Shown in pieces: positions 1 to 64,000 of a DNA stretch of 64,000 nt (its first letter is position 1; each line of letters opens with the position of its first letter). A model generated the notes under the pieces. That model did not search any database. It saw nothing but the letters and a program-made list of their open reading frames with translations, and was not told the DNA's origin. The stretch covers positions 1-64,000 of IMG/VR virus record IMGVR_UViG_3300032116_000161; one strand, given 5' to 3'. Both the position numbers and the translations under genes were made by a program. The stretch comes from a virus.

Positions 1-527
1 ATACCCAGAGGCATCGCATCAGAGAAAGAACCTTGACCAAAAGGATAGACCAGGAACACTGCAGAAGCAGCAGCAACAGGTGCGCTGTAGGCAACACAAA
101 TCCAAGGACGCATACCAAGACGGTAGGAGAGTTCCCATTCACGACCCATATAAGCATAGATGCCGATGAGGAAGTGGAAGACTACCAGTTGGAAAGGTCC
201 ACCGTTGTAAAGCCACTCATCTAGGGAAGCAGCTTCCCAGATGGGGTAAAAGTGCAGTCCAATAGCATTGGACGAAGGAATCACAGCACCAGAGATGATG
301 TTGTTTCCGTACATGAGTGAACCAGAAACGGGTTCACGGATTCCATCAATGTCCACAGGAGGAGCACCGATGAAGGCGATGATGAAACAAGTCGTAGCAG
401 CAAGCAGGCAAGGAATCATCAGAACTCCAAACCAACCGACATAAAGACGATTATCGGTTGATGTAACCCAGTTGCAGAATTGTTCCCAAGTATTCGATTG
501 TTGTTGACGTGAAATTGTAGCAGTCAT
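1..527 (-). CDS. psbA: Photosystem II D1 protein, N-terminal part (runs off the left edge)
   Basis: The ATG at 527 opens a frame of 175 residues that continues past the window edge, about half of a normal D1 protein of about 360 residues. The translation follows D1 numbering exactly: His118, Glu130, Tyr147, Tyr161 (the redox-active tyrosine) and Asp170 (a manganese ligand) are all in place. D1 is the photosystem II reaction-centre subunit that turns over fastest in light. Cyanophage copies are known to sustain photosynthesis during infection. Residue 130 is Glu, the form of the high-light D1 isoform in cyanobacteria. The C-terminal half and any intron there cannot be seen. Confidence 0.98.
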
Positions 528-544
528 TTTTTAGCAAGTAGTAA

Positions 545-680
545 GACCATCAGGGAAATGGTGGAGATACTATGCTCCCAGCACCCTTAGCTGGGATATG
601 AGAGACGTAATTTATACACCCATAGGTCTCGGTTAACGGGTGTTTAACAATGTTACGGAATGTTTAGGTTTCGTAACATT
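545..680 (-). other. Structured psbA leader with three hairpins
   Basis: The stretch between the late promoter-like box at 689-696 and the psbA start holds three inverted repeats. They are a 12-bp stem with an 8-nt loop (649-680, one G-U pair), a 7-bp stem (576-596) and a 5-bp stem (545-562) close to the start codon. No T-run follows any of them, so they look more like leader structure than terminators. No gene is seen in 528-736. Regulation of psbA translation or mRNA stability is an inference. Confidence 0.45.
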
Positions 681-688
681 TGTTTACC

Positions 689-696
689 TATTTATC
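689..696 (-). promoter_or_regulatory. T4-type late promoter box before psbA
   Basis: The minus strand reads GATAAATA, matching the T4-like cyanophage late box, about 160 nt upstream of the psbA ATG. The match is short and rests on similarity to other late boxes in this window. Confidence 0.45.
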
Positions 697-736
697 ATAC
701 TACGGTCTGCTTCTGGTGTCAAGGGGTTAGTCCAAA

Positions 737-2545
737 TCAATATCCGTAAGTCCCTTTATGAGTATTCCAATTTGATGTAATATCAGACGCTGACAATACA
801 GAACTCCAAATTTGTACTTGAGATATTGTTCCAGTAAAGTTATTTTGATTTGCATCACCAATTCTCAAAATAGATGATGCGGTTAATGAAGAAGTGTTTG
901 TTCCTGTAGTAGAATCTTCTAAAGAACTATTAATATAAAGTTTTATGTTTCCTGTGCTTTTTTGCCTTGTTGCTGTAATATAAAACCAACTTCCAGTATT
1001 ACATAAAGTCGTTGATCTTATAGTAGTGTCTGGACTACCTATTCCAAAAAGAACTTTTCCACCACCAACAGACAAACCAAAATCAGTTGTACTCCCACCA
1101 ACTTCAGCATCAACTAAAGCACCAGCACCCCACCATTGATTGTTTGGATCTCCACCTGACCAAGTAGTTTTAAACCAACAAGCAATAGTAAAGTCATCAG
1201 CAATTGGTCTGGTCATAGTAGCACGATCATCGCTACCATCAAATGAAAAAGACTTTGGTGCAGTGTTATTAAATGTTGGACCATTGAGTAAAGTAGCATT
1301 ATAAGTAGTTGGATTTCCTGCTACATCAAACCAAGTTGTTCCAGATCCACTGTAAGAACTAGAATTTGTTGCATCAAGTAATGTAACTAAATTTGTAGAA
1401 ATAAATGTTGAATATGTGATAGTTGAATTGAGTGCATTATTACCTCTGTTACCAGCATTATATGATGCAGTACTTGATATACCTATAGTTACATTAGAAT
1501 TTGATGGACTTGGAGTAATTACTAATGTATATTGGGATGTGCTTATACCAGTGAAAGTTCCTTTTATCCCGTTTGTAACAGTAATATCTGAAGAGGTAAA
1601 ATCAGCAACATTTTGACTAAATGTAAAAGTTGTAGTAAAAGCAATACCACTATGACCAGATGGAGATAACGTAAGAACAGAATCTGTAGGAGTTATTGGA
1701 CCAGTCCAAGAGGAATAATTGGTGCTTATTTCGGCATCAGAGAGTGCTCTATCATACATTCTTATACCTTTCACATATGCATTCACTGGCCAAGTAAATG
1801 AAGCATTTGAAGGATCAAAAACCATCAAACGCATTGGTGCAGTATTACTATGAAATGCTTTTCCCGAAGCACTTGTAAAAACTAAAGAACCATCAATATA
1901 CATTTTTGCAACACTACCATCATAGGTAAAACCATATTGATGATAAGAATTAAGATAGTTTGATGGAGTTGGTAATGTATAAGCATCTGTTGATTCTGAA
2001 AAATTACCTCCACCCTGAGTTCCTAAAACAAGTGTAACAACTCCACTACTTTCTTTAAATCCAAAACTACAACTTTGGTTATTTGGTGAAGTTTTACTCG
2101 TTAAAAATGCTATTTGACCTGTTCTCCAAGCATTCATTTTTACATAACATTCAAATGTCTTAGCACTTGTTCCTTCTGGAATCCACGCAGCATCATTTAT
2201 AAAGACATAATCATTTGTCCCATCAAATAAAAATTCTTTATTTGGATCAGAAAACGTTGGACTATTAACTAGTGTAAAATCACGATCATTAACTGTAGTA
2301 TCAAACCATGTTGTACCACTTCCAGAATATGAACTAGAATTTCTAGCATCTAATTCAAATAGTAGACCACTTGATGTTGGATTTGCAACTCCTGCAGATT
2401 GTAAAAAGTTTGCTAATCCAATAGGACCGCTAGATGGGGCATTTCCTCTACCATAATATTCATTTAATCCAATAGGAGTAGATCCACCATACTCCAATTG
2501 AAGATTCATTAAACTAATTGAATTTGGAGAAATTGGTAATGTCAT
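737..2545 (-). CDS. LamG-Ig-LamG adhesin / tail-associated protein
   Basis: This is a 602-residue protein. Residues 1-50 resemble the short opening motif of many phage structural proteins (isoleucine-serine-leucine followed by a GG turn, then an EYYG segment). Two concanavalin/LamG-type jelly-roll domains lie at about 60-280 and 383-602. They begin with near-identical blocks (NSSSYSGSGTTWFD in both), so the domain was duplicated. A bacterial Ig-like domain sits between them at about 288-375. LamG domains bind glycans, so a receptor-binding or tail-decoration role is likely. It lies 4 bp downstream of the collagen-like fibre gene, suggesting co-expression and a joint tail structure. Confidence 0.8.
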   Translation of the reverse strand: MTLPISPNSISLMNLQLEYGGSTPIGLNEYYGRGNAPSSGPIGLANFLQSAGVANPTSSGLLFELDARNSSSYSGSGTTWFDTTVNDRDFTLVNSPTFSDPNKEFLFDGTNDYVFINDAAWIPEGTSAKTFECYVKMNAWRTGQIAFLTSKTSPNNQSCSFGFKESSGVVTLVLGTQGGGNFSESTDAYTLPTPSNYLNSYHQYGFTYDGSVAKMYIDGSLVFTSASGKAFHSNTAPMRLMVFDPSNASFTWPVNAYVKGIRMYDRALSDAEISTNYSSWTGPITPTDSVLTLSPSGHSGIAFTTTFTFSQNVADFTSSDITVTNGIKGTFTGISTSQYTLVITPSPSNSNVTIGISSTASYNAGNRGNNALNSTITYSTFISTNLVTLLDATNSSSYSGSGTTWFDVAGNPTTYNATLLNGPTFNNTAPKSFSFDGSDDRATMTRPIADDFTIACWFKTTWSGGDPNNQWWGAGALVDAEVGGSTTDFGLSVGGGKVLFGIGSPDTTIRSTTLCNTGSWFYITATRQKSTGNIKLYINSSLEDSTTGTNTSSLTASSILRIGDANQNNFTGTISQVQIWSSVLSASDITSNWNTHKGTYGY

Positions 2546-2549
2546 TAAT

Positions 2550-5500
2550 TCAAACCACCTTTTTCTTTAATTCATCAATTTGTTTTTGCTGTTCTTTAAT
2601 TGCTTCAATTAAAAGTGCTACTATGTTTCCATATGATACTGTTTTAATTCCATCTTCACTTTGCCCAACAACTTCTGGCAACACTTGTTCTATTTCTTGA
2701 GCAATTACACCAGCATGTCTCTTTTCCTTATCCGCTAAATCTTTTCTTACAAATGTTACTCCTCTAATTTTATTTAATTTTTCTATTGCGTTTTCAATAA
2801 CTTCAATATCATCTTTAATTGAAACATCAGAATAAGCAATTACATTTCCTGTAGCAGTTAAATCACCCGTACTAGCATTAAATGTAAATGCTGTTGCTGT
2901 TGTCCTTACACTTGCGGTTTGATTAGATCCTGCTGCAGCAACAAACACAGGATAAAAAGTAGTATTATCAGTAGTATTTGTTGCGTTAATTGTAGTAGAT
3001 GGTCCTGTTGAACCTTGGATTCCCTGTGTTCCTGTCGTACCCTGAGTTCCAGTAATCCCCTGAATACCTTGAGATCCTGTAGTTCCCTGAGCACCGGTAG
3101 TTCCTTGTGTTCCTGTCGTACCCTGAGTTCCAGTAATCCCCTGAATACCTTGAGTACCAGTAGTTCCTTGAGCACCGGTAGTTCCTTGTGTTCCTGTCGT
3201 ACCCTGAGTTCCTGTGGCTCCTTGAGCACCAGTTATACCTTGAATACCTTGAGTACCAGTAGTTCCTTGAGCACCAGTTATACCTTGAATACCTTGAGTA
3301 CCAGTAGTTCCTTGAGTACCAGTGGTCCCTTGTATACCTTGAGTACCAGTAGTTCCTTGTGCTCCTGTTGTACCTTGAGTTCCAGTGGTCCCTTGTATAC
3401 CTTGAGTTCCAGTGGTCCCTTGTATACCTTGAGTACCAGTAGTTCCTTGCGATCCTACAGTTCCCTGAGCCCCTGTTGTACCTTGAGTACCAGTAGTTCC
3501 TTGAGCCCCTGTTGTACCTTGAATACCTTGAGTACCAGTAGTTCCTTGTGCTCCTGTTGTACCTTGAGTTCCAGTGGTCCCTTGTATACCTTGAGTACCA
3601 GTAGTTCCTTGCGATCCTACAGTTCCCTGAGCCCCTGTTGTACCTTGAGTACCAGTAGTTCCTTGAGCCCCTGTTGTACCTTGAGTACCAGTAGTTCCCT
3701 GAACACCCAATATACCTTGAATTCCCTGAATTCCAGCAGCGTAAGGAGCAGTCCAAGAAACACCAGTACCAATAGAAACAAGAATGCTACCAGCAACTCC
3801 AACAGTGTTATTAATATCCTTAATACTTGAATCTAGTTCAAGAACACCTGCGATAGTTGCGATGCCAGAAACATTAATACCTTGACTCAGATTAATTTGA
3901 GTTCCCTGAAGGTTTGATATTGTCAGTAAATTTTGACCTGGATTATAAAGTAAAGCAGTATCAATATAAAGAGAAGTATAACCAATTCCAGATTCAAATG
4001 GAATGTAATAAACATTGTCATCACTAGCTTGTGGTAAAATATTAATGTATTCTGCGTTTGTTGAACTAGAAGAATTACCACTAAAAGATGTTGCGGTTAT
4101 AATTCCAGAAGCATTAATATTCCTAACAAATGCTAAATCATTTTGAGTAAATTGAACATTACCAGATGCCAATCTGGTTCCTACTGGAAACTGAGTTGAT
4201 CCAATACCAACACCATAATTAAACAACCAAGCATCAGTACCTAAACCTCCCCAAGTACCTTGCTTAACCCACATAATCTGCTTGTAGGTATCGGGAAGTG
4301 TATTAATACCTACAGCATTTAATGCTACTAAAGGGTTACCTTCTGTTGAAGCAATAGCGATACCACCATGATTCGCACTACTATCACTAGGTAGTGTAGT
4401 TGTACTAAATCCAAGAACAATATCTCTATCTTCTACTCTAAGTTCTGTAGCATTGATATAAACAGAAGTACCACCAATTGTTATATTATTTTGAACGTTT
4501 AAATCATAAACACTTAATTGAGTTCCATCAAAGGTAAAATTACTTGATCCAGTTGGTTCATTACTACCATTTTTGTAAACAACTTCATAAGATAATCCTG
4601 CTACTGGACCAGAAACACCTTGAGTGCCTTGAATTCCTTGAGTACCTTGAATTCCTTGAGTTCCTTGAGTTCCCTGAAGACCTTGTGTTCCTTGAGTTCC
4701 TTGAGTTCCCTGAAGACCTTGTGTTCCTTGTGTTCCTTGTAGTCCCTGAAGACCTTGAGTTCCTTGAGTTCCTTGAGTTCCCTGAAGACCTTGTGTTCCT
4801 TGTAGTCCCTGAAGACCTTGAGTTCCTTGAGTTCCTTGAGTTCCCTGAAGACCTTGTGTTCCTTGAGCACCAGTTATACCTTGAATACCTTGAGTACCAG
4901 TAGTTCCTTGAGCACCAGTTATACCTTGAATACCTTGAGTACCAGTAGTTCCTTGTGCTCCTGTTGTACCTTGAGTACCTTGAAGACCCTGTAAACCTTG
5001 AGTTCCTTGAGTACCTTGAGTACCTTGAAGACCCTGTAAACCTTGAAGTCCTTGAGTACCTTGAAGACCCTGTAAACCTTGAAGTCCTTGAGTACCTTGA
5101 AGACCCTGTAAACCTTGAGTTCCTTGAGTACCTTGAAGACCCTGTAAACCTTGAGTTCCTTGAGTTCCTTGAGTACCTTGTGTTCCTTGAACACCTTGAC
5201 TACCAGTAGTACCTTGTATACCTGTAACACCTTGAGAACCCGTAGTTCCTTGTGTACCAGCACCTGTAGCACCTTGAACACCTGTAGTTCCTTGAGTTCC
5301 AGTTGCTCCTTGTATACCAACAATCCCTTGTATTCCAATAGTTCCTTGTGTACCTTGAGCACCTGTAGCTCCAATAGGAGATCCATTAACATGGAAAGCA
5401 GTAGCACTAATAATGCCACTACTCCCATTAATTGTAACTCCAGTACCAACAATAATACGATTACTATTTCCATCTAAAGTAATAGAGGAAGATCCAATAG

Positions 5501-6356
5501 TAACAATACCAGTTACTCTAACATCACCTTCAACATATAACTTATATCCATCTTTAGCAGTTGTACCAATACCAACATTTTTAATGGTATTAATTCCAAC
5601 AGAGTCTACTGACCAAGTACCAGCAGATCCAACAACTCCACCTGATACCGTTTCAAATATGAACTTACCTACAGAATGATCGTACTTAAGAAATTTGCCG
5701 TCATATACAGAAGCATTCGTAGCAATACCAACAATATCGTCAAGATACTTTAACTGAGTTTCTCCGCCGCCGCCAAGTGTAGATAGTTGCTGCTGAATAC
5801 GATTAATGAATAAAGTGTAATGTTTATTCAAATCTTCAACACTCACAAGTGGTGTTAAAGGATCACTATTTTTTGTTTCGGGTGGTTCGTTTAAAAGACC
5901 TTCTTGTATCTGATCATAGATTTTTAGAACCTTTGAAATCTTGTCTTTAATTTCTGGTAAATTTAGTAACGTAGATTCAGAAATTTCTTGGAAGACCTGA
6001 TCTCGTACTTCAATTAGTTCTTTATTACTTTGAGAAATATAACTCTCAACATTGTTTAAAGACTTGTGATATTGCTCTTCATCTTCTTCTAACTCTTCAA
6101 TTTTAACATCAGAGTCAGCAGCAAAAGATTTTCTCCAATGATATAAATTCTCTTCTTCTACTTGAACATCTACTTCTACTTCATCATATATTTTTGGTAA
6201 CTTTTCTACAACAGATTCCTTAACAACAAAAACTTCAGAGTCACTTTCACCTTCAAGGACTCCTGTGTTTTTAAGTTCTTCATCAAGTTCCTTTATCTTG
6301 TTATCTAAATCTTTTGAGGGTTTAGAATACTTGATAGTTTTCTTAAAAATTCCCAT
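2550..6356 (-). CDS. Long tail fibre with two collagen-like blocks and a peptidase S74 chaperone domain
   Basis: This 1268-residue protein starts with a charged, probably coiled-coil region (about 10-195). Two long Gly-X-Y blocks follow, of the GTQGTTGAQG type, at about 327-582 and 874-1119. They are separated by a beta-rich middle with the 'tail fibre shaft' style of repeated short segments. The last 120 residues match the intramolecular chaperone of endosialidase (S74): the YSDVSIKDDIE motif, HAGVIAQEIEQVLPEVV and a closing helix. S74 domains trimerise fibres and cut themselves off at the conserved Ser. The protein probably forms a trimeric host-contact fibre. The repeats make length variation by recombination likely. 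Confidence 0.9.
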   Translation of the reverse strand: MGIFKKTIKYSKPSKDLDNKIKELDEELKNTGVLEGESDSEVFVVKESVVEKLPKIYDEVEVDVQVEEENLYHWRKSFAADSDVKIEELEEDEEQYHKSLNNVESYISQSNKELIEVRDQVFQEISESTLLNLPEIKDKISKVLKIYDQIQEGLLNEPPETKNSDPLTPLVSVEDLNKHYTLFINRIQQQLSTLGGGGETQLKYLDDIVGIATNASVYDGKFLKYDHSVGKFIFETVSGGVVGSAGTWSVDSVGINTIKNVGIGTTAKDGYKLYVEGDVRVTGIVTIGSSSITLDGNSNRIIVGTGVTINGSSGIISATAFHVNGSPIGATGAQGTQGTIGIQGIVGIQGATGTQGTTGVQGATGAGTQGTTGSQGVTGIQGTTGSQGVQGTQGTQGTQGTQGLQGLQGTQGTQGLQGLQGTQGLQGLQGLQGTQGLQGLQGLQGTQGTQGTQGLQGLQGTQGTTGAQGTTGTQGIQGITGAQGTTGTQGIQGITGAQGTQGLQGTQGTQGTQGLQGLQGTQGLQGTQGTQGTQGLQGLQGTQGTQGLQGTQGTQGTQGLQGTQGTQGIQGTQGIQGTQGVSGPVAGLSYEVVYKNGSNEPTGSSNFTFDGTQLSVYDLNVQNNITIGGTSVYINATELRVEDRDIVLGFSTTTLPSDSSANHGGIAIASTEGNPLVALNAVGINTLPDTYKQIMWVKQGTWGGLGTDAWLFNYGVGIGSTQFPVGTRLASGNVQFTQNDLAFVRNINASGIITATSFSGNSSSSTNAEYINILPQASDDNVYYIPFESGIGYTSLYIDTALLYNPGQNLLTISNLQGTQINLSQGINVSGIATIAGVLELDSSIKDINNTVGVAGSILVSIGTGVSWTAPYAAGIQGIQGILGVQGTTGTQGTTGAQGTTGTQGTTGAQGTVGSQGTTGTQGIQGTTGTQGTTGAQGTTGTQGIQGTTGAQGTTGTQGTTGAQGTVGSQGTTGTQGIQGTTGTQGIQGTTGTQGTTGAQGTTGTQGIQGTTGTQGTTGTQGIQGITGAQGTTGTQGIQGITGAQGATGTQGTTGTQGTTGAQGTTGTQGIQGITGTQGTTGTQGTTGAQGTTGSQGIQGITGTQGTTGTQGIQGSTGPSTTINATNTTDNTTFYPVFVAAAGSNQTASVRTTATAFTFNASTGDLTATGNVIAYSDVSIKDDIEVIENAIEKLNKIRGVTFVRKDLADKEKRHAGVIAQEIEQVLPEVVGQSEDGIKTVSYGNIVALLIEAIKEQQKQIDELKKKVV
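3003..3735 (-). repeat. Second collagen-like Gly-X-Y repeat block within the fibre gene
   Basis: Tandem 9-nt units encoding G-X-Q/T-type triplets, many arranged in longer near-identical 18-54 nt super-repeats. They are in frame with the fibre gene throughout, which marks them as protein repeats and not a non-coding array. Confidence 0.9.
4610..5375 (-). repeat. First collagen-like Gly-X-Y repeat block within the fibre gene
   Basis: In-frame tandem triplets dominated by GTQ and GLQ units. The codon pattern is repeated over several hundred bases, and blocks of identical sequence recur, as expected for recent slippage or unequal crossing-over. Confidence 0.9.
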
Positions 6357-6386
6357 TAATTATGAATAGTTTTTTTCCTTATCAAG

Positions 6387-6421
6387 TATTTATTATACCC
6401 TATATTCTTCTATTTTATCAA
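6387..6421 (-). promoter_or_regulatory. Overlapping late box and sigma70-like promoter before the tail fibre
   Basis: The minus strand has TTGATA (6416-6421), an 18-bp spacer and TATAAT (6392-6397). The late-type box AATAAATA (6387-6394) overlaps this -10. They sit about 30 nt ahead of the fibre ATG and overlap the end of the small upstream gene. Either or both could drive the fibre and adhesin genes. Confidence 0.5.
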
Positions 6422-6557
6422 GCACCTTGTTCAGGTATTGATGTGCTAACCACTTTGGATCATGTCCAGATTTATCCATCCACTCCTTATCCAAGTCTGC
6501 CTTTAATTTAATAACCTCACACTTTATAATATCCTTAGTCAGTTGTCCTCTGGGCAT
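6393..6557 (-). CDS. Small conserved-type cyanophage protein, unknown function
   Basis: A 54-residue frame beginning MPRGQLTKDI, charged and predicted helical, with no membrane segment or Cys motif. It fills most of the space between the fibre gene and the terminator of the redox cassette. Its stop overlaps the promoter of the fibre gene. The style matches short cyanophage-specific proteins, but no function can be given. Confidence 0.6.
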   Translation of the reverse strand: MPRGQLTKDIIKCEVIKLKADLDKEWMDKSGHDPKWLAHQYLNKVLDKIEEYRV

Positions 6558-6561
6558 ATAC

Positions 6562-6596
6562 AAAAAAACTCTGCCTCTTATTTAGAGACAGAGTTG
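6562..6596 (-). terminator. Intrinsic terminator after the peroxiredoxin gene
   Basis: On the minus strand an 11-bp stem (AACTCTGTCTC pairing across a 7-nt loop, one mismatch) is followed by seven T. It lies 20 nt after the peroxiredoxin stop and ends the redox cassette. Confidence 0.85.
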
Positions 6597-6615
6597 GGTA
6601 TTATTACTTATTCTA

Positions 6616-7143
6616 TCAAACTGGTGCGGTTTCCCTCACAGTTGACTTTACATATTCTAGAACATTTTCAGGTGTCGATACTTCGTATGGGTCGGTGTCT
6701 GCGTTGTCACGGAAACCGTCTTCAAGGAATAGTTTCTCGATGACTCCGTTATCCACAACCGCAGCATAACGCCAAGAACGCTGACCGAAACCAAGGTTAG
6801 ACTTGTTGACCAGATAACCCATACTTCTGGTGAAATAGGCATTTCCATCGGGGATAAGTTTTACTTTTTCAATATTTTGATCTTGTGCCCAGGCATTCAT
6901 GACAAAGCCGTCATTAACAGAAAGGCAGTAAATAGCGTCAATGCCAAGAGCAGCAAATTCATCGTAGTTCTCCTCGAATCCTGGAAGTTGATAGGCACTA
7001 CAAGTAGGAGTGAATGCACCAGGCAGACTGAAAATTACTACTCGCTTATTATCAAACAGTTCGGAAGTGGTGCGAGTTACAAACTCACCATTCTCACGAA
7101 ATACAAAAGATACTTGTGGGACTTGATATTGTTCTTTACGCAT
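6616..7143 (-). CDS. Peroxiredoxin, Prx5/redoxin family
   Basis: 175 residues from the ATG at 7143, chosen because GGAGG stands 8 nt upstream; a longer frame to 7233 only overlaps the hli gene. The motif PGAFTPTCS carries the peroxidatic Cys at residue 48 within the Prx5-type PxxxTxxC signature; Cys73 is also present. Peroxiredoxins reduce hydrogen peroxide and alkyl peroxides with thiol or glutaredoxin electrons. It is last in a cassette with two hli genes and a ferredoxin, so it likely protects the infected cell from light-driven oxidative damage. Confidence 0.93.
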   Translation of the reverse strand: MRKEQYQVPQVSFVFRENGEFVTRTTSELFDNKRVVIFSLPGAFTPTCSAYQLPGFEENYDEFAALGIDAIYCLSVNDGFVMNAWAQDQNIEKVKLIPDGNAYFTRSMGYLVNKSNLGFGQRSWRYAAVVDNGVIEKLFLEDGFRDNADTDPYEVSTPENVLEYVKSTVRETAPV

Positions 7144-7154
7144 TTTAACCTCCA

Positions 7155-7262
7155 TCACCATACACCGGGAATTACTTGACCCGTCAGGGCATAAGATCCC
7201 ATTGCGGCAACGATACCGATCATTGCTGCCCAACCATTAATGCGTTCTGCTCTTTCGTTCAT
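7155..7262 (-). CDS. hli: Short high-light-inducible protein
   Basis: 35 residues with the hli core ERINGWAAMIGIVAA and a tail ending in TGQVIPGVW. AGGAGA lies just before the ATG. The family usually binds chlorophyll and carotenoid in the thylakoid membrane, near photosystem II, and helps under high light. This copy is minimal, little more than the single membrane helix. It lies 11 nt ahead of the peroxiredoxin start, so the two are probably translated together. Confidence 0.9.
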   Translation of the reverse strand: MNERAERINGWAAMIGIVAAMGSYALTGQVIPGVW

Positions 7263-7278
7263 TGTTTTTCTCCTAAAA

Positions 7279-7569
7279 TTAAAGGTTTTCTTCTTGTTCG
7301 GTAAGAATCACACAATCGCTAGTGGGATAAGCGGTACATGTAAGAATCCAACCGTCTGCTACTTGATCATCATCAAGGAATGACTGCTCTTCATTATCTA
7401 CGGTTCCTTCTACGAGTTTACCAGCACAGGCGGAGCAAGCACCAGCACGGCACGACGCAGGAAGGTCAATACCCGCCTCTTCTGCCGCTTCAAGAATATA
7501 CTGATCGCTCGCACACTGAATGGTAGTCTCGGAACCGTCGGGAGAGCGGAGAGTAACATTATAGGTCAT
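7279..7569 (-). CDS. petF: Plant-type [2Fe-2S] ferredoxin
   Basis: 96 residues, the full length of a plant-type ferredoxin. The cluster ligands are visible as CRAGACSAC and a distant CTAYP Cys. It carries electrons from photosystem I to reductases. In cyanophages it is usually thought to feed phage-relevant reductases such as bilin or thioredoxin systems. It stands between two hli genes in one operon. Confidence 0.96.
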
Positions 7570-7581
7570 AGGTAAAAATAC

Positions 7582-7803
7582 TTAAAAAATACCAAAGAAC
7601 AGTTTACCAGTAAATGCGTAAGAAATCAAGGCTGCTACGAAACCCATCATCGCAGTGCGACCATTGAGACGCTCTGCTTTCTCGGCATATGGTTCAATAC
7701 CATAACGCTCAAGATCTTCCTTTGTCATGTACATGGAAGGTTCTTTAGCAAACATATTCATTTGCCCGAACTCATTTTTAGTTACAGTCATTGTTACATT
7801 CAT
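7582..7803 (-). CDS. hli: High-light-inducible protein with N-terminal extension
   Basis: Up to 73 residues. The C-terminal half has the hli signature AERLNGRTAMMGFVAALISY with the Glu and Asn/Arg that bind chlorophyll in the family. About 35 polar residues precede it. The start could be the ATG at 7803 or the one at 7791; neither has a strong Shine-Dalgarno site. It is first in the redox cassette, downstream of a good sigma70-type promoter. Confidence 0.94.
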   Translation of the reverse strand: MNVTMTVTKNEFGQMNMFAKEPSMYMTKEDLERYGIEPYAEKAERLNGRTAMMGFVAALISYAFTGKLFFGIF

Positions 7804-7819
7804 TAAGAATTGTTACACA

Positions 7820-7848
7820 ATTATATAGCAAAAATAAAGAGGGGTCAA
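7820..7848 (-). promoter_or_regulatory. Sigma70-like promoter of the redox cassette, -35 inside a terminator
   Basis: The minus strand has TTGACC (7843-7848), exactly 17 bp, then TATAAT (7820-7825). The -35 box lies in the terminator hairpin that ends the sugar cluster, and the -10 follows its T-rich tail. Confidence 0.8.
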
Positions 7849-7857
7849 GCCCCTCTT
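7828..7857 (-). terminator. Intrinsic terminator ending the surface-sugar operon
   Basis: A stem of AAGAGGGG with CCCCTCTT, a small loop and a T-rich tail on the minus strand, 34 nt after the GT25 gene. It shares bases with the promoter of the next operon. Confidence 0.85.
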
Positions 7858-7890
7858 GTTACGGTTTTCACACAAGGTAAGTATAAATGC

Positions 7891-8682
7891 TTACTGATTG
7901 GGTTGAGAAGGTTCTGTAACTCTTCCCAGATAAGGATCATATGCCATCAAATCATCTATCTTCATGTTTGGTCCCTGCTGTTCCCAATAGTTTCTCAATC
8001 CATCATGACTAGCACGGTGGAAAATATCAATGTGCTCTGGGTGAATTGAAGATCCCAACTGAATCTTATACAATAAAAGTGGTATGGCATAAGTGTTTCC
8101 AGAATTATAAATCAAATCATCGGCAACTGCTCTGGGTTTCACACCATTATCAAGTTTATATTTGCCATCTCTAATATGATGTTTAATAATTTTCTCTGCG
8201 TGATGCCGAGTAATCATATAACAAGCAGTAGAGAAGTCATTAATAAATCTACGATGAAGTTTTACATGAAGATCTCCTGTGCAGATAATTGCCAACTGAA
8301 CCACATCCCAATCATAAGGAAGTTTAGAGGCAAATTGTGTCCAGGTAAAATCCCAAAAACGAACAGTATCTAAATCAACATCATCCTCCATGAAAATAGC
8401 ATAAGGACTATCCGAAGTATCCATCCAGTGTTTAATTGCCTTAAGATGAGAGGTTGTACATCCAATCTCTCCAGAAGTCATGTCTTCTGGATATCTACCT
8501 TTAATAATGTCGCTTAAATCATCATCTCTACCATCATAAGCAGAGATGCGTTCATAGTTTTCTACCTCCCAATACTTGAGTTGATCCTCCATATATTGTC
8601 TTCTCTCTGATTGTCCGTCCAGATTAAGATAATATACAGGTCCAAAGTTTTTGAGTTTATATGCTGATTTGTTTCTATCCAT
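7891..8682 (-). CDS. Glycosyltransferase family 25
   Basis: 263 residues. The GT25 opening VYYLNLDGQSERR lies at 16-28, a serine/threonine-rich CTTSHLKAIKH helix at 75-85 and the acidic metal-site motif FMEDDVDL at 97-104. GT25 enzymes add galactose or glucose to lipopolysaccharide. It is the last gene of the sugar cluster and overlaps the preceding fucosyltransferase by one base. Donor and acceptor cannot be read from the sequence. Confidence 0.88.
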   Translation of the reverse strand: MDRNKSAYKLKNFGPVYYLNLDGQSERRQYMEDQLKYWEVENYERISAYDGRDDDLSDIIKGRYPEDMTSGEIGCTTSHLKAIKHWMDTSDSPYAIFMEDDVDLDTVRFWDFTWTQFASKLPYDWDVVQLAIICTGDLHVKLHRRFINDFSTACYMITRHHAEKIIKHHIRDGKYKLDNGVKPRAVADDLIYNSGNTYAIPLLLYKIQLGSSIHPEHIDIFHRASHDGLRNYWEQQGPNMKIDDLMAYDPYLGRVTEPSQPNQ

Positions 8683-9473
8683 TAGATAATAGTCCAGGTT
8701 TCAGGAATTAAATCTTTTGTTTCTTTATCGGCGTTATTAGGACCAAACCACTTTGATGGTGCGATGACCTGTTCACTCTTTGCCAACCAGGCACCCCACC
8801 AGGAGAACGATGAATTGGCAATGATGTGTGATGTACAAAAAGTCATCAGGCACAAATCAATCTTATTGTCTCCAGATTCTGATACAAGGAACCGATCGTC
8901 CGAGAACAGTTCTTGCTCCTGACACCATTCAGGATCATCAGAGAAGACAATGACTTGTCTTCCGTCAAAATGCTTTAGTGCTTCTTCATAGTATTCAAGA
9001 GACAGATTATGATGATTCGCATTATTTGTCAAGTAGTCCGTGCGACGAACATGAAGAGATACTGGATTGTCAAAACCTTCTGCGATCTCTTTACAAGGTT
9101 CTAGAATATGATCTCTGAATACAAAGTCTTCTCTAATAGAATCTTCTATATGTTTAAAGTATTTTTCTGATTGAAAATATCCAAACAATGAAATATCATT
9201 TGGACACTGATCAAACAAGAGTTGATCAAAATGAAAGAATCGTTCTTGAGCAATAGGAGCATTGCCACCATCCAAATACTTGACATTTGATCTGGGTAGA
9301 TTTGGTAGATCAAAGAGTTCAAACAACTGATGAGATCTCCACTCATCCTCAAATTTAGAAGGTGGAATCCCAAAGTCATATCCTCTACGGGCAGCAATAC
9401 CACGCAGAGAAGCATACTGGAACATTTGATTGCCCAGTCTACCCAAATGTCCTAGATGATTAAATGCCAGCAT
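8682..9473 (-). CDS. Glycosyltransferase family 11 (alpha-1,2-fucosyltransferase type)
   Basis: 263 residues with the GT11 signatures GRLGNQMFQYASLRG near the N-terminus, HVRRTDY in the middle and NSSFSWWGAWLA near the C-terminus. The HxRRxD box is the family's GDP-fucose site. It overlaps the preceding GT gene by 14 bp. A second GT11 gene lies one gene away, so the cluster has two related enzymes. The donor is GDP-L-fucose in known members; here it may be another GDP-sugar. Confidence 0.92.
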   Translation of the reverse strand: MLAFNHLGHLGRLGNQMFQYASLRGIAARRGYDFGIPPSKFEDEWRSHQLFELFDLPNLPRSNVKYLDGGNAPIAQERFFHFDQLLFDQCPNDISLFGYFQSEKYFKHIEDSIREDFVFRDHILEPCKEIAEGFDNPVSLHVRRTDYLTNNANHHNLSLEYYEEALKHFDGRQVIVFSDDPEWCQEQELFSDDRFLVSESGDNKIDLCLMTFCTSHIIANSSFSWWGAWLAKSEQVIAPSKWFGPNNADKETKDLIPETWTII

Positions 9474-10275
9474 CTTTAAATCTCCGTGCCAAGTATTCCT
9501 GTTGATTCATATATTGTACAATCGTTTCTTTGTTCTGTTCTCTCAACCATTGCCATAGATTATGATTATCCATAAACTTTGGATTGTGATAATGAGAGTT
9601 ATGAGTTCTTCCGTGTTCAAAATGCCAGATCCAATCGTTCACTCTGCCGACTCTATATCCAAGAGCATTAAAACGGAAATAGAACTCACAGTCTTCGGCA
9701 CCCCATGATAGAAAATTTTCATTCCACATTCCACCAGCAATGACTTTTTCTCTGGAATAGAACTGTGTCCAACCAATCGTAGAAGATTCTGTTCTACATC
9801 TGGTCTCAATGACCCTCATATCAAATCCACTTTCAAGAAATGATTGAAAGACTTCCATTGGATAGTCTACCTGATACTGATAAACTCCACAACCATAAGG
9901 ATAGATTACATCTGCTTCACCATTTAGGATCGTCTGATATGCCTGTTGATGACTACTGACAGGATAGATTACATCAACATCATGGCTACAAACTACTTTT
10001 GTTTCTGCCAGAAGAATCAGATCATTGAGAATCCGAGTCTTATGAAACAAGTGAGCATCACTTTGTTCAAAAATATATTGAAGATTATCAGTGCTCACAT
10101 ATTTTTTAATCTCTGGGATCGCACGAAACTTAAATGTTTCTCTCTCACTGACTTCCTTTACAATTACTTTTGCCTCTGGAAAGTTCTTAAGAAGATAAGT
10201 TACAGAAGTAATGATATTTTTTAAACGATCTTCTGATTCAATCCTTGTGGGAATAATATAAGTCAAATCTTTCAT
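9460..10275 (-). CDS. Family 2-like glycosyltransferase with GT7-type C-terminus
   Basis: 271 residues from the ATG at 10275, chosen because it overlaps the previous stop as ATGA; an in-frame ATG at 10287 is possible. An N-terminal LTYIIPTRIES block, a DVDVIYP metal motif at about 100 and the FLSWGAEDCEFYFR motif near 195 are typical of galactosyltransferase/GalNAc-transferase-like folds. Likely cytoplasmic, building a surface glycan. Confidence 0.85.
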   Translation of the reverse strand: MKDLTYIIPTRIESEDRLKNIITSVTYLLKNFPEAKVIVKEVSERETFKFRAIPEIKKYVSTDNLQYIFEQSDAHLFHKTRILNDLILLAETKVVCSHDVDVIYPVSSHQQAYQTILNGEADVIYPYGCGVYQYQVDYPMEVFQSFLESGFDMRVIETRCRTESSTIGWTQFYSREKVIAGGMWNENFLSWGAEDCEFYFRFNALGYRVGRVNDWIWHFEHGRTHNSHYHNPKFMDNHNLWQWLREQNKETIVQYMNQQEYLARRFKDAGI

Positions 10276-11105
10276 AGTTGAATCCATCCCTCTGGAATTA
10301 GATCTGACATATTATAATTGGCATATGCAGAACCAAACCAGGTCTTCGGTGCGATGACTTTTCCACGACCATTTTGTAGCCAGGCACCCCACCAACTCAT
10401 AGAACTGTTTGCGATGATTCCACCAGAAGACATACTCATCATACAGAGGTCATAGTAAGGAATAGGAGATCTAACTTTACCATCATTGGTATCTGATAGA
10501 TGATTGTAAAGAGGATTCTCATCAGGAATCAAGAACCTATCATCAGTAAAGTTTTCTCTACACCAATCAAGGTCATCGGAAAATACAAAGACAGGAACAT
10601 CGTCAGGAAACTCTGCCAATGCTTTCTGATAGTATTCAAGTGAACAAACAGGGTGGTATTGTGGTTGATTTAAATAATCACCCCGACGAACATGTAGGAA
10701 AATAAAATCCTTATATTGCTCGGTGATTTCTAAACAAGGTTCTTTGATGTCAGTCTTGAATTCAAAATCTTTACGAATAATATCTTCTGCGTTTTTGAAA
10801 TATTTTTCTGTCTGAAAATAATCATGAAGATTCACATTATCTGGGCAATCTTCAAAGAACTTTTCATTAAACTCAAAACATCCTGTGGCAATGCTTTGGT
10901 ATGGTGTAATACCAAAGTTCTCTTCTGTCACTGTTGACATTTCAAAGCACTCAAAAAGTCCATAGTTCGCATCACCATAAGAATTTGGTGGAGGAACTAA
11001 CCAGGAATAATTGTGCTTTGCGGCAATACCACGAAGCCCAGCATATTGGAACATTTGATTTCCAAGTCTGCCATTTGATCCAAGACGATTATAACTAATT
11101 GCCAT
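10272..11105 (-). CDS. Glycosyltransferase family 11, second copy
   Basis: 277 residues. It carries GRLGNQMFQYAGLRGIAA, HVRRGDYL and NSSMSWWGAWL, the same three GT11 blocks as the gene at 8682, with moderate overall similarity. A duplication followed by divergence is likely, giving two linkages or acceptors. It overlaps the cupin gene upstream by one base. Confidence 0.93.
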   Translation of the reverse strand: MAISYNRLGSNGRLGNQMFQYAGLRGIAAKHNYSWLVPPPNSYGDANYGLFECFEMSTVTEENFGITPYQSIATGCFEFNEKFFEDCPDNVNLHDYFQTEKYFKNAEDIIRKDFEFKTDIKEPCLEITEQYKDFIFLHVRRGDYLNQPQYHPVCSLEYYQKALAEFPDDVPVFVFSDDLDWCRENFTDDRFLIPDENPLYNHLSDTNDGKVRSPIPYYDLCMMSMSSGGIIANSSMSWWGAWLQNGRGKVIAPKTWFGSAYANYNMSDLIPEGWIQL

Positions 11106-11467
11106 CAGTCTCCCCTCTCAATACGAATACTGTCTTCATCAAAGTGTTGTGTTGAAAATTCAAAAAGTTCTGTGTCCAATAAAGCAGTCATTTGATGTCT
11201 CAATCCCCTGTAAATATGAAACTTATCTCCAGGATTTAAAATGATTTCAATGGCATTACATATATCATCTTCATCACCATAAAGAAGTTTAATTTTTCCT
11301 GATTGAATATAAAAAACTTCGTCCTTAAGTTTGTGATAATGCCAAGAACACTTCTTTCCCTTTACAAAATAAAGGAGTTTCCCACAGTATTCTTCACAAT
11401 TCACAATCCACTTTTCAAATCCCCATCCTTTGGGAACAAACTTAATCTCCGAAGAACTCATTAGCAT
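11105..11467 (-). CDS. Cupin-domain protein, sugar metabolism type
   Basis: 120 residues forming one cupin barrel: the first motif is HYHKLKDEVFYIQSGKIKL and the second is NPGDKFHIYRGLRHQM. This resembles the cupin part of mannose-6-phosphate isomerase or WbuC-type proteins in capsule clusters. Metal-binding His and Glu are present. An isomerase or epimerase role in nucleotide-sugar supply is an inference from neighbours. It overlaps the HAD gene by 26 bp. Confidence 0.78.
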   Translation of the reverse strand: MLMSSSEIKFVPKGWGFEKWIVNCEEYCGKLLYFVKGKKCSWHYHKLKDEVFYIQSGKIKLLYGDEDDICNAIEIILNPGDKFHIYRGLRHQMTALLDTELFEFSTQHFDEDSIRIERGD

Positions 11468-11774
11468 TCATTCCTTTATCGTCAATGTAGTAATCACCAG
11501 AAGGTTTGCCTAGAACTAACTTGTGATACTTACAACCCCAACGGTCTAGTTGATGCTTTGTAAGTTCATAGAACATTCTTTTCGCTAGGTCAGCATTGTC
11601 GCCCGACCTACCCATACCTCTAGCGGTAAGATAAATGATTTGGTTTCCTTCATCATACAACTTATTTATTTTGGCAATCCTATCGGGTTTTGGAATACTG
11701 GTTTCATAATCACAATCATCTCTACACTCTGGTTTATCACAGATTGTACCGTCAATATCAACCACATACTTCAT
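11442..11774 (-). CDS. HAD-like phosphatase
   Basis: 110 residues with the HAD motif I as DIDGTICD at 6-13, motif II as IYLTARG at about 48 and motif IV as YYIDDKG near 100. The fold is minimal, lacking a cap domain. In surface-sugar clusters such enzymes dephosphorylate sugar phosphates, for example in heptose synthesis. The substrate is not known. It overlaps both neighbours slightly. Confidence 0.85.
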   Translation of the reverse strand: MKYVVDIDGTICDKPECRDDCDYETSIPKPDRIAKINKLYDEGNQIIYLTARGMGRSGDNADLAKRMFYELTKHQLDRWGCKYHKLVLGKPSGDYYIDDKGMNANEFFGD

Positions 11775-12682
11775 TCAAAACACCTCCGATAAGCATTCCA
11801 ATAAGCAACAGTTTCTTTCGGAACAATAGATTCCCATTCAGACAAACTGCGAATCAGATCAGTCGTATACCTATATCCAATGATTTCCTTTTCCAAATTG
11901 GTTACCAGATCCTGAACATTTCGGTCCTGATAAACAGATGCCTTATTATAAACAACACTCTTGGGGAAATAATGCTGAAGAACATATCCACCCCAAATGT
12001 CATCCATCCTACCAACATGAGGAAACACAGAATAGTAAGGAATAACTTCTCGTGCCAAGAAAGTATTCTGACTATTAAATGGTGAGATAGAAAGAGATCC
12101 ATAAGGACCTTGAATCTTATCAAACTTTACGATAGGACGAATAGACAGTCTTGCCATCGCATCAATATCAGGATCACCATCCCACAGATCTGCCTGAACC
12201 AAAACTCTACGCTTGAGTTTGCCACCATAAGAAACCCTATCTCTGTAAGGAACCAGATCAATTGGATATCCACGATGCCAGACTTGATTGTGTTCTGTGA
12301 CTGACAGTGGATCAAAGACTCCAAGATCAGTGTTGTAGAAGTCAATCTCTACAGTTTCACCCACAACAACATTAGTTCCCCAGCCATCATAAGGAATATT
12401 ATCATCATCAACGGTCGCAACAATATCAGCACCACGATTGTATGCCTCAACAAATCCAATGTTACGGCGTTGAATAGATTTCCAACCAATTGTCTCACTC
12501 AACTCTGGATAGGTTTTCTCTTGATATTCTGGAGAGAGATAAATGCAGTTTAGATTTTCATACTCATAGTGTGGGGTTTTAGTATCCCCCACCACAATCA
12601 GAGTCCAATCCTCTTTTCTTGAATACTTGATCGTAGCAAGAGTAGGGGGATTGATAGTTGTCGTTACAATATACTTGTTCAC
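11771..12682 (-). CDS. Glycosyltransferase, DUF288/STELLO-like
   Basis: 303 residues. The N-terminal IVTTTINPPTLATIKYS segment and the ATVDDDNIP acidic motif at about 90 match the STELLO/DUF288 or reversibly glycosylated-polypeptide-like group, which use a DDD metal site. No membrane segment is seen. It overlaps the neighbours by 4 bp on each side and is thus tightly co-translated. Substrate unknown. Confidence 0.7.
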   Translation of the reverse strand: MNKYIVTTTINPPTLATIKYSRKEDWTLIVVGDTKTPHYEYENLNCIYLSPEYQEKTYPELSETIGWKSIQRRNIGFVEAYNRGADIVATVDDDNIPYDGWGTNVVVGETVEIDFYNTDLGVFDPLSVTEHNQVWHRGYPIDLVPYRDRVSYGGKLKRRVLVQADLWDGDPDIDAMARLSIRPIVKFDKIQGPYGSLSISPFNSQNTFLAREVIPYYSVFPHVGRMDDIWGGYVLQHYFPKSVVYNKASVYQDRNVQDLVTNLEKEIIGYRYTTDLIRSLSEWESIVPKETVAYWNAYRRCFE

Positions 12683-13557
12683 ATTAAATACTTTTCAACG
12701 AAGTGTTTTGTCGTGTAGTTATTCACTGCCTTATTATAAGCGTTTTCTCTCATAGAGTCAAACATATCATAATTATCAATCACATATCTCAATTGCCTAT
12801 CAAGATCTGCCTCATCATCAAAATACATAAAGTCTTGATCTGGAGTAAAGAAGTGCTCAATCGGATTCCAAGGATCTCTCTGACACAGAATCACACATTT
12901 GGCAAATGCTGCTTCAAACATTCTTGATTTAATTTGAGGCATTGTTCCACGATCAATGTGCGTAAATGCTTTGTTCTCTTTACCTCTAGGAAAGTTGTAA
13001 TAATTTTCTGCTGTTGCTGGATTAATATTACAAAGACCATGAACAACTGCTACTTTAGTTTCAGAAAGCATCTTTATCTTATCAGCATAAGAGCATCTAG
13101 GAACATTACCCATACTGTAATGACCAAATCTAAAATTGTATTTGGTAAAGACATTCTGAATGTAATCTTGCCAGGGCACTGCGTTTGGTAGACTTCCAAA
13201 ATAAGATACATCTATTGTCTTTTCCCGCTCTTCTGGAATCCAATCTTCACTAAAGGGGAAGAACACAAAGGTTCTATTCTCAAACAATTCGGCAGTGTAT
13301 GGGCACAGAGTCAAGATTTTATCTGCCTTTTCGTGAAGAACTGCTTTCGGTCCCTGAACTACACAAAAGTTTGGTTCTTCTAGCGTCAGAACAACCTTCT
13401 CCTTATCTTCATACTGACCAGAATATAAGTCACCATAAAAATCTGCCATAAACAAGTAGCAGTCTCTGGCAACATCCTCATACTTTTCAAAATTCAAATA
13501 GTATAAAGGATCTTCAGTAAGTCCGTTCTCTGGTCTCACAAAATTTAAAACTTTCAT
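12679..13557 (-). CDS. Glycosyltransferase group 1-like (GT-B fold)
   Basis: 292 residues. The C-terminal half has the GT-B nucleotide-sugar site pattern: IKSRMFEAAFAKCVILC followed by EHFFTPDQDFMYFDDEAD, as in Glyco_trans_1_2 proteins. The N-terminal half is less clear. It overlaps the kinase-like gene by 4 bp. Confidence 0.72.
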   Translation of the reverse strand: MKVLNFVRPENGLTEDPLYYLNFEKYEDVARDCYLFMADFYGDLYSGQYEDKEKVVLTLEEPNFCVVQGPKAVLHEKADKILTLCPYTAELFENRTFVFFPFSEDWIPEEREKTIDVSYFGSLPNAVPWQDYIQNVFTKYNFRFGHYSMGNVPRCSYADKIKMLSETKVAVVHGLCNINPATAENYYNFPRGKENKAFTHIDRGTMPQIKSRMFEAAFAKCVILCQRDPWNPIEHFFTPDQDFMYFDDEADLDRQLRYVIDNYDMFDSMRENAYNKAVNNYTTKHFVEKYLM

Positions 13558-14348
13558 AGAACCTCATTAATATCTTCTTGAGTTAAAATATAAACTCCCA
13601 TATGCTGAACTGATTTGGAAGCCAGATAAACTGCCTTTGGTATGGCAACATTTAAATCTCTAGTATGTAGATAAAAGTAGCAAAGTGTTGCCAGGAAAAC
13701 ATCTCCTGCTCCAGTCACATCAAACACATCCACTTGAGGAGAACGATAAACATAATCTTTCCACTTTGCTCCCAACTTACCCATTGTGACCACAAGTTCA
13801 CAATTCTCTGGGAGACTCTTCATCTTGTTCTCCTCATCATTATTAATCTTGATGATCGCGTTGTTGAAATGTTTGAGATCTGGATTCTTACTGTCAACAA
13901 AGACAGGACCACCAAACTTTTCACATAAGACACTGATAGAATCAAGATCAAGAATACCCTTACAATAATCAGATATGACTACGGCATCATACTTTTTACA
14001 ATCAGGTATTTCTACAGGATCTACTTGATGCCCAAGATCTTCTCTCAAAAGAAGTTGATTTGATTTTGTATCCACAAATCTTCTTTTGATTAATTGGTCT
14101 GGATCGTTGGTAACAAAATCAACATCCAAACCATAGGAAAGCAGATTCTCTCTGACATTTGCTGCCATTCCTGGACGAGTCTCTTCTGCTCTGTAATCAA
14201 ACACAGGAACAGGTGCCTCCGCACATAACCTGTCGCAGACACCATAATGATAAATGTCCTTACAAGACTCACCGATAAGTAAGACCTTGTAATGTTCTTG
14301 TTGTTGAGTATTCTCCAACTCTGTCAAAAAACCGAACTGCCTTGGCAT
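13554..14348 (-). CDS. PfkB-family sugar kinase, HldE domain I-like
   Basis: About 264 residues. GESCKDIYHYG near the N-terminus and the C-terminal VFDVTGAGDVFLATL, with its catalytic Asp, are classic PfkB marks. The arrangement PGMAANVRENLLSYG also matches the heptose-7-phosphate kinase half of HldE/RfaE. It is followed in the opposite order to a fused HldE by the separate nucleotidyltransferase gene just upstream. The start is uncertain: 14348 or 14357, both overlapping the upstream gene by about 80 bp. Likely role: phosphorylation of heptose 7-phosphate for ADP-heptose. Confidence 0.8.
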   Translation of the reverse strand: MPRQFGFLTELENTQQQEHYKVLLIGESCKDIYHYGVCDRLCAEAPVPVFDYRAEETRPGMAANVRENLLSYGLDVDFVTNDPDQLIKRRFVDTKSNQLLLREDLGHQVDPVEIPDCKKYDAVVISDYCKGILDLDSISVLCEKFGGPVFVDSKNPDLKHFNNAIIKINNDEENKMKSLPENCELVVTMGKLGAKWKDYVYRSPQVDVFDVTGAGDVFLATLCYFYLHTRDLNVAIPKAVYLASKSVQHMGVYILTQEDINEVL

Positions 14349-14667
14349 ACTGTTCACCTACGACTTCTTTACCTTTCCAATCAGATCCTACAATCATTAT
14401 ATCAGGATTAATTGTTTTTATCAAATCCTCAAGTTCTTCTTTACTATTAAAGATGTGAACAACATCAATATAACGAATTGCTTGTAAAGTTTTAGCACGA
14501 TCATCCTGACAAAAGATTGGTCTACCTTCTCCTTTCATTTGTGAGACTTTTTCATCAGAGTCAATCGCAACAATCAAATAATCACCTAGAGATCTGGCAT
14601 ACTCAAACAGTTGAATATGTCCTGGATGAAGAACATCAAAGCAACCATTCACAAAAATGATTTTCAT
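14269..14667 (-). CDS. Nucleotidyltransferase, HldE domain II / cytidylyltransferase-like
   Basis: 132 residues. FVNGCFDVLHPGHIQLF carries the HxGH nucleotide-binding motif, and EYSTTRTLQ is the matching C-terminal STTRI-like motif. This is the RfaE-type adenylyltransferase half of HldE, or a glycerol-3-phosphate cytidylyltransferase relative. With the adjacent PfkB kinase it forms a split HldE-like pair, so ADP-activated heptose is the most likely product. Confidence 0.86.
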   Translation of the reverse strand: MKIIFVNGCFDVLHPGHIQLFEYARSLGDYLIVAIDSDEKVSQMKGEGRPIFCQDDRAKTLQAIRYIDVVHIFNSKEELEDLIKTINPDIMIVGSDWKGKEVVGEQYAKAVRFFDRVGEYSTTRTLQGLTYR

Positions 14668-15155
14668 TTCTCCCCCATCACCATAAATGAGTTATTCAGA
14701 TCAACTCCAGAAACAAACACATTCTTATACCCACGGTCAACCATATAATCACGAATCATCTCTGGAACAAATACATGCTTATGCTTTCTGTTGTTCCAGG
14801 GTCTCCAATACTTCTGACTATAATCTGGAAGATAGAGGAAGAGAACTCCTCCATCTATAAGGCGTTCATACCAGTAGTTCATTGTCTCAACCCAATCGTC
14901 AACATGCTCAAGACAATGGCTAGAGAAAATATAATCAGGATCTCTTTCTGGAAGATGATTGGCATCCCAGTCATCATCAAAACTCAAATCAATAGGGGTA
15001 GATCCAGGAAAAGACCATTCGGGTTTCATACAACCAATATCATATCCAAATCCAGAACAAACATGTTTGGCAAATGGAATCGCAAATTGAGAGGCATTAC
15101 CAATGGTCTGGAAATGAGGATATGTAGTTTCTTGATAGTTGATTGTTTTAATCAT
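14664..15155 (-). CDS. SAM-dependent methyltransferase-like protein
   Basis: 163 residues, small for the fold. GYDIGC near residue 38 may be a degenerate SAM loop. DYIFSSHCLEHVDDW and LIDGGVLFLYLPD fit motifs of methyltransferase 11-type enzymes. O-methylation of sugars is plausible given the cluster. It overlaps both neighbours by 4 bp. Confidence 0.72.
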   Translation of the reverse strand: MIKTINYQETTYPHFQTIGNASQFAIPFAKHVCSGFGYDIGCMKPEWSFPGSTPIDLSFDDDWDANHLPERDPDYIFSSHCLEHVDDWVETMNYWYERLIDGGVLFLYLPDYSQKYWRPWNNRKHKHVFVPEMIRDYMVDRGYKNVFVSGVDLNNSFMVMGEK

Positions 15156-15904
15156 TGATATTGCCAGGGAAGATTAAATAAGTATCTTGTTTGCGACCAG
15201 TCACCCCAACGGTGATGAAGGAACATTGGTTTGTCTTTTACCTTGTCAAAGAGTTCAGAAGTCTCAAAAAGATAGTTCCAGGATGTTTCAATAAAGTTAT
15301 ATGCTGCTGCCTTTTCAATTACTTTACACCAGTCAAACAAAGAGTATCCTTCAATATGCTTTGCTTCAACGACTTGTGCTCCACCATAGTCAGCAGGATT
15401 CACAGATATTCTATCACAGATTTCAACTTGTGGTCTCGTACACCAGTAACGATTTACAAGAACATATACATCATCATCTTTGAGTCCTAGAACATCATAG
15501 AACAGTTTATCTTCTTTCTCTTTGTTACGGACAAACTTAATATAATCTCTCCAGTCTTTCCAATCCATTCCAATACTGTCATACTTACCTGCCATAATCG
15601 GTTGGTAGTTTCCAAAACCTTGAAAATAAAACAGGTCATCTGTAATTTCAGTTTGTTTCTCTGGAAGATAATGTTCAATTCCAGGAAACTGAATGTAATC
15701 TGGTAGAGGTGGGCGAGTCAGTTTTACTTCATTATCACCCCAAGAAATAAAATTAAAGTCTGGAATATAATCATTTAACCATTCAAACTCTGATACAACT
15801 GGCCAGTAGACTTCATATCCTAGACTTTTAATATGATGTGCTAGTTTTTGAAGAAATAAAATATCTCCAAGACCACAGGGTTGATAAATTAATCCTAGTT
15901 TCAT
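15152..15904 (-). CDS. GT9/heptosyltransferase-like protein, copy A
   Basis: 250 residues from the ATG at 15904, which overlaps the upstream stop as ATGA and follows GGAGGT. GLIYQPCGLGDILFLQKLA at the N-terminus resembles the first motif of GT9 ADP-heptose glycosyltransferases (GxGD). The rest has no sure match, and the protein is shorter than typical GT9 enzymes. It is a diverged relative of the next gene upstream: both have GLGDI-F-QK at the start, SIGMDWKDW/AVGISYDDW in the middle and FDWCxV with xxSxxY near the end. A heptosyl role is an inference supported by the HldE-like pair. Confidence 0.55.
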   Translation of the reverse strand: MKLGLIYQPCGLGDILFLQKLAHHIKSLGYEVYWPVVSEFEWLNDYIPDFNFISWGDNEVKLTRPPLPDYIQFPGIEHYLPEKQTEITDDLFYFQGFGNYQPIMAGKYDSIGMDWKDWRDYIKFVRNKEKEDKLFYDVLGLKDDDVYVLVNRYWCTRPQVEICDRISVNPADYGGAQVVEAKHIEGYSLFDWCKVIEKAAAYNFIETSWNYLFETSELFDKVKDKPMFLHHRWGDWSQTRYLFNLPWQYQ

Positions 15905-16623
15905 TCTACCTCCATTGGAGTCATCTCTCTCCATTCATCTCTTGTATACTCAATCCATTGCCAAGGTTTCTTAAGAATCCCATCATAGACTCTTTCAGAA
16001 TACTTATAGTGTCTGGGATGAATCGTAAGTCGTGTTGCTTTGAGGTCCAGTGTCTCCATCACATAATGAAGTGATGTGTCAACGGAGTGCATTTCTTCAG
16101 CATTCTCAAAAACCCAACACCAGTCAAAGACTTTACCACCAGGAATATTCGGATCCATCTCAACAACCTTCCCATCATATCCTTCTGGGATTTGCTGATA
16201 AACTCCATTCATTGGTTTGTAGACACTATAATATGGATTGATAAAGATAAACGGATCACCTTTCTCTAATCCAAGTCTTTTACGAAGATTCTCTTCCCGT
16301 TCAAGATTACGCTCATACTTGAAATAATCTTGCCAGTCATCATAAGAGATTCCTACGGCATCATACTTTGTACCCATTACATCCCAAGATCCTCTTGATT
16401 TGGGAACATTAGACAAATCAAGAACTCCAACCTCACCAGAAGGAAGTTGGAGTTGTCCTTGAGCACCAATATGAGAACTAGTAATCATCTGATCCACACC
16501 AGCAGACCAGCAAGAAGGAGTGACTGGATGATAAACAGTATGCTCTTGAGATAAAACTGTTGCGATCTTCTGAATAAAGAAGATGTCTCCCAGTCCTCCT
16601 GCCTGATCAATAATGATGTTCAT
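15901..16623 (-). CDS. GT9/heptosyltransferase-like protein, copy B
   Basis: 240 residues, opening with IIIDQAGGLGDIFFIQKIA. It shares an ordered series of motifs with the neighbouring gene at 15152, so the two arose by tandem duplication. It lacks clear C-terminal GT9 motifs. The start overlaps the dehydratase stop by one base. Confidence 0.55.
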   Translation of the reverse strand: MNIIIDQAGGLGDIFFIQKIATVLSQEHTVYHPVTPSCWSAGVDQMITSSHIGAQGQLQLPSGEVGVLDLSNVPKSRGSWDVMGTKYDAVGISYDDWQDYFKYERNLEREENLRKRLGLEKGDPFIFINPYYSVYKPMNGVYQQIPEGYDGKVVEMDPNIPGGKVFDWCWVFENAEEMHSVDTSLHYVMETLDLKATRLTIHPRHYKYSERVYDGILKKPWQWIEYTRDEWREMTPMEVE

Positions 16624-17600
16624 CAGTTAATCTTGTCGTACCAATACTTGAGAAGATCATTCAGAGTCGTATCAATATCATACTCTTCCTTGAATCCAGT
16701 CAGTTCTACAAGATTAGTAGAGTCACCGTGCTGATAATAGATCTCATGAGGACGCCAGAAGGGTTCATGAATCCTTTGCTCCACATGATCCAAACCAGAC
16801 AGTTCAATCAATTTATCTGTAAAAAACTGCATCTTACGAGGAGTATCTCCACAAATATTAAAGATGTGGTTGGTAACTTCTGGGTTAATCATTGCCAGAT
16901 AATAAGCTCTTACGGTGTCACGAACATCCATCACAACACGAGTTGTGCTTAAGTTGCCAACAAGAAGAACAGGATCCTGAAGACCCTTCATCATTCTAGC
17001 AATCTGGTAAGCATCAGATGAGATAGAGAAGATCTTACCTCGGCGGGGACCAGTATGGGAGAAAGCACGAGTAATGAATCCCTTAATGAATCCATTCTGC
17101 ATACGCTCCTGAAGATAAACATCAGTTGCTGCCTTTGATGCTCCATAAGGATTGGCAGGAAGAATCGTATCTTCCCAGTGAATCTTACGACCGTCTTGTC
17201 CCACATTACCATAGACTTCAGATGTAGAGCAGAACATCAACTTACAGTCTGGTTGATGATCCACAATTACTTGAATTAGATTAGCACTGCCCATCACATT
17301 GGTTTCCATCGTACCAATGGGATCAGTAAAGCTGGATGGAGGATGTGATTGAGCAGCAAGATGAAAGACACCATCAAACTGATACTTCTCAAAGATATTT
17401 CTCAAAGAACGATAGTTACACAAATCAGCATACAAAAAAGTAATAGAGTTGTATACTTCATCAGGAACTACATCATGAATGTCAGTCTCCATCCCATTGG
17501 TACGACGAATCAATCCATAGATTTCATGACCTTCAGCATGAAGAAGATTTGCTAGGTGAGGTCCAGCAAATCCAGTGATTCCAGTAATTAAAAACTTCAT
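16623..17600 (-). CDS. GDP-mannose 4,6-dehydratase / Rmd-family SDR
   Basis: 325 residues of an extended short-chain dehydrogenase. The NAD(P) loop is GITGFAGPHL at 7-16, the active site has STSEVYGNVG and the catalytic YGASK (Tyr and Lys). The block SHTGPRRGK and VGNLSTTRVVMDVRD fit GDP-mannose 4,6-dehydratase or its reductase relative. The two cannot be told apart by eye. The dehydratase makes GDP-4-keto-6-deoxymannose, precursor of GDP-fucose and GDP-rhamnose. Confidence 0.85.
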   Translation of the reverse strand: MKFLITGITGFAGPHLANLLHAEGHEIYGLIRRTNGMETDIHDVVPDEVYNSITFLYADLCNYRSLRNIFEKYQFDGVFHLAAQSHPPSSFTDPIGTMETNVMGSANLIQVIVDHQPDCKLMFCSTSEVYGNVGQDGRKIHWEDTILPANPYGASKAATDVYLQERMQNGFIKGFITRAFSHTGPRRGKIFSISSDAYQIARMMKGLQDPVLLVGNLSTTRVVMDVRDTVRAYYLAMINPEVTNHIFNICGDTPRKMQFFTDKLIELSGLDHVEQRIHEPFWRPHEIYYQHGDSTNLVELTGFKEEYDIDTTLNDLLKYWYDKIN

Positions 17601-18250
17601 TAATTTACAACTCCTTCAATAAGATCTTTACACACTTCAAGGTCAGCATCAACAGGGAATAGAATCAAGAATCCTTGTGCGACATACGATTCAATTATAA
17701 CATGAGTTTCGTCAAACAACTCATAGACAAAATCAATACCATCGGCCCCAGCAACTTTCCTTAAGTCCCAGTTGCCACCTTCATAGGGACCATCCTTATA
17801 AACTCTCAAATCATCCAGAATGAATACATCTTTTGAAATATCTCTACCACTTTCTTTAATGACTCTTAATTCAGATTCAAGTGGAATTCTTTTTGTAGGG
17901 TCTTTTTCACTTGTATAGGTGGCACCATTGATATTAAAATCAGCACCTGGAAAATGAGCATCGTGCCAGAACAGAGTTGGTTCTGGTGACAGAGTTTCCA
18001 GAATAGTTTTCATCTCAACATGACTATACCCTTTGATTAGATGAAGATTAGGTGTTCCCTCAAACTTCTCTACCAATTTAGTATGAAGTTCATCCATTAA
18101 CTCAATAGTATAAACATTGAGATCATCTGGACGCACATTGAGAATATAAGAAAGACTGTCGGCAATTCCAGTGCCAGTCTCCACAAAGTTCTTAATACCA
18201 AAAGTCTCAATGACTTCTTTCGGTTTTACTGCTTGATAAATTTGTCCCAT
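17600..18250 (-). CDS. Methyltransferase-like protein of unknown specificity
   Basis: 216 residues. NFVETGTGIADSLSYIL at about 21-37 looks like a SAM-binding loop, VYTIELMDEL is a fitting acidic second strand and TLFWHDAHFPGADF may be the metal or catalytic segment of TylF-like O-methyltransferases. The match is weak. It is followed directly by the dehydratase gene. Confidence 0.5.
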   Translation of the reverse strand: MGQIYQAVKPKEVIETFGIKNFVETGTGIADSLSYILNVRPDDLNVYTIELMDELHTKLVEKFEGTPNLHLIKGYSHVEMKTILETLSPEPTLFWHDAHFPGADFNINGATYTSEKDPTKRIPLESELRVIKESGRDISKDVFILDDLRVYKDGPYEGGNWDLRKVAGADGIDFVYELFDETHVIIESYVAQGFLILFPVDADLEVCKDLIEGVVN

Positions 18251-18251
18251 G

Positions 18252-19055
18252 TTAATTAAAGTAATTAAGGTAAATAAAGTCTTCTAAAACTTCCATCTCT
18301 TTTGCTTTTTCCAGATTTTCTTGAATGGCATCCATTTTAGAATAGTAAATGTCTTCAGATACATCGAATTCATCTGTCAAATCAATTATACCATCTTTAT
18401 TGAAATACTTTCCAATATCTGGTGCTCCAAGATAAACAGGAATGGTTCCTGTGGCAAAGCAATCTAAAAGTTTTTCTGTAAAGTAAGTCTCATATTGACC
18501 ATTCTCAATCGCAACCGAGAACATGTAATCACAAAGACCTTCTTCCTTTAAGGCGATTTCATTAAATCCACGACCATAAAGATCAACCTGATCTCCAATT
18601 CTTTCAACCCACTGAAGGCGAAGTCTATGCCCTTCACACATTCTTTTGTTTGAGGCAATCATAGAAATCATCTTTGATTTCTCATAGATCTTTGGTTCCT
18701 TGATCCAGAATCCTTGAGCAGGACACCACTTAAACTTTGGATCAATTTTTAAAAGTTCTTGATTATGTGTGAAGATGGCATCAAATGTTTCCAAATATTT
18801 TTCTGGAAACATTTTGACTTGATCTACAATTTGTGGAGTGATGTATTTTGATTCCAATAACCAGGCATATTTTGGTCCTTTTGGAGCATCATCCATCCAG
18901 GCATAAGGGAGAGTGCTGTCAATATAAAAAGAGCACTCTCCTCCCTCTTTGACCCATTCAATATACTTTGACTCTTTACCATGAACGGAATATCCTTTGT
19001 TTCCATTTGTAAGATGAGTAAAAGTATCTCCGATTAAATTAAACTTTCTTCGCAT
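18252..19055 (-). CDS. Glycosyltransferase family 10 (alpha-1,3-fucosyltransferase type)
   Basis: About 267 residues from the ATG at 19055 (an in-frame ATG at 19127 would lie deep in the upstream gene). The signature YFTEKLLDCFATGTIPVYLG is the GT10 GDP-fucose-binding motif, with an IASNKRMCEGHRLR block before it. It is the third fucosyltransferase-type gene in the cluster and directly follows the GDP-mannose epimerase gene. Confidence 0.86.
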   Translation of the reverse strand: MRRKFNLIGDTFTHLTNGNKGYSVHGKESKYIEWVKEGGECSFYIDSTLPYAWMDDAPKGPKYAWLLESKYITPQIVDQVKMFPEKYLETFDAIFTHNQELLKIDPKFKWCPAQGFWIKEPKIYEKSKMISMIASNKRMCEGHRLRLQWVERIGDQVDLYGRGFNEIALKEEGLCDYMFSVAIENGQYETYFTEKLLDCFATGTIPVYLGAPDIGKYFNKDGIIDLTDEFDVSEDIYYSKMDAIQENLEKAKEMEVLEDFIYLNYFN

Positions 19056-20091
19056 TGATTTGCTCACTAATCCATGAATAAGTCTTACGAATACCTTCTT
19101 CAAGAGATTGAGAGTAATCCCAACCAAGTTCTCTACGGATCACATCGTTATTTGAGTTACGACCACGAACGCCTAGAGGACCAGGAATATGATTCTTCTC
19201 AACGGTTTTACCAGAAACTTTAGCGGCAGTATCAACCAGTTGATCAATCGTCACCATCTCTTCAGACCCAATATTTACAGGACCAATAAAGTTAGAATCC
19301 ATCATACGGCGAGTTGCTTCAATACACTCATCAATATAAAGGAATGAACGAGTTTGTTTTCCGTCACCCCAGACATCAATGGTGCCGCCGTCTTCTGGAA
19401 GATATGCTACTTTACGGCAGATTGCTGCTGGTGCTTTTTCTCTTCCACCGTCCCAAGTTCCTTCTGGTCCAAAGATATTATGATACCTAGCAACCCGAAC
19501 AGGGATCCCGTAATTACGATGATAAGCGAAAAAAAGTCGCTCTGAAAAAAGTTTCTCCCAACCATATTCCGAATCTGGGTTAGCAGGATAGGCGGATTCT
19601 TCACGGCAGTCAGGATTGTCAGGATCGAGTTGATTGTGCTCTGGATACATACATGCCGATCCAGAATAGAAAATCTTGGTGCTATTCTTACCCAGACGCT
19701 CATTCATCTGGTGTTGCATTTCCAAAACATTCAAGTTAATTGTTGCCGAATTGTGCATGATGTCGGCATCATTATCACCAGTGAATACAAATCCTGCACC
19801 ACCCATGTCAGCAGCAAATTGATAGATCTCATCAAATGCCTGAATATAACGATAAGGAACTGAATTATAAAAATTACCTCTATCTCCTTTGTACTCAAGA
19901 ACACGACGAACAAAATCTACATCACGAAGATCCCCAAGAACAAATTCATTCGCTTCGTGTTCTGAATATTCTGGATACTTAAGGTCTACACCACGAACCC
20001 AATATCCTTCGGAACGCAGTCTGCGAACCATATGACTTCCAATGAAACCACCAGCACCTAGCACCAGTGCTTTCTTCATATACTGACTCAT
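19039..20091 (-). CDS. GDP-D-mannose 3',5'-epimerase-like SDR
   Basis: About 350 residues from the ATG at 20091 or 20079. The dinucleotide loop is VLGAGGFIGSHM. The following blocks agree closely with plant GDP-mannose 3,5-epimerase as I know it: GSACMYPEHNQL, EYGWEKLFSE, RYHNIFGPEGTWDGGREKAP, WGDGKQTRSFLYIDEC, VNIGSEEMVTI and HIPGPLGVRGRNSN. The enzyme makes GDP-L-galactose or GDP-L-gulose from GDP-mannose. It leads the sugar operon, just after a strong promoter. Confidence 0.9.
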   Translation of the reverse strand: MSQYMKKALVLGAGGFIGSHMVRRLRSEGYWVRGVDLKYPEYSEHEANEFVLGDLRDVDFVRRVLEYKGDRGNFYNSVPYRYIQAFDEIYQFAADMGGAGFVFTGDNDADIMHNSATINLNVLEMQHQMNERLGKNSTKIFYSGSACMYPEHNQLDPDNPDCREESAYPANPDSEYGWEKLFSERLFFAYHRNYGIPVRVARYHNIFGPEGTWDGGREKAPAAICRKVAYLPEDGGTIDVWGDGKQTRSFLYIDECIEATRRMMDSNFIGPVNIGSEEMVTIDQLVDTAAKVSGKTVEKNHIPGPLGVRGRNSNNDVIRRELGWDYSQSLEEGIRKTYSWISEQINAKKV

Positions 20092-20115
20092 AAAATCATA
20101 AACTCTATAGTATGT

Positions 20116-20144
20116 ATTATACAAAAAAAGAGGGGTCTTGTAAA
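20116..20144 (-). promoter_or_regulatory. Sigma70-like promoter of the sugar operon, -35 inside a terminator
   Basis: The minus strand has TTTACA (20139-20144), exactly 17 bp, then TATAAT (20116-20121), 25 nt before the GME start. The -35 lies in the loop of the terminator at 20129-20151. Confidence 0.85.
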
Positions 20145-20151
20145 CCCCTCT
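20123..20151 (-). terminator. Intrinsic terminator overlapping the sugar-operon promoter
   Basis: An AGAGGGG/CCCCTCT stem, with one more pair possible, and a T-run of seven on the minus strand. It ends transcription of the region 20152-22388. Confidence 0.88.
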
Positions 20152-20276
20152 CGTTAAGCTCAGGCTCGCCACCAATTCTTTGACTGGAAATTGGAAACCA
20201 GGCGGGAGAGAGTCCCATCCGCACCAGGGTTGTTAGCGTGTCTCCATCACGGGCATAAGGGGATTGACTCCACCAC
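20152..20276 (-). ncRNA. Possible structured non-coding RNA or 3' UTR
   Basis: No convincing gene is visible here, and the stretch looks G+C-richer than its surroundings. On the minus strand it can form three hairpins in a row: CGTG/CACG at 20237-20251, GGGA/TCCC at 20204-20216 with possible extension, and CCAATT/AATTGG at 20172-20194. It then runs straight into the terminator. This layout fits a small RNA or a processed 3' end. I do not recognise a known RNA family. Confidence 0.35.
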
Positions 20277-20510
20277 CTAGTTTGCCTTAACTAGGAAAAG
20301 TTGAACTAGTTTTGGTATCTCAATAGCGGCATAAAAACCACATAAGAAAAGAATGTCCCAAAACTTATATTTGATGGCAAAGGGAACGACAAAGACATTC
20401 CCAATACACTTCACAAATAAACCGATTTTCATATCTCCCCATAACAGGAAAAAGTAACCTGATAGGAGGAGGATATTACCAATGTATCGGAATACATTAG
20501 ACTTTGACAT
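20277..20510 (-). CDS. Small membrane protein, unknown
   Basis: 77 residues, mostly hydrophobic, with probably two or three membrane helices (about 9-25, 28-45 and 50-68). No motif is recognised. It is the last gene in the run of small genes that starts at 22388, ahead of the structured stretch. Confidence 0.7.
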   Translation of the reverse strand: MSKSNVFRYIGNILLLSGYFFLLWGDMKIGLFVKCIGNVFVVPFAIKYKFWDILFLCGFYAAIEIPKLVQLFLVKAN

Positions 20511-20536
20511 AAGGGGTTTGCTCCCGACCAGTACTT

Positions 20537-20803
20537 TTAAAGACTCTCCGTGTCTTCTTCATCGTCCTTCACATAAGCAGGCACCATATCGGGGTCTAAC
20601 CAGCAGGTATAGTCGTGGTCTTCCATAGCAGTAATGAGTTGCATCTCATTATCGCAAAGGTACATATCACGATAACGCCCAGTATATGCGTCTACTTTTT
20701 GAATACGGCAATCAGGTTTGCCGTTGATTTCAAGAGTGCCGACTTGAACATACCGATAAGGAAAACGCTCAAGCAGAACAGTAGGTTTCCTAACGACTTT
20801 CAT
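20537..20803 (-). CDS. Hypothetical cyanophage protein
   Basis: 88 residues from the ATG at 20803, which overlaps the preceding stop as TGATG. Soluble, with an acidic tail (KDDEEDTES). No motif is recognised. Confidence 0.7.
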   Translation of the reverse strand: MKVVRKPTVLLERFPYRYVQVGTLEINGKPDCRIQKVDAYTGRYRDMYLCDNEMQLITAMEDHDYTCWLDPDMVPAYVKDDEEDTESL

Positions 20804-21018
20804 CAACCAACCTCAACAGACTGAAGATCTTGGTCAATATACTCCATAAGCATTTCGTAGTCGTCAAGGGGGTCACCAGAAAATACGACGCCCTCATTTT
20901 CGTAGAAGCGACGGACCTTTTTATAAAGTTTCGGATTCTTTACATCAAGGTAGATTTCCCCGTTAGCAGCAAGTTGAAGAGTGCTAACATCCTTTTTGAA
21001 CTTTTGAATCAGAGACAT
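20803..21018 (-). CDS. Hypothetical cyanophage protein
   Basis: 71 residues, charged, beginning MSLIQKFKKDVSTLQ. It is coupled to the next gene by a one-base overlap. No function can be assigned. Confidence 0.7.
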   Translation of the reverse strand: MSLIQKFKKDVSTLQLAANGEIYLDVKNPKLYKKVRRFYENEGVVFSGDPLDDYEMLMEYIDQDLQSVEVG

Positions 21019-21094
21019 TGTTGTGTTTGAATACCTGAATATTATAAGTGTTTGACTTTATGTAGTCAAGTGTGCCAGTCAGGAAACTGGCGAG

Positions 21095-21170
21095 TCCGGA
21101 TATTCAGATTTGAACTGAAATTATTCCTGCTCCCAAAGCAGGTGCCATGACCAAGTTAGGCGATATCCGG
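21095..21170 (-). tRNA. tRNA-Pro (anticodon UGG)
   Basis: A cloverleaf folds on the minus strand: acceptor CCGGATA with TATCCGG, D stem GCC/GGC, anticodon stem CCTGC/GCAGG with loop TTTGGGA, and T stem TTCAG/CTGAA. No CCA is encoded. A further hairpin (GCCAGT/ACTGGC, 21074-21091) follows. Confidence 0.95.
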
Positions 21171-21210
21171 TTGCGTTGAGTGGTTTTGCCTCCCAACAGA
21201 ACTAATTATA

Positions 21211-21363
21211 CTACTTCTTGTGCCCCTTGTCAAATGGAGCCCAGTGCTGCCAGTTGTATTTGTGGACTGCCCACATACCCATAATGGGCACAACAATCAA
21301 GGCATAACACATAATGCCTAATACTACTTGATTGTTAAGTGCTGCTGCTGCGAAGTGTCCCAT
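21211..21363 (-). CDS. Small membrane protein
   Basis: 50 residues beginning MGHFAAAALNNQ, with one membrane helix (about 10-30) and a soluble tail rich in His, Trp and Lys. The start overlaps the preceding tiny frame as TAATG. Confidence 0.65.
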   Translation of the reverse strand: MGHFAAAALNNQVVLGIMCYALIVVPIMGMWAVHKYNWQHWAPFDKGHKK

Positions 21364-21437
21364 TAGATTATAGACATAAAGAACAAGAAAAACCCAAATG
21401 CTATAAAGAACCCAAGAATTAAGAATTGTGATCCCAT
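21363..21437 (-). CDS. Tiny single-helix membrane peptide
   Basis: A 24-residue frame (MGSQFLILGFFIAF...) that is nearly all one hydrophobic helix. It fits exactly between the stop of one small gene and the start of another. Peptides of this size are easy to overcall; the tight spacing is the only support. Confidence 0.35.
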   Translation of the reverse strand: MGSQFLILGFFIAFGFFLFFMSII

Positions 21438-21438
21438 A

Positions 21439-21645
21439 TCAATTCCATTCCTCATAGTATCTTCTAAAATATGAATCAACCTTTTTTAGGTCATCCAAAT
21501 GAATATCACAGGTGTAATTATTATCATCACACCATTGTAGTGCCATCCAATGAAAATTTTCTTCTCTCATCACTCTCTCAATGCCATAACTTCTGGCAAA
21601 GGAAGACATAACAAAATTCCAACACTGACTAGTGTGCTGTTCCAT
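21439..21645 (-). CDS. Hypothetical cyanophage protein
   Basis: 68 residues from the ATG at 21645 (MEQHTSQCWNF...). A longer frame reaching 21708 mostly overlaps the 43-residue membrane gene upstream, which has the stronger ribosome site, so the short start is preferred. Contains three Cys and several His. No function. Confidence 0.6.
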   Translation of the reverse strand: MEQHTSQCWNFVMSSFARSYGIERVMREENFHWMALQWCDDNNYTCDIHLDDLKKVDSYFRRYYEEWN

Positions 21646-21760
21646 TTCCCTTATAGTCGTCACTATCGTAATAACTTCCTTTCTTTGACCCAACATAAAG
21701 AGTAGCAACCACGAATGGAATTGCTAATACAATCAAAAATCTACCAAGCAAATGTGCCAT
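21629..21760 (-). CDS. Small membrane protein
   Basis: 43 residues (MAHLLGRFLIVLAIPF...), one N-terminal membrane helix and a polar tail with SYYDSDDY. A strong Shine-Dalgarno site, GGAGGAGG, stands six bases ahead of its ATG. Its start overlaps the previous stop (ATGTAATG). Confidence 0.7.
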   Translation of the reverse strand: MAHLLGRFLIVLAIPFVVATLYVGSKKGSYYDSDDYKGNGTAH

Positions 21761-21885
21761 TACATTCCTCCTCCGTTTTTAAATCCAATTAAGTAACCAA
21801 TAATAAGTCCACACATAAATGCCACAAACATATAGAGCATATGTGAAAAGAAGTCAATAAAGATAAACCATTCTTCAGTCGTCAT
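21760..21885 (-). CDS. Small membrane protein
   Basis: 41 residues (MTTEEWFIFIDFF...), a central membrane segment (about 15-33) and a Gly-rich end encoded by the next gene's ribosome site. It overlaps the upstream gene by 11 bp. Confidence 0.65.
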   Translation of the reverse strand: MTTEEWFIFIDFFSHMLYMFVAFMCGLIIGYLIGFKNGGGM

Positions 21886-22060
21886 TTTCTTTCATTAACT
21901 CCTCTATACGCCTTCTCATATCAGTCATTTTTTTATTCTCACGCTCACAATGGCGATAACCACGCTGCCCCCTGAATATCATTGTGCCTTGATAAAACAT
22001 TGTGGCAGCAAAAACCAATAGTAGGACTATGCCTATTATTTCAGGGTAATGTTGAGCCAT
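21875..22060 (-). CDS. Small membrane protein
   Basis: 61 residues with one membrane helix at about 8-26, then a charged, probably coiled-coil cytoplasmic tail (RERENKKMTDMRRRIEELMKE-type). Overlaps both neighbours. Confidence 0.7.
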   Translation of the reverse strand: MAQHYPEIIGIVLLLVFAATMFYQGTMIFRGQRGYRHCERENKKMTDMRRRIEELMKENDD

Positions 22061-22242
22061 GGCAGTAATGGTGGAATGACGCCTATGAGTCTTAAAAGTC
22101 CTTCAGCAAATAAAGCAAGAACCACCCAACCGACGCACATACTAATGATACTAGCATTACGGTTGTGTCGTCGTATTGCTGCATCTATCATCTCCTTTAC
22201 TTCACTGCGAGTTACATAATCGTCATCAAAGGGTTCCATCAT
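22036..22242 (-). CDS. Small membrane protein with charged N-terminus
   Basis: 68 residues: a charged start (MEPFDDDYVTRSEVKEMIDAA) followed by one or two membrane helices (about 32-60). GGAGACGAG lies ahead of the start. The start overlaps the upstream stop as ATGA. Confidence 0.7.
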   Translation of the reverse strand: MMEPFDDDYVTRSEVKEMIDAAIRRHNRNASIISMCVGWVVLALFAEGLLRLIGVIPPLLPWLNITLK

Positions 22243-22388
22243 TTCTCGTCTCCAAGAAACTTTGCCAGAGGGTCTCTTCTGGTCTTTACGATTTCAACTG
22301 CTCTCTTATAGAACATATTATCCATGTTCCCAGAGGCTTCAAAAGTCTCCTTGATCTTCACCCAGTTCTCGTAGGTGTGCTGATCCAT
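22239..22388 (-). CDS. Conserved-type small cyanophage protein
   Basis: 49 residues, soluble and charged (YENWVKIKETFEASG, YKRAVEIVKTRRDP). The pattern YENWxKIKExxEAxG with FYKRAV is familiar from other cyanophages. It heads the operon of small genes. No function is known. Confidence 0.75.
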   Translation of the reverse strand: MDQHTYENWVKIKETFEASGNMDNMFYKRAVEIVKTRRDPLAKFLGDEK

Positions 22389-22414
22389 AGGGTTACGGTT
22401 GAATACTACTAGTT

Positions 22415-22442
22415 ATGCTAGTCGGTAGTTTCAACTTGTCAA
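22415..22442 (-). promoter_or_regulatory. Sigma70-like promoter for the small-gene run
   Basis: The minus strand has a perfect TTGACA (22437-22442) with a weak -10, TAGCAT, 16 bp away. It lies some 30-50 nt before the first small gene. Confidence 0.5.
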
Positions 22443-22495
22443 GTTTGTTAGGGTTTGATGATAGTGTTTAAGGAAATGTTAAATCTTAAATAAAA

Positions 22496-22580
22496 CGGAG
22501 AGAGTAGGATTCGAACCAACGGAAGCTTTCACTTCGGCAGTTTTCAAGACTGCTGCCTTAAACCACTCGGCCATCTCTCC
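22496..22580 (-). tRNA. tRNA-Ser (anticodon UGA)
   Basis: An 85-nt class II tRNA: acceptor GGAGAGA/TCTCTCC, anticodon stem GCAGT/ACTGC with loop CTTGAAA, a long variable arm and the T arm GTTCGAATC. Discriminator G, no encoded CCA. Confidence 0.95.
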
Positions 22581-22607
22581 AATAAGAACATTATAATACA
22601 AAATGAA

Positions 22608-23090
22608 TCAAATGTCAACTACACAATCTTTTTTTACATCTATAAAAAGAAACTTCATCGGAGCATCAGAAAGATTTGCCCCTTCGTGTATATAGTCCAT
22701 CACTTCATAGACCTTTGGAACTCCTTCTTCCCAAAAGACCTTTTCACCCTGCCAAATCATATAACACTTTTCTCTATCAGGTATCTCCAAAGGAATCTGA
22801 ATTCTCTTATAAGGTTCCCGATAAATGTTTGGGTCTCTATGAGGTTTTAAAATTGTTCCCGAATCAAAAGAAGAATATCCCGAATAAAGAATATCAGTAT
22901 TTTGATGAACCTTTACAACTTCATCCGTCATCAATTTTTTTCTAATCGTTACTGCCTTACCAACACCCTTCAACCAATAGTGGTGAATATCAGTATTACA
23001 GTATCCTTCTGTCGTTGGTGCTTTTTTAGTTGGAAATTCAGTTTGTTTTGCCCATTCATAAAGAGATTGTAACTCAACTTTAGTGATCAT
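22608..23090 (-). CDS. 2-oxoglutarate/Fe(II) oxygenase, aspartyl hydroxylase-like
   Basis: 160 residues. PHRDPNIYREPYKRIQIPL contains the HxD pair and the following RxQIP-type segment of aspartyl/asparaginyl hydroxylases. HEGANLSDAPMKFLFIDV supplies the distal His and a likely 2-oxoglutarate contact. The family hydroxylates protein or small-molecule substrates using iron and oxygen. The substrate is not known. The gene is transcribed away from the plus-strand pair that begins 60 bp beyond its start. Confidence 0.72.
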   Translation of the reverse strand: MITKVELQSLYEWAKQTEFPTKKAPTTEGYCNTDIHHYWLKGVGKAVTIRKKLMTDEVVKVHQNTDILYSGYSSFDSGTILKPHRDPNIYREPYKRIQIPLEIPDREKCYMIWQGEKVFWEEGVPKVYEVMDYIHEGANLSDAPMKFLFIDVKKDCVVDI

Positions 23091-23118
23091 TTACTTAACA
23101 ATAATAGTGAGTTATAAT
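23090..23118 (+). promoter_or_regulatory. Sigma70-like plus-strand promoter
   Basis: TTTACT (23090-23095), exactly 17 bp, then TATAAT (23113-23118), 32 nt before the GTG start of the plus-strand pair. It overlaps the start codon of the oppositely oriented oxygenase gene. Confidence 0.75.
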
Positions 23119-23149
23119 AAATCATAATATAGAATAAAAGGAAAGTCAA

Positions 23150-23764
23150 GTGATTCTTCTGCCTCCAAAGAAAAGAACAGAATTTGAAAGACTTCTAAAA
23201 GAACTTGGATATAAAGATAGATCTCCAGTTCTACCAAAAGAAAAAAAGATAATGAAGCAAATCAATTATATGTGTAATGATGGTGCGATGGCAATCTATC
23301 TTTTCTTCATTCCGTATTATACCAAAAAAAGTTATCTTTGGTTAGAATATTTAGATTACCATAATTCACCAGACATAAAAGAAAGAATTGAATCTCTTGC
23401 CCAAAGAATTCATTATGATGAAAAAACAAAACTTGCGGAAATTGGTTGGGAAGCAAAGTACACAAAACAACCTTATGACTTTTCTCTGGAAGATAGAAAG
23501 AAAGTATTTTTTAGTTTTCTTAAAGAAGCACAATACTCATTACACAATGGATTTGATTCACTGAATATTAAACCAAATCCAGGAGACATACTTGTAGGTA
23601 AACCACAAGGAGTCAAGATCAATCAAGGTTTTACAGATTCATCAATTGAACTTGGCACAAGGCAAAGAGCACTTGTCGGAAAACGATTCGGTCTTGGAAA
23701 TGTTTATGAAGATGGATTTCAATATGGTAAATATGATGAGAACCTGAACATCATACCAATATGA
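23150..23764 (+). CDS. Plus-strand paralogue A, unknown function
   Basis: 204 residues from a GTG that follows AGGAAA at proper spacing. Not recognised. It is basic and soluble. The C-terminal 65 residues carry the blocks PNPGDILVGKP, RQRALVGKRFGLGNV, FQYGKYDENLNIIPI, which recur in the next gene as PKPNDILIGLP, RKRSALNKKLGFGEV, YQYAVYDKDLNLNPI. The N-terminal parts are much less alike. A free-standing transcription unit on the opposite strand to its neighbours suggests an inserted cargo gene. The two genes overlap by 4 bp. Confidence 0.75.
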   Translation: MILLPPKKRTEFERLLKELGYKDRSPVLPKEKKIMKQINYMCNDGAMAIYLFFIPYYTKKSYLWLEYLDYHNSPDIKERIESLAQRIHYDEKTKLAEIGWEAKYTKQPYDFSLEDRKKVFFSFLKEAQYSLHNGFDSLNIKPNPGDILVGKPQGVKINQGFTDSSIELGTRQRALVGKRFGLGNVYEDGFQYGKYDENLNIIPI

Positions 23765-24324
23765 AAAAAGAATTTAAATCTATAATAACAGAACTGGGTA
23801 TTGAATCATCTCAAAGAATATATGAATCACCAGACAAAATAACTGTTCGGATTCCAACAGATTATGATCACATCCTATTCTTGGGAGTTGTCTGTGTCAT
23901 ATACAAAAATAAGATGAGTTTTTTGTACAAAGACTTTGAGACTCATAGTGATTCAGAAAGAGTTTTAAACATCGCAAACAAACTTAACTTAAATACTTCT
24001 GGAAGAGCAATACGACCTGATTGGCAGATTCAACATTCAACAGACCCAAGATTCTTTACGACAGAAGACAATAAAAAAGTTTTGTCTTACTTCATAAATG
24101 GTATTAATAATGTTATTAGAAATGGTGATGGAATAATTACACCAAAACCAAATGATATTTTGATTGGTCTTCCTTGGGATGGATCTTTATTTACTAACAT
24201 TCACCATCCAAATAATGCCAGAAAAAGATCTGCCCTAAACAAAAAGTTAGGATTTGGTGAAGTTGATCAATATAACTATCAATATGCAGTCTATGATAAG
24301 GACCTTAACCTAAACCCTATCTAA
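23761..24324 (+). CDS. Plus-strand paralogue B, unknown function
   Basis: 187 residues, overlapping paralogue A by ATGA. It shares the same C-terminal motif order. The N-terminal region differs more, so the pair may recognise different partners. It ends 8 bp inside the oppositely oriented zinc-ribbon gene. No known family is recognised. Confidence 0.72.
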   Translation: MKKEFKSIITELGIESSQRIYESPDKITVRIPTDYDHILFLGVVCVIYKNKMSFLYKDFETHSDSERVLNIANKLNLNTSGRAIRPDWQIQHSTDPRFFTTEDNKKVLSYFINGINNVIRNGDGIITPKPNDILIGLPWDGSLFTNIHHPNNARKRSALNKKLGFGEVDQYNYQYAVYDKDLNLNPI

Positions 24325-24574
24325 TTTCAAAATCAAGTCTTCTAACTTTTCTTTGGCGTCTTTCTTCCTGCCACATAATATCTTCTTGTGATAGGATATT
24401 CTTTTTATTTTTAGACTGATAAGAATTCAACATAACGACCTGTGATAAGTCAACTGCCGAAACCTTATCACCACGAATTGTTGCCATGTTGGGACAACCA
24501 CATGTCACCGTTTTATTCTGATGCCCTTCTAACTCCTTACCACAGGAGCGGCATCTTATTTTAATGTTTTCCAT
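24317..24574 (-). CDS. Small zinc-ribbon-like protein
   Basis: 85 residues. CRSCGKELEGHQNKTVTCGCP contains two CxxC/CxC pairs able to bind one zinc, near residues 8-28. The rest is helical and basic. Possibly a DNA or RNA binding accessory protein. Its 3' end overlaps the plus-strand gene by 8 bp. Confidence 0.65.
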   Translation of the reverse strand: MENIKIRCRSCGKELEGHQNKTVTCGCPNMATIRGDKVSAVDLSQVVMLNSYQSKNKKNILSQEDIMWQEERRQRKVRRLDFEIR

Positions 24575-24587
24575 TTTCTATTAATAA

Positions 24588-25022
24588 TTATTCAGTAAAT
24601 GATCTCAACATCCAAACAAACTTTCCATGTGCTTCGTTTAAATCATCAAGTAGATTAACAGTTCCTCTTGACTTTTGATTATCTGCTTCTACTGCAGCAG
24701 CATCAAGCATACTAATAATCTTCTTATGATCCTCAAGGAGATCACGAATCATTTCCATTTCGGAAAGATTGGATTTTGCTTCGGAGACACCAGAAACTTC
24801 TAGAACTCTTGACAATGAACTAATGGGTTTAATTGACAAGAATCTCATGTGCTCTGATACACGATCAACCTCTTCTTGTATTTCCTGGTATTGCTCACCA
24901 AACAAATCATGGATCTGTTTAAAATCAGGTCCAACAATGTGCCAGTGATAAACCCAAGTTTTTTGGAACAGCAAGAAAAGAGATGCTTGTGTATCAGAAA
25001 GTAGTTTATATAGAGTTTCCAT
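24588..25022 (-). CDS. Dps-like ferritin family protein
   Basis: 144 residues from the ATG at 25022; a longer frame would run through the tRNA-Val gene and is rejected. VYHWHIVGPDFKQIHDLFGEQYQEIQ and DRVSEHMRFL match the inter-subunit ferroxidase site of Dps. Dps forms dodecamers that oxidise iron and shield DNA from peroxide. It fits with peroxiredoxin as part of an oxidative-defence set. Confidence 0.9.
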   Translation of the reverse strand: METLYKLLSDTQASLFLLFQKTWVYHWHIVGPDFKQIHDLFGEQYQEIQEEVDRVSEHMRFLSIKPISSLSRVLEVSGVSEAKSNLSEMEMIRDLLEDHKKIISMLDAAAVEADNQKSRGTVNLLDDLNEAHGKFVWMLRSFTE

Positions 25023-25047
25023 TATACTCTTTTTTGAGTATTTATAA

Positions 25048-25119
25048 TGGGCGATACTGGAATCGAACCAGTGACTTACCACTTGTAAGGAGGCCACTCT
25101 ACCGCTGAGTTAATCGCCC
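25048..25119 (-). tRNA. tRNA-Val (anticodon UAC)
   Basis: Acceptor GGGCGAT/ATCGCCC, D stem ACTC/GAGT, anticodon loop CTTACAA, T stem ACTGG/CCAGT. The anticodon stem has a T-T mismatch at one position. The 5' end overlaps the stop of the gene upstream. Confidence 0.9.
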
Positions 25120-25286
25120 TTATGTACACATTGTAGCATATACTCTACGGTTTTGGCAACATCTTCCATTGCTAACCGCAGGTCTTCTCTTTGTCCAGAT
25201 TCTTGCCTACAAACAGGGCGTCGGTCATCAACAAGAGTCCAACGCCACTGGTTCATATCAGCACAATACCAGAGATTAATTTTCAT
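25110..25286 (-). CDS. Conserved-type small cyanophage protein
   Basis: 58 residues beginning MKINLWYCADMNQWRWTL, a pattern common in cyanophages, with a basic tail. Its last codons and stop lie in the first ten bases of tRNA-Val, so the transcript may be processed at its stop codon. It overlaps the gene upstream by 11 bp. Confidence 0.7.
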   Translation of the reverse strand: MKINLWYCADMNQWRWTLVDDRRPVCRQESGQREDLRLAMEDVAKTVEYMLQCVHKGD

Positions 25287-25479
25287 TCTTGTAATATTCC
25301 AGTTTGATCCAGTTTAAAAGAGCATAAGTTTCTGGTAGTTCTGACTTATGATCTTGGTAGTCAGTATCAGTTAACATATTCTCTTTTTCATAAAACTCAA
25401 TTTCACTAGAAAGATAATCAATATAATGATTAATAGCAGTGATCGCAAGTTGCCTATCCCGTTGCGAAATAAGAGACAT
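25276..25479 (-). CDS. Hypothetical cyanophage protein
   Basis: 67 residues, helical and acidic, with an early segment ITAINHYIDYLSSEIEFYEKE. No function. Confidence 0.7.
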   Translation of the reverse strand: MSLISQRDRQLAITAINHYIDYLSSEIEFYEKENMLTDTDYQDHKSELPETYALLNWIKLEYYKNEN

Positions 25480-25500
25480 AAAACTCCTAACTCGTTAATG

Positions 25501-25530
25501 ATACTACAATAAAAAAGGGGGTTTTGTCAA
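25501..25530 (-). promoter_or_regulatory. Sigma70-like promoter overlapping a terminator
   Basis: The minus strand has TTGACA (25525-25530) in a terminator loop, 18 bp, then TAGTAT (25501-25506), 22 nt upstream of the gene at 25479. Confidence 0.6.
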
Positions 25531-25535
25531 CCCCC
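25511..25535 (-). terminator. Intrinsic terminator of the small barrel gene
   Basis: GGGGG/CCCCC stem with a nine-base loop and six T on the minus strand, 26 nt after the barrel stop. Confidence 0.85.
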
Positions 25536-25560
25536 ATTGTTATATTATGTAGTTAAGTTA

Positions 25561-25935
25561 TCAGAAGGAATAACGGACCTTCAGTTCACCACCGAGAGCG
25601 AACACTTCACTATCAAAACCATACTCACCAGCAACTTTTGCTTTGCCAGTCAGGTTTCCAGCGATGGGGAAGTTCACACCAACTTCACCAACACCAACAG
25701 CTTCGTTGGTGCCACCATTGTTCCACTCATAACCAGGACCGATTTCACCGAATACGGTTACACCACCAGTCTTCTGCTCATAACCAGCACGAAGTTCGGT
25801 TTGAGCACCGGTGAAATCACCACCATCGCTGATAGTACCAGCAGCAGTGGTCTTGCTTTCAACATAAGGGCCAGCGAACGCAGCGGTGGCAAGGAAAGGA
25901 GCAGCAGCAACAGCTGCGATTGCGGATTTAAACAT
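25561..25935 (-). CDS. Small outer-membrane beta-barrel-like protein
   Basis: 124 residues from the ATG at 25935 (GAGGT ahead of it). The N-terminus is a clear signal peptide ending AAFAGP. The rest alternates polar and hydrophobic residues, with many Gly, and ends KVRYSF. A C-terminal Phe after alternating residues is the signature that the Bam machinery recognises. Likely an eight-strand barrel or similar surface protein placed in the host outer membrane. A sigma70-like promoter and two leader hairpins precede it. Confidence 0.75.
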   Translation of the reverse strand: MFKSAIAAVAAAPFLATAAFAGPYVESKTTAAGTISDGGDFTGAQTELRAGYEQKTGGVTVFGEIGPGYEWNNGGTNEAVGVGEVGVNFPIAGNLTGKAKVAGEYGFDSEVFALGGELKVRYSF

Positions 25936-26000
25936 AATAGTACCTCTATATTTTCTCGCAGAGTTATACCTGCGGATGTAAGGAGAACCGACATTCTCCG
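25936..26000 (-). other. Leader hairpins before the barrel gene
   Basis: Two hairpins in the 5' leader: GGAGAA/TTCTCC (six-base loop) at the far end and CGCAG/CTGCG nearer the start. Both lie between the promoter at 26053-26082 and the ribosome site. Role unknown. Confidence 0.45.
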
Positions 26001-26052
26001 TTTGATTCAGTGACTCAACGAGTATTTGAGGTCTTATCACCTGAATGTATGT

Positions 26053-26082
26053 ATTTTAACATTCTCTTTAGATTTTTGTCAA
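26053..26082 (-). promoter_or_regulatory. Sigma70-like promoter of the small barrel gene
   Basis: The minus strand has a perfect TTGACA (26077-26082), 18 bp, then TAAAAT (26053-26058), about 118 nt upstream of the ATG. Confidence 0.7.
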
Positions 26083-26106
26083 GGGGGTGGAAAACCGAAC
26101 TTTATA

Positions 26107-26178
26107 AGCGAAAGACGAGATTCGAACTCGCAACAACCTGCTTGGAAGGCAGGGACTCTACCGTTGAGTTACTTTCGC
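26107..26178 (-). tRNA. tRNA-Gly (anticodon UCC)
   Basis: 72 nt: acceptor GCGAAAG/CTTTCGC, D stem ACTC/GAGT, anticodon stem CCTGC/GCAGG with loop CTTCCAA, T arm GAG TTCGAAT CTC. No encoded CCA. Confidence 0.95.
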
Positions 26179-26251
26179 AGGCGGTGGGAGATTTCTCTCC
26201 CAAACACTACCCACACGGAAGGGATTATAAGACGGAGTTTTATTTCCGTCA

Positions 26252-26323
26252 AGCCCCCGACTGGATTTGAACCAGCGACCAATGGTTTACAAAACCATTG
26301 CTCTACCACTGAGCTACAAGGGC
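26252..26323 (-). tRNA. tRNA-Thr (anticodon UGU)
   Basis: 72 nt: acceptor GCCCTTG with CGGGGGC (two G-U pairs), D stem GCTC/GAGC, anticodon stem ATGGT/ACCAT with loop TTTGTAA, T arm CTGG TTCAAAT CCAG. Confidence 0.93.
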
Positions 26324-26324
26324 G

Positions 26325-26399
26325 TGGCTCCGAGTGTCAGAATCGAACTGACCTATAACAAATTAACAGTTTGCTCCCGCACCTTGCGGGCTACTCGGA
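26325..26399 (-). tRNA. tRNA-Asn (anticodon GUU), CCA encoded
   Basis: Acceptor TCCGAGT/ACTCGGA, anticodon loop CTGTTAA, T arm GTCAG TTCGATT CTGAC. The discriminator G is followed by an encoded CCA, unlike its neighbours. Only one base separates it from tRNA-Thr. Confidence 0.93.
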
Positions 26400-26422
26400 A
26401 TAAGGAAACATAAAGTTTCCAA

Positions 26423-26494
26423 CAGGCTCACTAGGAATCGAACCTAGAACAAGTGCTTAGAAGGCACGGGTTATATCCATTTAACTATGAGCCC
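26423..26494 (-). tRNA. tRNA-Arg (anticodon UCU)
   Basis: 72 nt: acceptor GGGCTCA with TGAGCCT (one G-U pair), anticodon stem GTGC/GCAC with loop CTTCTAA, T arm CTAGG TTCGATT CCTAG. Confidence 0.94.
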
Positions 26495-26514
26495 CTGTTG
26501 ACCTTCTTATTATA

Positions 26515-26919
26515 CTACTCCTTTGGGCAGTCGTCAACCCATACGGCACAGATTCTCATTTCTCCACCAAGCAGTCTCTGTGCCTCACTGCCGTCTGGTG
26601 GTTTCTCAACATACTTTTGTTTGTATTTTCTATCATAATCGGAAATAATCCGATCATACTCGGGTGTGACCTCATCAATTGCTCTGGTTACATCTCTAAT
26701 GACTCTTCTTTCAGTCTTCTCTGGGTCTTGGATAATGAGTTCGTTGAGAATACCAAGTGGGAAATATTTTCTTTGTAACTCATCCAACATATCCCAGAGT
26801 TTTGTTTCACTGATTCCAGTAAATGTTGAAAGTGCTGCGATAAGAAGTGAAACGATAATACTGACTTTTATTATCTCTCGTTTATCTGGTTTTTTCTTAC
26901 CAAACTGAAAGTTAATCAT
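26515..26919 (-). CDS. Membrane-anchored protein, unknown
   Basis: 134 residues with one helix near the N-terminus (about 16-36, IIKVSIIVSLLIAALS) and a long charged soluble part. Two Cys stand near the C-terminal end (RICAVWVDDCPKE). It lies behind a late box and a leader hairpin that sits directly on the start codon. Confidence 0.65.
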   Translation of the reverse strand: MINFQFGKKKPDKREIIKVSIIVSLLIAALSTFTGISETKLWDMLDELQRKYFPLGILNELIIQDPEKTERRVIRDVTRAIDEVTPEYDRIISDYDRKYKQKYVEKPPDGSEAQRLLGGEMRICAVWVDDCPKE

Positions 26920-26921
26920 AA

Positions 26922-26944
26922 GGGAGAGTAAGCAGCACTCTCCC
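26922..26944 (-). other. Hairpin at the 5' end of the late transcript, next to the ATG
   Basis: GGGAGAGT/ACTCTCCC, an 8-bp stem with a 7-base loop, begins immediately downstream of the late box and ends 2 nt before the start codon. No T-run follows, so termination is less likely than a role in mRNA stability or translation. Confidence 0.55.
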
Positions 26945-26952
26945 TATTTATT
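26945..26952 (-). promoter_or_regulatory. T4-type late promoter box
   Basis: The minus strand reads AATAAATA, 26 nt before the start of the membrane-anchored gene at 26919. Confidence 0.5.
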
Positions 26953-26960
26953 CTATTGTA

Positions 26961-27602
26961 TCAAACCTCTACCTTGATCAGTCGGTTGGCATAATCATGA
27001 GCATACGAAGTGCGAGCACCATGATGCCCCCAACCAATCCAACTATACGCATAGTCCATGTAACGATTGATAGACTTACCAGGAGTTTTCATCCTGTCTT
27101 CAATTCGTTGCCATTGAACTTCAGTCGTCAGATAACGAAGTTGCGTGTGTAAGTCTGATGGTTTCCCACCATACTTATTAGCAAAAGCACCCAATCCATA
27201 ATAACGGTTGGCAGATGTCCATTGAATCAGTCCGTAACCGCCGCCGCAGTTACTCCAACTGGTTCTACTACCACCTTCACAAATGTTAGGAACAAAAGTT
27301 GATTCCTGTCTAATATTGCCCATGATGGTAGCAAGGGCGTTTCTGTCTTTAATACCACGATCCTGGAAGTATGCCAGGGTAGCATTCTCTTGTTCATTAC
27401 ACCCTTTACAAATTAACCTTGTCTCTTTAGGTTTTTCGGGAGCAACCTCTTTGGTCGCTGTCTTCTCATCTACAAGATTCAATTGTTCTGTTGTAAAAGG
27501 CGGGGGAGGTCCCTGCATCTTGTAGTTGACGAATGGCAGTGTTGCCGCATTGGTTGTAACCGTTGCCAGGAGAGGCAGGGCTACTGTAAAGAAATTTTGC
27601 AT
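26961..27602 (-). CDS. Exported phage tail-lysozyme-like hydrolase
   Basis: 213 residues from the ATG at 27602 (GGAG at 5 bp). The start is a hydrophobic export signal (FFTVALPLLATVTTNA). A linker rich in Pro and Lys with a CxGC pair follows. The last 130 residues match the Phage_lysozyme2 fold: IMGNIRQESTFVPN has the catalytic Glu, and GGGYGLIQWTSANRY is the matching active-site block. It likely cuts host peptidoglycan at entry or lysis. The signal peptide is unusual for a tail enzyme. Confidence 0.85.
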   Translation of the reverse strand: MQNFFTVALPLLATVTTNAATLPFVNYKMQGPPPPFTTEQLNLVDEKTATKEVAPEKPKETRLICKGCNEQENATLAYFQDRGIKDRNALATIMGNIRQESTFVPNICEGGSRTSWSNCGGGYGLIQWTSANRYYGLGAFANKYGGKPSDLHTQLRYLTTEVQWQRIEDRMKTPGKSINRYMDYAYSWIGWGHHGARTSYAHDYANRLIKVEV

Positions 27603-27704
27603 TAACTCCGATTGAACTCTACATCCGAATAGAAGGGGGGTATACCACAACCATCTCTGGGGGCACCTTCCTCGGCTCTAAATGTCACTTCAATGACTCA
27701 TAAT

Positions 27705-27727
27705 AAAAAACCCAACTTTTGGTTGGG
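27705..27727 (-). terminator. Minus-strand terminator in an intergenic gap
   Basis: CCCAAC/GTTGGG stem with a small loop and six T on the minus strand. No minus gene ends just before it; the three plus-strand genes lie to its right. It may stop antisense or readthrough transcription coming from 29085 or further. Confidence 0.75.
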
Positions 27728-27788
27728 TCTAAACATAATAAGTTACTATTTAGATTTTGTCAAGGATTCAATTTTAAAAGTGGTCTCG

Positions 27789-27795
27789 CTAAATA
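27789..27795 (+). promoter_or_regulatory. T4-type late box on the plus strand
   Basis: CTAAATA on the plus strand, 25 nt before the first of three plus-strand genes. Confidence 0.5.
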
Positions 27796-27819
27796 CTTTT
27801 AGTGTTTATCACAATTCAA

Positions 27820-28314
27820 ATGAAAAGACTATTTCTAGCCTTTTCGTTATTCCTAACAAGTCCAGTCTTTGCAGGGGAAATCACCCATAAGATTGTTGAT
27901 TCGGTACAACTGACTGTTGACGGTGCTGCTTCTGCCGCCACCAGAATCGGTTCTTCATATGCCGTAACTGGAAGCAACATTTCCGCCACAACTTTCGGTG
28001 GTCTTACTGCCCCCGCAAGTGCCACTGCTGCTGCGACTCAAATTCAAGGTGCTTATGATGTAAACACCGCTGGTCAAGCATTCAGTTTCTCTGAATCCTT
28101 TACTGTTGGTGATGCTGTTTCAAGTGGCACAACTGTAACATCTGGTGTTGTTGGTTCTCTTCCTGCTTTTGGAAATGTAACAACTTCCTCTGGTGGTGTT
28201 GCTGGTTCCCTTGCTGGTTCTCTTTCTGGCACTGGTGTTCCTACAGTCACTGCTGGTGGTGCTGGGACTCAAGCAGTTGGTCAAAGATCTATCGAGTTAA
28301 GCGTATTTAAATGA
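27820..28314 (+). CDS. Exported Gly/Ala/Ser/Thr-rich protein, unknown
   Basis: 164 residues from the ATG at 27820, with a signal peptide (KRLFLAFSLFLTSPVFAG). The mature part is rich in small residues, with no Cys. It is the first of three plus-strand genes for exported proteins. Possibly a phage-encoded envelope or virion-associated protein. Not recognised. Confidence 0.7.
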   Translation: MKRLFLAFSLFLTSPVFAGEITHKIVDSVQLTVDGAASAATRIGSSYAVTGSNISATTFGGLTAPASATAAATQIQGAYDVNTAGQAFSFSESFTVGDAVSSGTTVTSGVVGSLPAFGNVTTSSGGVAGSLAGSLSGTGVPTVTAGGAGTQAVGQRSIELSVFK

Positions 28315-28673
28315 GACTTATAACTCCCGTTTTGCTAGTAGCGGCGGGACTTATATCTCCCGCTCTAGCAGTGCCCGTTACGCCTAACTTTACCAGCGGC
28401 ACAATGACTTCACACACGGAGTCCACAACAACTGTAAATGAAACTATTCGCCAAATTGACTATCAAACAGGATGGAGTTACACAGTTACAGGGACAAACA
28501 TCAATATTCCCGCAACACCACAAGTAGGAACACCTTATACCATTTATCAGAATGGTGCTCCATTCCAGTTCTCGGAAACTTATTCGGGTCCAGGAATGAT
28601 AAAAGACACAACTGTGATTCGCAGTACATCCATAATGTCTGTTACCGACACAACCTCCGTGTTTACCCAGTAA
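28311..28673 (+). CDS. Exported protein, unknown
   Basis: 120 residues with a signal peptide (LITPVLLVAAGLISPALA) and a Thr-rich, beta-type mature part. It overlaps the previous stop as ATGA. Similar in style to the first gene. Confidence 0.7.
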   Translation: MRLITPVLLVAAGLISPALAVPVTPNFTSGTMTSHTESTTTVNETIRQIDYQTGWSYTVTGTNINIPATPQVGTPYTIYQNGAPFQFSETYSGPGMIKDTTVIRSTSIMSVTDTTSVFTQ

Positions 28674-28687
28674 GGTGTCTTCACACA

Positions 28688-29398
28688 ATAGCATCCGTCC
28701 TTGCTATCACTGTCTCTGCGACCCCTGTATATGCGGAAGGGGATACTCCAATCACTGCGGTTGCCAACCCACAGGCAACCTCAACAGGAAGCGTAACAAA
28801 CCAGGCAGTTCAGGTTTTACAAGGTCCATACGTTACCAACTCATACGGTGGTGGCGTAAGTTGTCAAGGACCAACCTTTAACCTAACACCATTCCTTACA
28901 ACTACCAACAGTGGTCAGAAACCATTTGAAGATTATGCCAACATTGATAATGACCCCACAACCCCATTAGAAAGAACTGGACAGAAAGACAACTGGGCAA
29001 AGAACTTTGGCATCTCTGGCACCATCTCTATTCCTTTAGATGGTGGTCTACAAGCACGCTGTAAGGAAGCAGCAGAGACTTGGACTAATCGCCAGAAGGC
29101 GGAGACTGATAAGGCTCGTTTGGACTTTGAGCTCGTCCGCCTCTTAAAATGCGGCGAAGCAATGAAGGCTGGGATACATTTTCATCCCCAGTCTCCTTAT
29201 GCGAAGATATGTGCTGATGTTGTTGTTGTGACCAATGGAGGTATTGTTCCTTCTTCTGCTGCTTTAGTTCCTTCTGGAACGTCTTCAAGACCTTCTTCTT
29301 CAGTTCCAGTTGGGCAGCGAAGTCAACCTGTAACTCATAAGGCGTCAGGTCTCGGTGGAGCCGTTTCTTTGCCTGGACATAAATCTGCTGGACGATAG
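28688..29398 (+). CDS. Exported protein with unclear start codon
   Basis: About 236 residues. The frame has an excellent signal peptide (VLAITVSATPVYAEG) and a mature part with the cyanophage-type blocks GTISIPLDGGLQARCK, LDFELVRLLKCGEAM and SPYAKICADVVV. No ATG, GTG or TTG stands in frame between the end of the previous gene and this signal. The best site is ATA at 28688, 10 nt after AAGGTG. A frameshift from the previous gene or a sequence error are alternatives. The 3' third overlaps an opposite-strand gene by 314 bp. Confidence 0.65.
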   Translation: MASVLAITVSATPVYAEGDTPITAVANPQATSTGSVTNQAVQVLQGPYVTNSYGGGVSCQGPTFNLTPFLTTTNSGQKPFEDYANIDNDPTTPLERTGQKDNWAKNFGISGTISIPLDGGLQARCKEAAETWTNRQKAETDKARLDFELVRLLKCGEAMKAGIHFHPQSPYAKICADVVVVTNGGIVPSSAALVPSGTSSRPSSSVPVGQRSQPVTHKASGLGGAVSLPGHKSAGR

Positions 29399-29876
29399 GT
29401 TTCATTTTACCTACCATCCATTCCACCAAAGACTTGCCAACAAGAGCCGCAGCAACAGAAGCAGTAGCAGTGGTGCCAGCAAGAATAACCTGCTCTTTAG
29501 GTGGGACTGGAACTTCTCCGATGAGGGGTACTTCAATGACAGGTACTCCTAAAGTTGTTGTTGGTGGTGTAACTACCTGTTGATCCTGGGGGGTTTGGAC
29601 TGCTGGGGGCAGTTGAGGGGTAGGGGGTGGTAGTTGCCTAGACTTTTCTTCTTGCGTTTCTTCCTTTTCTTTTTGTGAATTCTGCCCCTCTACTATTTGT
29701 TTCCATTGTTCCGTAGTTGGAACATCAATGGGTTCATAATAAGGAAGTTCAGCAGTAGGAACTTGGACTACTGGTTTCTGTAGAGATCTTATTGATGGTG
29801 TTAAGACAACAGGTGGTTCTAATCTACGGACAACTGGAACTTCAACTTGTTGTATCTGTATCTCTGGGATTTCCAT
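29085..29876 (-). CDS. Pro-rich presumed virion protein with a membrane-like segment
   Basis: 263 residues. The first 120 are rich in Pro, Val and Gln with regularly spaced acidic residues. The block VPLIGEVPVPPKEQVILAG then precedes a hydrophobic, Ala-rich stretch (TTATASVAAALVGKS) and a basic helical C-terminus. This layout is familiar from cyanophage structural proteins. It overlaps the plus-strand gene by 314 bp, tail to tail. Confidence 0.7.
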   Translation of the reverse strand: MEIPEIQIQQVEVPVVRRLEPPVVLTPSIRSLQKPVVQVPTAELPYYEPIDVPTTEQWKQIVEGQNSQKEKEETQEEKSRQLPPPTPQLPPAVQTPQDQQVVTPPTTTLGVPVIEVPLIGEVPVPPKEQVILAGTTATASVAAALVGKSLVEWMVGKMKPIVQQIYVQAKKRLHRDLTPYELQVDFAAQLELKKKVLKTFQKELKQQKKEQYLHWSQQQHQHISSHKETGDENVSQPSLLRRILRGGRAQSPNEPYQSPPSGD

Positions 29877-30072
29877 TTTTCTTTCTCAACTGAAAAGCAG
29901 CATCACCAAGAAAAGAACTTACGGCAAGAACAAGAACTTTAGCATAAGCATCTTTACTTGTGCTTTCCAGTTCTACTTGCCCTTCAGTAACTATGCCCAC
30001 AGATTCCACTGCCGAAATCATTAAGGCACTCCAAACAATTAAAAATAGTCTAACAATGTGAAAGTAAATCAT
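29842..30072 (-). CDS. Small membrane protein
   Basis: 76 residues with a hydrophobic N-terminus (IVRLFLIVWSALMIS) and a second hydrophobic stretch at about 46-58. Overlaps neighbours on both sides by up to 35 bp. Confidence 0.55.
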   Translation of the reverse strand: MIYFHIVRLFLIVWSALMISAVESVGIVTEGQVELESTSKDAYAKVLVLAVSSFLGDAAFQLRKKNGNPRDTDTTS

Positions 30073-30482
30073 TTTTTTCTTTTAGAATCAAGTTCGGCAA
30101 AATTTTTCTTTTTAGTTCCACCATCATATTCCCAAGCATACCCTTCAACAATCATCTGGTCGTTGAGTGATGTTGATTCATTATTGATAAACAAGTGCCC
30201 AATAATTCTTCCATACTTTTCTGTAGAATCTGGGAGTTCAGTTTTAATTAAAATATTTTTAGCACCTTCTACTTTTTTCTTCAACCACTCTTTTGATTCA
30301 AGACCTAACGCTTTCTCTTTGAGATCCGTTGTTCTACTTTCAGGAGTATCAATCCCAGCAAGGCGAATTCTTTTTTCTAAACTTATAGAAAACCCCAAAT
30401 CAATATCAGCATCAATCGTATCCCCATCAACTACCCTTAAAATATTTTTAATCCTGTAAATATATGGGTCTCTATCCGCCAT
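30069..30482 (-). CDS. Thermonuclease (staphylococcal nuclease)-like protein
   Basis: 137 residues. VVDGDTIDADIDLGF, RIRLAGIDTPESR and KYGRIIGHLF are the three SNase signature blocks with their catalytic Asp, Arg and Glu. No export signal is visible, so it may act inside the cell or be packaged. Possible host DNA degradation. Confidence 0.9.
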   Translation of the reverse strand: MADRDPYIYRIKNILRVVDGDTIDADIDLGFSISLEKRIRLAGIDTPESRTTDLKEKALGLESKEWLKKKVEGAKNILIKTELPDSTEKYGRIIGHLFINNESTSLNDQMIVEGYAWEYDGGTKKKNFAELDSKRKK

Positions 30483-30486
30483 TTTT

Positions 30487-31077
30487 TTAGTTTGAAATAC
30501 TCTTACTATATATTCTTCCTAATGTCCATTCTGAACTTGGAGTTTCATCAATATTGAATAATTTTTCAACTTCACCATTATTCCACCACTTTCTTCCAGT
30601 CATATATCTTCTTCTTTTTTCTTTAAATTCTTGAGAACGGGGTATTCCTTTTTGAACTTCTCTTTGTCTTTGTATATGCTCTTTTGATTTTTTCTTCCCA
30701 GACAAAGCATTACTGATATTTTTTTTATGTTCTTTGGAGGCAGTTTTACCATAAAAAGGATGATTTGATCCACTCATTTTTGAACTTTGAATTTCTCTTT
30801 GTTCTTCACTAACAACTCTACCAGAAGTCCCTTCTCCACCATCAGTAAGATTTCTCAAAATACCAGTCCCATTATCTTTTCTACCATAAACAGCAATCAT
30901 ATAAATTTCGTGTTTGATTGCTTCTTGTTCTGTTAAATTTCTTTTTAGATATATTATTCTATCTTTACTTGGTAAAGGCACAATTCTCTTTTTAACATAC
31001 AATCTAAACCCCTTACCTTTACCGATGTAATAAGGTGTTCCGTCTTCCCGCAAGTATGCGTAAGTGTAATATTCCAT
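30487..31077 (-). mobile_element. GIY-YIG homing endonuclease with NUMOD3 repeats
   Basis: 196 residues. The N-terminal YTYAYLREDGTPYYIGKG is the GIY-YIG core with the catalytic Arg/Glu region after it. SGSNHPFYGKTASKEHKKNI and the next repeat are NUMOD3 DNA-binding units. It is free-standing, with its own late box and terminator-like hairpin before it, as in T4 Seg genes. Such genes spread by cutting cognate DNA. Confidence 0.9.
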
Positions 31078-31099
31078 CTGCTTTGTTTGTGGTTATAGT

Positions 31100-31107
31100 T
31101 ATTTATA
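31100..31107 (-). promoter_or_regulatory. T4-type late promoter box (perfect)
   Basis: The minus strand reads TATAAATA, 23 nt before the homing endonuclease start. Confidence 0.7.
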
Positions 31108-31132
31108 CAAGAAAAGGAGCATTTCTGCTCCC
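31107..31132 (-). terminator. Terminator-like hairpin directly before a late box
   Basis: GGGAGC/GCTCC stem with TTTTCTT tail on the minus strand; the late box TATAAATA follows the tail. Confidence 0.7.
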
Positions 31133-31173
31133 AATCTTTTGCTTGAATAACCACAAACAAGCACTAATATTTA

Positions 31174-31617
31174 TCAACCAAGAATACTTTGTCTCCACTC
31201 TTCACTCATATTCACCATAATTGCTTCTGCTGCTTCTGGTGTTTCAGCATATCCTTCATCAAGTAAGTGTGAAAGGATAATATCGTAAATATCTACTTGT
31301 TCTTTTTTTAGTTTTGATTTTGCCTTTGCTGCTTTTTTGCTATGAGAATCAGCAACTCTTATCATTTTATTACTTCTTTCTTTATTCCTTTCTGCCTTTT
31401 CGTGCTCTGCTCTTGCCCTGTCGTAAGTTAATGTGCTATGTGGGTCATCTGCCTGTCTTTCTCTTTCTGCTCTTGTATCTGCTTCTCTTTCTACTCTGTC
31501 GGAAACCTTCCACATCATTTTTCCAACAGGAAGTTTTTTATAAGACATTTCATTTAAATCATTACTAACAACTTCCATATATGCTTCTTGAAGACTACGA
31601 AAATCTTGTGCGTCCAT
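31174..31617 (-). CDS. Presumed virion protein with shared C-terminal module
   Basis: 147 residues. It opens DAQDFRSLQEAYMEV and is then basic and coiled-coil-like. The last 45 residues (VDIYDIILSHLLDEGYAE, EAIMVNMSEEWRQSIL) recur in the 377-residue gene at 36979. The module looks like an assembly or anchoring domain. Function unknown. Confidence 0.7.
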   Translation of the reverse strand: MDAQDFRSLQEAYMEVVSNDLNEMSYKKLPVGKMMWKVSDRVEREADTRAERERQADDPHSTLTYDRARAEHEKAERNKERSNKMIRVADSHSKKAAKAKSKLKKEQVDIYDIILSHLLDEGYAETPEAAEAIMVNMSEEWRQSILG

Positions 31618-31636
31618 CTTACGAATACTTTTTAGT

Positions 31637-31644
31637 TATTTATC
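31637..31644 (-). promoter_or_regulatory. T4-type late promoter box
   Basis: The minus strand reads GATAAATA, 20 nt before the gene at 31617, inside the end of the previous gene. Confidence 0.55.
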
Positions 31645-31855
31645 AGAAAGGAAGTTTAAACTCTTTCGTATTTAGTTTAGGCAGTGGAAGTTTCTCAAAT
31701 GCTTTGGTGACTTGCTTTTCTACAACAGCACCAACAAACTCTTCTGGGTTATCTAAAATCTTCTGTGCTTTTTGATAGGTGATATATGCTCCTACACCGA
31801 TCGCAGCACTAATGCCTAGACTCGTCAGGGATAGTATCAGGCTCAGGTGTTTCAT
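31643..31855 (-). CDS. Small membrane-anchored protein
   Basis: 70 residues: one N-terminal helix (LILSLTSLGISAAIGVGAYI) then a charged tail with repeated LPLPKL. No known function. Confidence 0.65.
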   Translation of the reverse strand: MKHLSLILSLTSLGISAAIGVGAYITYQKAQKILDNPEEFVGAVVEKQVTKAFEKLPLPKLNTKEFKLPF

Positions 31856-31961
31856 CTCTCATCTCCAAATGAGCTAACCGAAGTATATAGTAAATGATAT
31901 ATCCAGTGAATACGAGTCCACAGGATAGAATGATGAATACTCCCCAGTTAAATTCACTCAT
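31809..31961 (-). CDS. Small membrane protein
   Basis: 50 residues (MSEFNWGVFIILSCG...), one membrane helix at about 5-28 and a Pro/Asp-rich tail. It overlaps the next gene by 47 bp and the previous by 8 bp. Confidence 0.55.
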   Translation of the reverse strand: MSEFNWGVFIILSCGLVFTGYIIYYILRLAHLEMRDETPEPDTIPDESRH

Positions 31962-32154
31962 TCCACCACCCTTCTTCTTTGTGTATCCAAACTTTTAGGT
32001 CTTTTATATATTTTCTTAATATCTGTGCTTGTTCTTGGTGCCACTCATCACCCGTCTCAAAATAAAGACGGGTGTGATTATCTATTGCTTGGAGTATTTT
32101 ATGGATGGGAGCATTCCAACACTCCCTTTTTGGAGTGTTCCATTCTCGTGGCAC
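31954..32154 (-). CDS. Conserved-type small cyanophage protein
   Basis: 66 residues from a GTG. WNTPKRECWNAPIHKILQAI and a Trp-rich C-terminal end match a pattern I know from cyanophages. It overlaps the upstream small gene by 73 bp in another frame. No function known. Confidence 0.65.
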   Translation of the reverse strand: MPREWNTPKRECWNAPIHKILQAIDNHTRLYFETGDEWHQEQAQILRKYIKDLKVWIHKEEGWWNE

Positions 32155-32258
32155 GGGATTACAAGCGAGTGTATTTCATTGTATCTAAAATATTCCAACT
32201 GGCAACTACCAGGACTAATTTCGGCATAACCAACTATCATAAAAGCAATGAATTCCAT
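32082..32258 (-). CDS. Conserved-type small protein
   Basis: 58 residues (MEFIAFMIVGYAEISPGSCQ...). It starts within the TAATG of the previous basic gene. A hydrophobic start is followed by a polar tail. Overlap with the next gene is large (73 bp), so the reading frame deserves checking. Confidence 0.5.
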   Translation of the reverse strand: MEFIAFMIVGYAEISPGSCQLEYFRYNEIHSLVIPCHENGTLQKGSVGMLPSIKYSKQ

Positions 32259-32365
32259 TACTTCTTTTTGCCACCATTCTTCGCCTTTTTAGCAGTTGCG
32301 TTTCCTTGATTCTGCTTTTTATTACCAGCAGAACCTTTCTTACCTTTGTTGGGTGACTTGGACAT
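32258..32365 (-). CDS. Tiny Lys-rich basic peptide
   Basis: 35 residues, about a third lysine, with Gly and Asn (KGKKGSAGNKK). Start overlaps the previous stop (TAATG). Could bind nucleic acid or be a linker peptide. Its size makes it uncertain. Confidence 0.45.
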   Translation of the reverse strand: MSKSPNKGKKGSAGNKKQNQGNATAKKAKNGGKKK

Positions 32366-32709
32366 TATGCTCCTGTGCGGGGTGTGACGAACCCTTCACC
32401 TTCCTCAACCTTTGTTTCCAATGCTTCAACTCTCTCAACAAGAGTTACTGGTGCTTCAGGTGCTGGTGGTTCTGGTGGTGCCTCAACAAAAGTTTCCTCT
32501 CTCTTTGGTTCTTCCTTATGCTCATCATCACCCTTTTTCATAGTGTTGATACCAAAAGTAGCAGCAGAAGCAGTAAAGACAGTAGCAATGAAAGTAGGAT
32601 CCATTTTGGATAGCATACCAGCATAGCTAGCAGTCAAAAGAGCGGCAGACCAACTCAAAATCGCAATACGAATAATTTGTCCCATAGTTTTTTCTTTCTT
32701 GTTTTCCAT
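32365..32709 (-). CDS. Membrane protein with Pro/Glu-rich tail
   Basis: 114 residues from the ATG at 32709 (or 32685). Two hydrophobic segments (about 12-30 and 37-54) precede a tail rich in Pro, Glu and Ala ending in a coiled-coil-like VERVEALETKVEE. A late box CTAAATA lies 27 nt upstream. Not recognised. Confidence 0.65.
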   Translation of the reverse strand: MENKKEKTMGQIIRIAILSWSAALLTASYAGMLSKMDPTFIATVFTASAATFGINTMKKGDDEHKEEPKREETFVEAPPEPPAPEAPVTLVERVEALETKVEEGEGFVTPRTGA

Positions 32710-32735
32710 CAGTTCCGTGTGATGAAGTCTCTCCT

Positions 32736-32742
32736 TATTTAG
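32736..32742 (-). promoter_or_regulatory. T4-type late box
   Basis: The minus strand reads CTAAATA, 27 nt before the gene at 32709, near the 3' end of the barrel gene. Confidence 0.45.
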
Positions 32743-32746
32743 GTTT

Positions 32747-34708
32747 TTAGAACCTAAACTTAACATTTGCGGAAACTGCCGTGTTGCTTACACCATTATT
32801 AATTTGATGAACTCCTTGAATGATGATCATTTCTTTGTAGTCAACAGTTGCCGATGCCTCAATCGCATTATCAGTCGCATAAGAACCTTCAATACTTACA
32901 CCAAACAAGTCTTTCTTCTTACCACCGAAACGATGAGAAAGAGCAAGTCCGATTTCACCAGTATGTGAAGTCTCATCTACTACTTCAACACTTCTTGCGG
33001 ACTGAATAGAACCACTTTCAGTGAACGCATCTCTGCGATAGTTTCCTACGGTGTATCCTACGAATGGAGTGATGTTCTTATGAGCGTGCCAGAAGAGTCT
33101 GTTGTTTACCCACCACTCTTGACCTGTTGCGGTGCTCTCGTTATTAAAGACACCCTGAACATTACGAGAAACATTATATCTGTTTTGAGCAATCGCAGCA
33201 TTGGTTAAGAGTGAGAGTGTATTTCCACGAAGCATATTAAAGACGCCAATGTGACTTTTGTTCAGTTTGGATGTGCTATCAACGCCATCCAAGTTCACAT
33301 TTACATTATTATATTGAGCACCAATTGTCCAGGTTGGTTTAATATCAATCTCTAAACCACCACCATAGATAACTGATTTACCAGTGTATCCATTGTCGGC
33401 AGAAGACCACGCATAGTAGTTCTTACTGAATACTCTAACTCTATCAGTGGTTGGTTCAGTTGGTTCGTGGTTTAAGAGTCCTTGTAGTCCACTTCCAATA
33501 TTATCAAGGACTTCGTGCTGATCTACACGACCAGTGAGTGAATCAGATGAGTGTGTTGTAGAAACAGAGTTTGATAAAGCAGTTGTGGTAGAACCATCAC
33601 TATAGGTATCAGTCGTCACCATTGGAGTGGTAGTATTTGTGGTGAAGTCTCTATCAATAGTCTGAACTCCACCATCTTCTGATTCTGTGTGCTCTGTAAG
33701 CGTAACAGTCAGAACAGGAAGTGTGGTTGATGGGGAAGTGGAAGAACTTACCAGTGTTGGAGTTGATGGGGCAGAAGCAGTGGGAGCAGAAGCAGAACCT
33801 ACATTAGTAACGGTGAAGGATGAGGATGTTGCTCCACCAGCACCACCAGCAACGGCACCAGAAGCAGCGTCATAAGAAGATGGTCCAAAGATATAAGCAT
33901 ACTGGATATCAATAATGTCCCCAGTATTAATACCAGAGAACATAAATGCCATACCGATGGTGTAGTCTCCATCACCATCATCCTGTCCACCATAGTATGT
34001 TAATGGGTCTGTTGACCAGGAAGCACTAATACCAGTATTGGAGTTAGTTGCCGCAGTGAATAGTCCCAGAGCATACTTGGAAGCAAGTGCCTCTGACAGA
34101 ACTACATTGGTCGCAGGAACACCACCAGCATATCCTCTTACATTGAGTGTTGAAGAACTATCTCCTGCTGCTGCCCTTGCGTCTGGGTCAGTGAATCTTC
34201 CAAAGTATAATGTAGGAACATTCATCTTAAACTCTAAACGAGTATTGATGTCCACAAACTGTTGGTTATCATTGAAACGATAGTCGTGCTCAATATCAAA
34301 CTCGGTGACCGAACCAGACCATACAGCACGATTGTCAAAAGTTAAACCACGATATGAAACACCAGAGTAATCTACAAGAGTTCCTGTGATTACATTAACA
34401 CTTGCGTAACTCGCATTGTTGTTACCATAATTAAACAGAACTGTGGTTCCATCTGTATCAATACCTTTTACAGTCCATCCCTCAAAAGGAGAACCAGGAG
34501 TGAGATAATCGTATGAAGGATTAAATGTTGCGGTTCCTGTTGAATCGTAGAGAATACCAGGAGAAGTGTTACCGCCAGAACCAACAGTTCCAGCATCATT
34601 AACACCAATCTTTACATAGTTTCCTTCTAAAACTAATGGTGCTGCTGATACACTAGTTCCCATTAATAAAGCAGACGCAGCAGCAAGCGCCTTTTTAGCG
34701 TAAGACAT
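32747..34708 (-). CDS. Large outer-membrane beta-barrel / autotransporter-like protein
   Basis: 653 residues. The N-terminus is a signal peptide (ALAAASALLMGTSVSAAP). A passenger-like region follows to about 290. A Ser/Thr/Pro-rich linker leads to a C-terminal barrel of about 250 residues. It closes with NVKFRF, a C-terminal aromatic signature of Bam substrates. Its ribosome site lies in one arm of a 10-bp inverted repeat. A phage-encoded surface barrel could alter receptor access or superinfection. The role is inferred, not known. Confidence 0.8.
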   Translation of the reverse strand: MSYAKKALAAASALLMGTSVSAAPLVLEGNYVKIGVNDAGTVGSGGNTSPGILYDSTGTATFNPSYDYLTPGSPFEGWTVKGIDTDGTTVLFNYGNNNASYASVNVITGTLVDYSGVSYRGLTFDNRAVWSGSVTEFDIEHDYRFNDNQQFVDINTRLEFKMNVPTLYFGRFTDPDARAAAGDSSSTLNVRGYAGGVPATNVVLSEALASKYALGLFTAATNSNTGISASWSTDPLTYYGGQDDGDGDYTIGMAFMFSGINTGDIIDIQYAYIFGPSSYDAASGAVAGGAGGATSSSFTVTNVGSASAPTASAPSTPTLVSSSTSPSTTLPVLTVTLTEHTESEDGGVQTIDRDFTTNTTTPMVTTDTYSDGSTTTALSNSVSTTHSSDSLTGRVDQHEVLDNIGSGLQGLLNHEPTEPTTDRVRVFSKNYYAWSSADNGYTGKSVIYGGGLEIDIKPTWTIGAQYNNVNVNLDGVDSTSKLNKSHIGVFNMLRGNTLSLLTNAAIAQNRYNVSRNVQGVFNNESTATGQEWWVNNRLFWHAHKNITPFVGYTVGNYRRDAFTESGSIQSARSVEVVDETSHTGEIGLALSHRFGGKKKDLFGVSIEGSYATDNAIEASATVDYKEMIIIQGVHQINNGVSNTAVSANVKFRF

Positions 34709-34713
34709 AAAAA

Positions 34714-34790
34714 TCCTCTGTGAGTTCAGTGTGTACTAAACAAAACAAACCGAAGTATGAAAAGTAAAGTATTCACCGAATCACAGAGGA
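34714..34790 (-). promoter_or_regulatory. Inverted repeat that can hide the barrel gene's ribosome site
   Basis: On the minus strand TCCTCTGTGA (34781-34790) is a perfect 10-base complement to TCACAGAGGA (34714-34723), 57 nt downstream. The latter contains the ribosome site AGAGGA, five bases before the ATG. Pairing would block initiation. Confidence 0.65.
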
Positions 34791-34844
34791 CTCGGACTAT
34801 GTAGATTCAGACCATTAAGATCAAAATCAGTGATAACTGTATCT

Positions 34845-34852
34845 TATTTATC
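34845..34852 (-). promoter_or_regulatory. T4-type late promoter box before the barrel gene
   Basis: The minus strand reads GATAAATA at the very end of the lysozyme gene, about 137 nt before the barrel ATG, so the inverted repeat would be in the leader. Confidence 0.6.
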
Positions 34853-35513
34853 CTTTCTTCCACGCTTCGCCTTCTGCCTTACGGCGACGAGCAAGACCTG
34901 CTTCTACATTTGAACCAGGATTACGATAGAGATAAAGAGCATCAGGAACTAAATCCCATTCCTTATTCTTCAGGCGTTTGGTAATGGTGTTGAAATTATC
35001 TCCACCGTAGAAACCTGCTCCCAGATTATAAGCAAAGGAAAGAAGTGCTCCACGCTTACCATCAGTCATTTCATTCCAATGTGGAATTTTACGAAGTGCT
35101 GGAAGGAATTGATTCTTACACTGACTAATCAGTAACTCATCTGCTTCCTGTTGAGTGATTGATTCACCAAGTTTGAAAGGAGAACCATCTTTCTTACGAG
35201 TTGAACCCCAACCGATTGTGATTGGAAGTCCACCAGAAAGAGGGTCGGGATACGCATTAAGATGGCATCCCTCAAACTCTTTGATTAACTTGATGCCCAT
35301 CATTGGAACATCATCACCGCTCGTTACAGGAGCTGCAGCAGCAGGGGCTGGTGCAGCACTAGACTTTTTTCCTCTATAAATTTCTGCCCAGTCAATATTA
35401 TCTTCCAAATATTTGACAGGAAGATTGTCTTCTAACCATTGAACTGCTTTCACATGGTTAGGATTTCTTTCGTCGTAGAACTTAAAAAAGTTATGAAGGT
35501 CGATTCGTGCCAT
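34848..35513 (-). CDS. T4-type lysozyme (GH24) with N-terminal adaptor module
   Basis: 221 residues. Residues 1-33 form a module (LHNFFKFYDERNPNHVKAVQ then WLEDNLP) shared with the peptidase gene at 35612. A Pro/Ala-rich linker follows. The GH24 domain starts with IKLIKEFEGCHLNAYPDPL, carrying the catalytic Glu, then TIGWGSTRK with the catalytic-region Thr and RRRKAEGEAWKKG at the end. It cuts peptidoglycan at lysis or entry. Confidence 0.93.
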   Translation of the reverse strand: MARIDLHNFFKFYDERNPNHVKAVQWLEDNLPVKYLEDNIDWAEIYRGKKSSAAPAPAAAAPVTSGDDVPMMGIKLIKEFEGCHLNAYPDPLSGGLPITIGWGSTRKKDGSPFKLGESITQQEADELLISQCKNQFLPALRKIPHWNEMTDGKRGALLSFAYNLGAGFYGGDNFNTITKRLKNKEWDLVPDALYLYRNPGSNVEAGLARRRKAEGEAWKKG

Positions 35514-35640
35514 TGTTGTCTCCGAAATACTTTTGATACAGTTGACTTGCTTCTACATGTCTCCCACTATTTGTGAGGTCTTTAATCACCTTAAGCATCT
35601 TGCGTTTGAAATTAATCGAAGATTCTGCCCCATCCATCAT
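35491..35640 (-). CDS. Hypothetical small protein
   Basis: About 49 residues from the ATG pair at 35640/35637, chosen because GGAGG stands just ahead. Helical and basic (INFKRKMLKVIKDLTNSG). It sits between the two cell-wall enzymes and overlaps both. No function. Confidence 0.55.
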   Translation of the reverse strand: MMDGAESSINFKRKMLKVIKDLTNSGRHVEASQLYQKYFGDNNGTNRPS

Positions 35641-36283
35641 TCCCTCCTGGACACCAGCGGTGCTTGAGAACTGCTTTGGTGTAAATGGTCTTCTTACCAT
35701 TCGTCACAGGTCCAGTGTAGTTGTCGTTGAGAGAACCATATGGATCGTTTACATAATATCCCTTTCCATCTGGGGTTTTACCAATGACGACACACATATG
35801 CCCACCAGTAGGTGCAGAAAGAGAACCCCTATGGAGTATGCCAATAACAACGGGCTTCCCAGCGTCCAGACTTTTATCAATATCAGCAAAAGATAAATTG
35901 TAACTAAAGTGTGACTTAACTCCATAAGCCGCCAAAACTTTCGTCTGAACGGCATGGTCTGTTGTATCACCAATCTCAAAGACTTTCTTAACATACTCAT
36001 CGTCGCCTTTAATGCTTCCTGGCTTGAGGAAAGATAAGCACATAGCGCACGATGAAGAGTTGCAAGTTCTATGTGCATCTCTGTAATTGTCTACTTGATT
36101 ATAGTAAGGAACTGCTAGAACTTCTGGTGTAGGGGGTTTAGTTCTAAAGATCCCAATCCAGTCTGTTTCTGAATCATCCATGAAGTTAGCAGGGAGGTTA
36201 TCTTCTAACCACTGAACTGCTGCTACATGATTTGAATTGTTTTCGTCGTAAAATTTGAAAAAGTTATGAAGGTCAAGTGTCAT
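35612..36283 (-). CDS. C39-like cysteine peptidase with the same N-terminal adaptor module
   Basis: 223 residues. The first 32 residues match the lysozyme's module. VPYYNQVDNYRDAHRTCNSS starts the peptidase C39_2 fold, with the catalytic Cys in TCNSSSC. GGHMCVVIG holds the His and YYVNDPYGS the Asn/Asp. It may cut peptide cross-links of the cell wall. Probably virion-associated or lysis-linked given its partner. Confidence 0.8.
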   Translation of the reverse strand: MTLDLHNFFKFYDENNSNHVAAVQWLEDNLPANFMDDSETDWIGIFRTKPPTPEVLAVPYYNQVDNYRDAHRTCNSSSCAMCLSFLKPGSIKGDDEYVKKVFEIGDTTDHAVQTKVLAAYGVKSHFSYNLSFADIDKSLDAGKPVVIGILHRGSLSAPTGGHMCVVIGKTPDGKGYYVNDPYGSLNDNYTGPVTNGKKTIYTKAVLKHRWCPGGNDGWGRIFD

Positions 36284-36461
36284 TTTCGTCTCCTATAAAC
36301 TCTAATGAGAAAATATCATGGTCTAAAATATCCGGATCCAACCACTCACTGAATTCTGATTGAATCGCATGGGCATTCTCAATATTTTCCTCACAAAGAG
36401 TATGAATGCGGTCAACTGCCCAGTCATGTGTTGTTTGAAGAGTTTGCTCCAAAGTTACCAT
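36273..36461 (-). CDS. Hypothetical small protein
   Basis: 62 residues, acidic and helical, opening MVTLEQTLQTTHDWAVD. It overlaps the SegE-like gene by 38 bp. No function. Confidence 0.6.
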   Translation of the reverse strand: MVTLEQTLQTTHDWAVDRIHTLCEENIENAHAIQSEFSEWLDPDILDHDIFSLEFIGDENDT

Positions 36462-36873
36462 AATCTTTTCGCATGTAGCGTCCTAGAATATTGCTATTGT
36501 AGTACGCTGGCGTTCCATCGTCAAGAGACTCACTCAACACATTATTTAGAAAAAGTTGTTTCGTTTCTTCATAATTACAGTCACCTTTTGCCTTATGAAG
36601 ACTCAATATTTCTCTATTGAAATTCTCTTTGTTATACTTTTTGATATCTTCCTTTAACTCTGGACAAGAACCATAATACTTTTTCCAGTCTGATTCTTGT
36701 TTTACTCTTCTCTTCTTTCCTGGTGGTGTTCTAAAAGACCAAAAGTATTTTCTACCAATGTACTGCCGTTGGTTATACTTATTGGTTATACAGTAAACAA
36801 ACCCAAAGTATTCTCCAATATCGTCAGTATCAAAAACTTCCCCATTATACCGCCAGGGATTCTCATAACTCAT
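36424..36873 (-). CDS. SegE-like GIY-YIG endonuclease family protein
   Basis: 149 residues. GFVYCITNKYNQRQYIGRK is the GIY-YIG core. Basic residues follow, with SDWKKYYGSCPELKE and FNREILSLH, as in SegE-type phage proteins. It is driven by both a sigma70-like and a late promoter. Whether it still moves is not known. Confidence 0.8.
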   Translation of the reverse strand: MSYENPWRYNGEVFDTDDIGEYFGFVYCITNKYNQRQYIGRKYFWSFRTPPGKKRRVKQESDWKKYYGSCPELKEDIKKYNKENFNREILSLHKAKGDCNYEETKQLFLNNVLSESLDDGTPAYYNSNILGRYMRKDYGNFGANSSNNT

Positions 36874-36895
36874 ATTAAAGTATCTTATGAGCTAT

Positions 36896-36903
36896 TATTT
36901 ATC
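36896..36903 (-). promoter_or_regulatory. T4-type late promoter box
   Basis: The minus strand reads GATAAATA, 23 nt before the SegE-like gene. Confidence 0.55.
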
Positions 36904-36921
36904 TTCAACCGGGACAAACCT

Positions 36922-36950
36922 AGTCTAGACAAAAAAAGGGGACTTGTCAA
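36922..36950 (-). promoter_or_regulatory. Sigma70-like promoter with -35 inside a terminator
   Basis: The minus strand has a perfect TTGACA (36945-36950), exactly 17 bp, then TAGACT (36922-36927). The -35 is in the loop of the terminator below. Confidence 0.65.
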
Positions 36951-36957
36951 GCCCCTT
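36931..36957 (-). terminator. Intrinsic terminator of the 377-residue gene
   Basis: AAGGGG(C)TTG with CAAG(T)CCCCTT on the minus strand, then seven T, shortly after the stop at 36979. Confidence 0.85.
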
Positions 36958-36978
36958 AAGTATTATATGATTTTTATA

Positions 36979-38112
36979 TCAGACAGGTGGAAGTTTTGCT
37001 CCAGTTGGTGCTGGTTTCTTTGTTCCAGATGGATAAACTGGTTTAGCACCACCAAGTCCACTACCAGGCTTCATTACTGGACCAGCCATTACATTCTCAA
37101 CAATGCTCTGAATGTGATCTGCGTCCATCTGTGACATAACATAATGTGCTTCCTCTACGGTGTCTGCATGACCATCAGACATCAAATAATCTAAAACAAT
37201 ATCATAAACATCTTCTCTAACTGTTCCACCTTTCTTAAGTCCCATTGCTGGCTTGAGACGGACAGCACCAACTCTTGTAGCACCTTGATTAGGAACAAGT
37301 TGTCCCATTTGAGCATCATATTTTACTGGAGTGCTTGGACCAGCATTCTGTTCATCAACCAATTTTGCGTCTGGTTCATAAGAATTTGAAAGTCTTGTCA
37401 AGTCATAACCACCAATTCTTCTGGTGTCGGATCCGGGAGAAGAAACAAATGAATTCGGACGATTAGAATTTTGAGGTTTGTTAGGTTTGGGTTTGGCTCC
37501 AGGAATAGATGGTCCTGGTGTTCCAACCATGCCACTCTCATCAATTAGTTGCTCTTTTCCCTCTCCAAGTCTTGAAGCGGCACCTGCTGCCTTTTGAGCA
37601 ACCTTTCCGACTGCTCCTGCTGCCTTACGGAGACCTCTTCCAATCAGACTCTTAACGCCACTCTTGACCTCTTCCTTCTTCTTTTGAGCACCATAGGTGA
37701 CCTTATGGACAGCGGTTCTTCCTGCTCTTCTAGCAGTGTCTTTTGCGATTGAGGCAGCAATTCCTGCTCCTGCTACGGCACCTGCTGCCTTTGCTTTGGC
37801 ACGCCCTACAGCAGTCTTTACCGCTGCTTTTCGTGCTGCTGCTTTCTTTTCACCAACCTTTGACTTGGCACGCTCACGACGCTGCTCTGGACTTTCGGTA
37901 TCACTACCATAGGTGACCTTTGCCTCATCAATGTATAAAATTGCCGCATTCTCTACAGCAGTAGATGCTTCATTTAGACTATATCCAAACTCTACACATT
38001 CTTCAATAAGTTCTTCTACGATCTCTTCAAGCATTTCGCAGGAGATTCCATCTCCTTCTTCATAAATGCCTTCATAGGATTCTTGTAATGCCTTTAAATC
38101 TGACGCAAACAT
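36979..38112 (-). CDS. Presumed virion protein, Ala/Lys-rich with shared C-terminal module
   Basis: 377 residues. Acidic helical opening (ASDLKALQESYEGIYEEG), a strongly basic Ala/Lys/Arg-rich middle (about 80-190), a Pro/Asn-rich linker and the module VREDVYDIVLDYLMSDGHAD that also ends the gene at 31174. Proteins of this style occur in cyanophage virions, but the role (core, scaffold or internal DNA-binding) is not known. Confidence 0.7.
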   Translation of the reverse strand: MFASDLKALQESYEGIYEEGDGISCEMLEEIVEELIEECVEFGYSLNEASTAVENAAILYIDEAKVTYGSDTESPEQRRERAKSKVGEKKAAARKAAVKTAVGRAKAKAAGAVAGAGIAASIAKDTARRAGRTAVHKVTYGAQKKKEEVKSGVKSLIGRGLRKAAGAVGKVAQKAAGAASRLGEGKEQLIDESGMVGTPGPSIPGAKPKPNKPQNSNRPNSFVSSPGSDTRRIGGYDLTRLSNSYEPDAKLVDEQNAGPSTPVKYDAQMGQLVPNQGATRVGAVRLKPAMGLKKGGTVREDVYDIVLDYLMSDGHADTVEEAHYVMSQMDADHIQSIVENVMAGPVMKPGSGLGGAKPVYPSGTKKPAPTGAKLPPV

Positions 38113-38139
38113 TTTTAATACTTAAGGAATTCCTGTGAG

Positions 38140-38147
38140 TATTTATA
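38140..38147 (-). promoter_or_regulatory. T4-type late promoter box (perfect) after a terminator
   Basis: TATAAATA on the minus strand, at the end of the T-run of the terminator, 28 nt before the gene at 38112. Confidence 0.7.
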
Positions 38148-38173
38148 AAAAAAGAGGGTCTTATTGACCCTCT
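38146..38173 (-). terminator. Intrinsic terminator whose loop holds a stop codon
   Basis: AGAGGGTC/GACCCTCT stem and a T-run of seven on the minus strand. The stop codon of the small gene at 38161 lies in its five-base loop, so its last codons form the 5' arm. Confidence 0.88.
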
Positions 38174-38316
38174 GAATCTTTCATCCATTCTTTACAATAA
38201 TCATAATCCCCAAACAGGTATTCATCACACTCTGCCGCTTCTTGAAAAGCATTTAGAATTTCTTGTTCCACCCATTCATCATAGTTGGAATCCAGAGAAA
38301 GTATTTTCGGTAACAT
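38161..38316 (-). CDS. Small acidic protein after nrdB
   Basis: About 51 residues (MLPKILSLDSNYDEWVEQ...), acidic, with Tyr/Asp-rich end. The ATG at 38316 lies within the nrdB frame; a GTG at 38271 is the alternative. Function unknown. Confidence 0.5.
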   Translation of the reverse strand: MLPKILSLDSNYDEWVEQEILNAFQEAAECDEYLFGDYDYCKEWMKDSEGQ

Positions 38317-39463
38317 CCTGCTTGATTCCTCCAACAATGTATGATTCAACTTCGGTTTCTTGTGGTGCCACTTGAAGACCCTTTGAAGAAATCCAGTGCT
38401 CCGTCCAAGGAAGTGGATTATTCTTTGCTGGAATATCATAAAGTGGTTTAAGTCCAATTGCCTTCATTCTACGATTCGCAATCCATTCAACATACTGCTG
38501 TAACAGTTTGTCATTGAGACCAATCATGGATCCATTCTTGAACAGATACTCTGCCCAGAGCTTTTCTTGATTCACAGCATTCTCAAAGGTCTTGTAGACC
38601 CACTGTTCTTCCTCTTTGGCAATGCGTGCCATTTCTGGGTCATCACCTTCCTTCCACTTATTCATGATGTTTTGAGTAATTACCAAGTGCTGGTTCTCAT
38701 CACGGGCAATCAGTGAGATGATTTTCGCACTTCCTTCCATAAGTTTGAGTTCGCCAAAAGCAAAACTGCAAGCAAATGACACGTAAAAGCGAATGCCTTC
38801 AAGAATATTAACGTTTGCAACTGCTCTGAATAGTTTACGCTTGAGTTCATACCTTGCCTCTTGTGCGTAGGGAACTTGCTCTAGTGCGTGCTGCCACTCG
38901 TTAGAATTATCATAGCGATGTGCTGCGTTAATGAAGTCGTTATACGCTTGAGTAACGCTCACCGCACGCTCCATAATGCGATCTTCTTTGAGAATGGTAT
39001 CAAAGACTTCCGAAGGATCGGAATATACATTTTTGATAATGTATGTGTATGAACGAGAATGGATCATCTCCATAAACTCCCATACCTTCATACATGCTTC
39101 CAGTTCAGGAAGTGAACAGTATGGTGCAAATGCCATACCAGGTCCACGACCCTGAACGGAATCCAGCATAACCTGATACTTTAGGTTGCTGGTGAAGATA
39201 TGCTTTTGCTCTGGGCGTAGCATATGATAATCGCTACGATCTTTTTGAAGAGATACCTCTTCGGGTCTCCAGAAATAACCCAGTTGCTGCGTTGTTAGTT
39301 TATCAAAGATTGGATATTTGTAAGAATCGTATCTCTGAATTCCCAGAGGTTGACCAAAGAACATTGGTTGTTTCTTTGTATCAACCTCGTTGGAGTTGAA
39401 AACTGTCATGGAATCAACCATTGGTTTTCCCTCCAACCCTGTCTTAAATCTTACAAGACTCAC
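38279..39463 (-). CDS. nrdB: Class I ribonucleotide reductase small subunit
   Basis: 394 residues. EMIHSRSYTYII contains the diiron ligands Glu and His and the radical Tyr in the E-xx-H-xxx-Y spacing, with ligands continuing in LEGIRFYVSFACSFAF and DENQHLVIT. It makes the tyrosyl radical used by NrdA to form deoxynucleotides. It overlaps nrdA's end by 20 bp, so the two are produced together. Confidence 0.97.
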   Translation of the reverse strand: MSLVRFKTGLEGKPMVDSMTVFNSNEVDTKKQPMFFGQPLGIQRYDSYKYPIFDKLTTQQLGYFWRPEEVSLQKDRSDYHMLRPEQKHIFTSNLKYQVMLDSVQGRGPGMAFAPYCSLPELEACMKVWEFMEMIHSRSYTYIIKNVYSDPSEVFDTILKEDRIMERAVSVTQAYNDFINAAHRYDNSNEWQHALEQVPYAQEARYELKRKLFRAVANVNILEGIRFYVSFACSFAFGELKLMEGSAKIISLIARDENQHLVITQNIMNKWKEGDDPEMARIAKEEEQWVYKTFENAVNQEKLWAEYLFKNGSMIGLNDKLLQQYVEWIANRRMKAIGLKPLYDIPAKNNPLPWTEHWISSKGLQVAPQETEVESYIVGGIKQDVTENTFSGFQL

Positions 39464-41741
39464 AATCTTCCTCCTCTGATTCTAGAATATCGGAAATTAA
39501 ATTCTCAAGAGAATGTCGGGTTTCTTCAACCTCATCATTCTTCATGTCATGTGTATTTTGGTAATAGCTGGTTTTCCAGCCGTACTTATATGTAGTCAAA
39601 AGGTCCTGTGCCATTACTGAAGTAGGAACTTCATTGTCTGGGTAATTTTCTGGATTATAGGACCAGTTTCCAGAAATCGCTTGATCAAAGAACTTTTGCA
39701 TAACAGCAACAATATGAATATAACCGCGATTGCTAGGCATATCCCACAGAAGCGTATAATTGTTCTTAAGTGATTGATATTGGGGAACAATCTGCTTGAG
39801 TGGTCCTTTCTTCGACTTCTTAATGGACAAGTATCCGCGAGGTGGTTCGATACCGTTCGTTGCGTTTGACACAACGGAACTGCTCTCCGATGGCATCTGT
39901 GCGGACAAAGTGCTGTTCCTGACGCCATATTGCTTAACTTGTGCTCTAAGACCTTCCCAATCATACTTCAGTTCATTTGGAACGATTTCATCCACATCCT
40001 TCTTGTATGTATCAATTGGGAGAATGCCTTGTCCATACTTGGTACGATGTGAGTATTCACAAGCACCCTTTTCTTTCGCAAGGTTAACGGTTGCCTGAAT
40101 GAGATAATATTGGAATGCCTCTGTCAGATCATGTACAAGTTTCCAGGCACCAGGATCGTCGTAATGCTCCCCGTGCTTGGCAAGATAGTGTGCTAGACCA
40201 ATATAACCGATTCCAAGAGAACGGCGTGCTCTGGTGGCGATTTCTGCTGCTCTGACGGGGTATCCTTGAAAATCAATGAGTTCATCAAGACCCCTAACAG
40301 CAAGATCGCAAAGAACTTGAAGATCTTCAAGATCCCTGATTTTACCAACATTAATAGCAGAAAGGATACAAAGAGCAATTTCACCATCAGTATCATCAAT
40401 GTGTTGAAGTGGTTTAGTAGGCAGAGTAATCTCTTGACATAGATTGCTCATCTCAACTTTATCCACAAAGGAAGAGTGAGAATTACAATGGTCAATATTC
40501 ATGATGTAGAGTCTACCAGTTTCTGCTCTCTCTTTTAGGAGGTCCAGAAAGAGTTCTTGAGCTGCGATAGTTTTTCTTGGAATAGATTCATCTCGTTCAT
40601 AACGAACATATAACTCGTCAAATCCATCAGTACCAAAAGCATCATACAGACCAGGAACGGCGTGAGGAGAGAAGAGAGAAATCTCTTCGTTGCGGATGAA
40701 TCGTTCATAGAAGAGTTTGGAGATTTGAATACTGTAGTCTAACTTACGAACACGGTTATCTTCGGTTCCTTTATTATTTTTCAATACTAGAATGTCTTCT
40801 ATCTCTTGGTGCCAAATGGGGAAGTGGACTGTTGCGCTTCCGCCTCGTATGCCATTTTGCGTACAGCAACGGACAGTCGCTTCAAACTTTTTGAGAAACG
40901 GTACAACGCCAGTGTGCTGGACTTCACCGCCTCTAATTTTACTGTTGATGCCACGGATGCGACCTGCGTTGATACCGATACCCGCCCTTTGTGCAACATA
41001 TCGGCCAATAGCCATATCGCTAGTAAAGATACTATCGAGGGTGTCATCAACATCAACAAGGACACAGCTAGCGTATTGTCGAAGTGGCGTTCGCACTCCC
41101 GCCATGATAGGGGTTGGAATGTTGATCTTGTGCTTGCTGATTGCGTCGTAGTATCGTCTGACATAATCAAGCCTGGTTTCTTTTGGATATTTAGAAAAAA
41201 TAGTTGCCGCAATCAAAAGGTACATAAACTGTGGCGTTTCGTAAAGTGCCCCAGTGCTTCTATCCTGCACGAGGTACTTATCAACGACCTGACGTAGACC
41301 CGCATAAGTGAACAAATAGTCACGACTATGATCAATATACGACTGAAGTTTATCAAACTCTTCTTCAGAGTAATTGTCCAAAATTTCGGCATCATAAACC
41401 CCTTTTCCAACACAATTCTCAACATGTTGCTTTAAGGTTGGGAACTCGTGCATGCGTCCATAAAGTTGCTTGCGAGTAGCAAACAACAGCAGACGAGCAG
41501 CAACAAACTGATAGTTAGGATGATCCAGATCAATCAGGTCAGAAGCAGAACGAATCAGAATCTCCTGAATCTCTGCGGTAGTAATACCATCATAAAATTG
41601 AATCCCAGACTGCATTTCAACCTGTGATGCAGATACATTTGCGAGGTCTTTACATGCCTCTTCTACCATGACATGAAGTTTGTTCAAATCAAGTGGTTCG
41701 GTCTTGCCGTTTCTCTTAATAACTTTGGTGCCGTTGCTCAT
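39444..41741 (-). CDS. nrdA: Class I ribonucleotide reductase large subunit
   Basis: 765 residues. An ATP-cone opens the protein (KVIKRNGKTEPLDLNKL). The catalytic site NLCQEI contains the radical Cys and neighbouring Glu. NATNGIEPPRG is the conserved loop. The C-terminal CESCKI is the redox-active pair that is reduced by thioredoxin or glutaredoxin. A normal full-length enzyme, with no intron or split. Confidence 0.97.
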   Translation of the reverse strand: MSNGTKVIKRNGKTEPLDLNKLHVMVEEACKDLANVSASQVEMQSGIQFYDGITTAEIQEILIRSASDLIDLDHPNYQFVAARLLLFATRKQLYGRMHEFPTLKQHVENCVGKGVYDAEILDNYSEEEFDKLQSYIDHSRDYLFTYAGLRQVVDKYLVQDRSTGALYETPQFMYLLIAATIFSKYPKETRLDYVRRYYDAISKHKINIPTPIMAGVRTPLRQYASCVLVDVDDTLDSIFTSDMAIGRYVAQRAGIGINAGRIRGINSKIRGGEVQHTGVVPFLKKFEATVRCCTQNGIRGGSATVHFPIWHQEIEDILVLKNNKGTEDNRVRKLDYSIQISKLFYERFIRNEEISLFSPHAVPGLYDAFGTDGFDELYVRYERDESIPRKTIAAQELFLDLLKERAETGRLYIMNIDHCNSHSSFVDKVEMSNLCQEITLPTKPLQHIDDTDGEIALCILSAINVGKIRDLEDLQVLCDLAVRGLDELIDFQGYPVRAAEIATRARRSLGIGYIGLAHYLAKHGEHYDDPGAWKLVHDLTEAFQYYLIQATVNLAKEKGACEYSHRTKYGQGILPIDTYKKDVDEIVPNELKYDWEGLRAQVKQYGVRNSTLSAQMPSESSSVVSNATNGIEPPRGYLSIKKSKKGPLKQIVPQYQSLKNNYTLLWDMPSNRGYIHIVAVMQKFFDQAISGNWSYNPENYPDNEVPTSVMAQDLLTTYKYGWKTSYYQNTHDMKNDEVEETRHSLENLISDILESEEEDCESCKI

Positions 41742-42709
41742 ATTTTCTTCCAGATGTTAAACTTAACTTTTGCTTCTAAACCTGAATATGTATTTGATTT
41801 TAACACATCCATAACATTAAGTCCAGAGAGGACCATATCATTGATGTCCTTGTCTACGATTCCGCTTGGCCAGATGACGACTTTTTCACCTCTTGAAATA
41901 CATTTGTCAATGCGATTGACGATTTCTCTATTACGGGGCTCATTATCATAAACAAAAACAATACTGCTTCCTTTAAGACAACGAACATCACCGTCACTGC
42001 CACACAAAGCCACACTATTGTTGACGAAAGTGCTGTCAAAGGGTCCTTCAACCACATAGATTGGTAATTGGTCATTGACCTCATTAAGTCCATAAATCTT
42101 CGGTGCCTCCTCATCAAGCATCACAGTGATATATTTAACAGAGTTGGGAACTAGACTTCTTCCCTGAAAACCGATAAGGTTATTATCCTTATCATACATT
42201 GGTATAATAATGCGACTTTCATCCCTACCGATAGTGTCAAAAGTCTGTTTTTGAGTGTTAGTCCACTCTTTGAATTTGTGAGCAAAATAAAACTTTTCTG
42301 GATTAAGTTTTCTTTTCTCCAAGTATTCTTTGGCAACAGGAACCTCTGATGCTTTTGGAAGATCTAAACTCTTTTTGAATACTGGTTTCTTGAATTCTAG
42401 TTTTGGTGCTTCTACAACGAAGTTCTTTCCAGTATGTCCTTCCTTGAACTTTTCCAGCGTGTATTGCTTGTGAAGCGTTGAGTCTAACTCTTTTAGAAAG
42501 TTGTTGAAGGACAAACTAGCACCACAATTATGGCACTTGAAGTTGGTGTTGTTCTTCACAGAGTAAATATACCCTCGTGCCTTTGTTTTATTCTTCTGGG
42601 AGTCCCCACAGATAGGGCAGCGGAAGTTGTAGAGATCCGACTTGACCCTCTTAAATTTTTGTAGGCGTGATGAAACTAATCCAATATACTTGGAATCAAC
42701 CAAATCCAT
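41738..42709 (-). CDS. 61: DNA primase, T4 gp61-like
   Basis: 323 residues. A zinc site CPICGDSQKNK...CHNCGASLSF lies near residues 31-65. The TOPRIM domain has YVVEGPFDSTFV and CGSDGDVRCLK. In T4 the primase joins the gp41 helicase to start Okazaki fragments. Unusually for the replisome set, it lies with nrdA rather than with the polymerase region. Confidence 0.93.
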   Translation of the reverse strand: MDLVDSKYIGLVSSRLQKFKRVKSDLYNFRCPICGDSQKNKTKARGYIYSVKNNTNFKCHNCGASLSFNNFLKELDSTLHKQYTLEKFKEGHTGKNFVVEAPKLEFKKPVFKKSLDLPKASEVPVAKEYLEKRKLNPEKFYFAHKFKEWTNTQKQTFDTIGRDESRIIIPMYDKDNNLIGFQGRSLVPNSVKYITVMLDEEAPKIYGLNEVNDQLPIYVVEGPFDSTFVNNSVALCGSDGDVRCLKGSSIVFVYDNEPRNREIVNRIDKCISRGEKVVIWPSGIVDKDINDMVLSGLNVMDVLKSNTYSGLEAKVKFNIWKKI

Positions 42710-42722
42710 TATGAAGGAGTTA

Positions 42723-43079
42723 TTACTTCGTGCGTTCTATTGTAGCAGAGGCAGGAGAAGGAGTCAATAACTTTGGTCCAAAGGCATTGAAAACACCGAT
42801 CAATACAACAGTAACTGCTAAAACTCCACCAACTTGCCATCTAAACTTAAAAAGATTATCTATTCTACTTTCAATATCTTCTACCTTCTTACAAATATCA
42901 TCATCTACCTTTGCTTGAACACCTATTCTTTCATCATGTACGGCAAGCATTTTACAAATATTTTGATTTGTCTCACTCAAAGTTTGAATGGCAGTATCAA
43001 CCTTATCAATGATTTGTTCGTGTGCCTTGAAGCGTTCTTGTAATACGGCTAGTTGAATCTTTGAGTCATTGCTGAACAT
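42723..43079 (-). CDS. Coiled-coil membrane protein
   Basis: 118 residues: a long helical, coiled-coil-like region (about 5-75), a membrane helix (WQVGGVLAVTVVLIGVFNAF) and a short tail. Unknown; may be a spanin- or lysis-accessory-like protein, but no evidence decides. Confidence 0.6.
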   Translation of the reverse strand: MFSNDSKIQLAVLQERFKAHEQIIDKVDTAIQTLSETNQNICKMLAVHDERIGVQAKVDDDICKKVEDIESRIDNLFKFRWQVGGVLAVTVVLIGVFNAFGPKLLTPSPASATIERTK

Positions 43080-43080
43080 T

Positions 43081-43266
43081 TTAGGTCATCCAGTTTTTGC
43101 GGGATCCTTTTCCACCATAAATGTATTTTTTCTTCTTTTTATAAACTGGTGGAGTTCCAGTTTCTATATTATACCCAAGTGATTTCTCACCAGTTCCAAC
43201 AGACATGGTTGGTGCTGCATCCTCTTTAAGAGAGCGAATAATATCAATAATCTTATCTATGTCCAT
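43081..43266 (-). CDS. Conserved-type small cyanophage protein
   Basis: 61 residues. It opens MDIDKIIDIIRSLKEDAAPT and ends with a Lys/Tyr-rich stretch. The NIETGTPPVYKKKKKY block is a type I know from cyanophages. Function unknown. Confidence 0.65.
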   Translation of the reverse strand: MDIDKIIDIIRSLKEDAAPTMSVGTGEKSLGYNIETGTPPVYKKKKKYIYGGKGSRKNWMT

Positions 43267-43637
43267 TAGATTGAATTAAGTTCTTTTATACAATAATTAT
43301 CTTCTTGTATTTCATGAATGAGAGTTTTTGGAAACTCTGGAATTCTATTTAAAAAAATCAAAAAACTTTTAATAGATGGCCAAAGATCCTGCTCCAAATT
43401 ATAAAATAATAAAGGAACAGCAGCATCATTGAAAACATTAAACAAGACTGTCAGATGATTTAAAATTAAATGTGTTTTTAAGACTCCAGTATTTTTATAC
43501 CTTTTAAGAAGTCTCTTAACATACTTAATTCGCTTTAAATCATCCTCAAAATCTTCTCTAGTCAAAGCATGAGGATTGTCATAGAATTTTATAGCAAATA
43601 ACAAATAGTTATTTTCATTCAACTCATCAAATCTCAT
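43266..43637 (-). CDS. Conserved-type cyanophage protein
   Basis: 123 residues, helical. The opening FDELNENNYLLFAIKFYDNP and later LILNHLTVLFNVF pattern are recurrent among T4-like phages. No function known. One-base overlap with the next gene. Confidence 0.7.
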   Translation of the reverse strand: MRFDELNENNYLLFAIKFYDNPHALTREDFEDDLKRIKYVKRLLKRYKNTGVLKTHLILNHLTVLFNVFNDAAVPLLFYNLEQDLWPSIKSFLIFLNRIPEFPKTLIHEIQEDNYCIKELNSI

Positions 43638-43646
43638 ACCATATTA

Positions 43647-44204
43647 TCAGCTATCTGGGAATCTTGCGTCGTCTTGTGCGTCGCTACTAATACCACTAAA
43701 TGCAACTAGAGTCTCGGACTTAACTCTAAAGTTTCCGTGAGTATCAACATAAGTCGTAACACCTACCCAACCAGCATGTGCTACCGCATAAGCAGCATTC
43801 TTACCACCGACAGTTGTACCGGCAGCAACACCTGCTTCAGTTGTATCCACACCAAAGACAGAAGAGAATCTATTTGATTTTACATCAGGGGCGTTATATT
43901 GACCGTCTTCAACAGTATATTTTGGTTTCTGTGTTACGGTATAACCAGCGCCCGCAATTGTATTAAGTGTTGGATGTGGAATCAAAAATTGAGTTGATCC
44001 AATTGAAAGTAAAGTTGCTGAAGTTATGCCAGTTACAACGGCTTGACCATATGTTGCACCAGCACCGATAACTATAATGTCACCGGTAGAAATCCCAGCA
44101 GTTACAAAAGTTGTTCCACTACCAGTAATAGTTTCAGCACCAAGATCGACTGTTATAGTTCCAGTCAGATTTGCTAAAGAATCTTGCTTGCCCCAAAGAG
44201 CCAT
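43647..44204 (-). CDS. Presumed virion structural protein
   Basis: 185 residues (MALWGKQDSLANLTGTIT...). A beta-rich domain with repeated GTTFVTAGISTGDIIVIG-style segments and a C-terminal GWVGVTTYVDTHGNFRV block. This organisation is common among cyanophage structural proteins (head or neck accessory). A perfect late box and a terminator precede it. Confidence 0.75.
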   Translation of the reverse strand: MALWGKQDSLANLTGTITVDLGAETITGSGTTFVTAGISTGDIIVIGAGATYGQAVVTGITSATLLSIGSTQFLIPHPTLNTIAGAGYTVTQKPKYTVEDGQYNAPDVKSNRFSSVFGVDTTEAGVAAGTTVGGKNAAYAVAHAGWVGVTTYVDTHGNFRVKSETLVAFSGISSDAQDDARFPDS

Positions 44205-44235
44205 GTTTCCCTACCTATAATTCTTTGTATACAGA

Positions 44236-44243
44236 TATTTATA
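44236..44243 (-). promoter_or_regulatory. T4-type late promoter box (perfect) after a terminator
   Basis: The minus strand reads TATAAATA, 32 nt before the structural gene start, directly after the terminator's T-run. Confidence 0.72.
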
Positions 44244-44275
44244 AAAAAAGGAGACCTTTACTTTTTGGTCTCCTT
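44243..44275 (-). terminator. Intrinsic terminator containing a gene's last codons and stop
   Basis: AAGGAGACC/GGTCTCCTT stem with T-run of seven on the minus strand. The 5' arm encodes the last residues (KETKK) of the membrane gene at 44258, and its stop codon lies in the loop. Confidence 0.88.
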
Positions 44276-44422
44276 ACGCAATACTACTTTTAGAAAGTGA
44301 GTAATAAGGTCAAGTAATCCATTCTCTTCAAATCTTTTTGTTTTTGCCAACCACTCTGACGCAGTTAACAACAGACCTAAAGCAATGGTTACTCCCCAGT
44401 TAGTTACAAAGCAAGTAATCAT
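44258..44422 (-). CDS. Small membrane protein, possibly holin-like
   Basis: 54 residues with one membrane helix (about 5-25, CFVTNWGVTIALGLLLTASEW) and a basic end. It overlaps the previous stop as ATGA. The single helix and charged tail would suit a small holin or anchor, but there is no decisive mark. Confidence 0.55.
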   Translation of the reverse strand: MITCFVTNWGVTIALGLLLTASEWLAKTKRFEENGLLDLITHFLKVVLRKETKK

Positions 44423-44598
44423 CCTTCAGATTGTGGTTTGAAGAGAAGTTCCTTAACAGTAGCAAGGACCATATCGTCAATGCTATTGTCGGTGGATTTT
44501 ACATACTTGGTCAAAAGATCAATAACAAGGTTTTTAACTGCTGGATGTGTAGCAATCTGTAGAAGAATTGGTTTTACAACCGCTACTACTGCGCCCAT
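44419..44598 (-). CDS. Conserved-type small cyanophage protein
   Basis: 59 residues. The block VVKPILLQIATHPAVKNLVI and the following LLTKYVKSTDNSIDDMV resemble a cyanophage protein that is often found next to a small membrane gene, as here. Function unknown. Confidence 0.65.
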   Translation of the reverse strand: MGAVVAVVKPILLQIATHPAVKNLVIDLLTKYVKSTDNSIDDMVLATVKELLFKPQSEG

Positions 44599-44627
44599 GA
44601 TGTCCTCCGTGTGAGAGTATCATGGGC

Positions 44628-44634
44628 TATTTAG
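44628..44634 (-). promoter_or_regulatory. T4-type late box
   Basis: The minus strand reads CTAAATA, 30 nt before the gene at 44598. Confidence 0.5.
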
Positions 44635-44636
44635 TA

Positions 44637-46379
44637 TCAGTCAAACCTTGAACTCATATTGTCTTGTGCTCTTTGTGCTGCTGCTTTTGCTACTGCTGCT
44701 TTTCTCTTCTTTGCTTCAAGTCTATCAGCAGTTGTTTCTCCTTTGGGGGTAGGTGCTCCTGGTTCCTTTTTTACACCTCTTTCTTTTTCATGTTGGGAAA
44801 CAGTTCTGCCACTACGAGTCATAAGACCTTTCTTAACTTCTGGCATCTTTCTCACCATTTCCATAGCACGATTTCTTTCAGGTCTTGGTTGACCTTTACG
44901 ATCTCTGGTTCTTTCATCAATTACCTCACCCTCTGCTTCGTAAGAGTTTACCATGAGAGGTTTTTTTACTGGTTTTTTAGCAGCACTTGGGGGAGGAAGT
45001 TGTGGAGCAGGAGGTGGAGTATTTGTACCTGTGCTTCCTGAAGATGGGAGTGGTTTAAATTGGGTTTGAGTTGTCATCTGCTCCCCAATAGGAGGGAGTT
45101 CTACGGTCTCTGTATTTCTTGGTGAAGGAGTGATTCCAGAAACTTTAATTCCCTTTGCTCTTAATCTAGCTTTAACTAGATCAATTTCGGTTGGAATTTC
45201 TCTTGGATCTTTTTCATTTTTGACTTCTTCGCCAAGTTTCTTACCACCGCGACGGGCAGTTAAAACAGCAGCAATCGCAGCCTTTCTTCTTTCTTCTTTA
45301 GTTCTACCCGCTAACTGTGAGGACTTGGAAGCATAAAAGTCTTTGATTGCATCACCCATATCAGTCTTGGCAGTGATTTTCTCATCAATCTGCTCACCTT
45401 CTACTTCAACTTCCTCTTGTGAAAGAGGAATACCTTTTTGAAGTTGTTGAAGTTTTGCCATCAAAATTTTCTTTTGATTAGCGACTGTTTGTTTCTTTCT
45501 TTGTTCTGTCTTACTATCAGAAGACTTTTGTGCCTGTTGCTGTTGTGACTGCTTTTGATCTTCTGCTTCTTCCTTAATTCCGCTGTTTTCATCTGGAAAT
45601 ACAGTGATCAATTTAGAGTTATTAACTCCTTCACCAGTGATCTTCTTTTCACCATCTTCTTCTTTTTTCTTTTCAATCAGTTCGGCAAATCCATCTTGCC
45701 AGTTGTAATCTTCTTTGCGAGTTGCAATTGCCTTACCACGAACCTTTCTACGATTCAGAAGATACTTATCAGACTTATCACGATCACCATCATTATCCAC
45801 ATCACCATCTTCTTGTCCGACAGGATCTAAACCTTTACCAGACTTTGTTTTTGCCGTTGATGAACCTTTATGCTTTTCTGACTTGGTTGGTTCACCATAT
45901 TGAGTCATCTCAACAGATGAGATATTTGGATTCGCACGAAGTTCGGCAATCTTTGCACGAGTTGCCATTCTTACATAAGTATTGCCAGTCTTCTTATCGG
46001 TAACTCTAATTTTATATGTCTTCTCTTCCATCTCATTGAGTTGTTGAATATAGTCGGTATTTTCTACAACAACTTCCTCTTCAACACCCTCAACAAAAAC
46101 TTTATACATGGCAGATACGATTGTATCTGTCGCAAGTCTCTTTGTGTCAACAAGATCTTCTCCAAGAAGCATTTGCTTTGCTCTTGCCTTTACAGCAGGA
46201 GCAGCACTTGACTTGGCAAGTTGGGACATATATGCTTTAGAGACTTGAGCAGGGTTCATTTTTGTACCCTTATTCATTGCCTGTCTTACCTTATAGCGAG
46301 TATCATAAGCAAGTTGCCTTGCCTGCTTTTCAATCTTCTCTTTTGCTCCGGCAGCAGGAGATCCTGTAGGTTTTTCCAT
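44637..46379 (-). CDS. Large charged presumed virion protein with a calcium-loop-like motif
   Basis: 580 residues. A basic helical start (residues 1-75), an acidic VEGVEEEVVVEN stretch, then a domain beginning EEKTYKIRVTDKKTGNTYVR. The loop DGDVDNDGDRDKSDKYL (near 190) has the Asp spacing of calcium-binding repeats. Long Lys/Glu/Gln- and Pro-rich linkers join short conserved-looking segments to the C-terminus. Presumed virion protein; function unknown. Confidence 0.6.
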   Translation of the reverse strand: MEKPTGSPAAGAKEKIEKQARQLAYDTRYKVRQAMNKGTKMNPAQVSKAYMSQLAKSSAAPAVKARAKQMLLGEDLVDTKRLATDTIVSAMYKVFVEGVEEEVVVENTDYIQQLNEMEEKTYKIRVTDKKTGNTYVRMATRAKIAELRANPNISSVEMTQYGEPTKSEKHKGSSTAKTKSGKGLDPVGQEDGDVDNDGDRDKSDKYLLNRRKVRGKAIATRKEDYNWQDGFAELIEKKKEEDGEKKITGEGVNNSKLITVFPDENSGIKEEAEDQKQSQQQQAQKSSDSKTEQRKKQTVANQKKILMAKLQQLQKGIPLSQEEVEVEGEQIDEKITAKTDMGDAIKDFYASKSSQLAGRTKEERRKAAIAAVLTARRGGKKLGEEVKNEKDPREIPTEIDLVKARLRAKGIKVSGITPSPRNTETVELPPIGEQMTTQTQFKPLPSSGSTGTNTPPPAPQLPPPSAAKKPVKKPLMVNSYEAEGEVIDERTRDRKGQPRPERNRAMEMVRKMPEVKKGLMTRSGRTVSQHEKERGVKKEPGAPTPKGETTADRLEAKKRKAAVAKAAAQRAQDNMSSRFD

Positions 46380-46396
46380 TGAAAAAATTTAATTAC

Positions 46397-47788
46397 TTAC
46401 TTTTTCCTGTATCTATTTATGAAATTCTGTATATGGGTGGTATTAGTCATTCTCATAGCATATTTTCTTAAAGAATCTGTTCCAACTTCTCTTTGATCAG
46501 CAGGCACTCCAGAAACATTTGTCAACTTTTGTTCCTTTTGTAAAGATCTGAAAATCTTACCCTGATTTTTAGCTGTTGGTATAAAGGCACCATATGGTCC
46601 AACCTTTTTATCATCTTTATCTACAAACCCATCAATATTATCATCAGTTCTATTCACTGCTTTATGAACAAGATTTTTTAGATTCTTCATTGGAACTTCT
46701 TGATAATTTTTGGTCTCTACAACATCCTTGATCCAAGACTTAAACATAATATTGTCTTCAGTTACACAAATCAAATAGTTAGTTCCTCTACGAATAATTT
46801 TACCAACAAGACCCGTATTAAGATTTTCTACCAGTTGACCAATCTTAAAGATTTTTTCTTGTATGTAATTTTCGCGGAGATTCAACCAGTCAAATTTTGG
46901 AGCAATCTCCCAAAGGCTCCATCCTTCCTTAATTTGCATGGCAGAACGAAGAGTATTATAAAGTTCTCTTGCCTGCTTATCATTCATTGAAGCAGGAACA
47001 CCTTTGCGGAAAGATTTAAAATCTCCTTCTGCTGCTGCCTTTCTTTGCTTTGATGCTGACATTCCAGATATGTCATCTTTGGCATCTGGGTCTCTTTCAC
47101 CAGCAGAACGAACTTCTATATTATCAAAAGCATAGAGTTTTCCGTTATAGTTGCCAGAGAGATTTTCAAATTCTTTAACTCTATCACCACCACCGACGAT
47201 TCTTACATTCGTGTATCCATCCATGTGTGCCTTCTTAAGTACATCAAAGATAGTACGATTTGCTGGATCATTAACAATCTTTTCACTATGACCGGGGAAC
47301 ATCTGTCTCATAATAGAGACTTTAATATCTGCATCCAGTGGATTCTTTTTCTTATCCTGACTCCTAGATGGGACAATAATATAGTCACCATCATCAGACG
47401 ATTTAGCAACTGTATCTAAAAGTTTCTCATGCCCAGTGGTTGGAGGATTAAAGCGACCAAAAGCAACAGTCAAAGTTCCCTTTGTTTTTTCAACTTCTGG
47501 TGGAACCATATCTGATTTTTCTGATGCTGGTTCCTGTTGTTGAGGTGCTGGTTTTTGTGTTGGTTGTGATAAATTCTTTTCTTTATCAGTTTGTGCTGGA
47601 TCTTGCTGCCCAACTCTTTGACGCTTATTATAAAACTTTAATTGACCCTTTTCCGTCTTGGCAACAAACTCTTTGGTCTTTGGATCATACCATCCACCAT
47701 GACCATCACCAACTAGACCCATGCGTTCTGCCTGCTGAACCGCAGTTGATCCAGATGCTTCAGACAAAAATTGGAAAAAACTTTTCAT
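46397..47788 (-). CDS. Nucleotidyltransferase-like presumed virion protein
   Basis: 463 residues. After a Gln/Pro-rich region, TLTVAFGRFNPPTTGHEKLL carries the HxGH-like motif (here TTGH) of nucleotidylyltransferases. VRIVGGGDRVKEFENL and DISGMSASKQRKAAAEGDF are the expected partner blocks, as in NadR/NadM-type adenylyltransferases. The C-terminal 190 residues are phage-specific. It may transfer a nucleotide to NMN or another acceptor. Position among virion genes suggests it is packaged or structural. Confidence 0.7.
   Translation of the reverse strand: MKSFFQFLSEASGSTAVQQAERMGLVGDGHGGWYDPKTKEFVAKTEKGQLKFYNKRQRVGQQDPAQTDKEKNLSQPTQKPAPQQQEPASEKSDMVPPEVEKTKGTLTVAFGRFNPPTTGHEKLLDTVAKSSDDGDYIIVPSRSQDKKKNPLDADIKVSIMRQMFPGHSEKIVNDPANRTIFDVLKKAHMDGYTNVRIVGGGDRVKEFENLSGNYNGKLYAFDNIEVRSAGERDPDAKDDISGMSASKQRKAAAEGDFKSFRKGVPASMNDKQARELYNTLRSAMQIKEGWSLWEIAPKFDWLNLRENYIQEKIFKIGQLVENLNTGLVGKIIRRGTNYLICVTEDNIMFKSWIKDVVETKNYQEVPMKNLKNLVHKAVNRTDDNIDGFVDKDDKKVGPYGAFIPTAKNQGKIFRSLQKEQKLTNVSGVPADQREVGTDSLRKYAMRMTNTTHIQNFINRYRKK
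46414..46421 (-). promoter_or_regulatory. T4-type late box
   Basis: The minus strand reads CATAAATA, 35 nt before the gene at 46379, inside the end of the nucleotidyltransferase gene. Confidence 0.45.
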
Positions 47789-48012
47789 TACTTACAGATT
47801 TCAGTAGTTATTGCCCGTTCATTTGCAACAATGTATCGGAGAACACTAGTCCTCATTTTCTTATATTTATTCATTTCCCTATCCGTCTTACATAATGAGA
47901 TCTTTTTATCAAAGGTCATGTAGACATGTGCTAGAAGATCATTATACCTAGAAGATCTAGATTTTGAAATAGACTCAAAAGAATTAATAATATCTTGTAT
48001 TTGTTGATTCAC
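47788..48012 (-). CDS. Hypothetical small protein
   Basis: 74 residues, helical and basic (NQQIQDIINSFESISKSRSSRY). One-base overlap with the next gene and 4 bp with the previous. May be a partner of the nuclease-like gene; no function known. Confidence 0.6.
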   Translation of the reverse strand: MNQQIQDIINSFESISKSRSSRYNDLLAHVYMTFDKKISLCKTDREMNKYKKMRTSVLRYIVANERAITTEICK

Positions 48013-49307
48013 TTTTTGCTCACTTTGTTAAATTTAACGGCAAGATTTTCAAATTGACCTAGTTTATGTCCCGCACCAACTTTATTTGTTCTAGTAGTAA
48101 AATCCATTTCTAAAGTAGATCCATCCTTTAACACAATATTCCACGACTGTTTTGATGTTCCTGTTGCTGGTTTTGCCACTATACTAGTTACAGATGCCAA
48201 TGCCTCCACTAAAACATCACTAGATTTATCGCGTCTTGCAGTTGCTTGCGTTGCTTTAACAACCACAAGAGGAACATCCTGCTGCTGTTGTGCTACTTTT
48301 TCCAATATCCATGATTTAGTTTTATTCATATCACTGTTTAATAAATTAATCAATTCTTGTTTTATTATTGCCAAATTAGTGTCATATAACTCATCATATT
48401 TACTTTTATTTTGAGTTTCAAAAGCATAAGTTTTCTTCGCCAAAACTGTTTTACCCCAAAATTTTTTATCATCCTCTGTTATTCCTGGTATCTGTAAATA
48501 TTGAGGCCAAAGTTTATCTTTGAGTTGAGCATATTCACTTAGTCTACCATAGTATTCATATATTGGTCTAACATAAGTATTTAATTTTGGTTCAGCAGTA
48601 TTTTCTCCACCAGCTTTTAAACTTACACCCAATAACTTTCCATTTTTAAATTGTAAAAATATATCACCTGGATGATTTGACATTACTCCTGGTGGTTTAG
48701 CACGATATCCCCAAATAACATTTGCTATTGGATGCTTCTTATTTACTGTTTCAATCCACCTAAGAACATTAATCGCATTTCTAACTTTTTCATCAAACTT
48801 TCCAGTTTCCGCTTTTTCAATAAATTCCTTTCCAGCTTTCGCATCTCTAGGATTTACATAGCATCTCAAATTTGGTTTATTATTTGCTATTATTTTTTCA
48901 TAAAAATCTTTAGTACTTGTAATTGATCTAGATTTTATTCCAGTGATGAAAGCAATACATGGAAATAATTCTGTAATAGAAGCATTCAATGTGGTTTGAG
49001 ACATTCCACCACGAATTGGTTTATAAACAAAAGTATGAGTTTCTGTCTTCCCACCAACTCTTATAACACATGTAGTAACCTCCATTGAGGATTCACTTTT
49101 TAATTCTCTACTTACAGTTCCAACTTTTCTTATCTTAAGTTGTTGCTCTATTATATCCCTAGTAGATACTCTATCTTGAGATTTAACAATATACTTTACA
49201 GAATTTGCCGTTGCTGTTTTGACTTTTATATCAATACCTTTAACACTCCCAAGAACATCCTGAAGTGCCATATTTAAATCTAATAACTTATTTGTATTAG
49301 CAGGCAT
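48009..49307 (-). CDS. Possible PD-(D/E)XK-like nuclease
   Basis: 432 residues, not recognised. The centre has GVMSNHPGDIFLQFKNGK and LLGVSLKAGG, a pattern of Asp followed by strand then S-x-K that fits some restriction-endonuclease-like folds, although the usual Glu is replaced by Ser. The N-terminal part has strand-rich blocks (FVYKPIRGGMSQTTLNASI). It is driven by a late box just after the tRNA pair. The assignment is tentative. Confidence 0.4.
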   Translation of the reverse strand: MPANTNKLLDLNMALQDVLGSVKGIDIKVKTATANSVKYIVKSQDRVSTRDIIEQQLKIRKVGTVSRELKSESSMEVTTCVIRVGGKTETHTFVYKPIRGGMSQTTLNASITELFPCIAFITGIKSRSITSTKDFYEKIIANNKPNLRCYVNPRDAKAGKEFIEKAETGKFDEKVRNAINVLRWIETVNKKHPIANVIWGYRAKPPGVMSNHPGDIFLQFKNGKLLGVSLKAGGENTAEPKLNTYVRPIYEYYGRLSEYAQLKDKLWPQYLQIPGITEDDKKFWGKTVLAKKTYAFETQNKSKYDELYDTNLAIIKQELINLLNSDMNKTKSWILEKVAQQQQDVPLVVVKATQATARRDKSSDVLVEALASVTSIVAKPATGTSKQSWNIVLKDGSTLEMDFTTRTNKVGAGHKLGQFENLAVKFNKVSKK

Positions 49308-49316
49308 TTTTATTTT

Positions 49317-49323
49317 TATTTAG
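49317..49323 (-). promoter_or_regulatory. T4-type late box
   Basis: The minus strand reads CTAAATA, 10 nt before the gene at 49307, right behind tRNA-Leu. The spacing to the start is short, so it is less certain than the others. Confidence 0.35.
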
Positions 49324-49405
49324 TGCTCATGAGAGGACTTGAACCTCCACAGATAAATCTACTGGAACCTAAACCCAGCGCGTCTACCAATTCCGCCACA
49401 TGAGC
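49324..49405 (-). tRNA. tRNA-Leu (anticodon UAG)
   Basis: An 82-nt class II tRNA: acceptor GCTCATG/CATGAGC, anticodon stem CTGGG/TCCAG with loop TTTAGGT, short variable stem, T arm GAGG TTCAAGT CCTC. Confidence 0.94.
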
Positions 49406-49408
49406 ATA

Positions 49409-49481
49409 TGGAGAATAGCGGACTCGAACCGCTGACATCCTGCTTGCAAAGCAGGCGCTCTACCAACTGAGCTAATTCCCC
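49409..49481 (-). tRNA. tRNA-Ala (anticodon UGC)
   Basis: 73 nt: acceptor GGGGAAT/ATTCTCC, D stem GCTC/GAGC, anticodon stem CCTGC/GCAGG with loop TTTGCAA, T arm GCGG TTCGAGT CCGC. Three bases from tRNA-Leu. Confidence 0.95.
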
Positions 49482-49482
49482 A

Positions 49483-49500
49483 AAAAACCCGAAAGGGTTA
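49483..49500 (-). terminator. Intrinsic terminator of the replication operon
   Basis: AACCC/GGGTT stem with tetraloop-like TTTC and a T-run, immediately after the stop at 49498, ahead of tRNA-Ala. Confidence 0.8.
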
Positions 49501-49677
49501 AGCACCAAGAACGGCACCAATATTATCATCAAGATCTTGAATGACTGAACGAATATCAATGATTCGTTCAGGAGTATATTCAAGACCATATCCCTTTTGT
49601 GCCTCAAACAGAACTTGACGAACTGCTGCTGCGGCACGAACATCCATTTTAACTGTTACTTTTTTATCTTTGGTCAT
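49498..49677 (-). CDS. Hypothetical small protein
   Basis: 59 residues (MTKDKKVTVKMDVRAA...). Basic start then a helical, acidic end. It overlaps the mazG stop as ATGA and runs into the terminator. No function. Confidence 0.65.
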   Translation of the reverse strand: MTKDKKVTVKMDVRAAAAVRQVLFEAQKGYGLEYTPERIIDIRSVIQDLDDNIGAVLGA

Positions 49678-50090
49678 CGGTCATCAGCAGCACGGTTTTC
49701 GGAGAAGTAAACATCAAAAGCACCTTCAGGATAACGCTTTAGAAGTTTTTGTACATTTTTAGCAACCACATCATCAAGAGTGACATCAAGTGCCATACAT
49801 GCCTGGGCAACATACCACATAATATCACCCAGTTCAATAATCATGTGTTCACGATTATCTTCATTGAATGGTTTACCTTGAAAGATCATCTTCTTAACAA
49901 TCTCCATAAATTCACCACCTTCGGCATTGATACCAACGGCAGCAGTCAGAAGACGCTCAATATTAGCACCCTTCTCATCAAGTGCGACAAGACGATCAGA
50001 AAGAGAAAGAAAGTCTTTGGACGCATCAGAAGTCACAGCGTCCACAAACTCTGCGTACTTATCAAAATCAACATGCTTTGCGGTTTCCAT
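49674..50090 (-). CDS. mazG: MazG-type nucleotide pyrophosphohydrolase
   Basis: 138 residues. EGGEFMEIVKK and MIIELGDIMWYVAQA supply the Glu/Asp metal site of all-alpha NTP pyrophosphohydrolases. In cyanophages MazG is common and thought to hydrolyse dNTPs or alarmone-like nucleotides to favour phage growth. It ends the replication operon beginning at 55680. Confidence 0.93.
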   Translation of the reverse strand: METAKHVDFDKYAEFVDAVTSDASKDFLSLSDRLVALDEKGANIERLLTAAVGINAEGGEFMEIVKKMIFQGKPFNEDNREHMIIELGDIMWYVAQACMALDVTLDDVVAKNVQKLLKRYPEGAFDVYFSENRAADDR

Positions 50091-51469
50091 TAAAATTTAA
50101 ATCCTTCAAACGACTTTTTAGGTTTCTTGTCTTCGTAATCATTATACTCGTCTTCTTGTCCAGAGTCAAGTATGTCCTTTTGAGCGGACTGTTCACAATC
50201 ATACAGTCTCATCTTTGCTCTGTCAATACCCACAATAAAACGCTTGTAGATAGTTGGATCATTGTAGCGATTCTTCAATTGCTTCACCATGAGTTGTCCA
50301 AGACCTTCCAACTCTTCGGTGGAAATAAGGGCAAACATAAGATCAGCAGTAGCAGGAAGACCAAATGATTCACTCGTATCAGTCAGTTCAACATCGCTAT
50401 TACCATAACCAGAGCGAGTGGTCTGGGTGGCAGAAACGATAGGAACATTTGCTTCCACTGCCAATCCACGAAGTTCTTCGGCAATTGCCTTAATATAAGA
50501 ATATGAGTTGACAGAAAGGTTTGTCTTATAACGGGAAGAAGCACAGATATTCAAATAATCAATAAAGATAATATCTGGGCGGAAGGACTTCTTAAGTGAC
50601 AACTCATTGAGAAGTGCCTTGAAGTGTCCACTGTGTGCCGAAGCAGTAGGATATTCTTTAATAATTAGAGTTCCTTGTGTCTTTTTGGAGAGTTTTGTAA
50701 CCTTGTTTTCAAAGGTTGTCTTTGGCAGATCTGTCAAATCTTGGATGTTGACATTGAGAAGGTTTGCATCAATACGTTCAGCAATTTTCTCCTCTGCCAT
50801 CTCCATTGTAACATAAAGCACATTGTGTCCGTTAAGGAGACAGGCGCTAGCCATATGACACATGAAAAGAGACTTACCGACACCTGTCCCAGCAAGAGCG
50901 ATGTTAAGAGTCTTATTAGGAAGACCACCTTTCGTAATCTTGTTGAAATACTCAAGGTCAAACGGGATACGATCCTCTTTTCTGTGATAGGACTCATAGC
51001 GTGCCTCATAATCATTCAGGTAATCGTGTCCAATATGATTATCAAAGGACACTGCCAGTGCGTCAGAAAGAATAGAAGGAATGGCATCCCTATTCTTTTT
51101 TTCATTATTGCCGTCAGCAATATTGATAGACTCCATAAGTGCCAAATAAATGGCACGGTCACGACACCACTTTTCTGTAGTGTCAAGTAACCACTGCTTC
51201 TCAACTGGAAAATCAGTGAGAGAAGAACTAATCTCTCTCACTTCCTTGACTTCACTTTCAGTTAGATCGGTCCTATTCTCTAGTTCAATCTGAAGTGCTT
51301 CGGTTGTAATTGCCGAACCATACTTTACAATAAAGTGAACGATCTCCTGGAAAACAACTTTTTCCGACCTTTGATCAAAATAATCTGGTTGAATGAAAGG
51401 AATTACCTTTCTAGAATATTCTTCATTAAATACAAGGTTTCTTAAAATAGTTGTCTCAATTCGTTCCAT
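50090..51469 (-). CDS. 41: Replicative DNA helicase, T4 gp41-like (DnaB family)
   Basis: 459 residues from the ATG at 51469 (14-bp overlap with uvsX). The Walker A is ALAGTGVGKSLFMCH and Walker B DIIFIDYLNI. The N-terminal EEYSRKVIPFIQPDYF fits the DnaB N-terminal domain. It unwinds DNA at the fork as a hexamer. Confidence 0.95.
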   Translation of the reverse strand: MERIETTILRNLVFNEEYSRKVIPFIQPDYFDQRSEKVVFQEIVHFIVKYGSAITTEALQIELENRTDLTESEVKEVREISSSLTDFPVEKQWLLDTTEKWCRDRAIYLALMESINIADGNNEKKNRDAIPSILSDALAVSFDNHIGHDYLNDYEARYESYHRKEDRIPFDLEYFNKITKGGLPNKTLNIALAGTGVGKSLFMCHMASACLLNGHNVLYVTMEMAEEKIAERIDANLLNVNIQDLTDLPKTTFENKVTKLSKKTQGTLIIKEYPTASAHSGHFKALLNELSLKKSFRPDIIFIDYLNICASSRYKTNLSVNSYSYIKAIAEELRGLAVEANVPIVSATQTTRSGYGNSDVELTDTSESFGLPATADLMFALISTEELEGLGQLMVKQLKNRYNDPTIYKRFIVGIDRAKMRLYDCEQSAQKDILDSGQEDEYNDYEDKKPKKSFEGFKF

Positions 51470-52463
51470 AAGAGAATTCTTGTTTCGCGGCAGCATCAAG
51501 TTGCTGCATTACTTCTTCGGTAAAATACTGATCAGGATTTTTTAAGATTTCCTTCCCGTAAATTTTCTTACCATTGATCTCATAACGCCCCGCAGTATTC
51601 TTCCAGAGTCCAGCGAGTTCCCCGAGTTCCAGAAGACCATAATAGCGATCAAGACCACGCTCATCATAAAATAGACGGACATTGACTTCTTGGTTCTCCT
51701 TACTTAAACGCGATTTAGCAGTCTTAGCCTTGATAATGTTTCCGATGACTTCAGTTCCATCTTTCTCTTTTTTCTTTGAGAGATAGATGATAGTAGAAGC
51801 GGCATACTTAAGACCAGAACCACCGCCCATTTCTTTTGTAGGGACATAAGCACCGATAACATCATAAGTGTGGTTGGTCACGATCATTGGAATGTTTGCC
51901 TGTCCCAACTTGAGAGTGAGCATACGGAAAGCACCTTTAACAAGTTGTGATTTAGTCATGTCACGAACTTGTTTGTCGTTAAGTGCGTCAGTGATCTCTT
52001 TCTCTGTGGAAAGCATACCCAGAGAGTCTAGCACAAACATACAGGGTTTGCGTTCATCTACTGGTTTTTTTAAGTAAATATCTACTGCCTTGAGTGCCTT
52101 ACTACGAAACTCTTCAATAGTAACAACATTAACCACAACAAGTCTTGATAGATCAATTCCTCTAGATTCTAGGAGTGACTTATTAATAGCGGCTTCAGTA
52201 TCAAAATAGAGACAATAACCATCGGGATTGGTATCAAGAAAATTCTTAACAACGGCGAGTGAGAAGAAAGTCTTTCCAGTACTAGACTCTCCAGCAATAG
52301 CAGTAATCTTATTGCCAGATACACCGCCAAATATGCTACCTGAAACCAGTGCATTAAAAATGTACGAACCTGTATCCACATACTTTTCAGTCTCATCAAT
52401 ATCAGCAGCAAGTTGTGTATACTCGCCACCAACTTCTTTTACAATTTCTTTTAGAAAGTCCAT
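51456..52463 (-). CDS. uvsX: Recombinase UvsX (RecA-like)
   Basis: 335 residues from the ATG at 52463. Walker A is AIAGESSTGKTFF at 56-68. MFVLDSLGML is Walker B. The block MIVTNHTYDVIGAYVPTKEM is the DNA-binding region of RecA-like enzymes. It drives strand exchange and recombination-dependent replication. Coupled to the small gene before it by TTGATG. Confidence 0.96.
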   Translation of the reverse strand: MDFLKEIVKEVGGEYTQLAADIDETEKYVDTGSYIFNALVSGSIFGGVSGNKITAIAGESSTGKTFFSLAVVKNFLDTNPDGYCLYFDTEAAINKSLLESRGIDLSRLVVVNVVTIEEFRSKALKAVDIYLKKPVDERKPCMFVLDSLGMLSTEKEITDALNDKQVRDMTKSQLVKGAFRMLTLKLGQANIPMIVTNHTYDVIGAYVPTKEMGGGSGLKYAASTIIYLSKKKEKDGTEVIGNIIKAKTAKSRLSKENQEVNVRLFYDERGLDRYYGLLELGELAGLWKNTAGRYEINGKKIYGKEILKNPDQYFTEEVMQQLDAAAKQEFSYGTN

Positions 52464-52627
52464 CAAGCTACCATCCCGTATTGTTCACGAAGAATTTTTT
52501 TATATGGAAGTCCCTGTTCACGAAGTTCCTTCACCAGTTTAAGTTTTTGATAAAGAGCAGTATCACCACCAAGAGACATGGCGTTGATAATAGTTGAAAG
52601 CTCATTATCGTTAATAGGAAGATCCAT
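52463..52627 (-). CDS. Small protein between gp43 and UvsX
   Basis: 54 residues (MDLPINDNELSTIINAM...). It overlaps the polymerase stop as TAATG. Proteins of this size and pattern stand between gp43 and uvsX in other cyanophages. Function unknown. Confidence 0.7.
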   Translation of the reverse strand: MDLPINDNELSTIINAMSLGGDTALYQKLKLVKELREQGLPYKKILREQYGMVA

Positions 52628-55128
52628 TAGGCAAAAAATAATTCAAGGTTTACAGTTTTTTCTACATTCCACCCAATCACATCAAGGATTGATTTGAGTG
52701 GATCAATAAAACTCTTTTCAAATTGTAGTTCATAGTCAATGTATTTGTCAAGGTTAAGTTCCTTTGGAAAATCCTGAATAAAGGAGATCACATTTTCCTG
52801 AATTATATTTGGTTTTTTTAAGAAAATAAATTTGACTTTTTCACCATTACTAATAAGAGAATATTTATTGGTAAGTTTATTCTCCTTTATATAATGATTG
52901 AACAGAAGTGCTCCACGAATATGAATGGGAGTTTTCTGGGCATAGATGCTAGACGATGACGCATATTTACGAACATCAGAAGCAGTTCTTGGAAAGGCAA
53001 TAGATTCTGGAGGAAGTGCTTTAAATTGCTGACGACATTTATCAATGAAGTTAATCACATCTTCTTCAGTTCCGTTCATCATTAACTTAAGTCCATCCTT
53101 AATCATCTGACGACAAGGAGCAGGAGTTGAAGATTTAATTGCTTCAATGCCCATGATCTTGAGTTTGGGTTCTTCATAGCGAACACCCTCACTATCCCAG
53201 ACATTCAAAATGTAACGCTTCTTGGCAGTCCAGATTCCACGCTCGGCAATATTCTCACGCTTCATCTGCATCTTTTGGTCATAAGCATTTACATAGGTCG
53301 CCAGTTCTTCATAGCAATTTTCAATATACTTTTCAAATTCCACCTTACAGACCTTATCAAGGAACGAAACAATGCTTTCAGTAGTTTTCTCTCTTCCTTT
53401 GTATACAGTTTCAACCAGAGGACCCATATTAAGATAAATGGAATCAGTATCTGAAGCAATAACATAATCAACTCCATCAGTTTTAAGAATCTTGTTTAGA
53501 TAAGCATTCATCTTGTTCTCAATCCAACGAATGGAAACCTGACCAGACAAGGTGATTGCTTCTGCGTTTGCTAGTTTGTAATAGCGGAAATACTGATTAC
53601 CAATGGCACCATAAGCAGAGTTAAGTTGAATCTTTCGTGCCATCTGAATATTATTACATCTGGCAATCTCTTTAACCAATTCTTTGTTCTTTGTTTTTTC
53701 ATACTCCTGTTTGGCAGCAAGCATTTTCTTCTTATAGATGGTGCGATCTTCATAAATCTTTTCCATCAGTTCTGGGAGAAATCCACGCACATCTTTACGA
53801 AACATTGCTCCATTAGCACAGACTGCTTTGTCCTTATACAACTCAAAGGTAAGATCCTGATTGAGAATCTTATCCACAGTTACAGTTGGGTGCTTCTCAT
53901 CCAGAAGAGTTTCTGGTGAGATATTATACTGCATGATCAGGTGAGGATATAGAGAATTAAGGTCAAAAGACACAACCCAATCGTACATTCCAGGAATTGG
54001 TTCCTTAACATAGGCACCCGCATACTTGGAATCTTTATCGGATTTCTCTTTGGGAGGAATCACGATATTCCTTCTCTTTAGGTAGTTGTAGATAATTGTA
54101 TCCCACATCCGAACCTGATAGAATACATCTTCAAAGTTTACCTTTGCATCATATGCCATCGTAAGAGCAAGTTCAATCAGTTTCATCTTGTCTTCCAGTC
54201 GGTCAACAAGTTCTACGTCTTTGATGTTGTACTCTACAAACTTCTGCCAACCTTTAGTATAGAAGTCCTTGAAAGTATCAAACTCGGAGTGATCAAGTTT
54301 TTTCTGCCCGAGTTCAACATTCGCAATATGATCCAGACGATAAGATTCTTGGTTCGTATAAGTAAATTTCTTATAAAGATCAAGATAGTCTAACTGTGAG
54401 ATACCACCAATATCATATGAAATATACTTACGACCAGAAATATATGTTTCCTCTTCGGTGACAAGACCCCAAGGAGACATACGCTTCATCAATTTTTCTC
54501 CCAGAACACGATCTAGGCGACGAACGATGTAAGGGATATCGTACAGTTTACTATTCCAACCAGTAATGACTTCTGGAGTGTTTTCTTCAATCATCCACCA
54601 ATTGATGAAGTCATTAAGAAGATCATACTCATTATTAAATTGTTTATAATAAACATTTCCTTGATTGAGTTTAAAGGGACCCTTTCCCCAAGTAATAATT
54701 TCTTTCGTAGAATAATCCTGAATTGTAATCAAAAGAATTTCTTCGGCAGCGGATTCAACATCAGGAAATCCATTCTCTGACGCAACCTCAATATCAAGAG
54801 TTGTCAGTTTGATTTTGTTAATATCAAACTTCATCTCTTCTTCAGGATAAGTTTCTGAAATATACTGATAGATGAACCTTTCATTTCCGTAGATTTTAAA
54901 TCCCTCTACTCCATCATATTTTTTAATAAACTCACGACAGTCACGAACTGATCCAGGTTTAACTGCTTCTACATAGTCCCCATTCAAAGTTTTGTAATTA
55001 GTCTTTTTATTTGCATTGACAAAAAGAGTCGGGTTAAACTTCTCACGGGTTGCGAAATGGCGACCATTTTCGTAACCACGGACCAAGAAGTGGTCCCCGA
55101 CCATTTGGACGTTTGTATAGAATTTCAT
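52627..55128 (-). CDS. 43: DNA polymerase, T4 gp43-like family B
   Basis: 833 residues. The exonuclease motif is KLTTLDIEVASENGFPD. Polymerase motifs include SFDLNSLYPHLIMQYN, KIQLNSAYGAIGN and ASDTDSIYLNMG. This is a full-length family B replicase with proofreading. No intein or intron is seen. It lies in the operon with uvsX and gp41. Confidence 0.97.
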   Translation of the reverse strand: MKFYTNVQMVGDHFLVRGYENGRHFATREKFNPTLFVNANKKTNYKTLNGDYVEAVKPGSVRDCREFIKKYDGVEGFKIYGNERFIYQYISETYPEEEMKFDINKIKLTTLDIEVASENGFPDVESAAEEILLITIQDYSTKEIITWGKGPFKLNQGNVYYKQFNNEYDLLNDFINWWMIEENTPEVITGWNSKLYDIPYIVRRLDRVLGEKLMKRMSPWGLVTEEETYISGRKYISYDIGGISQLDYLDLYKKFTYTNQESYRLDHIANVELGQKKLDHSEFDTFKDFYTKGWQKFVEYNIKDVELVDRLEDKMKLIELALTMAYDAKVNFEDVFYQVRMWDTIIYNYLKRRNIVIPPKEKSDKDSKYAGAYVKEPIPGMYDWVVSFDLNSLYPHLIMQYNISPETLLDEKHPTVTVDKILNQDLTFELYKDKAVCANGAMFRKDVRGFLPELMEKIYEDRTIYKKKMLAAKQEYEKTKNKELVKEIARCNNIQMARKIQLNSAYGAIGNQYFRYYKLANAEAITLSGQVSIRWIENKMNAYLNKILKTDGVDYVIASDTDSIYLNMGPLVETVYKGREKTTESIVSFLDKVCKVEFEKYIENCYEELATYVNAYDQKMQMKRENIAERGIWTAKKRYILNVWDSEGVRYEEPKLKIMGIEAIKSSTPAPCRQMIKDGLKLMMNGTEEDVINFIDKCRQQFKALPPESIAFPRTASDVRKYASSSSIYAQKTPIHIRGALLFNHYIKENKLTNKYSLISNGEKVKFIFLKKPNIIQENVISFIQDFPKELNLDKYIDYELQFEKSFIDPLKSILDVIGWNVEKTVNLELFFA

Positions 55129-55391
55129 CAGGCAATCATTTCAAAATATTTGGAGAGTAACTCTGCTGTTGGATCAACCAATGTAAGTATACTATCAGAA
55201 TGAATCATAAATTCTTCCTGTGAACTAAATGTAATCCATGGTTCTAAAGTAAAGCTGTCCACCTGTTCAATAAGTTTAAAAGGTCTGATAAGTTTACAAT
55301 CTGGTTCACCAAGTTCAGAACCAACTTCTATAATTTCAGATATTAATACAACATCATTCTTCAACAGAAGACACTTGATCGTTTGATCCAT
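55128..55391 (-). CDS. Cyanophage protein, paralogue A of a pair beside gp43
   Basis: 87 residues from the ATG at 55391. IKCLLLKNDVVLISEIIEV, the WITFSSQ block and ILTLVDP line up with blocks in the next gene upstream. A small beta-rich fold is likely. Function unknown. Confidence 0.7.
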   Translation of the reverse strand: MDQTIKCLLLKNDVVLISEIIEVGSELGEPDCKLIRPFKLIEQVDSFTLEPWITFSSQEEFMIHSDSILTLVDPTAELLSKYFEMIA

Positions 55392-55680
55392 TAACTTTCT
55401 CCAAATACATTTCCTTAACACTATCTAGGGGTTCAACAAGTGTTACAACATAACTTGTTGGAACTGCGATTTCTTTATCTGCCGAAAGCATCATCCATTG
55501 TGAAAAAGTAATCTCATAAGATCTTTCATTGTCCTCCTCTGAAAGAAGAAATGGTTTGTTGATTGTTACTTTTTGAGGATTTGTGAAAAGATAGGCTACT
55601 GGTTTATTGTCAGAAATTACCTCTTTAACATCTGTAATTACCTGATCTCCAGACTTTAATAAAATTACTTTGATTGACAT
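55354..55680 (-). CDS. Cyanophage protein, paralogue B of a pair beside gp43
   Basis: 108 residues. IKVILLKSGDQVITDVKEV, EITFSQWMMLSADKE and VVTLVEPLDSVKEMY recur in the following gene. It heads the replication operon, behind a sigma70-type promoter within a terminator. It overlaps its paralogue by 38 bp. Function unknown. Confidence 0.7.
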   Translation of the reverse strand: MSIKVILLKSGDQVITDVKEVISDNKPVAYLFTNPQKVTINKPFLLSEEDNERSYEITFSQWMMLSADKEIAVPTSYVVTLVEPLDSVKEMYLEKVNGSNDQVSSVEE

Positions 55681-55701
55681 TTTTAATCGGTCCCTCCGAT
55701 C

Positions 55702-55730
55702 ATTATAGCAAGAAAAAAAGGAGGAGTCAA
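55702..55730 (-). promoter_or_regulatory. Sigma70-like promoter of the gp43 operon, -35 inside a terminator
   Basis: The minus strand has TTGACT (55725-55730), exactly 17 bp, then TATAAT (55702-55707), 22 nt before the start at 55680. Confidence 0.82.
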
Positions 55731-55753
55731 CCTGGATTTTGCCAGGTGCTCCT
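55713..55753 (-). terminator. Intrinsic terminator of the hsp20 gene
   Basis: The minus strand carries GGAG-CACCTGG pairing with CCAGGT-CTCC around a small loop, then seven T. It overlaps the gp43-operon promoter. Confidence 0.82.
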
Positions 55754-55777
55754 CGCGCCGACGATATTCAATTCTAT

Positions 55778-56212
55778 TTAGAGATAGTCCTTACGCTTGT
55801 GATGCTCTGGGACAATTCTACCCAAAGTAACTGTTAAAAGCCCATCCTCAAAATCAACTGATCGTACTTCCGTGTCGTCAGAGAGCGTCCATGCTCGTGT
55901 AAATGACCGTTGAGCCAGACCCTTGTGGAGATAATTGGTTTCCGTTTCTTTATCCTCTTTCTGACCTTCAATAAAAAGTTTACCATCTTGCGTGTAGACA
56001 TAAACCTCCTTTTTCTTAAATCCAGCAAGTGCTAATTCTAGTTTAGATTCAACATTATTTACCTGAACTAGATTATAAGGAGGATAATTTGATGTAGTTT
56101 CGTGAAGATGGAATAGGCGATCAAAATACTCGTCCATGTTAATACTATTGCGAGTAATCTTTTCCATCAAAGCAGGAAGATCTGCAGCAGTATACCTTGT
56201 AAGGTTAGTCAT
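55778..56212 (-). CDS. hsp20: Small heat-shock protein Hsp20
   Basis: 144 residues. ELALAGFKKKEVYVYTQDGK and SFTRAWTLSDDTEVRSVDF with GLLTVTLGRIVPE form the alpha-crystallin domain, ending with the I-x-V-type tail motif region. Common in cyanophages; likely a chaperone for phage or host proteins during assembly. It lies alone between two terminators. Confidence 0.95.
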   Translation of the reverse strand: MTNLTRYTAADLPALMEKITRNSINMDEYFDRLFHLHETTSNYPPYNLVQVNNVESKLELALAGFKKKEVYVYTQDGKLFIEGQKEDKETETNYLHKGLAQRSFTRAWTLSDDTEVRSVDFEDGLLTVTLGRIVPEHHKRKDYL

Positions 56213-56272
56213 TATGGTAGCTCCTTTAAAAGCGAGTTTGTGTTTTGTGGACCCTTACGGCATCCATTACTA

Positions 56273-56278
56273 ATTATA
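56273..56278 (-). promoter_or_regulatory. -10-like box before hsp20
   Basis: TATAAT on the minus strand, about 60 nt before hsp20. No good -35 at 16-18 bp; the terminator's tail lies there. Weaker than the other composite elements. Confidence 0.4.
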
Positions 56279-56289
56279 CAAGAAAGCAT

Positions 56290-56313
56290 AAAAAAGGGAG
56301 TGTTGAACTCCCT
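56290..56313 (-). terminator. Intrinsic terminator after regA
   Basis: AGGGAGT/ACTCCCT stem with a five-base loop and six T on the minus strand, 7 nt after the regA stop. Confidence 0.86.
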
Positions 56314-56319
56314 ACAAAA

Positions 56320-56760
56320 TCATTCGGTTTCTTCCACTTTTTTCTTTTTAGAACCAATATTGTATTTGGTTTCCAGAATCCAATCACCTTTGTCCTTATA
56401 AGCAAGAACTTTGATTTGATTCAGGGGAGCGATGTCCTGTATTTTAGTTACATCTACAATCGTAATCAGACCCCAATCAGCAAGAAGTTGGGCAATACGA
56501 TTACGACGCTGAACATCATTCACTGTCAGATTAGCGTGCTTACCATCAAGGGCAAACAATTCCTTAAAGTGAACCAGATAATATCTGCCTTGCTTATGAA
56601 GAATATGGCAAGACTGATAGATTTTCTTTTCCTTCCGTGATGCGACTCCAATACGGGTCAAAGTTTCACGCACTTTCAAAAAGTCATCAGGTTCGTTAAG
56701 AACCACTTCCACCATTTGATCGGGCGTCCACTTCACTTCAGGTTCTTGAACGACACTCAT
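56320..56760 (-). CDS. regA: Translational repressor RegA
   Basis: 146 residues. DDFLKVRETLTRIGVASRK, YQSCHILHKQGRYYLVHFKE and NRIAQLLADWGLITI agree closely with T4 RegA. It binds the start region of early mRNAs and represses their translation. It ends the replication operon that carries gp45, gp44 and gp62, as in T4. Confidence 0.97.
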   Translation of the reverse strand: MSVVQEPEVKWTPDQMVEVVLNEPDDFLKVRETLTRIGVASRKEKKIYQSCHILHKQGRYYLVHFKELFALDGKHANLTVNDVQRRNRIAQLLADWGLITIVDVTKIQDIAPLNQIKVLAYKDKGDWILETKYNIGSKKKKVEETE

Positions 56761-57137
56761 TTCTTTCCTCCAGTTTCAAATTTCGATTTAATAAAAGTAA
56801 GTTGTTCTTCTGTAAGAATCCTCAAAGCTTGTTTTGCCTTTTCATTACTATAACCATAGTAACGCTTAACATAATCAAGATCTTTGATTGTATCTTTGCG
56901 GAGCCAGGGAGAAAATCTCTTCTTTTTCCTCAGACTATTTAGCATAAAGTCATATTGTAGTTTCTTGGCGAGGAAATGATACTGGTTCATTTCATTTGCA
57001 AATAGCACCGAATCTAAATGTCCAGAGAAACAACGATTAATAATATAAGGAGGATATTCCTTCTCAAGTGAAGGATCTTCGTCAATCAGGTTCTCTTTCG
57101 TCTGATTGATACTGTTCAACCAATCCTTCAATTCCAT
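56757..57137 (-). CDS. 62: Clamp loader small subunit, T4 gp62-like
   Basis: 126 residues from the ATG at 57137 (the longer frame to 57257 lies within the methylase gene). LKDWLNSINQTKENLID, INRCFSGHLDSVLFANEMNQ and KRFSPWLRKDT follow the cyanophage gp62 pattern. It pairs with gp44 to load gp45. Confidence 0.9.
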   Translation of the reverse strand: MELKDWLNSINQTKENLIDEDPSLEKEYPPYIINRCFSGHLDSVLFANEMNQYHFLAKKLQYDFMLNSLRKKKRFSPWLRKDTIKDLDYVKRYYGYSNEKAKQALRILTEEQLTFIKSKFETGGKK

Positions 57138-57963
57138 AATTAAAAAGTAGTAGTTCTTTACGATTTTTTTGCTCACGCATATATTCGCCAACAGAACGCA
57201 TTGTGTAAGTAAGGTCAAACTCGGCAGCGTTCCAGTTCTTAAACCGATCTTTGACAAGTTGGTCAGAATTATAACTTACCAACTGATCCATATTGTTAGC
57301 ATCGCAGTCAGCAGCAAACTTATCGTGATCAAATCCTTTGTGCATTGATCCCTTACGCCCATAGAGGTTATCCTTAATATCATAAGGAGGATCGAGATAC
57401 ACAAAAGCACTAGTCTCTCCATCCAACAAATAGTCGTAGGAATAGTTAGTTATACGCCATTTTTCAATCAGTTTAGAATACGCAGGCAACTTTTCAATCC
57501 CTCGCATAGAGAAGTTGGAGACGCTTGCCTGTTGTGAAAATGATGAACTCTCTGTGAGACCACTGAAAGAGCACTTATTAACAACATAGAAAGCCACAGC
57601 ACGATCAATGCTTGGCACATCTTGGTCATTGACTTTCTCCTTGGAGGAAAGGAATAAATCTTTTGCCAACTCTGGAGTATTATTTGCCGTCTTTAACTCT
57701 ACCAACTTATCTTTCATATCAACCCCAAACATCTGCAGTTGCTGCCAGAAGTTTACAAGGGGTTCGTATAAATCATTCACCCAAATATCTAGGTTAGGAT
57801 ATTTCTTGGTGATATAAATCGCAACACTTCCTCCTCCAAGAAAGGGTTCACGAAACTCATCATAGTTGCGAAGGTCTGGAAAGTAAGGATCCATCTTGAC
57901 GCAAGCACGGGACTTACCGCCAGGATACCTTAAGGCAGTTTTAAGACTCTTTTGACTGGTCAT
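57082..57963 (-). CDS. dam: DNA adenine methylase, D12 class
   Basis: 293 residues. ALRYPGGKSRA and EPFLGGGSVAIYI are the D12 SAM site, and FVYLDPPYDIKD is the catalytic DPPY. It methylates adenine in DNA, for example to evade restriction. It lies within the clamp-loader operon and overlaps gp62's start by 56 bp. Confidence 0.95.
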   Translation of the reverse strand: MTSQKSLKTALRYPGGKSRACVKMDPYFPDLRNYDEFREPFLGGGSVAIYITKKYPNLDIWVNDLYEPLVNFWQQLQMFGVDMKDKLVELKTANNTPELAKDLFLSSKEKVNDQDVPSIDRAVAFYVVNKCSFSGLTESSSFSQQASVSNFSMRGIEKLPAYSKLIEKWRITNYSYDYLLDGETSAFVYLDPPYDIKDNLYGRKGSMHKGFDHDKFAADCDANNMDQLVSYNSDQLVKDRFKNWNAAEFDLTYTMRSVGEYMREQKNRKELLLFNYGIEGLVEQYQSDEREPD

Positions 57964-58159
57964 AATCTTTTGGGTGATACTTCAAATATTCAAAGAAGGT
58001 GAGTTTCATTTCCTTCTGGGTCATACCACAATGTTTTGCGGCAGCAGGTAGAGTCATTTTAGCACGAAACAATGCTTCGTTTGCTTCTTGGACATTTTCG
58101 GGTGTAGTCTTCACTCTTTCTTCTACCAACTTACTCTTATCAATTTTAAGGAGTCCCAT
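57941..58159 (-). CDS. Small basic protein, possibly helix-turn-helix
   Basis: 72 residues from the ATG at 58159 (overlap TGATG). The segment MTLPAAAKHCGMTQKEMKLTF looks like a helix-turn-helix. It may bind DNA; function unknown. Confidence 0.65.
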   Translation of the reverse strand: MGLLKIDKSKLVEERVKTTPENVQEANEALFRAKMTLPAAAKHCGMTQKEMKLTFFEYLKYHPKDYDQSKES

Positions 58160-58371
58160 CACTCAAACTCCCTAGAAGCATTAAACTTTTTTGCGGGTGG
58201 TGTATAAGGAGGAATTACTTCACAAGTCACACGAATATCCGTGCTTTTGGTTGCTTCTGCCATTTCACGGTAACCAGACCCAACATAAATCTGACCACCA
58301 ACTACGGCAACTGCCATAGCACCCCAGAAAATATAATACCACTTGGACTTTACTTGATGTTGATTTTTCAT
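58159..58371 (-). CDS. Small membrane protein
   Basis: 70 residues with one helix (WYYIFWGAMAVAVVGGQIY), a Pro-rich segment and a Cys near 50. Located within the replication operon; unknown. Confidence 0.65.
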   Translation of the reverse strand: MKNQHQVKSKWYYIFWGAMAVAVVGGQIYVGSGYREMAEATKSTDIRVTCEVIPPYTPPAKKFNASREFE

Positions 58372-59312
58372 TTGAACTCACACTCACACATAATTTCAGT
58401 TAGTGCTGCTAGGAGGTTAATTTCTTGGTCAGCCACGAACGCACATTGGTATTGATACTTAGCAATAACAAGAACGGCAGCAGGGATAGTTGCGGGAGAA
58501 AGGCAACTATAACAGGAGTCATAAATCCTGCGAAGTAGACTAGAAGCATCGTTGTCCAGGTTGGAGACCACCCACTTGCGGACTTCGGTGAAATTCTTTT
58601 CCTTGAGATGTTTAATGAGGTCATTTACAGAGATGTCAGAGAAAGAAGCAAGAATGCCAGAGTCGATTTCTCCCCCCACAGAGTACCTTTGGCATTCGTT
58701 GAGGACTCGTCGCCAGTCGGGGAAGTGTTTATTGATAAGCTCCGCAAGTACTCTTTGATCGAATCGGACGCCTTCCGCATCCAGGATGTCTTGTAGACGC
58801 TTGAAGAAGGATCCTGCCAGTGCGGTTTTTTCTTTCCCTTTGATTGAGAAGTCAACAACGGCACATCTGCTATGAAGGGGCTCGATGATCTTGTTCTTGT
58901 AGTTACAGGTGAAGATGAAGCGGCAGTTACCAGCAAACTCCTCAATAAACGCCCGTAGCAGGAGTTGTACATCGTTCCCCGTGTTATCTGCCTCATCAAT
59001 GATGACGACTTTGTGTTTAGCATCTGACGAAAGCGATACGGTCGAAGCGAAGTTCTTCGCATTGTTTCTGACAGTATCGAGGAATCTACCCTCGTCGGAT
59101 CCATTGATGACATAAACATCTACCCCCAGTTCGTTACAAAGTGCTTTAGCAACAGTGGTCTTGCCGATACCAGGAGGACCAGCAAGAAGCATATTAGGAA
59201 TTTCGCCTTTATTTAGAAACTCCCTAAACATAGTCTTGGTAGACTCTGGGAGAATACAATCTTCAATCGTTTTGGGTCGATACTTTTCAACCCAAATAAA
59301 ATCACTATTCAT
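58368..59312 (-). CDS. 44: Clamp loader ATPase, T4 gp44-like
   Basis: 314 residues from the ATG at 59312 (a TTG at 59324 is less likely). WVEKYRPKTIEDCILP opens the AAA+ domain, MLLAGPPGIGKTTVAKAL is Walker A and VVIIDEADNTGN Walker B; HSRCAVVDF is the SRC motif region. It opens the gp45 ring together with gp62. Confidence 0.97.
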   Translation of the reverse strand: MNSDFIWVEKYRPKTIEDCILPESTKTMFREFLNKGEIPNMLLAGPPGIGKTTVAKALCNELGVDVYVINGSDEGRFLDTVRNNAKNFASTVSLSSDAKHKVVIIDEADNTGNDVQLLLRAFIEEFAGNCRFIFTCNYKNKIIEPLHSRCAVVDFSIKGKEKTALAGSFFKRLQDILDAEGVRFDQRVLAELINKHFPDWRRVLNECQRYSVGGEIDSGILASFSDISVNDLIKHLKEKNFTEVRKWVVSNLDNDASSLLRRIYDSCYSCLSPATIPAAVLVIAKYQYQCAFVADQEINLLAALTEIMCECEFK

Positions 59313-59314
59313 AA

Positions 59315-59437
59315 TTAAGTCCAATCGGGTTTTTTCAAATAAGAACTAGGGACAATCTCCCACCATTCCTTTCCATCAAAAATATACAACTTGTGTGTAT
59401 CTTTGTCAAGGAAAACATCACCTTTGTTATATGTCAT
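59315..59437 (-). CDS. Small hypothetical protein
   Basis: 40 residues (MTYNKGDVFLDKDTHKLY...), beta-strand-like with WWEIVPSS. It overlaps the previous stop as ATGA and ends just before gp44. Unknown. Confidence 0.6.
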   Translation of the reverse strand: MTYNKGDVFLDKDTHKLYIFDGKEWWEIVPSSYLKKPDWT

Positions 59438-59943
59438 ACCCATTCAGGTTTACGCTCTGGCATACGCAAATAGTTATCAGCAACCCAAGGTTTGGATGCG
59501 ATATACATTTTGTAAGCAGTGAATGTATCAATGCTGTCGTCATATTTCCATTCTTCAGGCATGGCACGAGCGAATGGAGTTACTTCTGTAATCTTCCCTC
59601 TTGGAAACAAATAGTATGCTTCCAAAAGTGTATTATAACACGAATGTGGTTTTCCATAACGAAGTTGAAATTCGTCACAGATATTCATGCCGTGCTTAAT
59701 CAACCAGTAGGCATTGTCAATAGTTTTTGCTGCCCACTGTGTGCAGGGATGATTTCTAAATGCACCTTTTGATGTTGCATAAGGCATTCCATCTTTTTTG
59801 TGAAGTTCCCCATAGTTATGATACCAAGGAGAAGCAACAATAGAAAGCATTTGGCAACATTCAAGGGCCATCTTCGTTATATGACGGTCAGGAAGTACGA
59901 TGGCACTCTCGGCGGGAAATGGGGAAGTTGCAAAGATGTTGAT
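59434..59943 (-). CDS. Phage-conserved protein with apparent non-standard start
   Basis: About 169 residues. An ATG at 59871 gives a shorter protein, but the frame extends upstream with NIFATSPFPAESAIVLPDRH and then ITKMALECCQMLSI, a familiar opening of a cyanophage protein family. Upstream, in-frame stops leave only an ATC (59943) as the start. GAGG stands eight bases before it. The body has KGAFRNHPCTQWAAKT and RYGKPHSCYNTLLEA. Function unknown. Confidence 0.7.
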   Translation of the reverse strand: MNIFATSPFPAESAIVLPDRHITKMALECCQMLSIVASPWYHNYGELHKKDGMPYATSKGAFRNHPCTQWAAKTIDNAYWLIKHGMNICDEFQLRYGKPHSCYNTLLEAYYLFPRGKITEVTPFARAMPEEWKYDDSIDTFTAYKMYIASKPWVADNYLRMPERKPEWV

Positions 59944-59972
59944 TGTAGGTTCCTCAACTCAATAATATCATA

Positions 59973-60647
59973 TCACCCAAAGGTGCTGTCTGGTTCCAAC
60001 GCGATGTAGTACTTAAGGTTGTAGCGAGTATTAGTGAACTGTGACAAAAGTTTAGAAGACACAACTACATCATAGGCACCAGGAATGATTTTGATGTTTT
60101 CCACTTTGAAGTTGAAAGTAAACTCTTGGTCGGTTTCACCAACAACAATGGCATATTCGTTAGAAGTATCGTTCTTCTTGTCACGCACAACCAGTTTGAT
60201 TACACCTGCTTCACCAATCGCAGAAAGGTCTGGGAGTTGATAAACTGCTGCTGCCTTCACCAGTTTCTCCAAAGAAGCACTGTCAAGTTGGAAACAAACA
60301 TCCTGTGAAGGGAGTTGAATATCTTTCTCGGGGGGAGAGATAATCACATTAGGATCGGCAAAGAAATACTTCACACGACGCTTACCTTCTTTGATGGAAA
60401 GATAAGAATCCTCTTTGAAATCAAGGTCAGGGTCCTGGTGAAGACTCAAACCATTAAGAAACTGATTGAGATCATAGATGGCAAAGTCACGGGGGAACTC
60501 TTCTGTGATATCTGCTTCGGCAAGAATATTCTTGGCAACAGAGATGGTGCGAAGACGAGTGCCCTGCTTCACAAGAATAGAGTTGTTAATACCTGCGAAG
60601 TTCTTAAGAATAGTCAGGGTGTTGTCAGAGAGTTTCATGTTGTTCAT
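59973..60647 (-). CDS. 45: Sliding clamp, T4 gp45-like
   Basis: 224 residues, the size of T4 gp45. LSDNTLTILKNFAGINNSIL, FPRDFAIYDLNQFLNGLSL and YQLPDLSAIGEAGVIKLVV follow the gp45 pattern. It forms the ring that tethers gp43. In T4 it also activates late promoters, fitting the late boxes seen here. Coupled to the previous gene by ATGA. Confidence 0.95.
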   Translation of the reverse strand: MNNMKLSDNTLTILKNFAGINNSILVKQGTRLRTISVAKNILAEADITEEFPRDFAIYDLNQFLNGLSLHQDPDLDFKEDSYLSIKEGKRRVKYFFADPNVIISPPEKDIQLPSQDVCFQLDSASLEKLVKAAAVYQLPDLSAIGEAGVIKLVVRDKKNDTSNEYAIVVGETDQEFTFNFKVENIKIIPGAYDVVVSSKLLSQFTNTRYNLKYYIALEPDSTFG

Positions 60648-61027
60648 TGATTGTAGGTTTCACGGACGGCATTCTTATCATTAAAGTTCAAAAGAAGAAC
60701 AGCATAATGAAGGATCTTCATAATGTCACGGCGGGCACTGCCCTTCTTGTCATAACGGGAAGCATACTTAAGGATGTTACTACGGCAGAATGCTTCACCA
60801 TCACCACATGCTTCAATTAGGTCAAGCGTTTGAATCTTTTGATCTCCAGCAGAATAGTGTTGAGTATAAGTTCCACGGATATACTCAAGGAGTTCTTTTA
60901 CGATTTCTTCTTCGTTATACTTCCAAGGAGTAGCGGGGGAATTGGGAATCATAGATTTTTTTTCAATTTCAATCATGTTATCAGAGTTCATAGTCATAGT
61001 GAACTCACTGTAAGGATATTCGTCCAT
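60644..61027 (-). CDS. DUF3310-like protein
   Basis: 127 residues from the ATG at 61027 (a longer frame to 61156 lies within cobS). EACGDGEAFCRSNILKYASR and ARRDIMKILHYAVLLLNF match the helical DUF3310/SaV-type nucleotide kinase-like fold. It opens the gp45 operon under a promoter located in cobS. Confidence 0.75.
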   Translation of the reverse strand: MDEYPYSEFTMTMNSDNMIEIEKKSMIPNSPATPWKYNEEEIVKELLEYIRGTYTQHYSAGDQKIQTLDLIEACGDGEAFCRSNILKYASRYDKKGSARRDIMKILHYAVLLLNFNDKNAVRETYNQ

Positions 61028-61032
61028 AATAA

Positions 61033-61056
61033 GGGAAGGCACTTTTTTACCTTCCC
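61033..61056 (-). other. Hairpin at the 5' end of the gp45-operon transcript
   Basis: GGGAAGG/CCTTCCC, 7-bp stem with a ten-base loop, begins a few bases after the -10 and ends 5 nt before the ATG. It may protect the mRNA or tune translation. Confidence 0.55.
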
Positions 61057-61058
61057 CA

Positions 61059-61087
61059 ATTATATCAGAAAGGTGCTTCGTGGTCAA
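61059..61087 (-). promoter_or_regulatory. Sigma70-like promoter of the gp45 operon, inside cobS
   Basis: The minus strand has TTGACC (61082-61087), exactly 17 bp, then TATAAT (61059-61064), at the end of the cobS gene. Confidence 0.78.
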
Positions 61088-62153
61088 CGGGCATTTGGAA
61101 ATCAGCATCCACTTTATCATAGAGTTCAAGGAATGCTTGCTTGGTTTCGTCATCAAAACGATTCACGCAAACTTGGATTGCCTTTGCCTTATCTTGGAAG
61201 ATGCTGTAGGCACGGATGATGTGAACCAGGCGGCGGGTACTGATGATTTCCTCAATACCACCATCGTAGAAGGTCTTACGGATGATATCTGCCCAGTCCA
61301 CCAGACGCTTACAGAACTGACGATCTTCCATACCCAGATCCAAAGCAATACCTTCAAGGATCTTCTGTTCAGTCGCAGGAGCAGGATAAGACTGCTCAAA
61401 GGTCACAGGGAAACGCTCAAGGAATGCTTCGTTAAGAACATTGGTGCCGATGAAGCGACCATCATCACTACCCTTGCCTTTGGTATTGGCAGTGGCAATC
61501 ACATTGAAACCAGCAGCAGGTTTGACCCAGCGACCGATCTTCTTAAGGAATACACCCTTACCTTCAAGGATGGACTGGAGACACAGAATCTTGTTAGAAG
61601 CAAGATCAATCTCATCCAGCAGAAGAATGGCACCACGCTCAAGTGCCTCAATCACAGGACCATTGTGCCAGGCAGTGTTACCATCAACAAGACGAAAACC
61701 ACCAATCAGGTCATCCTCATCAGTTTCAATCGTAATATTTACACGAATCAGTTCACGCTTGAGTTGGGCACACGCTTGCTCAACAGAGAAAGTTTTACCA
61801 TTACCAGAGAGTCCCGTAATGAAAGTAGGATAGAAAAGACGGGACTCAATAATCTTGCGAACATCACCAAAGTTACCAAACTTGACGAAGGTATCATCTT
61901 TTTCAGGGATAAGATTTTGTTCAATAGCAGGAATAGCGGCAGGTGCCTTTACAACTTGTTCAAACTGCTCTCGTGCTTCTTGGATAGTCAGGTTCCACTT
62001 ACCACGACTAGTCTTGTAATCGTTGAGTTTATTAGTGACGGTCTGGTAGTTAGCACCGTTCATAGCACACCAGGCACGAATATCAGCAGCAGTCACGGAC
62101 TCCCCATACACTGCTTGGAGAGAAGTGCGGATGTAGTCAGCGGAAATGGTCAT
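61065..62153 (-). CDS. cobS: CobS-like AAA+ ATPase
   Basis: 362 residues. FITGLSGNGKTFSVEQ (114-121 Walker A) and ILLLDEIDLAS (Walker B) with NVIATANTKGKGSDDGRF mark the MoxR/CobS branch of AAA+. In cobaltochelatase CobS works with CobT and CobN. Cyanophages often carry cobS; here a CobT-like gene follows upstream, so the pair may act together on a chelatase or another target. Confidence 0.92.
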   Translation of the reverse strand: MTISADYIRTSLQAVYGESVTAADIRAWCAMNGANYQTVTNKLNDYKTSRGKWNLTIQEAREQFEQVVKAPAAIPAIEQNLIPEKDDTFVKFGNFGDVRKIIESRLFYPTFITGLSGNGKTFSVEQACAQLKRELIRVNITIETDEDDLIGGFRLVDGNTAWHNGPVIEALERGAILLLDEIDLASNKILCLQSILEGKGVFLKKIGRWVKPAAGFNVIATANTKGKGSDDGRFIGTNVLNEAFLERFPVTFEQSYPAPATEQKILEGIALDLGMEDRQFCKRLVDWADIIRKTFYDGGIEEIISTRRLVHIIRAYSIFQDKAKAIQVCVNRFDDETKQAFLELYDKVDADFQMPVDHEAPF

Positions 62154-62178
62154 TGAGTGGTTTTGTTTAACTGAAGTT

Positions 62179-62184
62179 ATTATA
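62179..62184 (-). promoter_or_regulatory. -10-like box before cobS
   Basis: TATAAT on the minus strand just after a terminator T-run, 26 nt before cobS. The -35 region is weak. Confidence 0.45.
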
Positions 62185-62186
62185 TA

Positions 62187-62211
62187 CGAAAAAAGGGGTC
62201 ACAAGGACCCC
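62187..62211 (-). terminator. Intrinsic terminator between the small gene and cobS
   Basis: GGGGTC/GACCCC stem with a five-base loop and six T on the minus strand. Confidence 0.85.
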
Positions 62212-62237
62212 CAGTGGACAGTTTGGAAAGTGGTCTA

Positions 62238-62381
62238 TCACTCCATAGTGAATTTTTTCTTCTTTGAAGCCTTGGTAATAGGAACTACCTTTTCTTCAAC
62301 AACTTCCTTTACAGGTTCTGGTGCTGGTGCTGATTCGGCAACTGGTTCTGGTTGCTGAAACAAGTCGGTAAATCTACTCAT
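62238..62381 (-). CDS. Small Pro/Glu-rich protein
   Basis: 47 residues: MSRFTDLFQQPEPVAES, then acidic and Pro-rich, ending with a Lys-rich tail. No function known. A late box lies ahead of it. Confidence 0.6.
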   Translation of the reverse strand: MSRFTDLFQQPEPVAESAPAPEPVKEVVEEKVVPITKASKKKKFTME

Positions 62382-62405
62382 TAGACTTATTAGAATTCTT
62401 TCAAA

Positions 62406-62413
62406 TATTTATC
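62406..62413 (-). promoter_or_regulatory. T4-type late box
   Basis: The minus strand reads GATAAATA, 25 nt before the gene at 62381, at the end of the cobT-like gene. Confidence 0.5.
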
Positions 62414-64000
62414 AGGCAACGAGTTCCACAAACTCCCCAAGGATACGCTTGTTCATTTTTTTAGTTTTAAGACTCTTCACAAATGCAGATTTGATTTGAG
62501 TTTTGGTAGCATCTTCGGCAACTTCAAATTCAGCATCTTGTGCCAGAGCATTTGCCGAAAGTCCAAAGTAAGCATTATACCCAGACTTCTTAATAGTAAA
62601 TGCTTTTTCTTTCTTCCAAATACTCATGGTCTTCTCAAACTCTGGGCCATAATATCCACAATAACGGCGGATAAAAGAACCAGCATCACGGGAAGCAAGC
62701 ACACGAATACCAATGAAATTCATGTCCTTAAACTTATCCCGCAGATTTTGAAGAAGAACATCAGTAAATTCATACCACTCACAATCAAGCGAATAAGTGA
62801 TTCCAGTCTTACGATCCCGCAGGAAGGCATTAGGACCAATATATCCAGTGCCCAGAAAAGGATCTTCCTCCCAGCGGCGTTGGACTTCACGGTGATACTT
62901 TGGCATTGCTGCTTCACCATCAGTCAAAATCACACATTGAACCTTTTGAAGTTTGTTTTCTTGCTGGAACTTGGGAAGAATCTGGTGAAGAGCAATCAAG
63001 GTCTCATTCAGCGGAGTGCCAGAAAGACTCAAACCATAAGGAATGTTATAACGGACAAAAGAGTTGTAACGGAAAGCAGAAGCAAGACGGAAGATATTTT
63101 TCATCTGCTCCTCCAAAGTTTTAGCATTGGTTTTGCTGGTGAGCATATTCATCAGCGAGAACCATTCACCAACCTGAACCAAACCATCTTTCTTGGTATA
63201 GGCAAGTTCACGGATATTTGCCTTGTTGTCCTCATCATACTTTACAAGAGGATAGTCACTGGTAAAGGCATAAACCTCAAACGGAATCGCAACTTTCTTA
63301 CAGAACCAAACCAGGTTAAAAAGTTGCTTGACGGTATCCAGCATCACATCACTCATTGAACCAGACCAGTCAAGGATGAAAACCAGACCGTGATTCTTAC
63401 CATCGGCAAGAGTGGTTACCTTACGAAACAGGTCTTCATTGTACTTATAAGTGTGAAGTTTGGTACAGTCCAGCACACCAGTGCGAGCAGTGGTGGCACG
63501 GGCATAGGAGTCTGCTGCCTTGCGGCACTCAAACTCTTTCACCAGATAATTGACTTCTTTCTGTGCCGAACGCTTGAACTCTACAAAGTTTTTATCAACT
63601 TCACCAAAAATTTCTTCGGTGGAAACTTCCCGTTCCTCAACCCAAGCATTCCAGTATTGCTTACACTTATCATGGATTTCGGTATTAGGAACAATGACTT
63701 TATCCAGGTCAAGTTTGGGCAACTCAAGGTAAACATTCTCCTGCCCGTTTTGTTCAACGAGGTCTTTAAGTGCTTCCTCAAGTGAATCCATAGTTTTCAC
63801 TTCGGGTTCTTCATTTTGCTCACCACCCATAGAAGTAGTTTGCTGCTCTTGTTCGGCAGTGCCACCATAAGAATCAGTCTCACCAGGTTGCTCCTGCTGA
63901 TCATTCTCACCTTCCATCTGGTCAGAGAAGTCAGAAGCAGGTTGGTTACCACCACTCTGTTGGGACTCAAGTGAATCAATCGGGGTCTTCACTTCTTCTT
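62412..64000 (-). CDS. CobT-like VWA-domain protein (runs off the right edge)
   Basis: More than 526 residues in the window. A GTG at 63992 could serve as a start, but the frame stays open to the edge, so the gene may begin outside. A Gln/Glu/Gly-rich acidic start (as in CobT) leads to a VWA domain, GLVFILDWSGSMSDVML, with the DxSxS metal site near 205, and LTDGEAAMP later. VWA partners act with MoxR/CobS-type ATPases. The adjacent cobS supports this pairing. Confidence 0.85.
   Translation of the reverse strand, partial: EEVKTPIDSLESQQSGGNQPASDFSDQMEGENDQQEQPGETDSYGGTAEQEQQTTSMGGEQNEEPEVKTMDSLEEALKDLVEQNGQENVYLELPKLDLDKVIVPNTEIHDKCKQYWNAWVEEREVSTEEIFGEVDKNFVEFKRSAQKEVNYLVKEFECRKAADSYARATTARTGVLDCTKLHTYKYNEDLFRKVTTLADGKNHGLVFILDWSGSMSDVMLDTVKQLFNLVWFCKKVAIPFEVYAFTSDYPLVKYDEDNKANIRELAYTKKDGLVQVGEWFSLMNMLTSKTNAKTLEEQMKNIFRLASAFRYNSFVRYNIPYGLSLSGTPLNETLIALHQILPKFQQENKLQKVQCVILTDGEAAMPKYHREVQRRWEEDPFLGTGYIGPNAFLRDRKTGITYSLDCEWYEFTDVLLQNLRDKFKDMNFIGIRVLASRDAGSFIRRYCGYYGPEFEKTMSIWKKEKAFTIKKSGYNAYFGLSANALAQDAEFEVAEDATKTQIKSAFVKSLKTKKMNKRILGEFVELVA

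Follow-up and report, generated by a model that had tools for sequence, protein, structure and literature searches.

The question raised by this locus is how a long inverted repeat, lying almost directly before the start codon of a phage gene, affects the expression of that gene. The window (the whole stretch of DNA analysed, 64,000 nt) belongs to a 66-kb virus fragment which carries psbA, nrdA/nrdB, tRNAs, and the PhotoRC-II and wcaG RNA motifs. With respect to the leader discussed here, its nearest named relatives are the Synechococcus phages DSL-LC02 and DSL-LC03 (Kyanoviridae), both of which are metagenome-assembled and originate from Dishui Lake (PMC10611076). The gene order at the locus is C39 peptidase, lysozyme, leader, barrel gene and DUF6450 protein (Table 1).

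The inverted repeat was found in the place given by the initial annotation. It consists of two exact 10-nt arms, TCCTCTGTGA (34714-34723) and TCACAGAGGA (34781-34790), with 57 nt between them, and in minus-strand order the arm TCACAGAGGA is followed by TTTTT and then by the ATG of the barrel gene. By itself, such a repeat is weak evidence: perfect inverted repeats (arms of 10 nt or more, spacing of up to 60 nt) number 12 in the window, compared with 5.1 ± 2.3 in shuffled sequences. The 10-bp stem originally described is present but was understated, since in the predicted fold of the sense (minus) strand it is the base of a hairpin of approximately 24 bp (34711-34793), whose weak outer helix also pairs with the AUG. 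The fold energy of the sense strand was -46.2 kcal/mol (z-score -5.47, 0/200 shuffles), while the antisense strand, over a slightly different stretch, gave a z-score of -2.36. This leader was the most stable among the 80 gene leaders of the window, and freeing positions -15 to +3 was calculated to cost 19.2-19.4 kcal/mol, the highest value of 65 genes (median 5.3). The earlier suggestion that the ribosome site is masked is thus borne out in the predicted fold, in which the hairpin covers both this site and the start codon at an opening cost of about 19 kcal/mol.

Table 1. Features of the barrel-gene leader and its surroundings (positions in the window)
Feature	Position	Strand	Basis
Phage lysozyme (endolysin), upstream neighbour	34848..35513	(-)	
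GATAAATA, T4/cyanophage-type late promoter box; overlaps the lysozyme stop codon	34845..34852	(-)	
Putative 5' leader of late transcripts, ~131 nt	34709..34839	(-)	start predicted from the promoter box
ACATAG, upstream half of the outer helix; may pair with the start-codon region	34797..34802	(-)	predicted fold
Main stem, 5' strand; includes TCCTCTGTGA (34781-34790)	34774..34793	(-)	fold and covariation
Main stem, 3' strand; includes TCACAGAGGA (34714-34723) and the first spacer U residues	34711..34731	(-)	fold and covariation
TTTTT spacer between stem and ATG	34709..34713	(-)	T at 92%, G absent (114 leaders)
TTATGT around the start codon (34706-34708), predicted to be paired	34705..34710	(-)	fold
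Regulated (barrel) gene: N-terminus like a signal peptide, variable central part, autotransporter-like beta-barrel at the C-terminus (residues 370-653)	32747..34708	(-)	

Three protein scans and two pattern scans of IMG/VR yielded 114 distinct intact leaders. On the basis of the 3' arm these can be divided into four classes: AGAGGA (class A, which includes the window), CACGGA (A2), CGAAG/CAAAG (B) and CTCACCTT-like (C). The arms are wholly different between the classes, with their complementarity retained, and in every class the hairpin ends 4-6 nt 5' of the ATG and is followed by a T-rich spacer. The distance from stem to ATG is 4 nt in 47 of 49 class A/A2/B leaders and 6 nt in 19 of 22 class C leaders, and most class A and class C leaders have a near-continuous stem of ~22-24 bp (16-31 bp in A2 and B). 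The covariance model of class C matches class A2 leaders at E-values of 0.0003-0.002 and the other classes weakly; the four classes are consistent with a single family.

The conservation of base pairing was compared with a tree-aware null, in which substitutions were re-dealt along branches within the paired columns (500 runs). Canonical pairing reached 95.9% in the 84 leaders of classes A/A2/B (null 80.0 ± 2.9, 0/500) and 97.7% in the 30 leaders of class C (null 85.5 ± 3.5, 0/500). Compensatory double changes on the same branch numbered 10 against 1.2 expected in the former alignment, and 5 against 0.3 in the latter. Controls with shuffled letters (column shuffle) and with slid partners agree with the tree-aware result, and an R-scape-like pairwise test, which has low power here (~2.4 substitutions per column), found no single significant column pair. 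Compensatory changes in related phages, which the initial annotation proposed as a check, are present, and pairing is conserved beyond the null in both alignments.

Two further observations concern individual leaders. In class C (for example L029:3387-3430) a second hairpin, located near the presumed 5' end of the mRNA, repeats the arm core GAGUUG/CAACUC, and its pairing is kept. In L004 and L137 (IMGVR_UViG_3300008113_003285) the 5' arm is missing and the hairpin loop directly adjoins sequence from inside the lysozyme gene, which reflects either a deletion or a misassembly.

The same alignments bear on the strand and on the molecule under selection. G-U cells (315) greatly outnumber A-C cells (28), and the covariance model scores 107 bits on the sense strand compared with 33 bits on the antisense strand, which together indicate selection on the sense RNA. 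It is consequently scarcely credible that the locus is a DNA-level inverted repeat (a protein-binding dyad or a cruciform) or a chance repeat; the perfection of the 10-nt dyad and the roughly twofold enrichment of such repeats in the window would suit this idea, but these counts and scores, as well as the compensatory changes, speak against it.

What exactly is conserved differs in part from what had been proposed. The stem of the window does cover AGAGGA, as annotated, but this kind of motif is not itself conserved: an SD-like 4-mer occurs within the last 20 nt of 71 of the 114 leaders and is absent from the other 43, including all 30 of class C. Since the stem is retained in these 43, it is the pairing that has been kept and not the SD motif; the element is thus a stem placed at a constant distance from the AUG, and not a masked SD sequence. 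A complement of the AUG is present in the outer 5' segment of 51 of 60 leaders (18.7 expected from shuffling), comprising most of those of classes A and B but not those of class C.

The hairpin is also tightly linked to one gene. Among 132 pattern matches, 127 precede a frame encoding a barrel protein (one of them truncated by a contig end); of the remaining five, two are chance matches without a leader context, and three are leader-like with no frame detected by an ATG search. No match among the interpretable ones precedes any other gene, and there is one hairpin locus per genome. Moreover, five class B leaders have DUF6450 upstream in place of lysozyme, and one leader has C39; the hairpin is retained in all of them, which indicates that it belongs to the barrel gene. 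The possibility that it is the terminator of the lysozyme gene is disfavoured for the same reason.

The product of this gene deserves comment. The C-terminal 284 residues are predicted to form a beta-barrel preceded by a helix (pLDDT 86.6), and the best PDB structure match of the model is the translocator of the autotransporter NalP (TM 0.77), so the designation "barrel" adopted in the initial annotation is appropriate. The protein could be assigned significantly to neither a Pfam nor a PHROG family, its sequence matches no PDB entry, and no cellular homologues of the barrel were confirmed in GTDB genomes. In L005, L009, L025, L029 and other relatives the region between the signal peptide and the barrel varies widely, with the leader, signal peptide and C-terminal barrel being kept, a pattern resembling a modular, exchangeable passenger. 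The literature searched contained no description of a phage encoding an autotransporter-like barrel beside its lysis genes.

The late promoter box GATAAATA, which lies upstream of both arms, is of the type of the published cyanophage late motif NATAAATA (PMC2984593), and transcripts starting from it contain the whole hairpin. A [AC]TAAATA box at a class-specific distance from the ATG was found in 101 of 107 leaders, compared with 7.5% of shuffles; the six leaders lacking it are all of class B. The claim that both arms are included in the late mRNA is therefore supported in the window and in 101/107 relatives. It follows that, without an opener, the late promoter of the barrel gene would feed a locked message, which counts against the translation-blocking reading given below.

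This arrangement separates the barrel leader from the closest known precedents. In T4, helices at the start sites repress the genes e, soc, 49 and I-TevI, about 100-fold in the case of e (PMC3014915), and in e and I-TevI the late promoter is located in the 5' strand of the hairpin or adjacent to it, so that late transcripts escape (PMC3014915, PMC2988022). By analogy, the barrel hairpin might silence early read-through transcripts only, with late transcripts escaping it. The start-codon geometry is the same, the lysozyme gene adjoins, and T4 provides the precedent, but in 101/107 leaders both arms lie downstream of the late box, and the segment between the arms in the window contains no ATAAATA. 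This explanation is largely refuted by the box position, and we regard it as very improbable.

In other respects the T4 hairpins (together with that of mobE of phage Aeh1) resemble the barrel leader in that a stable helix of a T4-like phage overlies the ribosome site, the AUG, or both, of a late gene, and gene e is likewise a gene of the lysis region. The barrel hairpin differs in being much longer, in its U-run spacer, in the lack of a conserved SD sequence, and in its conservation across many divergent phages by compensatory change. Since its promoter is not inside the hairpin, the barrel leader is not counted as a member of the T4 type, although functionally it is most like this group. The window contains an internal contrast: a GIY-YIG-type gene (30487-31077) has just 5' of its ATG a hairpin of 12 or more bp (31077-31174, minus strand, z-score -5.68) with TATAAATA between the arms, i.e. 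with the promoter inside. This is the classical T4 (I-TevI) layout, in a cyanophage.

Considering the conservation of the pairing, it is highly probable that the hairpin is a genuine regulatory RNA which keeps expression of the barrel gene down. The best explanation, and in our judgement a rather likely one, is a cis-acting leader hairpin which blocks translation, although the translational nature of the repression is something we infer. Late transcripts would begin at the GATAAATA box and carry a leader of ~130 nt, which would fold into the long hairpin (~24 bp in the window), leaving 4 nt (6 nt in one class) between the 3' strand and the AUG; in the class of the window the outer helix would pair with the AUG too. 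Loading of the 30S subunit would thus be blocked, and the barrel protein would be made weakly, or only once the hairpin had been opened. Such a block is the most likely effect because of the energy cost and the geometry. In cyanobacterial genes without an SD sequence the start regions tend to be relaxed (PMC5397173), so a stem located 4-6 nt from the AUG should repress translation and not help it.

Candidate openers include processing by host RNase III or RNase E, a phage or host protein, and initiation on the nascent mRNA. Two of the openers named in the initial annotation are unlikely. Temperature was rejected on energetic grounds, as opening would still cost 15 kcal/mol at 50 C; RNA thermometers also hold a ribosome site in a stem, but the barrel stem is far too stable and would show no melting in the physiological range. 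Nor is coupling to the upstream gene likely, given that its stop codon is ~140 nt away. A short upstream ORF in the loop (GTG start, 16 codons) was considered and dismissed, as by eye it is not conserved in relatives. As regards a riboswitch, which would combine a conserved ligand-binding core with alternative structures, no conserved alternative pairing was found in class A/B leaders. In class C, in which GAGUUG/CAACUC segments are repeated, the main hairpin dominates; an alternative-pairing switch is not supported there, since the copies form a separate 5' hairpin and in one subgroup the 3' arm has changed with the upstream copy unchanged. A conditional lock inside the late transcript, opened by a phage or host factor and timing or dosing the display of the barrel near the lysis genes, may be suggested tentatively; it would represent a new family of cyanophage regulatory RNAs.

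The conserved U-run directly after the stem, which would be unneeded for simple masking, looks terminator-like, and this counts against the translational reading. It forms the basis of the main rival explanation, a serious one that was not raised previously: the hairpin and U-run may act as a transcription attenuator, terminating some of the transcripts that start at the late promoter, so that a short leader RNA would result and complete barrel mRNA would be scarce. The five spacer positions are 92% T and never G (n=114), a d'Aubenton-Carafa-type score is above zero in 60 of 72 leaders, and TTTTT immediately 5' of the ATG occurs in only 1 of the 80 genes of the window. A stem passing directly into a U-run is indeed what intrinsic terminators and leader attenuators share. 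However, the remaining 12 of the 72 leaders score negative, the U-run is short (5 nt) and interrupted by C or A in ~40% of leaders, and the hairpin (51-85 nt) has a large structured apical part and is not called by a simple terminator scan. Intrinsic terminators have a short loop and lie at the 3' end of a transcription unit, whereas this element is placed directly before an ATG and is retained with the downstream gene where the upstream one differs. Neither the fixed distance between stem and ATG nor the AUG-complementary segment of classes A and B would be expected from termination alone. On balance we consider attenuation unlikely, although it merits attention.

Alternatively, the stem of 20 or more bp might serve RNA processing or stability, being cut by host RNase III, which would free the start region, or protecting the 5' end of the mRNA. 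The near-continuous stems, of about 22-24 bp in most class A and C leaders and of 16-31 bp in classes A2 and B, are in the size range of RNase III substrates. Cyanobacteria possess one to three RNase III genes, and their RNase E cuts AU-rich sites beside ribosome sites (PMC10989914), which also favours this possibility. A stabilising hairpin, however, need not lie 4-6 nt from the AUG, and a role in processing or stability seems improbable.

Structured 5' leaders of single genes are known from T4-like cyanophages, namely PhotoRC-II and wcaG (Rfam RF01717 and RF01761). They regulate other genes, and the barrel leader differs from them as a plain long hairpin ending at the AUG; an Rfam scan of this leader found no family near its gathering score, these two included. 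Both motifs were detected elsewhere in the window: PhotoRC-II at 562-655 (-) (84.4 bits), ~35 nt upstream of psbA, and wcaG at 20158-20258 (-) (72.2 bits), where the gene that comes after it is GDP-sugar epimerase-like. The Rfam motif PhotoRC-II originally came from marine samples and a cyanophage, and here it is present in a phage of apparently freshwater kin.

To conclude, the analysis has identified an apparently undescribed, conserved regulatory RNA of uncultivated freshwater cyanophages, for which the evolutionary evidence is strong and the proposed function simple. The protein under its control would be an autotransporter-like barrel encoded beside the lysis genes. The rule known from T4 appears to be broken in these phages, as the late barrel message itself carries the lock, which would mean either that expression of this protein is throttled deliberately or that an opening factor exists.
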